This document shows positions 1 through 33,985 of a stretch of DNA of 33,985 nt, in pieces. The DNA comes from Rubripirellula sp. (lineage in GTDB: Bacteria; Planctomycetota; Planctomycetia; Pirellulales; Pirellulaceae). The first letter of the stretch is position 1, and each line of letters starts with the position of its first letter. Made by a program: the position numbers and the translations under genes. The stretch lies in the NCBI GenBank assembly GCA_028823035.1, contig JAPKCI010000046.1:1-33985 (forward strand), given 5' to 3'. The notes beneath the pieces are model-generated. The model saw only the letters and a list, made by a program, of their open reading frames with translations, did no database searches and had not been told where the DNA came from.

Positions 1-1675
1 CTCCGCCTCGTCGTTCGTTGCCGATATAGGCGTTCGTGAAGAATTCAACCACACTGGTGCGGTTCGTCCGCTGAGTGGGGTCGAATTGGTACTGTTTGGG
101 AGCAGAATAATTGCGCACCCGGCCGCTGATCATACGGTCAATGGATTCAATCGTCATTCGATCTTTGGGGGGCAGTTCTTTGTCCATGCGAACGAGGGAT
201 TCCATGGCCAGTTCGCTGCTCTCCTCTTTAACCAGTGCCTGGATATAGCGACTAAACGCTCGCTTGCTTTTTCCATTGGCTTCGTAGACACGCGCCAAAT
301 TCAGGTTGATCATTCCGTCGTCGGGCAATCCAAACGCGGCGGAAAGCAGGTGACGCCACGCCTCGCGGTTATCTTTGGGAAGCAGCAGTTCGCCCAATCG
401 ACCATGCAGCTTGTAATTGGATTCCGGATAGCGGTCTTTGCGGGCACTTTTGACGCCAATCTCGCCCGCTGTAATTCCCAGTTCGGTTTCGCCTTCATTG
501 ACGAGTTCTTCCATCAGGTCGAACAGACGTGTTGCGCGAAGATCAGCTGGCATCGTGTCGTTAACCCACTGGATTGCCTGCGCAAGCTCGTCTGCCTCAC
601 TGCCCTCGTCCAACATCAGCGTTAACAGGTATTCGGCGGCTTCACGCCCGAGTCGAGTTTCGCCGTGTTCGTTCAGCCATTTCAGGATCAGGGTTGGATC
701 TTCGGCTACCCTTGCCTGAAACCACGCCAGTTCTTCTTCGGGAAAATCAGGTGAACCGGCGCTACGCACAGTTGCCAGCAACGACTGGCGGTCGATGTGG
801 ATACGAAACTTTTCCAGCAGATTGATGCCCATCACACCTGCGACGCCGTCCGGATGAACTTGAACAACCTCGGTCGGTCGGAACGCGACGTAGGGTGCAA
901 AGTCAATCGACTCGCAGATCAGCGGCCCAACATTCCCTGCTGGACGTCTTAACGAGTTACAGAGCCGACGTTCAAGACAAGTGTCGTAACGCGATGAGCC
1001 GATTGCCAACGCTCGTGATATCGTCTTGTTCTCAGCGTTTTCCGCTTGGGGAAGTTGCAGGTTCACTGGTAGCCAGACCAGATCATTTTGAAGCGTCACT
1101 TGGGTAACGATCTCATCGGACAACGGATCAGTCTGATAATCTGCCAGTTGGCCTGGAGGGGCGAGATTGATTTGCCCCTGAGGGAGATCAAAAATCACAT
1201 CGAAGTGCTTCAGCACGTGTGAGCCGATTGCCCCGGTTAGTGCATTCTCGCCAATCTCGTGGGAGTGGTACTTGGTGAAATTTTCGAACTCTTCCTCTGG
1301 GCCCAACTCACGGCGAGCGATTTCCAACGTAAAGTCAGCGAAATGCAAAGTGAGGGGATTTGGTTTGCCCGCCGGTGTTTCGGCTGGAAGTGGTGCCGCT
1401 GCGCGGTTGTGTAGCTGCAAGCCATAGGCACCATCAAAGTCGAGCCACAAGTTAACGGGGATTCTGAGGTTGGGTCCCGATATGTCGCAGGCGACGATCA
1501 AACGGCCATCGATAACTCTGACAGGGATTGAACCACCCTCGTCGCTTAGAACGGGGGGCCGATCAACCGATTCGCTGCTTTGGGCAACGACCACCTGCGG
1601 TACCAACAGGCAGAACAACGCCACCAGAATGCGATACACGAAACGAGAGCAGTCGGGGTGGCAGTTTTTGGGCAT
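1..1675 (-). CDS. Exported protein with doubled aspartic-protease-like fold and helical repeats (3' end outside window)
   Basis: The frame is open from ATG at 1675 to the left edge, 558 codons without a stop, so the C-terminus is missing. Residues 1-32 form a signal peptide (basic start, hydrophobic core, end near VVVAQ). Two lobes resemble the retropepsin-like fold of bacterial aspartyl proteases. Each ends in the typical pattern of Gly-rich turn, leucine pair and beta strand: TGAIGSHVLKHFDVIFDL in lobe 1 and GVMGINLLEKFRIHID in lobe 2. The catalytic Asp-Thr/Ser-Gly is not intact: lobe 1 has LDFDGAY (D79-Y84) and lobe 2 has AIGSSRY (from A224), which has no Asp. About residues 290-530 are helical and resemble TPR-type repeats. 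The last visible part (VVEFFTNAY, then NERRGG) starts another strand-rich segment. A binding or degenerate protease role in the periplasm is inferred; the substrate is unknown. Confidence 0.8.
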   Translation of the reverse strand, partial: MPKNCHPDCSRFVYRILVALFCLLVPQVVVAQSSESVDRPPVLSDEGGSIPVRVIDGRLIVACDISGPNLRIPVNLWLDFDGAYGLQLHNRAAAPLPAETPAGKPNPLTLHFADFTLEIARRELGPEEEFENFTKYHSHEIGENALTGAIGSHVLKHFDVIFDLPQGQINLAPPGQLADYQTDPLSDEIVTQVTLQNDLVWLPVNLQLPQAENAENKTISRALAIGSSRYDTCLERRLCNSLRRPAGNVGPLICESIDFAPYVAFRPTEVVQVHPDGVAGVMGINLLEKFRIHIDRQSLLATVRSAGSPDFPEEELAWFQARVAEDPTLILKWLNEHGETRLGREAAEYLLTLMLDEGSEADELAQAIQWVNDTMPADLRATRLFDLMEELVNEGETELGITAGEIGVKSARKDRYPESNYKLHGRLGELLLPKDNREAWRHLLSAAFGLPDDGMINLNLARVYEANGKSKRAFSRYIQALVKEESSELAMESLVRMDKELPPKDRMTIESIDRMISGRVRNYSAPKQYQFDPTQRTNRTSVVEFFTNAYIGNERRGG

Positions 1676-1905
1676 CAAATAACCAAGGCGCGAAAAGTGC
1701 ATATTAGCTGAGGGACATCGTCTCTGCACGAAGAAATATGCAGTTTCCTACCCAAATCGACCGCGAATGGCGGCAATTTGTCCTCGCCATGGCTTGCCGA
1801 AAGGCGGCCGCCCGCAGAAGTGTTGATGCGTCGATTCGTCGAAAGCCATATCGTGGCCCGGCTTCCGGCAGGGACATGCGGTTTCAGAAGCAACCGCGAT
1901 CATGA

Positions 1906-2022
1906 TCACTTCTTTGCTTTGCCCTCGATTTTTCCAAAGGCAAAGGTGTCGGCGATCATTTCAACATTGATTTTAGCAGTGGATGGTACGCTCACGGCGA
2001 CCGGATCAAAGCCACGGCCTCA
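1906..2022 (-). other. In-frame continuation past UGA: candidate selenocysteine codon and C-terminal extension
   Basis: The codons before the UGA (2020-2022) read Pro-Gly-Ser-Cys. After it come 37 sense codons in the same frame: GRGFDPVAVSVPSTAK, then INVEMIADTFAFGKIEGKAKK split over two strands and a basic end, then UGA at 1906-1908. The extension alternates hydrophobic and polar residues, as beta strands do, and fits the style of the preceding domain. Readings are selenocysteine insertion giving a Cys-Sec pair, stop-codon readthrough, or a recent nonsense mutation of CGA or TGG. No selA, selB, selC or selD gene is in the window, so the decoding machinery cannot be tested here. Confidence 0.5.
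1990..2018 (-). promoter_or_regulatory. Candidate bacterial SECIS hairpin downstream of UGA
   Basis: Counting U of UGA as 1 on the mRNA, bases 7-12 (CGUGGC) pair with 25-30 (GCCGUG), two of the six being G-U pairs. Bases 5-6 pair with 32-33 around a bulged A31. Above this come three unpaired U (13-15), a short GA/UC stem (16-17 with 23-24) and an apical loop UCCGG (18-22). E. coli fdhF has a bulged U at 17 and the SelB-contacting G23-U24 in its loop; here GGU falls at 21-23. The likeness is in layout, not in overall sequence. Folded by eye only. Confidence 0.4.
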
Positions 2023-3084
2023 GCACGATCCCGGTAGGATGGCCACCTTGAGAACAACTTGAGTTTCCGCATCCAGAACCTTGAACTCGGGCGATTTTCC
2101 GATTGGATGCCAACCGGAGTACTGTTCGCCAGCCTTGCCGTAATACCAGATGGAACGAGGTGAAAATTGCACCTCGTTGCCAACTCTTGCGAATTGAAAC
2201 TCCGAAGCGACGGGGCCACCCCAATCAAACTTTTTGGATCGGTCAGCTGCGAGTTTCAATGGTTTCATTCGGCCCGCTGAGATCGTCACGCGATGTTGTC
2301 CCAACCCCACTACACCCGCGACGACTGTGTAAGTGCCGGCCGGGACGCGGACGGGGCCTTCGATCGCAGCGATATCAAATGAGTTTTTTCGATCGGCTGA
2401 AATGATGACCGACGACAAAAGTACTGCTTTGGAGTTAAATGAAGTCGACATGTCGATTTCAGAAGTCGGACCGTCGTACGCGGATAACTGGAACGATTTG
2501 CCGTCGGCTGCAATGGCGATGTTCTGCAATTTGTCATCAACGTAGATCGTTGCTGACAGCATCATGGCGTGGTCGGTGTTACCCACAATCATCGCATCGC
2601 TGCCAACATCGTTGAATTTTCCATTTCCATTCTGATCAATGATCCGTACAGGAATGGGACCAGCTTGACTGTTAACGGTGCCAACCATGGCACCACCTGG
2701 TGCCCATTCCCAACCGTCGGCATCGTTTCGCAGTCTCGCAGCGTAGCGGAATGGCTGGCCCGACTTGTCAGTGCCGTTCAGAATCACACGGGTGCTCGAT
2801 ACCATCGTCTTGGGATCGACCAACGCCTTAATTGTGCGATCGAGTTCGCCATCACCATCGGTATCGACCTTCAGGCTGGTGCCCTCATATTCAAAGGCGA
2901 ATGTGTCACCACCAGCGTGCGGGATGCGAATCCCGTCCTGAAGCGGAAACCATGTTTCGCTGGGTAATTGCAGAGACCAGGTGCGATAACTTCGATATCG
3001 CAAATCGACCGACTCTGTTTCTTCTGCGGCACACAGCGGGATCATTACCGCTGTTGCCAAGAATCCCATGAGCAAACGTGACAT
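2020..3084 (-). CDS. Secreted protein of unknown function, possible selenoprotein
   Basis: The product is 354 residues up to the first UGA. ATG at 3084 is preceded by GGGAG (3091-3095), a good ribosome binding site. Residues 1-19 are a signal peptide ending at CAA. The rest is beta-rich: an Asp-rich stretch (DTDGDGELD), a second one (DQNGNGKFNDVG), and two carboxypeptidase-regulatory-like or Ig-like segments (VPAGTYTVVAG). I do not recognise the family. The Asp-rich pieces could bind calcium. The visible end is ILPGSC followed by UGA, after which the same frame stays open for 37 codons to a second UGA at 1906-1908. The full product could therefore be 392 residues with selenocysteine at 355. 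Otherwise it is a normal or mutated stop. It lies upstream of, and in the same direction as, the protease-fold gene, with a gap of about 230 bases. Confidence 0.85.
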   Translation of the reverse strand: MSRLLMGFLATAVMIPLCAAEETESVDLRYRSYRTWSLQLPSETWFPLQDGIRIPHAGGDTFAFEYEGTSLKVDTDGDGELDRTIKALVDPKTMVSSTRVILNGTDKSGQPFRYAARLRNDADGWEWAPGGAMVGTVNSQAGPIPVRIIDQNGNGKFNDVGSDAMIVGNTDHAMMLSATIYVDDKLQNIAIAADGKSFQLSAYDGPTSEIDMSTSFNSKAVLLSSVIISADRKNSFDIAAIEGPVRVPAGTYTVVAGVVGLGQHRVTISAGRMKPLKLAADRSKKFDWGGPVASEFQFARVGNEVQFSPRSIWYYGKAGEQYSGWHPIGKSPEFKVLDAETQVVLKVAILPGSC

Positions 3085-3439
3085 TTCTCACTCCCATTGA
3101 TTGTTATTATTCACTCCAAGATGTTACGCGACACGCGACCGCCGTGAAACGGGAAAAGGGCTGTTTTGTTAGTTTGAATGTGAAAATGGAGGAAATGAAA
3201 CGGCTAATGCTGTTTTAAGCATGAAGCTTGCAGGAATGCAGAACTCAGGGGCCGCCGCTGCCCAAGACACGTTAAGTGAGTGGTCAAAAGGGTGCCAGCA
3301 TCGCTCCGCTAAGATGTCACGCAGTTGCCACACAGGAACTCGTGGTGTCCCTGCTCGACTGAACGTCACGATTTTGTCATGCGAATAACTGCAGCATGTG
3401 CAGGTTGAGACCGTCAAACAGACTGGCTTGGCGGCCGGT
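3085..3439. other. Intergenic region with leader of the 2020-3084 gene
   Basis: These 355 bases separate the stop of the EF-hand/thioredoxin gene from the start of the next minus-strand gene. Near the 3084 start I see an A/T-rich leader and the GGGAG ribosome binding site. I find no convincing coding frame, terminator with T-tract, or repeat. Confidence 0.5.
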
Positions 3440-4075
3440 TCACTCGTCTGTCTGAGCCTCAGAAGCAGCCACCTTGAACGTTTCAATGAGCTCCAGGAAA
3501 GCCTCGGCATCGCCGCCTCCGACGTGATTCGCGATTGCCTGCTGCTGCGGCGTGAAGCAAACAAAGGTTGGATAGGCGCGGATCCCATTGTCTGCCGCAA
3601 AGTCTTGCTCGACTTCGGAGTCAATGTAGACGGGGATGACCGATTTCAGTGCCTCTTTGACCCTCTGGTCGGGAAATACCTGTGCGATCATCATTTTGCA
3701 GGGTGCACACCACGAAGCAGAAAACATTACGAGCAGCGGCTTGCCGCTGCTGATGGCCTCGGCACTCGCTTTGTCGAAGTCGGTAAACCAGTTTTCCGGC
3801 AACGTATGACCGGCAGTGTGTGACTTGGGCTGGACGGTTTGAAAGACCAGTTGATAAGCGTCGATTCGTCCAGCAAATTCTTCTGCTGAGATGATACCGT
3901 CCCCGTTGCGGTCCACGGTCGCGACGAACTTGCCCATCGTTTCAGCGTCACCACTGGCAATGCGGCGCGAGGCATAGGCTGTGAATTCCTCTAGAGTCCG
4001 GTCCTTTGCCGATACGCTAGGCAGCAGAACCAAAGTGGCGAGCACTACGATCGGAAGAATGGTACGAGAAAGCAT
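3440..4075 (-). CDS. Exported EF-hand and thioredoxin-fold protein
   Basis: Starting at ATG 4075 the product has 211 residues and a clear signal peptide (residues 1-23, ending SVSA). An upstream in-frame TTG at 4144 would put 23 polar residues before the signal, so it is rejected. A canonical EF-hand loop DRNGDGIISAEE lies at 55-66, with Ca ligands at positions 1, 3, 5 and 12 of the loop. A thioredoxin domain follows, with the active site WCAPC (C123, C126) and the conserved cis-proline in AYPT (P169). Combining a calcium-type motif with a thioredoxin fold in one exported protein suggests a periplasmic disulfide reductase or redox protein. The partner is not visible; neighbours are a selenoprotein candidate downstream and an SGNH hydrolase divergent from it. 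Confidence 0.9.
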   Translation of the reverse strand: MLSRTILPIVVLATLVLLPSVSAKDRTLEEFTAYASRRIASGDAETMGKFVATVDRNGDGIISAEEFAGRIDAYQLVFQTVQPKSHTAGHTLPENWFTDFDKASAEAISSGKPLLVMFSASWCAPCKMMIAQVFPDQRVKEALKSVIPVYIDSEVEQDFAADNGIRAYPTFVCFTPQQQAIANHVGGGDAEAFLELIETFKVAASEAQTDE

Positions 4076-4314
4076 CAAGTGGCCTCTGTGGATCATGTTT
4101 ACTGGAAGGATCATAACTGATGGTTGCTCGGTTGTCCTATCCAAAATGGAAAAGGATTCGAGCTGTTGTCATGTCTCGCTTTCTCTATACGACAGGCATC
4201 AGGTGTGTTTTCTGCGTGACAACGGAACGTAAGAAGATCATGCTAAACTTTCTGTCAAAACCTGCTGGTGGCGCTTGTCCGGTTTTGTCCCTCTAAAGAA
4301 ACGCAAATGTTGAG

Positions 4315-5082
4315 ATGGAAAATATGATCCCTAATGTTCAATCGAGTTTCGGGAAGTATGCAGCAGGTACTCTGTTTTTCTGCTGTCTATTGGCAATGCC
4401 CACGCATGCGTTGGCAGCAGATCCATTGAGGGTTCTATTCCTCGGCAACAGTTACACGAGTCAAATCAAAGCGACGGTTCAGGGAATCGTTTCGGAGTCC
4501 CCGCAGAAGGCTGCGGTACTGGAGTTCATTTGTCCTGGCGGGAAGACTTTGGAATACCATTCCACACGACAGTCGACGTTGGATCGAATTCGTGACGGGA
4601 AATGGGACGTTGTGGTGTTGCAGGACCAAAGTCAGACGCCGGCTGTTTTTCCGAAGCAGTTTCTTGCTGCCAGCAAGCGGTTGCATGCTGTCATCCAAGC
4701 TTCGGGAGCGGACACCGCGTATTACCAGACGTGGGGGCGACGCGATGGCGACAAGAATAATGCAAAACGTTTTAGTACCTATTTTGGTATGCAAAAAGCC
4801 TTGAGCAAGGCTTACCACGATGCCGCACGGAGGGATGCAGCTATTCTTGTTCCCGTTGGAGAAGCGTGGCAGACGACTCGAAGACTTGATCCGGATTTGG
4901 GACGGGATTTGTATCGGAAAGACGGAAGCCACCCATCAGCCAATGGGGCCTATCTGGCCGGACTCTGTTTCTATTGCCGTGTCTTGAAGGGTGATCTCAA
5001 GGATGTCAAGTATTCAGGTGAAGTTGACGCGAAAGCTGAGGCGACGTTGCGACGGGCCGTTGGACAGGTAATCGGAGACTAG
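4315..5082 (+). CDS. Exported SGNH/GDSL-type hydrolase, DUF4886-like
   Basis: The product has 255 residues. Residues 1-35 are a signal peptide with the hydrophobic core TLFFCCLLAM and an end near ALAA. The mature protein opens with VLFLGNSYT; the serine of GNSYT (S46) is the expected nucleophile of block I. Near the C-terminus DGSHPS (D203, H206) supplies the Asp and His of an SGNH triad. The segment DVVVLQDQSQTP fits the block around the oxyanion hole. The size matches the DUF4886 group of SGNH hydrolases. The role is probably ester hydrolysis, perhaps carbohydrate de-esterification, but the substrate is not shown. ATG 4324, three codons later, is an equally possible start. The gene stands alone, divergent from the thioredoxin gene. 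Confidence 0.88.
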   Translation: MENMIPNVQSSFGKYAAGTLFFCCLLAMPTHALAADPLRVLFLGNSYTSQIKATVQGIVSESPQKAAVLEFICPGGKTLEYHSTRQSTLDRIRDGKWDVVVLQDQSQTPAVFPKQFLAASKRLHAVIQASGADTAYYQTWGRRDGDKNNAKRFSTYFGMQKALSKAYHDAARRDAAILVPVGEAWQTTRRLDPDLGRDLYRKDGSHPSANGAYLAGLCFYCRVLKGDLKDVKYSGEVDAKAEATLRRAVGQVIGD

Positions 5083-5401
5083 TTTGTCGTTGTCAGGGAT
5101 TGAAAATGACAGGGTGAAAAATGGTCTGCAAGCTGCTTCTGAGACGTTAGCTGTGTTCGGGTGCGGGATGCCATTCCATCGTTGATGGTGAGTAGCCCGC
5201 CGCTGTCTGCTGTTGCTGGCGGCGATGGTTGTGTGATTTGTATCGGTTGAGGCTAGGGGAGGACGAAGCAATTGTTAGTGAATGAACCGGCTGACTGGCC
5301 TAGGTTAGGATCACCGAGATTAGGCTAATGTCGTGCTGTTTTTAGATCACTTGGCTGCCGATTGTTGGCAGCCTCGCCCCTGCATTCTGTAGTACTCATC
5401 G
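5083..5401. other. Intergenic region, nothing recognised
   Basis: A 6-bp stem, CGCCGC (5198-5203) with GCGGCG (5219-5224), encloses 15 bases but has no T-tract, so it is not a convincing terminator. No coding frame with a plausible start was seen. Confidence 0.4.
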
Positions 5402-5839
5402 ATGCATGATTCTCGTTCTTCGCTTTCTCCGTCCGACGAAGGCGATTCATCTTGCGATTTTGAACTGGGTGGTTTCAGCCAACAACGGAAGTGTGGAATC
5501 CGGTGTCCCGGGTGCCGCGAAGAAATGGAATTCTGCGAGTTGCAGTCCAGCCAGTTTGCGGGCTGTCCCAGTTGCAATGCACTGTTGTTTCAACAGCCCG
5601 TGTTTGCAAAACTGACCCTGCATCTGCGAGCTAAGGCAGCACTACCCACACTGGTTCCCGCACCGATGGACTCGGCCCAGTTGGCAATTGAACGCTCCTG
5701 TCCTACTTGCGGAGCACGATTAGAAACCCATGCGTTTTGTGGGCCGGGTAACGCAGTCATCGACACCTGTTTTCCTTGTGGTGTGATCTTTCTTGATGCA
5801 GGTGAACTGAGCAAGTTAGTAACCGCGCCGGGCAAATGA
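5402..5839 (+). CDS. Zinc-ribbon protein with zf-TFIIB-like C-terminal domain
   Basis: The product has 145 residues and no signal peptide, so it should be cytoplasmic. It carries two zinc ribbons. The first uses CPGC (35-38) and CPSC (55-58). The second uses CPTC (100-103) and CFPC (123-126), and its DTCxxCG...FLDxGEL pattern is that of the zf-TFIIB family, which usually reads DxCxxCGGxWLDxGEL. An acidic, Ser-rich N-terminus (1-20) precedes the ribbons. Members of this family are small metal-binding proteins of largely unknown role. Zinc binding is well supported, function is not. It has no close co-directional neighbour. Confidence 0.8.
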   Translation: MHDSRSSLSPSDEGDSSCDFELGGFSQQRKCGIRCPGCREEMEFCELQSSQFAGCPSCNALLFQQPVFAKLTLHLRAKAALPTLVPAPMDSAQLAIERSCPTCGARLETHAFCGPGNAVIDTCFPCGVIFLDAGELSKLVTAPGK

Positions 5840-6154
5840 AGCATGAGTGAGCCTTGAGTAGAGTCGCAGTTGCTTCGGCCTGAAGCGATGCCACGATCCA
5901 CGTCAGCAATACAGAGAAGAACTCGTGTCCATCTTGGATGATCAATGGAAATGGTGACCGCATTCCCAGTCAGGCGGTTGGCAAGATACTATCCATTAAG
6001 ATTGATGAATCGTAGGGATGTCCAATCACGTTGCAGTGACGGCTAATGCGTGGCCTGGTGCCGGGGGACCTGGCGACGTAACGAAACCTCTGTAGATTTG
6101 CTTTTCTATCCGCATGTTCGAGAATGGCAGCCCGGCAGGTTGATTTCTTGGGGC
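5840..6154. other. Convergent intergenic region, nothing recognised
   Basis: The space lies between the ends of the zinc-ribbon gene and the haemoglobin gene. Open frames here are short and have no family-like features. I see no RNA gene or strong terminator hairpin. Confidence 0.4.
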
Positions 6155-6541
6155 CTATTCTGACTGGTTTCGCATGTGGTCTGCGGTTCGACGAAAGTAG
6201 CTCAGCAGGGTGTCGTGCAGGGTCTGCTCGGACACCGTTTCGGACAACGCCTGTTCCATACAGAGCAGCCACTCGTCATGTTCCTGTTTTCCGATTTTGA
6301 AGGGCAAGTGCCTGGCGCGGAGCCTCGGATGACCGTACTCGCTTGTGTACAGTTGCGGCCCACCCAAAAAACCCGACAGAAATTTGAATAACTTTTCAGC
6401 CGATCCGGTGATGTCGGGGGGATGTAGGTTGCGGACCCCTTTGGCTTCCGGCAATTCGTCCATCAGTTGGTAAAACCGGTTTACCAGTGCACGGAGGCCG
6501 TCTTCGCCGTTAAGTTGTTGATACAGTGTTTCCGGTTCCAT
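6155..6541 (-). CDS. Group II truncated haemoglobin
   Basis: The product has 128 residues, the usual size for a truncated haemoglobin, and starts at ATG 6541. The signature GHPRLRARHLPF is present; by comparison with mycobacterial trHbO the proximal haem ligand F8 is H78. Tyr B10 (Y24 in NRFYQLM) and Trp G8 (W91 in DEWLLCM) are conserved, which marks group II. At CD1 a His (H40) stands where trHbO has Tyr, which can change ligand hydrogen bonding. Such proteins bind O2 or NO and are linked to nitrosative or oxygen stress. It is a single gene without an obvious operon partner. The family call is firm; the physiological role is inferred. Confidence 0.95.
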   Translation of the reverse strand: MEPETLYQQLNGEDGLRALVNRFYQLMDELPEAKGVRNLHPPDITGSAEKLFKFLSGFLGGPQLYTSEYGHPRLRARHLPFKIGKQEHDEWLLCMEQALSETVSEQTLHDTLLSYFRRTADHMRNQSE

Positions 6542-6835
6542 TTTTGGAAGAGATGGGTTGGAGGTGGTTGTTCGATGACATCTAGAAACAAAACTTGGGA
6601 TCGATGCGACGCCTGCAGATGGAGTAAGAAACTAGCGGAAATATAGTGCAAATGAAATCCGCTTGGATGATGTTGGTCGAAAGCGTTACGGTGAGGAACC
6701 CATTGCTGGCGAATCGTTGAATTTTGCGGAATCGTCTGCGCTGACGAAGCAGTCCGGTTGTCGGCTAAGATGTGCGTGTGCAATCTGCATTTTCAAGTAG
6801 AAAGTTTAAAACCTTTTTTTGTGAAAGAGCGAGAG

Positions 6836-7816
6836 ATGTTTTTGTGTCGAACGGTAATTCAAGGGTTCACGATTGGTTGGTGCGCTCTGATGACGGTATC
6901 TTTGGGTTTCGCGGATGAGGGTGTTTTCCTGTCAGCTCCGGTAATGATTCGCAGTTCAGGGGCAGGCGAAGGACCCGTTTGGCACGGCTCACTTGGGTTG
7001 CTTACGAGCGGCGACGGTGACATCAATCGTCTGGATCTTCGGGGGCAGGCTTCCGTGTTCCGCAAGAACGCCGGATCCAACGGATTGTTGTTTGACAGGT
7101 CGGGGCGATTGATCGTTTGTGAGAACAAGAAAAGGCGGATAACACGCACCGAGCGGGACGGGACGATTGCAGTGTTGGCAGACTCCTACGGTGGTAAACG
7201 GTTCAATCAGCCCAACGACCTGACCGTCGATTCTAAGAACCGAATTTTCTTTTCGGATCCGCAATATGGTGAGCGTTCAAAAATGGAAATGCGCGATGAA
7301 AACGGGAGAGAGATAGAAGGGGTTTACCGGATCGACCCGGATGGCAGTGTGACCAGGATCATCGAACATGAGGTGGATCGGCCAAATGGATTGATCATCA
7401 CACCGGATGATCAATACTTGTTCGTTGCGGATAACAACAATGGGGTTGGCGGTAGCCGAAAACTGTGGCGGTTTGATATGAATGCCGATGGAACCGTCAA
7501 CGTGGGGACGCAGAAAATGATTCACGATTGGGGAACGACACGAGGCCCTGATGGCATGAAACTCGACCAGCAGGGCCGACTTTATGTAGCCGCCGGCCTG
7601 AACCAGCCTCATTTGCCTCAGGAGACAGCAGAACAGCCTACCGCTGGGATTTATGTTTTTTCGCCCGACGGAAATCAGATTGGTTTTGCTCCGATCCCCC
7701 AAGATGAGACAACGAACTGCGCGTTCGGAGACTCGGACGGCAAATCGCTTTATGTCACGGCGGGAGGCACATTGTGGAAGTTGCGGACCAAAGCTGCTGG
7801 GTATCAGATCAAGTAG
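6836..7816 (+). CDS. Exported SMP-30/gluconolactonase-like six-bladed propeller protein
   Basis: Starting at ATG 6836 (preceded by the purine-rich GAGCGAGAG) gives 326 residues with a signal peptide (1-26, ending LGFA). An in-frame TTG at 6758 would add 26 residues before the signal and is rejected. The mature part matches the SMP-30/gluconolactonase/LRE family: an early Glu in GEGPVW (E45), FNQPNDLTVDS, FFSDPQYG, RPNGLIITPDD and GPDGMKLDQQGRLYVA. These supply the Glu, Asn and Asp ligands of the central metal. The family hydrolyses lactones of sugar acids, which would suit the sugar-oxidising genes nearby, but the exact lactone is unknown. Confidence 0.92.
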   Translation: MFLCRTVIQGFTIGWCALMTVSLGFADEGVFLSAPVMIRSSGAGEGPVWHGSLGLLTSGDGDINRLDLRGQASVFRKNAGSNGLLFDRSGRLIVCENKKRRITRTERDGTIAVLADSYGGKRFNQPNDLTVDSKNRIFFSDPQYGERSKMEMRDENGREIEGVYRIDPDGSVTRIIEHEVDRPNGLIITPDDQYLFVADNNNGVGGSRKLWRFDMNADGTVNVGTQKMIHDWGTTRGPDGMKLDQQGRLYVAAGLNQPHLPQETAEQPTAGIYVFSPDGNQIGFAPIPQDETTNCAFGDSDGKSLYVTAGGTLWKLRTKAAGYQIK

Positions 7817-7817
7817 G

Positions 7818-7880
7818 GTCAACGTCGGGGTTGGCGCTGTTTCGATGACATCCACGGTCCCAAAAGTTAGCCCCGTTGAT
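7818..7880 (+). terminator. Long inverted repeat after the SMP-30-like gene, possible terminator
   Basis: Bases 7818-7823 and 7827-7832 pair with 7875-7880 and 7869-7874, giving about 12 base pairs with a three-base bulge and a loop of about 36 bases. It begins directly after the stop codon. There is no T-run after the stem, so intrinsic termination is uncertain. Confidence 0.25.
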
Positions 7881-7992
7881 CGTGATTAGCGGTTCTTGGA
7901 TTGCTGACGGATCCTTAGGGGGTTCGCAGGCGTCCATTCAATGACGACACTGGGACGCAGAAGAACATCTCTCTCGATGCAATGAAGAATAA

Positions 7993-8949
7993 ATGGCTAT
8001 CCAGTGGTTCCCGGGGCATATGCACAAGGCTCGGCTTGAAATGCAAGCCACGCTTCCCAAAATCGATGTGGTCATTGAAGTCCTTGATGCAAGGATTCCC
8101 TACTCAAGCGAGAACCCGATGCTTGAGCAACTACGAGGGAACAAACCGTGCTTGAAGGTGTTGGCGAAAAGCGATCTTGCGGATGATACCCGAACAGCTG
8201 AGTGGGTGGATTTTCTTGACAGCGGGCAAAGCATGCGGGCACGGGCCGTAACGACCGAGGATGTACCAACGATTCGCCGTTTGAAAAATGTGGCTGCCAG
8301 AATGGTGCCTCACCGCGAAGGGAGGACAGTCACCATCATGGTGGCAGGCATTCCAAATGTCGGTAAATCTACGATTATCAATTACTTGGCCGGAAGAAAA
8401 ATTGCCAAAACTGGGAACACGCCTGCGGTGACCAAGCAGCAGCAACGCGTTCCCATCGGTGACAGTGTTACATTGCTTGACACACCGGGTGTCCTGTGGC
8501 CCAACGTCGAGAATGTTAATAGTGGTTATCGCCTTGCATTGCTGGGTTCTATCAAAGAAACAGCCATGGATTATGCGGACATTGGTTTCTTCGCCGCCAG
8601 GTTCATGGCAGCAGAGTTTCCCGACCGCTTGAAGGAACGCTACAATCTTGACGAGATCCCAGAAGCAGAATTACAGATCATCGAAGCGATTGGCCGAAAA
8701 CGTGGGTGCCTTGGCAAAAATAATTCGGTGGACCTGGATCGTGCATCACGGATTTTGGTCACTGAATTGCGGTCCGGAGGCATGGGCAAGTTCACACTTG
8801 AGACGCCGGAAACCATGAAGCGGGAGAAGGCCCGCACGGAGATCGAGATGGCTGAAAAGGCTGAACGAGCAACAGAGAAAGACGCCAAACGTAAGAAACG
8901 GTTCCGTGACAAACAGCGGGCATCACGAAAGGCTCGCGAACGGGAGTGA
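7993..8949 (+). CDS. rbgA: Ribosome biogenesis GTPase RbgA/YlqF
   Basis: The 318-residue protein shows the circularly permuted GTPase order of the YlqF/RbgA family. The start IQWFPGHMHKA is the family hallmark. G4 comes first (LAKSD, 57-61), then G1 GIPNVGKS (119-126), the G2 threonine region NTPAVTK (142-148) and G3 DTPG (163-166). The family acts in late assembly of the large ribosomal subunit. In G4 the usual Asn of NKxD is Ala, which may weaken guanine selectivity. The last 40 residues are strongly basic (KRKKRFRDKQRASRKARERE), as expected for rRNA contact. Codon use and context suggest a resident housekeeping gene. Confidence 0.95.
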   Translation: MAIQWFPGHMHKARLEMQATLPKIDVVIEVLDARIPYSSENPMLEQLRGNKPCLKVLAKSDLADDTRTAEWVDFLDSGQSMRARAVTTEDVPTIRRLKNVAARMVPHREGRTVTIMVAGIPNVGKSTIINYLAGRKIAKTGNTPAVTKQQQRVPIGDSVTLLDTPGVLWPNVENVNSGYRLALLGSIKETAMDYADIGFFAARFMAAEFPDRLKERYNLDEIPEAELQIIEAIGRKRGCLGKNNSVDLDRASRILVTELRSGGMGKFTLETPETMKREKARTEIEMAEKAERATEKDAKRKKRFRDKQRASRKARERE

Positions 8950-9075
8950 TTGACCAGAGGTGCTGACTGAAACTCGGATTGCTGAATATCGAAAATGACG
9001 ATGCGGTTTGGCGTCATAGTCGCGATTGGTGTCCATCAACAGAGTGGCGAAAACAGACGGCGGTGATTCTTGCTC

Positions 9076-9097
9076 GGCATCGATGGCATCGATGGCA
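9076..9097. repeat. Two tandem copies of a 9-bp unit
   Basis: GGCATCGAT occurs at 9076-9084 and 9085-9093, followed by a partial GGCA. It lies in the 280-base gap between the GTPase gene and the next gene. No function is evident. Confidence 0.6.
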
Positions 9098-9229
9098 GGG
9101 TAAAACTTGAAGACCTGTCGCAACCGCAGGCAGGCAGGGTTTTGATGGAAATGCGATCAATGTAATACTCGCATTTAAGTATTTGTTTATGAAAATGGTG
9201 GTCAGTACGAAGCGGTTTGGAAGAGTTGA

Positions 9230-9820
9230 ATGGACAGTATTTTTGAAGTGATCATGTTCCTTGTTGTGGTGGGATCCTATGTGTTCCGATTCATCAAAGT
9301 CCGTGCGGCAAAAAAGAGACAAGGAACACTCGCATCCTTAGCAGCATCCCTCGATGGAATGGTGGAAAGCAATGGAGAGGTGATCAGTGGCGCGATCGAG
9401 GATGTTCCATTTGAAATCAGTTACAGGCAAACCGATGATGAATCGGTTGAAGGCGTGGGATTGCAATTCGTCGCTGAGTTACCATTCGTGATGGATATCG
9501 CACTTCGTGCTGAGCCGCTGAATGGCAGGCCCAGTCAGCAGAGTGAAGAGTTTTTGACCGGGGATAGCGCTTTTGATAAACAATACAGCGTTACCACCGA
9601 CAACGAAAAGGCATGTCGCCAGTACTTATTGGATCCGCTTTTTCGTGCGGGAGTCGAATTGGTAATGAAACAGGGGTATACACTCACGTTTTTGCGTGAG
9701 TATGCGGTTTTGCATATTCCTGGTTCCGCATGGTTGAGTGATTCCGAGCAAGCCGTCAATACGTTGAAACAGATGTTGCAAGTGGGGCATTCATTGATCG
9801 CCGAACTGCAAGACAACTAA
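9230..9820 (+). CDS. Membrane-anchored protein of unknown function
   Basis: The product has 196 residues; ATG 9230 is preceded by GGAAGAG. One N-terminal hydrophobic segment (about 4-20, VIMFLVVVGSYVF) followed by basic residues (FRFIKVRAAKKRQ) suggests a single transmembrane anchor with the rest in the cytoplasm. The soluble part contains TGDSAFDKQYSVTTDNEKA, a pattern I associate with small conserved bacterial proteins of unknown role. No catalytic motif is visible. It is convergent with the oxidoreductase gene, whose stop is only 49 bases away. Confidence 0.8.
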   Translation: MDSIFEVIMFLVVVGSYVFRFIKVRAAKKRQGTLASLAASLDGMVESNGEVISGAIEDVPFEISYRQTDDESVEGVGLQFVAELPFVMDIALRAEPLNGRPSQQSEEFLTGDSAFDKQYSVTTDNEKACRQYLLDPLFRAGVELVMKQGYTLTFLREYAVLHIPGSAWLSDSEQAVNTLKQMLQVGHSLIAELQDN

Positions 9821-9869
9821 TTTTGCATCGGTCCCAAAGTTTCAAAGGTTCCGTGATCGGCAACCTAGT

Positions 9870-11252
9870 CTACATGTCGATTTCGAAACCGGTCCGTTTC
9901 GGACGGGATACAAATTTTTGAGCTTCTGCATCCCCGATGACGGTTTCTTTCGCGGGATCCCACTGCAGTGGTCTGCCAAGGCGGGCAGCAATCCCTGCGA
10001 GATGGCATGTGCTGAGCGCACGATGATGGCTTGCGACGTCCGAAATTGGCTCGCGACGGGATGTAACGGCGCCAAAGAAGTTGGCAACGTGATCGGTCAG
10101 AGGTTGTCCGTTGTAGACATTAACAAGAGCATCAGGTGGCAACGGATTGTCAGTAAGATCCTGTACCGGTTTTCCTACCAGTTTGCCTCGGTTGACAAAA
10201 ATCCGGCCTTGAGTGCCCTCGAAAAGTATTCCATTATCAGTGTCGTGTTGGATAGATAATTCCATTCCGTCAGCGTAGGTGGCTTTGATCAGGAATTTGG
10301 TCGCGGTGTTGTAGCGGTCTCGCTTCACTGGATAGCCATTCTTGAACTCCACGGGGTGTTCCACCATGATCGGATCAATCAGGGTCGGGCCTGTCTCGGT
10401 CTTTCCCATTCCCCAGGTGGCGATGTCGATGTGGTGGGCACCCCAGTCAGTCAGCTTTCCGCCGGAATAGTCGTACCACCAGCGGAACTCGTAGTGGCCG
10501 TTTGACCATTCCTTCATGATGTTCTGTGCACCTTTAGTCGCCCGATATGCTGTTTTAGGTGCGGGTCCCTGCCATTGATCCCAGTCCAGAGTTTTCGGTG
10601 CAGAGACGGTTGGTAACGAAGGACTCTGCGGAGAGGAATCAATCCCGCAGACGACGCGTTTCAGTGACCCCAATCGTCCGTCTCGAATCATCGCGACTGC
10701 TTTAATGAATTGGCGGCCGCTGCGTTGCTGTGTTCCGACTTGGAAAACCGCTCCTGTTTTCCTTTGCACCTGCCGTACCAATTTTCCTTCGTCGATTGTC
10801 AATGTCATTGGCTTTTCGCAATACACATCTTTGCCAGCCAGCATTGCCTCGATTGCAATTTTCGCATGCCAGTGATCGGGCGTCACGATGTGCACGATGT
10901 CGATGGAGGGATCATCGATCACTCGACGGTAGTCACTTGACGCAAGGGGTGCAGTACTTGACCAACCCTTTACGATTTCGGCGGCACGCTGAACTCTTTC
11001 CGAATCGACATCACACACAGACGCTATATCGCCAAACCTGGGAAACTGCTTGCCGAGACCGTAATTTGACTTGGGATCCATGACCCGCTTGTCCCAGCGA
11101 AGTCCGCATCCAATCACGCCGATCGTAGGTCGAGCGTTCGGGGACTCGAAACCCATCGATTGTGGGAGTCGTCGAAAGCCGGTGGTCGCGCCGAGAACTG
11201 CTGCCGAAGAGGAAAGGAATTCACGACGGCGAATAGGTGTTTGCCGAATCAC
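9870..11252 (-). CDS. Tat-exported Gfo/Idh/MocA family oxidoreductase
   Basis: The product has 460 residues. The start is GTG at 11252, preceded by ACAGGG; translation from it gives a twin-arginine signal (IRRREFLSSSAAVLG), so the protein should be folded before export to the periplasm. The Rossmann dinucleotide motif is GVIGCGLR (45-52). EKP (146-148, in VYCEKPMTL) is the family's conserved Lys region. The C-terminal half has the usual beta-sheet substrate domain with WWYDYSGGKLTDWGAHHID. The family oxidises or epimerises sugars and related compounds with NAD(P). It is last in a minus-strand run with an acetylesterase, haem protein, sulfatase and ThuA-like protein, which fits breakdown of modified glycans. 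Confidence 0.95.
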   Translation of the reverse strand: MIRQTPIRRREFLSSSAAVLGATTGFRRLPQSMGFESPNARPTIGVIGCGLRWDKRVMDPKSNYGLGKQFPRFGDIASVCDVDSERVQRAAEIVKGWSSTAPLASSDYRRVIDDPSIDIVHIVTPDHWHAKIAIEAMLAGKDVYCEKPMTLTIDEGKLVRQVQRKTGAVFQVGTQQRSGRQFIKAVAMIRDGRLGSLKRVVCGIDSSPQSPSLPTVSAPKTLDWDQWQGPAPKTAYRATKGAQNIMKEWSNGHYEFRWWYDYSGGKLTDWGAHHIDIATWGMGKTETGPTLIDPIMVEHPVEFKNGYPVKRDRYNTATKFLIKATYADGMELSIQHDTDNGILFEGTQGRIFVNRGKLVGKPVQDLTDNPLPPDALVNVYNGQPLTDHVANFFGAVTSRREPISDVASHHRALSTCHLAGIAARLGRPLQWDPAKETVIGDAEAQKFVSRPKRTGFEIDM

Positions 11253-11416
11253 GTTGGCCCTGTCGTCTGTTGGTGTTGAAAATGAACCTGAAGAGATCGG
11301 TACATGGGGATTCTGAGAATGAAATCATAACAATCCTGGATTTGCTGTATCAGCTGTAGTGAAAACATCCGGGTCCATTGTCTGACGTGCAGAGTCGACA
11401 TGGACTTTTCAGTTGC

Positions 11417-13066
11417 TTAAGGATTTCGTTGTACGCTACCGGCCATCTGTTGTCCCAACCAAACGATACCGGCGGTATCGAGGACGAGTTGCTTTTCCTG
11501 TTCTGGAAAGCTATCTATAAAATTCAGGTGTGTATGCGGATCGGCGTCGCAGACCTTTGCCATTTCCGATGCGACATCGATAGAATCCACTCGTTCGTTC
11601 TTTGTGGGTGGCTGTTGACTGACATACCAGTTGAGAGTTGGATCTTCGAGGTCGAGACGACTTTGTTCAATCGTTGCCTTCAACCAAGCAGGGGCGTCCC
11701 GTCGGTAGGGTGGCATCGACATGTCGTTCTCTCCTACGTGGTAAAGAATGCCAGCCAATTCGACATTGTGGCCTTTGGCTTTCAGTTCCTTGATCGAATC
11801 CTTGACGAACCTGATGAAACGCGGGTACAGATGGCGTGATTTTGCCATGCTGCCTTCCGGCGTCCAGTCATTCATCTGCGATCCACTGTGGGTGAACTTG
11901 GCAATCGCAAAATCTTTCATGCCTAGGTCTTTCATCGTCTGGGAAAAGCTGACTTCGGGTCCGAAGGTATCGTAATAACCTGCTGGTCCAAGTGGTTCCC
12001 AGTCGTGCGAAACGAGTTGCCCACCGCCTATGTTGTACTTGTAGGCTACGGTACCGTCCGACTTCAGTAGATTTGGATGGGTAGTCCCAAGATCCTGGAT
12101 GAAAGCGCGTTCGCCTTCCATGTTGCGATGCCCCGCCAGAACGTAAAGATTTAGTTTCCTATTTGTGTCGTACGGCCAGGATTTCAAAGAGCGAATTTCG
12201 GGATCTGATTTGCCAATCGTTCTGAGATAGGCATCGGCATAATTGATTCCGTGTTCCAACTGTCCTAAGGTTCCGTAATGATAGTGCAACCCAACACCGG
12301 AACCTATTTCTACGCCGACATGTGACGTGGGGATGTATTCTGCCAAGGGGTCGACTTTGGTTACTGATTTTTGGCCAAGGCTGATCGCATACATGCGGGG
12401 CCGTAGGTCCATGCCCCAAATTGTCTTGGTGCAAAGTTCCCCGATATAAAACTTGAGGTCAGGCGTATTTAGATCACGCCGCCATTTGGAAATAAAGTTC
12501 TTCAGGTTTTGACCATAGCTTGCCATGTACTCTTCGTTGAACATGTCATTCTCTCCCTGATGCCACATGAATCCTTCGATTCGGTAATTCAGGCCCGCAT
12601 CTTTTAGCTGTTGCAGTGAGGCTTGAATCAGGCTGAGTGTTGCAGGATACATTTTGAAACCCTGCGGTTCGTCGGGATTCCAGTCACCGCCGAGATGAGT
12701 TCCGCCCGCCGCGCATTTGATGATTGCAATGGGGGCATTGGTTTTGTTGGCGACTCTTCTCGCAAAACTAAGTTCGGGCCCGACAACGTTGTTGACCGGT
12801 TGTAGCGGCACCCAGCCGTCAGAGTTGAACTTGTTTTCACGGCCGATGCTGTATGAGAATTGAACTGCGGGTTGTGGTTGTTCCAATCCAATGAACGGAG
12901 GGAATCGACTGATGTCCTTCACTTTCGAATCGGAGCCAACCATATTGGACTGTCCTGCGAAAATGAACACGCGGACAGGTTCGTTCTCAGCACACCACGC
13001 TGTCGACGCGAAAACACAGGCAATCAAGAGCGTGAGGTAAACGGGCTGCAGTGGCTTTGGGAACAT
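11417..13066 (-). CDS. Exported two-domain sialate O-acetylesterase-like (SASA) protein
   Basis: From ATG 13066 the product has 549 residues and a signal peptide (1-25, ending STAWC). An upstream in-frame start at 13120 adds only 18 residues before it. Two SASA-type SGNH domains follow. Domain 1 has the nucleophile block FAGQSNMVG (S40), WHQGENDM (168-175) and a late GLHYHYG block. Domain 2 has YVLAGHRNMEGE where R314 replaces the nucleophilic serine, and YHVGENDM further on. Domain 1 is likely an active carbohydrate esterase removing acetyl groups from glycans, while domain 2 is probably inactive and may bind substrate. Mature size is larger than single-domain members. It lies 164 bases from the oxidoreductase gene in the same direction. 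Confidence 0.93.
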   Translation of the reverse strand: MFPKPLQPVYLTLLIACVFASTAWCAENEPVRVFIFAGQSNMVGSDSKVKDISRFPPFIGLEQPQPAVQFSYSIGRENKFNSDGWVPLQPVNNVVGPELSFARRVANKTNAPIAIIKCAAGGTHLGGDWNPDEPQGFKMYPATLSLIQASLQQLKDAGLNYRIEGFMWHQGENDMFNEEYMASYGQNLKNFISKWRRDLNTPDLKFYIGELCTKTIWGMDLRPRMYAISLGQKSVTKVDPLAEYIPTSHVGVEIGSGVGLHYHYGTLGQLEHGINYADAYLRTIGKSDPEIRSLKSWPYDTNRKLNLYVLAGHRNMEGERAFIQDLGTTHPNLLKSDGTVAYKYNIGGGQLVSHDWEPLGPAGYYDTFGPEVSFSQTMKDLGMKDFAIAKFTHSGSQMNDWTPEGSMAKSRHLYPRFIRFVKDSIKELKAKGHNVELAGILYHVGENDMSMPPYRRDAPAWLKATIEQSRLDLEDPTLNWYVSQQPPTKNERVDSIDVASEMAKVCDADPHTHLNFIDSFPEQEKQLVLDTAGIVWLGQQMAGSVQRNP

Positions 13067-13289
13067 TTGAGTCAAAGACCATTGGTGAAGGGGTTGCAGA
13101 GGTAAGGGACGCAACTGCATGAGGTGAATGCTCAGTCAGTAACGGGATCGGACGCATATCACTCAGGAGACAAAGTATGCAGCTCGTTACTCAGACGCAC
13201 CGCTTGATTGAGACCTCGCGAGTGTGCTCTCGATTTTCGTGGCCATCAGATTTCGTCGATGGCAGTATTTTCCCGACTCTGCTTTGCAA

Positions 13290-13353
13290 TTTCGCAGAGA
13301 AACGGGGTTGTTTTTTGGCAGAGAAACGGACTTGCTATTTCGTAAAGAAACGG
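13290..13353. repeat. Three-copy 24-bp tandem repeat
   Basis: The core GCAGAGAAACGG occurs at 13294-13305 and 13318-13329, with a variant GTAAAGAAACGG at 13342-13353, each 24 bases apart. The third copy overlaps the last codons and the stop of the haem-protein gene. Read on the minus strand in that gene's frame, past the stop, it gives an octapeptide repeat (RFFTK-stop-Q, VRFSAKKQ, PRFSAKLQ). Confidence 0.75.
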
Positions 13354-15965
13354 TGGCTAGCATCTCCACCGCTCAGTAAGTAGGCAAGGAGGTCGAGGAT
13401 CTCTTCGCGGGTCATGGCGTTGAACAGACCGGTTGGCATTGCAGAAACCTTGGACACTTCCATGAGCTCGATTTGTTTGCGATCGATGCCGACCCGTTTA
13501 TTGGGATTGGTAAGGTCCGTGTTCAGTGTCATCGTGTCGCCATTCAAGTTGACAACCACACCGGTGTGCACTGCACCATCGAGGGTCAGAACTTTCACCG
13601 CGGAAAACTGGTCGTTGATTACCTTGCTGGGGTTGATCACCTGATCAATCAAGTCATGCGATGAGTACCTGCGTCCTGCAGAGGTTAGATCTGGGCCGGT
13701 CATACCGCCCTGGTTTCCAAAGCGGTGGCAGGCAAAACAGCCCGCGGCTGCAAACATTTTATGGCCATTCTGGAAGTCCCGTGAGTCCATTCCTGCCTTT
13801 GCTGCTTTTGATAGCTCGGCAAGGGTCCACTCAGTGGGGGTGCGTCCAACGAACACTTCGCCAAAATTTTCAAGGGCTGACTTTGCTTTTGGCTTGCGAG
13901 CCAACAAATCGGTCATGGACTGTTTTTCGTCTTCAGTCAGCGAGGCCACAGCATCGTCGCGGATGAATTGGATGAATTTGTCAAAACTCGCCCCACCTTT
14001 GTAATTGGCTGCTTTGAGGAACCACTCGAAATAGGCTTCTCGTAAGTCAGGTGACCAACCCGCTGTCAGCAGACGGATCGACCTCGCGTACTGCATTTGT
14101 TCTTCCTGGCTGGGTGCGTTGGCAATCAGTTTCAATGCTTTTGCAGCCACCGTTGGTGATTGCAGAAACGCCATCGTTTCGCAAAGCAACCAATTGGATT
14201 CAGCTGTCTTGGCGGGAAACAAAGGGTCAAGACTGGCGTTGAGCTGGTTTACCAACCCTTGATCCGGGGTTCCGAAACGATTCAGGATGATTTGGATCGC
14301 CCGGACAAAGTTGTGCAGCTGTTCTTCGTTCAGCTGAGAGGCGTCGATTGAGATCAGGCTGCGAAGCATCTTGTCACGCAAGTCAGTGTTGACCTCGGCG
14401 GTCGCGTCGTTGCGATGTTGCGGGCAAACGCCGGCGACGCGAGCTAATGCAAGTATGGCGACGACTTGCTTGGCTGGATCAGACTCAGTCAGTGCCTTGT
14501 CTGCCCAACGGTCGGTCGATTGATGTTCCAGTGCTGTTCGAGCAGCGAAACGTATGAACCGGTCAGAATGCGAAAGGTGTGGCCAAGCCGCGTTGATAGC
14601 AGCTGGATCGTCCATTCCATGAAAGGCTTCTAGCTGATGACGAAGATCACGCTCGGGGGTGGTGGTCGGTGCAGCGGTAACCAGGTCGGTTGGTTCGTTG
14701 CCAGTGTAAGTGACACGGTAAAGTCCTGATTGAACACGACGTCCACCGATAGTAAAGTACATCGCACCATCACCGGGATGAATGATCGCGTCTGTGATGG
14801 GTAAAGGCGCTCCCGTCAAAAACTCTTCTTTGGTCGCCTTGTAGGAAGCACCTTCTGGCTCAAGGTGAACGGCGTACAGCTTGCCCCAACTCCAGTCGAG
14901 CGCGAATAACGCATTTTGATACTTGGCGGGAAACTTGGCACCGTATCCGAAAGTTACGCCGGTCGGCGAACCGGGACCGATATCGAGGGTCGGAGGAAGA
15001 TTGTCCGGATAGAAAGGCTGCCGCTTTCCGGCCCCGTTTCTCCAGCCAAACTCGGCGCCACTGACGACGTGACAGATCCGGGTTGGTCGATACCACGGAG
15101 TGTTGAAATCATATTCCATGTCGGCGTCGTACGTGAATAATTCGCCATCGCGATTGACGGCCGCATCAAAGATGTTTCGAAATCCGGAAGCGTAGGCTTC
15201 GAACTGTTTGCCGTCAGGTGAAACGCGATAAACGATTCCGCCGGGAGCTAAAACTCCACGGTTGTGTCCCCGGCCATCGGGCATGCTGGGCAATAAGTGG
15301 TCTTCTCCCCAGACAGGTGCGACCGGTGATGTGGGGGCTAATTCCGGAGGAAGAGTATTATTACCAGTGATCATGTAAAACGACTTGCCGTCGGGCGTCG
15401 GCATCAGCGCGTGAACACCGTGGTCGCTTTTGGATTCCACCGCTCGCAACATTTCAACTTTGTCCAGTTGATCGTCGCCGTTACTATCGGAAATTCGGTA
15501 TAGCCCCGAAGGAATTTTACGTTCGTAGTCGTTTACCCCGACATACAAGGCGCCGAATGCCCACACCATTCCGTTGATAGCACGAATGTCGGCTGGCACT
15601 GTTTCTATGTCCGCCGCTTGAACCGGCTCACCGGGGGCCGGCGGAGTAATGCGATAAAGTCCACCGAACTGATCACTGACAAGTAACCGACCTTTGTCGT
15701 CGGTACAAAGATTGACCCATGATCCCTGTTCCTGTCCGGGGACAGAATACAGTAACTCAACCTTGAAGCCATCTCTCGGCTTGATCAAGTCGATGGGTGT
15801 TGCCGTGTTACCTCCCACGGCTGGCCCGACTGACTTCTGTTTAACCCTCGCCTTGGTCTTTTTTGTCTTTTTGTTCTGGGCGATGGTGGGGGTCGTGATG
15901 ATGCAAAGGGCTACCGTGAGCAGAGCCGTACAGAGTTTGAATGATCTAGAAGCTTCAGTGGGCAT
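13335..15965 (-). CDS. PVC-type haem-binding protein with propeller, helical and cytochrome c domains
   Basis: The product has 876 residues. ATG 15965 gives a signal peptide (1-29, ending TIAQ) and a Lys-rich linker. The N-terminal half is a beta-propeller of the sorbosone/glucose dehydrogenase type (VNLCTDDKGRLLVSDQFGG, GVLAPGGIVYRVSPDGKQFE, ASGFRNIFDAAVNRDGELF). The middle is helical, HEAT-like (AARTALEHQSTDRW, VVAILALARVAG). Near the C-terminus is the haem c site CFACH (C743, C746, H747), followed by GPDLTSAGRRYSSHDLIDQVINPS, typical of planctomycete CxxCH proteins, and MPTG as a possible axial Met. It probably oxidises a sugar or alcohol in the periplasm and passes electrons to its own haem. 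Its stop lies inside the 24-bp repeat. Confidence 0.95.
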   Translation of the reverse strand: MPTEASRSFKLCTALLTVALCIITTPTIAQNKKTKKTKARVKQKSVGPAVGGNTATPIDLIKPRDGFKVELLYSVPGQEQGSWVNLCTDDKGRLLVSDQFGGLYRITPPAPGEPVQAADIETVPADIRAINGMVWAFGALYVGVNDYERKIPSGLYRISDSNGDDQLDKVEMLRAVESKSDHGVHALMPTPDGKSFYMITGNNTLPPELAPTSPVAPVWGEDHLLPSMPDGRGHNRGVLAPGGIVYRVSPDGKQFEAYASGFRNIFDAAVNRDGELFTYDADMEYDFNTPWYRPTRICHVVSGAEFGWRNGAGKRQPFYPDNLPPTLDIGPGSPTGVTFGYGAKFPAKYQNALFALDWSWGKLYAVHLEPEGASYKATKEEFLTGAPLPITDAIIHPGDGAMYFTIGGRRVQSGLYRVTYTGNEPTDLVTAAPTTTPERDLRHQLEAFHGMDDPAAINAAWPHLSHSDRFIRFAARTALEHQSTDRWADKALTESDPAKQVVAILALARVAGVCPQHRNDATAEVNTDLRDKMLRSLISIDASQLNEEQLHNFVRAIQIILNRFGTPDQGLVNQLNASLDPLFPAKTAESNWLLCETMAFLQSPTVAAKALKLIANAPSQEEQMQYARSIRLLTAGWSPDLREAYFEWFLKAANYKGGASFDKFIQFIRDDAVASLTEDEKQSMTDLLARKPKAKSALENFGEVFVGRTPTEWTLAELSKAAKAGMDSRDFQNGHKMFAAAGCFACHRFGNQGGMTGPDLTSAGRRYSSHDLIDQVINPSKVINDQFSAVKVLTLDGAVHTGVVVNLNGDTMTLNTDLTNPNKRVGIDRKQIELMEVSKVSAMPTGLFNAMTREEILDLLAYLLSGGDASHRFFTK

Positions 15966-16165
15966 TCTTGTTCCGTGAGATACGAGAGGGGGTGAGACTG
16001 GTTGTAGTGTGGAGGTTCGGTGCGCCTTTGACGTGCTGTTGCTGACTGCTGACCGTGTGTGGAAAGCCGGCCTGAATCTTCATTGCCAAGGTGTATAGGT
16101 TGAAAACTCTAAGTAAACGGTTTTGCTGCCTGCCGTGACGCGGACGAACAAATGATCACACGCGG

Positions 16166-16194
16166 TTAGGGGATTAGGGGATTGGGGGATTGGG
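16166..16194 (+). repeat. G-rich 8-bp tandem repeat with G-quadruplex pattern
   Basis: Units TTAGGGGA (16166, 16174), TTGGGGGA (16182) and a partial TTGGG (16190) follow without gaps. The plus strand has four runs of 3-5 G separated by ATTA, ATT and ATT, which fits the usual G-quadruplex rule. It lies about 200 bases upstream of the haem-protein start, on the strand opposite to its mRNA sequence. Confidence 0.7.
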
Positions 16195-16454
16195 CTCTCG
16201 ATACAAAGGCTCATTGCCGGATGGAACCCAATTAAAAACACTCTCTCCAATTCATTGATCGCAACACACTGGACCGCTCGGGATTCTAAGATCCGGTGTC
16301 GTCCAGCGTAAGATATTGTAGACCAATCCACTCGTTTCAGGGACTTTGTTTTTTCGATTTGCAATGTCCGCGATCCTCTCTGTTGGAGGATAAGTCACTA
16401 TTGATCCGTCGACGCCCATTTTTCATCCGTATCGCGTGCTGTGTGGGTGCACTG

Positions 16455-16490
16455 CGTCTTTAAAGTCACAGACGTCTTTGGAGCCACAGA
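16455..16490. repeat. 18-bp tandem duplication
   Basis: The units CGTCTTTAAAGTCACAGA (16455-16472) and CGTCTTTGGAGCCACAGA (16473-16490) agree at 15 of 18 bases. It lies in the 3' intergenic region of the sulfatase gene. No function is evident. Confidence 0.7.
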
Positions 16491-16668
16491 CGCTGGCCGG
16501 CAGTCAAAGTCCGTGTCGCTAATCAATGGAGCTCGATGCTCTGATTTTTCGAGGTTGGATGTCACTTGCAGCGTCGCAGTGCGTGAGTGCCGGCCACTGC
16601 ACTCAAACAAGAGAGCCAACGATTTCGTGTTTTAGGCAAATACTCACGTTGCTTGTGCACAAGATCGT

Positions 16669-18309
16669 TCAGGGTCTGGGGGCCCGCACGACTGTTGGCA
16701 AACGGCGATCCTTGAGATTCACAATCGACACGTTCTTGTCATTCTTGAGCTGTGGGCCGGGGGTGCTGCGTCCATCCGAAATCTGCTTTTGCAGTAGGCG
16801 AATCATGCTCGAGACTCGCGTTGGGTTGATTGATGCCAGATTGCGATCTTCATGCGGATCGTCTCGCAGATTAAATAGCTGGACGAACGGAGACTGCAGA
16901 ACGGTCGACTCGGTCAGCTGAGTATCGTAATCGGCGAGCGCATTCCGCCATGCGTCTTCCGGCGTGGGTATGTTTCCCTGTGAAACCGTACTGCCAGCAG
17001 GTGTACCGCTTCCCGGGCAGACACATAGTTTCCAATCACCGTCGCGTATGGCGAATGATACGACAGATCTCAGGATCAGATCTTTTCGCTGGCCATCGGC
17101 GATGGGATTCCGCAAGAGCTTTGCGAAACTTGTCGAGTCCGGACCCTGTTCCGAGGTCAGCATTGTGTTTGTCAGTTCGGCGAACGTTGCCATCATGTCA
17201 TTCAGCCCCACCAGAGCGTTGGATGTGCTTCCTGCTGGAATAACCCCGGGCCATTTGGCAATGAGCGGGACTCGCAGTCCGCCTTCGTAAATCGAGAATT
17301 TGTAACCCCGATAGGGGCCTGCAGAAAAGTGGCCCTCGGCTTCGAGCCACTGCAATTGACCAGGTGTGGCTTCCAATACATTGCCAGCGTAAGGCGCTGG
17401 ACCATGATCGGATGAGAACATTAGCAGTGTGTTGTCTTGCAGGCCTCGCTTTTTGAGTGCGTCATTGATGCGGGCAATCGAGTGATCAACTTCCATGACG
17501 AAATCACCATAGATTCCCAACCCGCTCTTGCCTCGCCAGTTCTTGCCCGGGCTCGTCGGTGTGTGTGGTGCTGTCAATGAGAGAAAGAGAAAAAAAGGCT
17601 TGCCGCTGCGCTGTTTTTCAATGAACGATTCGGCCTCGCGATAGAACGTCTCGATAACTTCATGATCTTCAAAATCTTTCTCAGCGGGGCCAACACGATT
17701 GAACGCGCTCCAACCTTTTTGAGCGGTAACCTCTCCCTGCCAGACGTTCTCCCTCGCGAACGCGTAGGGGTACATGTCCAACGATCCAGGGAGGATGAAA
17801 CTGTTATCAAAGCCAAATTGATTAGGTCCATGAATCAACGGCTTGGAGAAATCGACATTTGAAAGCCCCTGCGTTTTGCCATCTAATGTGGACATGATTG
17901 TGCCGAGATGCCACTTGCCGACATAACCAGTGCGGTATCCGGCGTTCTGAAGAAGTTTTCCAAGCGTGAAGTTTTCGGTGTTGGGACGGGGGCCACAGAA
18001 ACCCCACGGGCCGTTGTTGGTCGTCGCGCCATAACGCCAGTTGTATCGACCAGTCATCAGCGCACGCCGAGTCGGACCGCAGAAGGATGCGTTAGGATGC
18101 GCATCGGTAAAACGTAGACCTGCTGCAGCGAGAGCATCAATGTTTGGCGTCTCGATTTGACACCGGGCGCCGCCGTAGCAATTCACATCGCCGATTCCCA
18201 GATCGTCTGCCAATATGAAAACAATATTAGGTGGATCTGCTGCCAAAAGCTTTGATGAAATCAGAAACAGCAATGCAAGGAAACAGAGTCGTGTGGGTAA
18301 AAACTTCAT
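16669..18309 (-). CDS. Exported type I sulfatase
   Basis: The product has 546 residues and a signal peptide (1-24, ending KLLAA). The metal-binding start NIVFILADDLGIGD supplies the two Asp ligands. The formylglycine motif is CGPTR (C77-R81) within SFCGPTRRALMTGRY, a canonical C-x-P-x-R, so a maturase (FGE, not in this window) would convert C77. Other family marks are GYVGKWHLGT, LTAPHTP and LLMFSSDHGP, which gives the second metal-binding block. The C-terminus, with GRSTPGPQLKND, is common in planctomycete sulfatases. It hydrolyses sulfate esters in the periplasm, probably on a marine polysaccharide. It sits between the ThuA-like and haem-protein genes on the same strand. Confidence 0.96.
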   Translation of the reverse strand: MKFLPTRLCFLALLFLISSKLLAADPPNIVFILADDLGIGDVNCYGGARCQIETPNIDALAAAGLRFTDAHPNASFCGPTRRALMTGRYNWRYGATTNNGPWGFCGPRPNTENFTLGKLLQNAGYRTGYVGKWHLGTIMSTLDGKTQGLSNVDFSKPLIHGPNQFGFDNSFILPGSLDMYPYAFARENVWQGEVTAQKGWSAFNRVGPAEKDFEDHEVIETFYREAESFIEKQRSGKPFFLFLSLTAPHTPTSPGKNWRGKSGLGIYGDFVMEVDHSIARINDALKKRGLQDNTLLMFSSDHGPAPYAGNVLEATPGQLQWLEAEGHFSAGPYRGYKFSIYEGGLRVPLIAKWPGVIPAGSTSNALVGLNDMMATFAELTNTMLTSEQGPDSTSFAKLLRNPIADGQRKDLILRSVVSFAIRDGDWKLCVCPGSGTPAGSTVSQGNIPTPEDAWRNALADYDTQLTESTVLQSPFVQLFNLRDDPHEDRNLASINPTRVSSMIRLLQKQISDGRSTPGPQLKNDKNVSIVNLKDRRLPTVVRAPRP

Positions 18310-18638
18310 GGCGGACTTGAGCGTGCAGACTTCAGGGACGGAAGCATCGGGGTTGTGTTGGGTGCTTGACCGCGGATCAACATTGTCCCTGCGATAAACC
18401 GTATGGAAAAAGTCCGACGCGCGTCAGAGCGGTGATAGCAATCTATGAAAAAGAGTTATCGGGTTGTTTTCGTTAACAGTTCGTAACTTTAGTGACAAAC
18501 GTTGGCACGCCCCAAGGTGGGGACTCCGGACATTGGACCCGGGACTCCGGAAATTGGAATCCGGACACTGGACTCCGGGCGTTGGTTGAGACGCGGTCCG
18601 GTACGCGTTGGGAACTGCGTTGCGGGAAAAATGGTTCG
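18310..18638. other. Intergenic region with degenerate 14-bp repeat
   Basis: The 329 bases lie between the ThuA-like gene's stop and the sulfatase start, both on the minus strand. Apart from the repeat at 18523-18585 nothing was recognised. The short frames across it are repeat translations. Confidence 0.5.
18523..18585. repeat. Degenerate 14-bp repeat, four copies
   Basis: ACTCCGGACATTGG (18523-18536) is followed by a 7-base half-unit ACCCGGG, then ACTCCGGAAATTGG (18544), AATCCGGACACTGG (18558) and ACTCCGGGCGTTGG (18572) with no gap. The 7-base half-unit suggests slippage inside a 14-base period. The minus-strand reading gives a Ser/Pro/Glu-rich frame of no evident meaning. Confidence 0.75.
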
Positions 18639-19703
18639 CTACTTTTTGTTAGCCGCGTCGGAAGTAATGTTGTTGGCTGGAATTGGACTTTCGAATCCGT
18701 TGTAAACTTCTGGTTTGACGCCGCGTGCATAACCCCCGCCTCGAAACGTGTTGGGTTGGTACTTACCGACGAATGCGATTGAAACGGATGGGTCAATCTT
18801 GCCTTCCAGACCGACCATCCAATAGGTGGCATTGACTAACATTTGTCGGTATCCGTCGTTCAGGATGTCCTCGGATGCTCCGTACAGTGAAGTAAAGACA
18901 CGCGCTTTGGATCCGTCGTCGGCGGTGTATTCACGAGTCCACTCGGACGCCATGGGGGGCTTAGAGGAATCGGGTTCGCCATCAATGTTCATGCTCATGA
19001 GCGGTTGGGCCATGGTCAGTATGTTCCAGTCGTCTTGGGGGACGGCGTTGTAGCCGCCGCACTGAACGTGGATTTTCTTGACACCCTTCAGGATTGGATG
19101 TTCTGATTGCTCTGGAATGACCGTGATACGAGTGCTCTGTTTGTGGTTGCGACCATAGTGACCCACCCATGTCTGACCCAGCACCTGATGTCCAAAACCT
19201 TTCTCATAACCTTTTGTCTTGGCCTGGAAATCATACTTGGAATAGGCGCTCTCTTGTTTGCCGTATCGGAATCCGTGGGTCGAAGTTCGTAGGCCCATCA
19301 CGGGGCCACCGCGTTTCAGGTAGGCGTCAATGTATTTCATCTGCTCATCGGGAAGTGCCTGAAATCTGGTGAACATTATCAGACCGTCAGCCGACTCCAA
19401 GGCCTCTAGACCAGGGATGTTTGACTCACCTGCTTTGACTTCGCCGTTCGCATCGACGCCGAATAGGACGGTGCAATCAAATCCATGATGTTTGGCCAGA
19501 ATACGCGCCATCGCAGGCAGCGTTTCTTCGCCGCGGTATTCATGGTCGCTTGCGACAAAAACGAGGTGCTTGTTCTTGGCTACATCTGGATTGCCAGCGT
19601 ATTTGACAGGACTCACCGACTGCCCGGACGCCTTGTGAGCAGACAGACCTATCATGCAGAGGGGAAGTAGCATCTGTAGCAGGACGAGAGTCTTGAGCGG
19701 CAT
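18639..19703 (-). CDS. Exported ThuA-like domain protein
   Basis: From ATG 19703 the product has 354 residues and a signal peptide (1-27, ending HKASG). In-frame starts further up (to 19778) add a polar stretch before it and are rejected. The core HLVFVASDHEYRGEETLPAMA, split over the first strand and helix, then DGLIMFTRF and RGGPVMGLRTSTHGF, matches the ThuA/glutamine-amidotransferase-like fold often found in planctomycete secreted proteins. ThuA proteins are linked to trehalose and other sugar metabolism, but the reaction is not settled. It is first in the minus-strand run with the sulfatase and haem protein, and divergent from another sulfatase at 20037. Confidence 0.9.
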   Translation of the reverse strand: MPLKTLVLLQMLLPLCMIGLSAHKASGQSVSPVKYAGNPDVAKNKHLVFVASDHEYRGEETLPAMARILAKHHGFDCTVLFGVDANGEVKAGESNIPGLEALESADGLIMFTRFQALPDEQMKYIDAYLKRGGPVMGLRTSTHGFRYGKQESAYSKYDFQAKTKGYEKGFGHQVLGQTWVGHYGRNHKQSTRITVIPEQSEHPILKGVKKIHVQCGGYNAVPQDDWNILTMAQPLMSMNIDGEPDSSKPPMASEWTREYTADDGSKARVFTSLYGASEDILNDGYRQMLVNATYWMVGLEGKIDPSVSIAFVGKYQPNTFRGGGYARGVKPEVYNGFESPIPANNITSDAANKK

Positions 19704-19881
19704 TTGAGTTTCCACGTCTGGGGTGGGAAGGTACTGTTGGACTATCATGATGCGCGATTTTGCCACTGATTGCCACAAGGTGGATGACAGTCGGTTCGCC
19801 CCGAGCGGTTTTTTCGTCGCTTCGGTGGACCGCAGTTCGAATAGCCTGGATTTAAAATCTGAACCTGTAGGGCTACTCTGT

Positions 19882-19910
19882 TTTTGCCTGTAGGACCGGG
19901 GTGGTACAAT
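19882..19910 (+). promoter_or_regulatory. Possible sigma-70-type promoter for the 20037 sulfatase
   Basis: TACAAT at 19905-19910 is a near-consensus -10 box, with a T-rich TTTTGC at 19882-19887 17 bases upstream as a weak -35 box. It lies 127 bases before the chosen start ATG 20037, in the divergent region. Planctomycete promoters are poorly defined, so this is tentative. Confidence 0.3.
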
Positions 19911-20036
19911 CGTGGTATTCTAACGGACCTGCCCGGCTCAATGAGAATGCAGGCGGTTCGCCGGGACCATGGGACGTTTGTGTTCCATCAACTGCCAGTT
20001 CTACCGAGAGCAAATTACCGTACATTTCAGAAAGCC

Positions 20037-21929
20037 ATGACGAAAAACAATCACAGCCGAGCGAGGCTTGTTGTAGCCTTGGGCAGTTTCTTCATCTCCA
20101 TGCTTGGGTTTACCAAGTTCTCTGCGGCCGATGAAGTCCAGCAAAAACCGAATATCCTGTGGATCACTAGTGAGGATAACGGCGTCGCGTGGGTGAGTTG
20201 TTATGGGGGCACCAATGCGAAAACGCCCGCGATTGACCAATTAGCAAGGGAGGGCTTTCGTTACCTGCATTGTTTCGATAACGCTGCTGTCTGTGCACCA
20301 ACGCGTTCGTGTTGGATCACGGGGATGTACGGGATTTCAAATGGGACACAACCGATGCGGAGCCGCAATGTGATTCCGCACGACAAGATCCGGTATTACC
20401 CGGATCTTCTGAAACGCGCCGGTTACCACACTTCGAACCCCGGAAAGACAGATTACAACATCGGCGGACGTGACGATAAAGAATGTTGGGACTACAGGGG
20501 TGGGAAAAAAAAGTCGCAATACGGATGGCGTTATCGGCAGGAAGGTCAGCCGTTTTTCGCAATCGTGAACATTGGTGACAGCCACGAAAGCCGGGCTCAC
20601 GGCGAGGCGGGTAAGTTGCGAAATGACCCGGCTAAGATGAAGCTCTTTTCTTACCACCCAGATCTGCCAGTGGTCCGCAGGAATTATGCCAAGTACGCTG
20701 ACGCAGTTGAAAACATGGACGGCAAGGTGCAGGCAACACTCGACGCATTGAAAGAGGATGGCTTATACGATGACACGATCATCGTTTACAACTCTGATCA
20801 TGGCGGGGTAATGGCGCGCAGCAAACGCTTTCTGTATTCCAGTGGAGTTCACTGCCCGTTGGTCATTCGGATTCCAGAAAAATACAGGAATCTGTACCCA
20901 TCTGCAAAGCCTGGTGACACGGTAGAACGAATTGTTAGTTTCGTGGACATGCCCAAGACATGGCTTAGCCTAGCCGGTGCAGAGGTTCCTGATACTTATC
21001 AAGGGACCATTTTCCTTGGTTCCGGAACTGAGGCCGCGCCTGCTTATCATCTAGGGTTTCGGGAACGTGCCGACGAGCGTTTGGACCACGTGCGTTTGAT
21101 GCGTGATGCAAGATTTGCTTATCATAAAAATTACATGCCTTTTGCACCAGCAGGGCAGCACCTTGCCTACCTTTGGAAGGCACCCGCGACGCCAGCATGG
21201 GAAAAATATCATCGAGACGGAAAAAGCGATGAGATTACGGGACGCTTCTTTGAACCACGCGTGTCCGAGGAGTTTTACGACAATCAGAGCGATTTTGACA
21301 ATGTGCACAATCTGATCAATGAATCAGAGCATCAAGCTAAAATCGCTGAGCTCAAAAGTGAGTTGCGAAAACGCCAATTGGAGTTGAGGGACTCGGGATT
21401 GTTGCCGGAAAAGATGCGTGAGCGGCGAGCAGCCGAGAATGGAATTACCATCTACGAGATGGTTCGTGATGAAAAGCTTTACCCGCTCGAACAATACCTT
21501 GATGCGGCTGATTTGGCGCTTGCACGCGACCCTGTGAATATTGCCCAGTTGACGCGTTGGATGAAGGATGATGACGAGGGCATGCGATGGTGGGCGGTCG
21601 TTGGCTTGCATTTATTGAAGGACGATGCGGCTCCAGTTCGTCAATCACTGAAGAAGGGACTCGACGACTCGAGTGACGAAGTGAAAATGATGTCCGCCTG
21701 GACCTTGGTTAACTTGGGTGATACCAATGCTGGGCTGGTGACGCTTGAAACACTGCTGTTTGAAGATGAATCGAAAACATCGAACACGACCATGTTGCAC
21801 AACGTCCTTGATTGGATGGGTGATCCGGCGTTGCCGCTGGTTAAGAAATACATCGCTAATGGCGGAAACCGCCAGGGTCGTTATGGGATCGGGATTCTTG
21901 GTCGAATCGCGCAACTGAACGGATGGTGA
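20037..21929 (+). CDS. Exported heparan-N-sulfatase-like sulfatase with HEAT-like tail
   Basis: From ATG 20037 the product has 630 residues and a signal peptide (1-31, ending FSAAD). The in-frame upstream TTG at 19884 is rejected because it would precede the signal by 51 residues and overlap the possible promoter. The formylglycine motif is CAPTR (C86-R90) in VCAPTRSCWITGMY. The start of the metal site is ITSEDNG, and NSDHGG forms the later block, as in the sulfamidase (SGSH) branch of the sulfatases. Residues about 520-630 form helical pairs (WWAVVGLHLLKDDAAPVRQ, AWTLVNLGDTNAGLVTLE) typical of HEAT repeats. The tail may bind a partner or polymer. Likely substrate is an N- or O-sulfated glycan. 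Confidence 0.95.
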   Translation: MTKNNHSRARLVVALGSFFISMLGFTKFSAADEVQQKPNILWITSEDNGVAWVSCYGGTNAKTPAIDQLAREGFRYLHCFDNAAVCAPTRSCWITGMYGISNGTQPMRSRNVIPHDKIRYYPDLLKRAGYHTSNPGKTDYNIGGRDDKECWDYRGGKKKSQYGWRYRQEGQPFFAIVNIGDSHESRAHGEAGKLRNDPAKMKLFSYHPDLPVVRRNYAKYADAVENMDGKVQATLDALKEDGLYDDTIIVYNSDHGGVMARSKRFLYSSGVHCPLVIRIPEKYRNLYPSAKPGDTVERIVSFVDMPKTWLSLAGAEVPDTYQGTIFLGSGTEAAPAYHLGFRERADERLDHVRLMRDARFAYHKNYMPFAPAGQHLAYLWKAPATPAWEKYHRDGKSDEITGRFFEPRVSEEFYDNQSDFDNVHNLINESEHQAKIAELKSELRKRQLELRDSGLLPEKMRERRAAENGITIYEMVRDEKLYPLEQYLDAADLALARDPVNIAQLTRWMKDDDEGMRWWAVVGLHLLKDDAAPVRQSLKKGLDDSSDEVKMMSAWTLVNLGDTNAGLVTLETLLFEDESKTSNTTMLHNVLDWMGDPALPLVKKYIANGGNRQGRYGIGILGRIAQLNGW

Positions 21930-21940
21930 ACCTGGATGGT

Positions 21941-22237
21941 TCACGGGCGCTCAGGCAATCTAATCAAGATGCCTTCCGGGTCATCAGACAGCGGAGGCAT
22001 ACCATTGGCTGGTAGGACAGTAAGTATCAAATCTACTTGCTCCTCAAACATGGTGATGCGATGTTCCTTGGTTTGACCAGCCAATGACTTTGTAATGAAC
22101 ACAGGTGTAAGTTGTGTGACTGTTTGTGGCAGTTTTCCAAATTTGATTTGGTACTCTCTGGCAGCGATTCCGACCCTGACTAAGATCTCGCTGTTTTCAT
22201 GTTCTAAGTCCATACGAAAGCGAAACGGCGGATTCAT
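21941..22237 (-). CDS. Small protein of unknown function
   Basis: ATG 22237 gives 98 residues. An in-frame TTG at 22261 is also possible, and a stop in frame at 22286-22288 limits any extension. The middle reads AAREYQIKFGKLPQTVTQL, which resembles the short helix and turn motif (YxxxxGxLPxTLxxL) found near the end of planctomycete pilin-like and membrane proteins. The last part (PPLSDDPEGILIRLPERP) is polar. The gene could be an independent small cytoplasmic protein or the remnant of a longer one. It ends 11 bases from the stop of the convergent sulfatase, so no separate terminator fits between them. Confidence 0.4.
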   Translation of the reverse strand: MNPPFRFRMDLEHENSEILVRVGIAAREYQIKFGKLPQTVTQLTPVFITKSLAGQTKEHRITMFEEQVDLILTVLPANGMPPLSDDPEGILIRLPERP

Positions 22238-22430
22238 GGGGTGGAAGTGATTTACCGTCAAATGGTCGCGAACCGGTTTTGTGTTTTACCAAGTAGGGAC
22301 AAATGTGCCGATAGACGAGCGGGAAACCTCGAACGAAGCAGGTGGCGCCATGGATAGAGCTGAAGGAACCGGGCCCATCCTCGCTGCACTATTTAGAGGT
22401 GCTGCTAAGTCGGTCCGTCTACGCGATTCT

Positions 22431-25400
22431 TCATGAACGAAGGAGATCGATTGCATGCTGCGTAGCTGTGTCGGGATTGCGAATCAGCGCGCGATGAGGA
22501 ATTCTGCTGACTGTCCAGCCTGCCCGTCGCAGACGCTGTTGCGTCTCCAGGTGTCTCCAGTTTGGCGTGCCGGCATGGCGATGTAGGTCGCAGACAATGG
22601 CAAGGTTCGTGGTCTCGTTGGCCACAACAATTGGCACTTCAGTTCCAGCGGTTTTCAGAGACATCCAGACATCGAGGTTCTTTTCCCGTAGTTGCCCGGC
22701 GAACTTTGACTCAACGTCACTGTGCTGCTGGGTTCCGAATTTCGAACCGGTCCACGGCGTCGTGGTATGCATCAGGAATTCTCGCAGTATCCCGGAGGGC
22801 AAATCTGTCGCTTCCACTGATGTCACCACGATCAGTTTCTGCCGGGCCCTCGTAATTGCCACATTAAAAAGGTTCGGCGTTTCAAGAAACTGCAGCGACG
22901 ACCGGTGAGCATCTGCATCGATCGATGTTGTGAAGATGACAACGTCCTTTTCATCACCCTGAAGTGAATGAGCCGTGCCAACAACAAGTCCGTGTTTTCT
23001 GATCACTTCTGAACTGAAGTCGTCGATGATTCTGCGTTTCAATTGGTCCGCGTGATCCCGGAACGGGGTGACGATTCCAAGGGATAATGGGGGGTGGTTC
23101 TGGTTCTGTTCGATGTGTTGGTGGACCAGAGCAATGACCTCGTCTAATTCAGCAGGGTTCACACTGCTGTCTGGTTCGCGGCGTCCGGACACTTTGTGCA
23201 GAGTGATTGCGGTTTCGCCCTCGTGACTCGGACGTCCGGTCATGATGTTTAATTCTCCGTCGTAAAAGGCGCGGTTCGAAAAGCTGATGATGTGCGGATG
23301 GGATCGAAAATGCTCATCCAATAGATAGAAATTCCGCTGCTCCACTGCGTCAGCTGCGACATCGAACAGGCTGCGTCGATAGTGAAAGCGGCTTTGCTCA
23401 TCCGTGGATAGTCCGTTGCGGACACAATAGGCCTGTTCGCGGGTTCGACTGAGAAAACAAACATGCCGCAATTGGTTTGGATCCCCAACCACCACCGCCC
23501 GCTTACCTCTCATCAGGGCGACCGATGCGAGGGCCAAATCGCACTGTGATGCTTCGTCAATCACGACGACGTCAAATAGTGCTGGGGTGGCCGGAAGCAC
23601 CTCGCACAATGATCGGGTCGTTGACGCCCAACTCGGGAATGCTTCGGTCAACAATGTTGCCTGTAGGCCTCGCTTGAGCTTGCTTTTTAGTTCGCGATTG
23701 CGTCTGCGCAACAGTTTGCCGAGATCTCTTAATGCTGCCCGATGCTCCTGATTGGATACCAGTGCACGCATTTGGCGGTGACGCATCAACTGCAATAGAT
23801 CCAAGGCGCATTGGTGTCGCTGGCGTTCAGTTTCGCATGTCTGATCCCAAATTACATCTGCAGGAAACGGTTGTTTTAGGCGATTTTCGAACTCCTCAAA
23901 TTCGGCTCGCAGGGAATAGAATTGGAGCATAGCTGCGATTTCATCATTACTTACCGCGTCGTCTTCAGGAGGTAACTTCAACAGCTTGCGAACGCGTTTG
24001 AGGTCCCAATTGCCCCACCACTTCAGCATGAAGTGTTTGTTTGTTTGTTGGTTGCGCTTGCTACGCTGAAACAACCGGTTTGCCTTCCTGACAATTTTTT
24101 TGTCGAGTTTTTGTGTCGGATGCGGTAGCAGTGGTTCAGACTGCTCGCAGTCCTCATGCATCTGGCTCCACTTTTGTTCGGCCTCGATGGCCTTTTTAAA
24201 TCCCTCTTCCAACTTCTGCAACTGTTTTGACAATGCGTAGTGTTGGGCGGCACTCTTTTGAACTGATGTATCAACCGTTTTTCCCAAGTTGTTTTTTGGT
24301 CCGGTGATTTTTCGGATTTTGGCAGCAAGGTCGCGCTGCGTCTTCCTTCCTCCTGACCGCGCAATCGACAAGGGGCCCGCTCTTTTCTCGACCGACTGGG
24401 TAACAACCTCGACAGCCTTTTCCATTTGAGATGCTAACAAGACGGTTTGGCCGTTGAGCATCGCGTCCAACATGATCGCCGCAATCGTATAGGATTTGCC
24501 GGTACCTGGTGGACCGGTGACTACCGTCAGCGGCGATGACCGGGCACTTTCGATGATGGCTGCTTGCGCGGGAGTCAGCGGAAGCGGGTGAATTTCATCG
24601 GGAAAAAGTCTGTCATGCGGCTGAGATTCCTCGGGCTCGGCAGTGGGGGGATCGAACAGACATCCGAACGCTGTCTTTTCAAGCGGCATGCTTTGCATGG
24701 CACGCAATTCACTGAGTGCCGACATCGCGTGGCCGGTTTTTTTACCTAACAGTATCGCTGTCGCTGGCAGCAATTTGAACGTGTCGTCCTTTGCGGTCTG
24801 CGGAACGTAAAAATCAACGAATTGCGTTTGCTGTCCATCGGGATGTTTGCTCGGGGGAACAGAGGCAGATTGACTTTGGTTGGACAGATCGATGCGTGTG
24901 GATTGTTTTCTCCGCGGCGCTGGCAATTCAGTTGAGAGAGGGACTTCCGGTGCTATCATCCGGAACCGCTGCCAAAAGCTGTGGAATTCATCTTCGTCCA
25001 CTGGAAAGTCGGGGACAAACTCGGACAAATCGGCAAGCCGGTCCTGCAGATCGTCTTCTTCGCCTTGCAACAGCTCGGCCAACAGACTGAAGTTTACAGT
25101 GAACTCTGCTTCGGTTGCTCTGACCGTGATCGCATCGTCATCTGTCTGTTTTATCTGAATTGGTACTTCGAGCAGCGGAGCACAAAATTGTTTGTATTTA
25201 TGGGTTTCCTTCGATTTTATCCGACCGACTAGAAACAATGCTCCCAAGCTCAGAGACGCACTTTCGCTATTCAGTGCGGCACGCTTTCCCAGTTCCACTG
25301 CGTCTGGATCGTCTAGCGTCAGTTGTCGGGTCGCGCCAAGAGATTTCTGCTCGACAGTGGTCAACGGCAGCAGCGCAACGTCCTTTTGATCGAGAACATT

Positions 25401-25490
25401 GACAGAACTCGCCCAGTCTGTTTGTGCTGCCAAACAGTCATGGAAGTAACTGACGAGTCGATGGTTCAGAGAGAGATCGCACTCGGGCAT
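22431..25490 (-). CDS. Superfamily 1 DNA/RNA helicase with degenerate C-terminal nuclease-like domain
   Basis: The product has 1019 residues, cytoplasmic. The first 300 residues are a beta-rich N-terminal region (LGALFLVGRIKSKETHKYKQ, then APLLEVPIQI). Walker A is GPPGTGKS (K332), Walker B VVVIDEAS (D645, E646), motif III VVGDPNQLRHV, and the C-terminal motifs include GTAHSLQGDEKDVVIF and NVAITRARQKLIVV. This is the UPF1/DNA2-like order. A helical insertion of about 300 residues separates Walker A from Walker B. Residues 923-1019 resemble the MTES_1575 branch of PD-(D/E)xK nucleases, but the IDLAV Asp is Pro (P953) and the Glu of IExDG is Val. The domain is likely inactive and DNA-binding. 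Relatives occur in anti-phage loci; no partner gene is visible here. Confidence 0.93.
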   Translation of the reverse strand: MPECDLSLNHRLVSYFHDCLAAQTDWASSVNVLDQKDVALLPLTTVEQKSLGATRQLTLDDPDAVELGKRAALNSESASLSLGALFLVGRIKSKETHKYKQFCAPLLEVPIQIKQTDDDAITVRATEAEFTVNFSLLAELLQGEEDDLQDRLADLSEFVPDFPVDEDEFHSFWQRFRMIAPEVPLSTELPAPRRKQSTRIDLSNQSQSASVPPSKHPDGQQTQFVDFYVPQTAKDDTFKLLPATAILLGKKTGHAMSALSELRAMQSMPLEKTAFGCLFDPPTAEPEESQPHDRLFPDEIHPLPLTPAQAAIIESARSSPLTVVTGPPGTGKSYTIAAIMLDAMLNGQTVLLASQMEKAVEVVTQSVEKRAGPLSIARSGGRKTQRDLAAKIRKITGPKNNLGKTVDTSVQKSAAQHYALSKQLQKLEEGFKKAIEAEQKWSQMHEDCEQSEPLLPHPTQKLDKKIVRKANRLFQRSKRNQQTNKHFMLKWWGNWDLKRVRKLLKLPPEDDAVSNDEIAAMLQFYSLRAEFEEFENRLKQPFPADVIWDQTCETERQRHQCALDLLQLMRHRQMRALVSNQEHRAALRDLGKLLRRRNRELKSKLKRGLQATLLTEAFPSWASTTRSLCEVLPATPALFDVVVIDEASQCDLALASVALMRGKRAVVVGDPNQLRHVCFLSRTREQAYCVRNGLSTDEQSRFHYRRSLFDVAADAVEQRNFYLLDEHFRSHPHIISFSNRAFYDGELNIMTGRPSHEGETAITLHKVSGRREPDSSVNPAELDEVIALVHQHIEQNQNHPPLSLGIVTPFRDHADQLKRRIIDDFSSEVIRKHGLVVGTAHSLQGDEKDVVIFTTSIDADAHRSSLQFLETPNLFNVAITRARQKLIVVTSVEATDLPSGILREFLMHTTTPWTGSKFGTQQHSDVESKFAGQLREKNLDVWMSLKTAGTEVPIVVANETTNLAIVCDLHRHAGTPNWRHLETQQRLRRAGWTVSRIPHRALIRNPDTATQHAIDLLRS

Positions 25491-26038
25491 GTTGGTACTT
25501 AACCAGAGTTCGGAAAAGCTAAACTCGGAGCGTCCATGATAGCATGTCGACCACGCTTAGGTGTTGAGAGGCATGATTCGGTGGATGACCACGACTGGCT
25601 CAGCTTACCACGATTGGTTCAAATAGTGTCGCAATGACAGAATAGGTGGATGGCGCCGACGATGGAATGACCGTCAATGTTTGTGCACTCTGCCGGGCCG
25701 GTAGTAAATAGGCGTGGGTCGGTAGTAAATAGGTGTCCCGGTGCTACCGCGTGGGGCCGAGGAATTGCGTGTGGATCATGAATCCCGTTTGGGTGGTCTT
25801 AGAAACTCGGTTTCTGGGAAGCGTCATGGACTAATCCGCTTCGTTGCTTTCCAGTTAGGGAAGTTTTTCTGTTGCGATTATGATGCATTCTATCGATCCC
25901 GCCGCCTTGTTCTCACACTCGCACTTCACATTCGTTTTGAAAATCTTTACCGGCACCTTGTTAATGATGAAAATCCTGACGCGAATTCTAACTTTTTTGC
26001 GTCTCCACTTGCATCGTTTTCCGAAACTCGCTTGTTGG
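25491..26038. other. Gene-poor region upstream of the DUF1552 remnant
   Basis: It contains the direct repeat at 25699-25733 and a short inverted repeat AGAAAC-TCG-GTTTCT at 25801-25815. Some plus-strand frames are open but have no recognisable family features, and may be decayed upstream parts of the DUF1552 gene or its usual neighbours. No intact gene is supported. Confidence 0.5.
25699..25733 (+). repeat. 14-bp direct repeat, two copies
   Basis: CGGTAGTAAATAGG is present at 25699-25712 and 25720-25733, exactly 21 bases apart, so two full turns of helix. It lies upstream of the DUF1552 remnant. It might be an operator-like pair or part of a decayed repeat element. Confidence 0.6.
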
Positions 26039-26329
26039 ATTAACGCTGGACATCATGGTCTGAGGCATTCATCGCAGTGCGAAAAATGGAGCATTTACGA
26101 TGCTTGTCTGGCGAGTGATTTTGCCTACTTGATCGATCGCCTGAAAAATGTCGAGGATGGCTACGGCAGTTTGCTGGACAACACACTGTTACTATGCGGT
26201 AGTGCCTGCAGTACCACGCACAATGCCCGTAACTGCCTAGTGATTTTGGCGGGCATAAAGCGGATGGGTTTACAGCACAGTTCTTATCAGTTCTTTTACG
26301 ATTCCATCCCGATATCCAATCTCTATTAG
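26039..26329 (+). pseudogene. C-terminal remnant of a DUF1552 protein
   Basis: One frame reads HHGLRHSS, then ASDFAYLIDRLKNVEDGYGS, then LLDNTLLLCGS, then CLVILAG and ends PISNLY before a stop. The order and spacing match the C-terminal part of DUF1552 proteins, secreted planctomycete proteins usually partnered with cytochrome-type DUF1592 proteins: HHxLSHH, AYxLDxLKxxxEGxGxLLDNT, GSxxSDGNxHxxxxLPxxLAG and TPLxNLY. The N-terminal 300 or so residues are absent, and key parts of the DGNxHxH block are changed (CSTTHNARN). No start with a ribosome binding site precedes it, so it is taken as a decayed gene. No DUF1592 partner is near. Confidence 0.75.
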
Positions 26330-26531
26330 AGTAAGTTGCAAATGCTGGGCGGAGATTCTGAATCGTTTTCTGATAGTATTGGAAAACTTGAGACGCAGGT
26401 TTTTGCGTAAGATGATCGCGTTCTCTGACATGGGCTGCGTTACTGACGAAAAGAACGCGGCGTTTATCCGCTTGAATAGCGGCATACGGATTTGTTTAGT
26501 TGGTTTGTTCTGTCCTCAAAGTAAAAACATC

Positions 26532-27254
26532 ATGCATAAAATATATGGATTCTTTTTCGGATTGATTTTGGTGTCGTTTGGTACCGTTTCAGCTCAGGAA
26601 TTGAGGGATTTGTTCAATGGCAAGAATCTGGATGGCTGGGCTGGCAAGGCGGGGTTTTGGTCAGTCCAGGATGGTGCGATCGTGGGCGAGACCACCAAAG
26701 AGAATCCAGCCAAGCCAAATACCTTTCTGGTTTGGCAGGATGGTAAGGTTTCTGATTTTGAATTGACCTGCAAAGTTCGTTTCAAAGGAAACAATTCGGG
26801 CGTTCAATATCGCAGTGAATTGTTCGATGCAGAGAATTACGCGTTGAAGGGTTATCAGGCTGATTTGCATCCCAAGCCGGAATACTTTGGAATGATGTAT
26901 GGTGAGAAAACAGGGCGTGGCGTGATCGCACAACGGTTTCAGCGCGTGGAGGCTGGACCGAAGGGGAAACCGGTTGTTGTTGCGGCCATCGGTGATAGGG
27001 AACAGAAGCTGGTCGACTGGGACTGGAATGAGTTGCGGATCGTCGCTGTCGGAAACCAAATGGTGCATCAGGTCAACGGTGTGAACACGATGGAACTGAC
27101 CGATAGCCATCCGGAAAACTTCGCAAACGGAGTGTTAGGCCTGCAATTGCATGCCGGACCACCCATGCGTGTAGAATTCAAAGATATTCAGTACCGACCG
27201 CTCTCAGGCAAAAAAGGCGTGGCTGTTCTGGACGCTGCACGTGAGAAAAAGTAA
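26532..27254 (+). CDS. Exported DUF1080 (3-keto-disaccharide hydrolase-like) protein
   Basis: ATG 26532 gives 240 residues with a signal peptide (1-21, ending TVSA). In-frame upstream starts (to 26379) would place 51 residues before it. The mature protein begins LRDLFNGKNLDGWAGKAGFW and continues with VQDGAIVGET, the standard opening of the DUF1080 jelly-roll. It ends with GVLGLQLHAGPPMRVEFKDI, the family's usual closing strand. DUF1080 members bind or cleave glycans, and the group includes 3-keto-disaccharide hydrolases. With the nearby sulfatases and hydrolases it fits a polysaccharide-use locus. Codon usage looks like its neighbours. Confidence 0.95.
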   Translation: MHKIYGFFFGLILVSFGTVSAQELRDLFNGKNLDGWAGKAGFWSVQDGAIVGETTKENPAKPNTFLVWQDGKVSDFELTCKVRFKGNNSGVQYRSELFDAENYALKGYQADLHPKPEYFGMMYGEKTGRGVIAQRFQRVEAGPKGKPVVVAAIGDREQKLVDWDWNELRIVAVGNQMVHQVNGVNTMELTDSHPENFANGVLGLQLHAGPPMRVEFKDIQYRPLSGKKGVAVLDAAREKK

Positions 27255-27347
27255 GCAGCAGTCAGACGCCAGTTTGCGTTTCAGTTCAGCCTGCGGACTC
27301 GAACGCTGTTCGGTTGGCGAGGGTCTGGATCAAGCGAACCCCGGTGC

Positions 27348-27379
27348 GTTCTGGCGTAGGAAAGCGTGTTCCAGCGTAG
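27348..27379 (+). repeat. Imperfect 12-bp direct repeat with 20-bp period
   Basis: GTTCTGGCGTAG (27348-27359) and GTTCCAGCGTAG (27368-27379) differ at two positions. They lie in the gap between the DUF1080 gene and the hydrolase gene. Function unknown. Confidence 0.5.
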
Positions 27380-27462
27380 CGCTGAAAATGATTGCACTGC
27401 GGAGTCGTTCGGGTGCTGCGTTGTTGCATGCGTGACGTTTCGAACCCCATGAAAGGGAACAG

Positions 27463-28521
27463 ATGACAAGGTATTTGATAGTCGGGTGCTTGCTCAGCTC
27501 ATTGGCAGCTTCCACGTCAGCGTTTGGGATCGTACCTTCTGAGCAAGTGCGAACGATTGAACAGACCGAGCCCGGAGAGACTGGTAATCGACAACAGCAA
27601 AGTCAGCCGGCGGGACGTTCAAAGCCAGTAAGAAAACCTGTTTCCTACGACCCGGCGGTGCCCTCTCCGACGTTTTCGTCCGTGCGTTATGGTGATCACG
27701 AGCGTCAGGTGCTTGATTTCTGGCAGGCACAGTCAGATGAACCGACGCCTTTAGTTTTTGTGATCCACGGCGGGGGATGGATGGGCGGATCGAAAGAGAG
27801 GGTGCAAAGGTTTGCTGACGTTGGCAGATTGCTGGCAGCGGGTATCTCGGTAGCTGCTATTAATTATCGATTTGTCAGTCACGGAGTCGCCGATGGCGTT
27901 AAGCCGCCAGTGAAGGTTCCGCTTCACGATGCAGCGCGGGCCCTGCAGTTCGTGCGATCAAAGGCCGATGATTGGAATGTTGCCAAGGATCACGTGGGGG
28001 CAGCAGGTGGCTCGGCCGGCGCATGTTCAAGTCTTTGGCTCGCGTTTCATGATGAGATGGCTGATTCCAACAGTACCGATCCTGTTTCCAGAGAGTCCAC
28101 ACGCTTGCAATGTGCGGCAGTGATTGGAGCACAAACAACGCTTGACCCACAACAGATGAAGGAATGGACCCCGAATAGCAAATATGGCGGGCATGCGTTC
28201 GAAAAAAAGAACTTCAAACAGTTTCTTGATGAACGGGATTCGATCGCACCATGGATTGCGGAGTACTCTCCGTATGCTTTAGTCAGCATGGGCGATCCGC
28301 CAGTGGGTTTGTATTACAGCACTCCGCCTGCAGTTGGAGAACCGCAGAAGGATCCGACCCATACGTCAAACTTTGGCGTTAAGCTGCAGCAACATTGCCA
28401 ACAGATCGGAACCGAATGCGAACTCGTCTATCCCGGTGCGACGGATGCCCAGCATGCAACTGCGACTGGCTTTCTTATCAACAGACTCGCGCCGGCAGGT
28501 GTAGACGCGGCGCCGAATTGA
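27463..28521 (+). CDS. Exported alpha/beta hydrolase (carboxylesterase-like)
   Basis: ATG 27463 is preceded by AAGGGA, a strong ribosome binding site, and gives 352 residues. A signal peptide (1-20, ending STSAF) precedes a polar linker rich in Gln, Ser and Pro (about 25-70). The hydrolase core has the oxyanion block HGGGW (102-106), GGSAG (182-186) with nucleophile S184, and a late DAQH that could supply the catalytic His. This is the esterase/BD-FAE type of planctomycete hydrolase. It may remove acetyl or feruloyl-like esters from glycans in the periplasm. It follows DUF1080 by 208 bases and precedes a hydrolase remnant and a sulfatase. Confidence 0.93.
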   Translation: MTRYLIVGCLLSSLAASTSAFGIVPSEQVRTIEQTEPGETGNRQQQSQPAGRSKPVRKPVSYDPAVPSPTFSSVRYGDHERQVLDFWQAQSDEPTPLVFVIHGGGWMGGSKERVQRFADVGRLLAAGISVAAINYRFVSHGVADGVKPPVKVPLHDAARALQFVRSKADDWNVAKDHVGAAGGSAGACSSLWLAFHDEMADSNSTDPVSRESTRLQCAAVIGAQTTLDPQQMKEWTPNSKYGGHAFEKKNFKQFLDERDSIAPWIAEYSPYALVSMGDPPVGLYYSTPPAVGEPQKDPTHTSNFGVKLQQHCQQIGTECELVYPGATDAQHATATGFLINRLAPAGVDAAPN

Positions 28522-28776
28522 CCAACCGGCTTGGAATGCACGTTCGCTAGCGTTTGTGTGAGCGGATGATGGTTATTTTCCGTGCTCTCTGAAAACCACG
28601 TGGTGTGAGGTATGGAATTTATCGCGGATGGCTTGGTGATCGTTGTATTTGTAGTCTTGAATGAACCCCTACGACTTGAAGTTGGGTTGAACCGAAGAAT
28701 GCCCTGCTCGACAACTGATTTAAGATGCGGCACTGCGTCTCATCCGAGCTAACGTTATGTTTTCAGTCCGTGCAAA
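28522..28776. other. Intergenic region after the 27463 hydrolase
   Basis: No gene, RNA or clear repeat was recognised between the hydrolase stop and the start of the remnant at 28777. The region may hold decayed upstream parts of that remnant: an in-frame stop TAA at 28750-28752 separates them. Confidence 0.4.
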
Positions 28777-29010
28777 ATGAATGGTTTACTCATACCCGAT
28801 GGGACTAGGTTGGCGTTTTCGTCGCACCTTCATGCATGCTGGCAGCCAGACGGACATTATCCCGGTCTTGGCCGAAATCAACGGATTTTACGTTGCCAAG
28901 CCAGCAAAGAGTTGAGTGAGGTCAGGGATGCGAAACTTGCCTATAGAGTCAGTGGATCGATGGAATGCATCTGGGTGGTGATACCAGATGTCCAGATTGA
29001 AGACGGTTAG
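28777..29010 (+). pseudogene. Remnant of a hydrolase related to the 30836-31810 gene
   Basis: The 77-residue frame matches part of the intact hydrolase 2 kb downstream. WQPDGHYPGL aligns with [24 protein letters not shown] with [14 protein letters not shown], and IWVVIPDVQ with IWVVMPYVQ. It corresponds to about residues 95-150 of the 324-residue protein, so signal peptide, nucleophile and C-terminus are gone. After the stop the same frame gives SELEYNF and then LP, which may correspond to TIEYCKK...LP. It lies directly upstream of a sulfatase, as its intact relative does. Most likely the leftover of a duplication. Confidence 0.7.
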
Positions 29011-29097
29011 CTGTCTCACAGTGAATTGGAATACAATTTCTTCTCACTACCGTGATCAAAAATTTGTTCACTCAGTTTGAAACACGAAAGGCGTGAA

Positions 29098-30705
29098 ATG
29101 GTGCGTTGTTGGTTGACCGTGCTTGGATTGGCGGTGGGATTGTGTGTAAGTGCGTCTGAACGACCCAATGTGCTGTATGTCGTTGCCGACGATCTGGGGT
29201 ATAGCGATTTGGGTTGTTTTGGTGGAGAGATCGACACTCCGGTGCTTGATTCACTTGCGATGAACGGGATTCGGCTTACTCAGTTTTACAATACGGGCCG
29301 CTGTTGTCCGTCGCGAGCCGCGCTGCTGACAGGGCAATATCCACACCGTGTTGGTTTGGGACATATGACCACCAACGATCTGGGACAACCTGGGTATCGG
29401 GGCGTGGTGTCAAGTGAGGCTCAGACGATTGCTGAGGTGTTGCGTGCTGCCGGGTATCGCACCTTCATGTCGGGTAAGTGGCATTTGGGAACCGATGATC
29501 CGACGAGGCATGGTTTCGAAGAGTTTTACGGGACGTTGGTAAGCGCTAAACGTTTTTTCGACGCAGAGCATCTGATTCGATTGCCGGCCACCCGGAGAGC
29601 AAGGAAATACACCGACGGAGAATTTTATGCGACTGATGCGGTAACCGACCATGCACTCGATTTCTTGCAATTGTCAAGAGAGACGCCCGAACAACCGTTC
29701 TTTCTGTATTTGGCGTACAACGCGCCCCACTTCCCACTGCACGCACCACCCGAGTTGATCAAGAAGTATCGAAATCGCTATATCAAGGGATGGGATCGAT
29801 TACGTGATCAGCGGCTTGCCGAGATGAAAAGACTCGGAATTGTACCGATGGAAACTAAGTTAAGCCCGCGATCGCATTGGCAGAATTACGGCGAAACAAA
29901 AACAGGGGTCAATCCAGCATGGAACACGTTGGAACCGAGTCGCCGCCTTGATTTGGCCCGACGGATGGCTATCTACGCTGCGATGGTCGATCGCATGGAT
30001 CAGCAACTCGGGCGAGTCATCAGCGATCTAAAGGCCTCTGGTCAGCTCGATAATACGCTCATCATTTTTACGTCAGACAATGGAGCATGTTTCGAGTGGG
30101 ATCCGTTTGGGTTCGACATCGTTTCCAGCAATCAAAATATTCTGCATGAGGGAGAGATGCTGGATCACATGGGCTCTGCTGGAACGTTCCATAGCTTGGG
30201 ATCCGGTTGGGCAAACGCCTGTAATACACCCTGGCGTTTATACAAGCATTTTAACCACGAGGGAGGCATTGCGTCTCCGGGAATTGTTCATTGGCCGGCT
30301 GGTCTCAATGACAAAGCGGGAACGATCCATCATCAACCAGCTCATCTGATTGATTTGATGCCAACTGCAATTGCTGTGTCTGGTGCCGACTATCGTGGTT
30401 TGCTTCCTTTGCCAGGCAGTGATGTCGTGGCAGAATTGCAAAACGGTTCAGGCGATCGCCGTCTTTTTTTTGAGCACCAGGGAAATCGAGCAGTTCGGGA
30501 TGGAGACTGGAAATTGGTTGCGCTCGATGATCAGCGATGGGAGTTGTACAATATGAAAACTGACCGGACGGAAATGGATGATCTCTCGGCTCGTTTTCCG
30601 GACAGAGTCCAGGCATTGTCCACAGCGTGGGATGACTGGGCTCGTTCGAATCAGGTCACTCCCCTACCGCGAGATCTGGGTGTCAAATATTTGAAGGTTG
30701 ATTGA
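29098..30705 (+). CDS. Exported arylsulfatase-like sulfatase
   Basis: ATG 29098 is preceded by GAAAGGCGTGAA, a reasonable ribosome binding site; the in-frame TTG at 29077 is weaker. The product has 535 residues with a signal peptide (1-20, ending CVSAS). The metal site starts VLYVVADDLGYSDLG. The formylglycine motif is CCPSR (C69-R73) in GRCCPSRAALLTGQY. Later marks are SGKWHLGT, IIFTSDNGA and the closing EHQGNRAVRDGDWKLV, which place it with the arylsulfatase AtsA-like branch. It releases sulfate from an ester in the periplasm; the polymer is not known. It follows the hydrolase remnant by 87 bases. Confidence 0.96.
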   Translation: MVRCWLTVLGLAVGLCVSASERPNVLYVVADDLGYSDLGCFGGEIDTPVLDSLAMNGIRLTQFYNTGRCCPSRAALLTGQYPHRVGLGHMTTNDLGQPGYRGVVSSEAQTIAEVLRAAGYRTFMSGKWHLGTDDPTRHGFEEFYGTLVSAKRFFDAEHLIRLPATRRARKYTDGEFYATDAVTDHALDFLQLSRETPEQPFFLYLAYNAPHFPLHAPPELIKKYRNRYIKGWDRLRDQRLAEMKRLGIVPMETKLSPRSHWQNYGETKTGVNPAWNTLEPSRRLDLARRMAIYAAMVDRMDQQLGRVISDLKASGQLDNTLIIFTSDNGACFEWDPFGFDIVSSNQNILHEGEMLDHMGSAGTFHSLGSGWANACNTPWRLYKHFNHEGGIASPGIVHWPAGLNDKAGTIHHQPAHLIDLMPTAIAVSGADYRGLLPLPGSDVVAELQNGSGDRRLFFEHQGNRAVRDGDWKLVALDDQRWELYNMKTDRTEMDDLSARFPDRVQALSTAWDDWARSNQVTPLPRDLGVKYLKVD

Positions 30706-30835
30706 TTTGATTGTCGGCGACGACGAACAATCGAAGGGACTGATTGACCTTTTCAGGTGCCCGTCGGAACTGTATTTCAGACTGCCTTGATTAGCGCGGT
30801 GGTACGGTAATTCCAAAGCAGAGGAGCGAGAACTG

Positions 30836-31810
30836 ATGTGCATTCCGCGTGTTCGATACCAGCCACTAATGGCTCGCAAGTGCCTTTCATTGATGGTTCT
30901 GCGTGTGGTGAGTTGGGATGTCTGTCGAAAATTGATATTGGCCGTGGCTGTGCTTTCCACGGCCAACCTTGCGGCCCCGTTATCGTCAATTGCATCGGAT
31001 CCGACGGACGATCTGGTCAGCCCTGTGATGACCACGGAGGAACCTTGCGCTGGGAAGAGAGTCAGGCAAGTGTCTCCGGAATACTCGGGCACGAAGGTGT
31101 ACCATTCTTTGTACCTACCCAAAGACTGGAAGCCAGATAAAAGCTACCCCGTGTTGGTCGAGTATACTGGGAATCGGTTCCCGCCCGGCAAGGGAAGTGG
31201 CGAGGTAAAGGATGCAAATCTGGGTTACGGCTTGAGCGGTGGTGAAAAATTCATCTGGGTTGTGATGCCATATGTTCAAGTTGGCAGGCGAGAAAATGCG
31301 GTTCAATGGTGGGGCGATACAGAGGCAACGATCGAGTACTGCAAAAAGAATTTGCCGCGGATTTGTAACGATTTTGGAGGAGACCGTGAGAACGTGTTTG
31401 TCTGCGGGTTTTCACGGGGTGCGATCGGGTCAAGTTACATCGGCTTGGCTGACGACGAGATTGCTGCCTTTTGGAAAGGCATGCTGACACATGATCATTT
31501 CGACGGGCAAAGGACATGGGGATACCCGGGAAGCGATCGAGCGTCGGCATTGACTCGATTGAAACGACTTGCTGGGCGTCCAGTGCTGATCTGTGGGCAG
31601 AACGCCAGTAGTGTGCGACATCAATACCTGGAAAGTCATGAGGAACTCGCAGACTTCAGCTTTCTGGATGTGCCCACACGCGAGATTTTCAATATACCGG
31701 AGGGTCCATACATTCATCCGCACACTGATTTGTGGATGCACCGCGATAGTGAATATCGTAAACAGGCACGAAGTTGGCTTGCCAAAGTACTGCATGGAGA
31801 TGATGAATGA
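30836..31810 (+). CDS. Exported alpha/beta hydrolase of unknown substrate
   Basis: The product has 324 residues. GAGGAG lies upstream of ATG 30836, and an internal ATG at codon 12 is possible. Residues about 33-50 ([16 protein letters not shown]) look like a signal or anchor preceded by a long, basic N-terminus. The fold is alpha/beta hydrolase: [21 protein letters not shown], then the nucleophile elbow GFSRG (S193). A late ICGQNASS (with the strand before the catalytic acid) and IHPHTDLWM near the end fit the rest of the core. It overlaps the next sulfatase by ATGA, so the two are probably translated together. A partial relative lies at 28777-29010. Confidence 0.88.
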
Positions 31811-33327
31811 GAAACTGGCGATTTGCTCAGAGGGTTTTCGTTGTTGGGCTGGCTGCGTTGGGTGTTGCGCAGGCGATGGCACCCGTGCATGCCCATGCAC
31901 AAAATGGTTGTGATGGTAACGTGGAGGCGTCGAGGCTCAATATCGTCTGGATTGTTGTGGACGATATGTCGGGGCATTTCGGCTACCAAGGTGAAGGACT
32001 CGTGGCCACGCCACACGTTGACCGTTTGGCCAGCGAAGGAGTCGTTTTTGAAAATGCCTATGTGACTGCACCCGTATGTTCTACTTTTCGGTCGGCACTG
32101 ATTACCGGGATGTACCAGACAAGCATCGGGGCACATCACCACCGAAGTTCACGCGGTGAACTTAAAATTGAGCTTCCGGCAAACGTGCGGACCATCCCTG
32201 AGATTTTTCGCGAGGCGGGTTACTACACCGCTAATGGAAATGCTGACGGAACCAGACCTGGCAAGGAAGACTACAACTTTGTTTACGCGCGTTCGGATTT
32301 GTATGACGGGATTGACTGGGCAGGCCGCGCGCCTGATCAACCGTTCTTTGCGCAGGTGCAATTGGGTGGCGGAAAACACCGAAACATCGCAGCAGCGTAT
32401 GAACAGATCAAAACTGAGCTGGATGGATTGGTTGACCGGTCGGCGGTGACGCTGCCACCGTACTACCCGGACCATTCAGTGATACGCGAAGATTGGGCTG
32501 CCTATTTGGACTCAGTGAACTATACCGACATTGAAGTGGGCCGTATTCTTGCCCGATTAAAAGCGGATGGATGTTTGCACAACACCGTTGTTTTCTTCCT
32601 GACCGATCATGGCATCAGTCATGCTCGCGGCAAGCAGTTTCTGTACGAGGAAGGGATTAGCATTCCATTTGTCGTTTGGGGACCAGGGGTGATCAAGGGT
32701 CAGGAGAATCGCGACGAATTAATCGCTCATATTGATCTTGCTGCAACAAGCCTTAGCCTCGCTGGGATTCCGGTCCCCGAGGTGATGCAGGGGAAAACAT
32801 TGTTCGGCCCTCATGCAGAGGTTCGAAAGTTTGTAGTTTCAGCCCGCGATCGTTGTGATGAAACGGTGGATCACATTCGCAGTGTTCGCCAAGGAACCTA
32901 CAAATACATTCGTAATTATCTGCCCCAACGCCCCTATCTGCAACCTTGTCATTACAAAGACAACAAGCCTTTTATGCCGGTGCTGCGACAGTTGCATGCT
33001 GAGGGGAAATTGAATCAGGCACAATCGTTGATCATGGCTGCTAGGCGTCCGGCAGAAGAACTTTATGACCTACAACATGACCCTTGGGAGCTCAGGAATC
33101 TTGCCACGGAAGCAAATCACTTGCAGCGTTTGCAAGCATTTCGGGCAACTCTGGCAGACTGGGAACGTGATAGCGGCGATCGTGGCCGAGTTAGCGAATC
33201 TGCTGAAATGTATGACAGCGACATGTCCCCCTACGTTGGTAAAGTTCAACGTAAGAATCCAGAGCAAGCCGCTGTCATTCAACGGAACATTGAGTTGATG
33301 AAACGGTGGTCATCTGAGGGCAAGTGA
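31807..33327 (+). CDS. Exported sulfatase with non-standard CxTxR maturation motif
   Basis: ATG 31807 overlaps the preceding hydrolase's TGA in ATGA. The product has 506 residues with a signal peptide (1-31, ending AHAQ). The metal site is [15 protein letters not shown]. The maturation motif is CSTFR (C91-R95) in [15 protein letters not shown]: Thr stands where C-x-P/A-x-R is usual. [20 protein letters not shown] matches the corresponding block of the 20037 sulfatase, so both are of the sulfamidase-like branch. The product lacks the HEAT-like tail of that gene. Tight coupling to the alpha/beta hydrolase suggests the two act on one substrate, perhaps removing an ester group and a sulfate from the same sugar unit. 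Confidence 0.94.
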
Positions 33328-33488
33328 GCTGATGCTGTCTGGTAAGTTGGCTGACAGAAAGAGCGTTGGAAGGATGATGCAGTAAGGCGTGGTTCCGCCT
33401 TTTGATTCGCGTGGCAGATACGATTGTTGCTCGCGATACAACCATGTGTGTTTTAATTAGAATGCCCGCGACAGCAAGAGTAGGTTCA

Positions 33489-33985
33489 ATGAAAGTGATT
33501 TATCGTCTCACAGCATGCAGCTCATTGCCGGTGTGGTTTGCCGTTTCTGTCGCGTGGCTTCTGGTCGTGGTTGCAGAACCGGGATCAGGTCAAGAGTTAC
33601 CGAACGTGATCATCATCTATACTGATGACCTCGGATATGGAGATCTGTCGTGCTACAACGTCGATGCTGCGTATCGTACGCCTCGCATTGATCGGATGGC
33701 GCAGGAGGGAATTCGGTTTACAGATGCGCACAGTCCTTCAACAATCTGCTCACCGTCCCGTTACGGTTTGTTTTCGGGCCAGCAGATTTACCGTTCGACC
33801 GGCGGCGGTGGAGGCGCGTTTGAGGGTCCGGGTGGACCGAGCTATTTAAAACCTGGAACCCTGACACTCGCAGAAATGTTGCGAAAACAGGGATACCGAA
33901 CGGGTGTGTTCGGAAAATGGCATGTAGGTTTGACCTGGTTTGACAAGTCGAACCAGCGTCTGCGTGGTGGCTTTGAGAATTCATT
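33489..33985 (+). CDS. Exported sulfatase, N-terminal part (cut by right edge)
   Basis: ATG 33489 opens a frame of 165 codons to the window end without a stop, so the C-terminal two thirds are missing. Residues 1-35 form a long signal peptide (VWFAVSVAWLLVVV core). The metal site starts IIIYTDDLGYGDLS. The formylglycine motif is CSPSR (C87-R91) in TICSPSRYGLFSGQ, canonical. GKWHVGLTWF follows. A Gly-rich insert (STGGGGGAFEGPGG) after the motif is unusual for this position and may form part of the substrate pocket. It follows the previous sulfatase by 161 bases on the same strand and is probably in the same locus. Confidence 0.95.
   Translation, partial: MKVIYRLTACSSLPVWFAVSVAWLLVVVAEPGSGQELPNVIIIYTDDLGYGDLSCYNVDAAYRTPRIDRMAQEGIRFTDAHSPSTICSPSRYGLFSGQQIYRSTGGGGGAFEGPGGPSYLKPGTLTLAEMLRKQGYRTGVFGKWHVGLTWFDKSNQRLRGGFENS

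Follow-up and report, generated by a model that had tools for sequence, protein, structure and literature searches.

The question raised by this locus is whether an in-frame UGA near the end of a minus-strand gene terminates its protein or is read as selenocysteine (Sec). The window, meaning the whole 33,985-nucleotide stretch of Rubripirellula sp. DNA that was analysed, corresponds to contig C361 in a planctomycete genome of 7.4 Mb, which is assembled in 523 contigs and 99.6% complete. The minus-strand frame runs from 3084 to 1906 and consists of 354 codons from an ATG to a TGC, a TGA at 2022-2020, 37 sense codons, and a second TGA at 1908-1906. The features of the gene are:

1906..3084, minus strand: very probable selenoprotein gene, 392 residues through the UGA (frame and translation, with eight relatives 68-80% identical and nearly full length)
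3025..3084, minus strand: likely signal peptide of about 20 residues including Cys18 (judged by eye from the sequence)
2023..2025, minus strand: TGC encoding Cys354, the likely partner of Sec355 (Cys-Sec in 46 of 61 Sec members)
2020..2022, minus strand: UGA codon 355, very probably read as Sec (all nine close members have TGA; the Sec/Cys column does not vary among 26 divergent members selected for the motif)
1909..2019, minus strand: 37-codon extension that standard annotation misses (conserved, pN/pS 0.13)
1906-1908, minus strand: final stop TGA (frame and translation)

A first-pass annotation, made from the letters of the window alone, had proposed this 392-residue product with Sec at position 355. 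Its coordinates, residue numbers, and extension length proved correct when the frame was re-read from the sequence. The start of the gene is normal, as that annotation had stated, with GGGAG at 3095-3091, 6 nt upstream of the ATG, as a likely ribosome binding site and a signal-like N-terminus (both by eye).

One objection is that the UGA arose by mutation or through a sequencing mistake, which is conceivable in a single draft genome of 523 contigs. This reading is contradicted because relatives carry the same UGA, in separately deposited records and in other genomes, and its probability is negligible. Eight loci found in genome contigs, from records labelled Rhodopirellula, Rubripirellula, Planctomycetaceae or Planctomycetota, encode the nearly full-length relatives listed above. 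All eight have the TGA between Cys and Gly codons followed by 37 further codons, so that none of these homologues ends at the UGA; in one (L022), the final stop is TAA. Residues 347-359 around the Sec are identical across all nine close members. Records that are the window itself (L017, L099) or that repeat another locus (L018 and L101 repeat L024; L100 repeats L025) were not counted twice.

A second objection is that the UGA is a true stop, with the conserved extension being a read-through tail or a separate reading obtained through leaky termination. Under the standard code the only product is indeed the 354-residue protein. Amino-acid selection within the extension argues against a true stop: over the 36 pairs of the nine close members, pN/pS ahead of the UGA is 0.21 overall and 0.075 for the final 37 codons; past the UGA it is 0.13 across the 37-codon extension and 0.095 downstream of the stem-loop described below.

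The wider family bears on the same objection. A profile search of 392 Planctomycetota genomes gave matches in 85. Among the 45 matches of at least 160 bits, 41 contain an in-frame TGA and no other stop (one TGA in 37, two in four); the remaining four are L034 and L077, together with L073 and L076, in which the UGA lies just beyond the match. Sequences were retrieved for a part of the matches, as 30 loci and then 35 regions. Of the 73 members examined, 61 have UGA/Sec and two have Cys (L077 and L034), while ten were left unplaced by the script. The family therefore combines a conserved in-frame UGA with Cys homologues at the same site, and wherever the motif is kept this position holds Sec or Cys and neither Arg nor Trp. 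In L082, one of the ten unplaced, an in-frame UGA close to the site gives GAGUGF, with no stem by the rule given below; L082 possibly adds another Sec member and is left uncounted. A clear Sec motif is lacking in L078, L088, L090, and L092-L097, which are distantly related to the middle part of the protein. In an alignment (A5) of 26 divergent members, 25-69% identical to the protein of the window and picked for having the motif, the Sec/Cys column is among 11 invariant columns.

Cys at the UGA site in L077 and L034 argues against a true stop. A plain Cys homologue, L077 (GCCGGG), shares its genome with the Sec member L070. L034 (1501-2625) reads GSCGEG. A Sec-to-Cys change is suggested in L034 because a TGC stands at the expected UGA site with the stem-loop still 23 nt downstream; this stem-loop is a possible SECIS fossil. 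The two Cys members are far apart in the family tree, and the order of Sec/Cys events is unsure because of long branches and 17 of 70 forks that remain open. Within the class of the window, a full-length member is found in four of 397 genomes (its own included), each with one TGA; other parts of the phylum have the family more often. The patchy spread in this class points to loss or transfer.

The candidate SECIS stem-loop is the following:

1985..2002, minus strand: putative SECIS stem-loop GGUCGC[CGUGA]GCG-U-ACC, its loop 23 nt past the UGA (covariation, frozen codon spelling, controls)

The loop begins 23 nt after the UGA in 36 members, which were aligned as A2 with identical rows counted once (33 rows). 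In A2, 94.4% of cells pair, a value not attained in any of 500 shuffles, and pairing falls to 14-58% when the partner strand is slid. Fourteen cells carry a double change (UA/CG, GC/AU). Two further measures do not exceed chance in A2: the number of pairs with a double change was equalled by 175 of 500 shuffles, and that of further pair types by all 500. Four of the seven pairs are invariant, and the outermost pair is unpaired in 13 rows. A second alignment (A3) of 18 more divergent members, 15 of them distinct, has a bulge-free stem in which 100% of cells pair, its rows having been chosen by a rule that demands pairing. The covariation of A3 was reached by none of 500 shuffles, and two other measures by 128 and 47. 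Spacing between UGA and loop varies from 20 to 32 nt by whole codons; L055 and L075 were excluded from A2 because their spacing is 20 nt.

The stem-loop rule, which was drawn up after members had been inspected, is satisfied by 56 of the 61 Sec members; the control rates are 4.8% for other TGA triplets (n = 7883), 5.1% for in-gene positions (n = 14907), and 5.0% for shuffles (n = 3050). With the loop restricted to 23 nt, the figures are 49 of 61 against 0.14%, 0.44%, and 0.16% in the same three controls. The five Sec members that fail the rule (L066, L068, L069, L076, and L091) are absent from both covariation alignments. Codon spelling is frozen at positions +6 to +10 after the UGA: all 35 Pro codons are CCG, two sets of Val codons are uniformly GTC (26) and GTG (36), and all 31 Ser codons are AGY. 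At +8 all 30 Ala codons are GCC; GCC there occurs together with a codon ending in C at +10, and ACC with one ending in T.

The bacterial SECIS model, as given in part of PMC13188914, has a loop of 3-9 nt with G in the first two positions, a stem of 4-16 bp, a distance of 16-37 nt from the UGA, and a minimum free energy of −7.5 kcal/mol or lower. The window agrees with this model in loop (CGUGA), stem (6 bp with one bulge), and spacing (23 nt). Its stem alone has only −5.2 kcal/mol, with 29 of 200 shuffles equally good, and the 38-nt stretch has −8.6 kcal/mol, a stability not beyond that of shuffles (z +0.84). The stem of L048 reaches −10.3 kcal/mol. An Rfam search of window positions 1850-2150 gave no match at E up to 5.

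The hairpin that the first-pass annotation had put forward, CGUGGC/GCCGUG, is present in letters. As a SECIS it is not supported: it has some covariation over the A2 rows, at a score reached by 14 of 500 shuffles, but less of it than the neighbouring 3′ stem-loop. The SECIS is placed at 1985-2002, as the more likely position from these alignments, because pairing is kept there in 94.4% of cells as against 76.5% in the hairpin. Such a covarying SECIS-like loop speaks against a true stop.

The genome of the window is equipped to read a UGA as Sec, and this too argues against termination. All four genes that had been proposed for a search are present: tRNA-Sec scores 70.3 bits (cut-off 47) and is called by ARAGORN as tRNA-SeC with anticodon tca, and SelB (316 bits), SelA (507 bits), and SelD (243 bits) each exceed their family cut-off, which together make up the set expected of a bacterium with selenoproteins. 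SelD forms the C-terminal portion of a protein of 718 residues, the first part of which is FAD-dependent oxidoreductase-like (naming by eye), and its motif QCRGCGCK is without Sec (by eye). The genes for SelB, SelA, and the oxidoreductase-like/SelD fusion are consecutive at L098 2704-8332 on contig C325 of the same genome.

Across the phylum, tRNA-Sec was found in 231 of 392 sampled genomes, i.e. over half. Genomes with a Sec member number 46, as tallied by eye from locus tables; 39 of them have it, compared with 192 of 346 others (p = 1e-4, the genomes not being independent). In seven of the 46 it was not seen; re-examination of five of these (all except G495 and G514) gave tRNA-Sec past the cut-off in none and SelB past it in three. 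A strict coupling of the gene to the Sec machinery was ruled out because the genomes of two relatives, G176 and G083, carry tRNA-Sec and lack the gene.

Comparison of these genes shows that the UGA has been retained as a sense codon and that, in a Sec-equipped genome, a conserved stem-loop follows it at 23 nt; the codon is very probably read as Sec. Sec at 355, as first proposed, is supported by the UGA in nine of nine close members, the conserved extension, and the Sec genes. A true stop is accordingly very improbable, the more so since four divergent members have adjacent UGA pairs.

A partner residue accompanies the Sec in 57 of the 61 Sec members, as CU in 46, CxxU in six, UU in four, and UC in one, with none of these in four. 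The proposed Cys-Sec pair near the C-terminus thus holds as Cys354-Sec355. These two are the only such residues of the mature protein, the other Cys (Cys18) being lost with the likely signal peptide. A Sec/Cys exchange separates the sisters L070 (UU) and L072 (UC), and the UGA of L072 stays at 23 nt from its loop through a gap of one codon. In the UU members (L043, L070, L074, and L075), two adjacent in-frame UGA codons stand beside one stem-loop. Identity among these four is 30-39% over the five pairs, out of six, that were compared. A literature search listing held no title that looked relevant to adjacent Sec residues.

Mammalian thioredoxin reductase offers the closest local parallel. The GCUG tail of TrxR1 works via a selenenylsulfide, according to part of PMC2268967, and the family likewise has a vicinal Cys-Sec close to the C-terminus with Gly as the next residue; GCUG itself is present in 14 of 61 members. 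Unlike the reductase, the window protein has no flavoprotein domain match and is exported (by eye), its Sec lies 38 residues from the end rather than next to last, and its gene has a bacterial SECIS within the coding region. Pfam and NCBIfam gave no match to pyridine nucleotide-disulfide reductase domains, so that the local motif alone is shared.

A candidate electron partner is encoded next to the gene:

3440..4144, minus strand: thioredoxin-like protein with WCAPC (PF00085, E 1.1e-12), upstream and in the same direction, start codon uncertain

This thioredoxin-like gene lies upstream in all nine close members and also in L102. It supports a redox partnership in the close-member clade only, because the 0.5-1.5 kb flanks of distant members gave no thioredoxin-like match. 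A downstream gene (window 2-1729, minus strand) runs off the window; in L019 and L025 the selenoprotein gene is likewise followed by a relative of it (by eye).

From these data, SelB would deliver Sec-tRNA to UGA 355 and the product would be exported. Cys354 and Sec355 would then cycle between selenolthiol and selenenylsulfide, by analogy with the GCUG tail of mammalian thioredoxin reductase, and in the clade of the window the upstream-encoded thioredoxin-like protein may exchange electrons with the pair. The main rival accepts a selenoprotein and proposes, in place of electron cycling, a soft-metal site (for mercury or copper, for example) formed by the Cys-Sec pair. The exported place of the protein (by eye) is suitable for metal binding, and metal- or mercury-related families with CU are known from Table 1 of PMC13188914 (HgcA, the MerB-like SaoL, the metal-binding MbdU, and a CopZ-like protein). 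Shifts of the partner among CU, CxxU, UU, and UC, as well as the thioredoxin-like neighbour, suit a redox pair, and the mature window protein is without His or a further Cys cluster; none of these points is decisive. Metal binding is the less likely reading, though one of some weight. Redox cycling, when taken alone, is the best inference for the work of the protein and is held with modest confidence, and an exported thiol/selenol redox protein is inferred.

The claim that the family is unrecognised also stands. Searches of the window protein against Pfam, NCBIfam, PDB, and Rfam gave no match past a cut-off, and seven other members likewise gave none past the cut-offs of NCBIfam. Thioredoxin models matched neither the window protein nor the seven others. 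EF-hand and FlgH matches fell below their cut-offs and were rejected. With nine close sequences as input, AlphaFold2 reached a mean pLDDT of 50.9 over the full length and 51.0 over the C-terminal 112 residues. No fold is claimed because of this pLDDT of about 51 and because Foldseek found nothing for the models at E ≤ 0.001. A profile of the 26 divergent members gave weak matches to antibody light chains among PDB sequences (best E 0.0042), which are compatible with an Ig-like sandwich and are no proof of one.

Nothing recognisable as this family appears in the 119-family Table 1 of a 2026 review (PMC13188914), in section 7 of PMC12013277, in portions of PMC2398784 and PMC5029168, or in the passages of PMC9312934 returned by a term search. 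In that Table 1, CU occurs in several families and UU is absent. Its SaoL, SaoC, HgcA, MbdU, KCU-star, and CopZ-like form 2 resemble the window family in being bacterial with CU as the Sec-related motif; they differ in that no NCBIfam model matched the window protein or seven other members past its cut-off, a separation made by whole-NCBIfam search rather than model by model. GOS_A, GOS_B, and GOS_C, as described in part of PMC2398784, are likewise uncharacterised selenoprotein families from sequence comparison, in their case of sea water. They are set apart by description, having more Cys than Sec forms where the window family has the reverse, and GOS_C has a thioredoxin-like fold with UxxC. 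Selenoproteins have been reported in two planctomycetes, one a Rhodopirellula, according to part of PMC4807772. The family appears undescribed; the supplementary selenoprotein list of that paper lies outside the comparison, and priority is not fully settled.

The best explanation, held with high confidence on sequence evidence, is that the product of the locus is an exported and probably beta-rich selenoprotein, its family apparently undescribed, with a UGA that SelB would decode and a putative Cys354-Sec355 redox pair. Against it weigh the stem-loop energies and the covariation measures that shuffles equal, the seven Sec-member genomes in which tRNA-Sec was not seen, the two genomes of relatives with tRNA-Sec and no gene, the four Sec members with no partner, the distant flanks lacking a thioredoxin-like match, and the low pLDDT. 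A broader proposal, with the balance even, is that exported selenoproteins form a large, so far undescribed family in Planctomycetota, apart from the known sequence families, in which the pair moves among Cys-Sec, Sec-Cys, CxxU, and vicinal Sec-Sec encoded by adjacent UGAs with one SECIS. Standard annotation truncates the family at the UGA, by which the reactive pair and the last conserved segment are lost. The vicinal Sec-Sec, if true, would be a natural diselenide of neighbouring residues. If the broader proposal is correct, it would add an exported selenoprotein of no recognised sequence family that is common in a Sec-rich phylum, and one site would be available in natural CU, UC, UU, and CC forms. 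What Sec gains over Cys, and how two adjacent UGAs next to a single SECIS are decoded, could then be tested directly.
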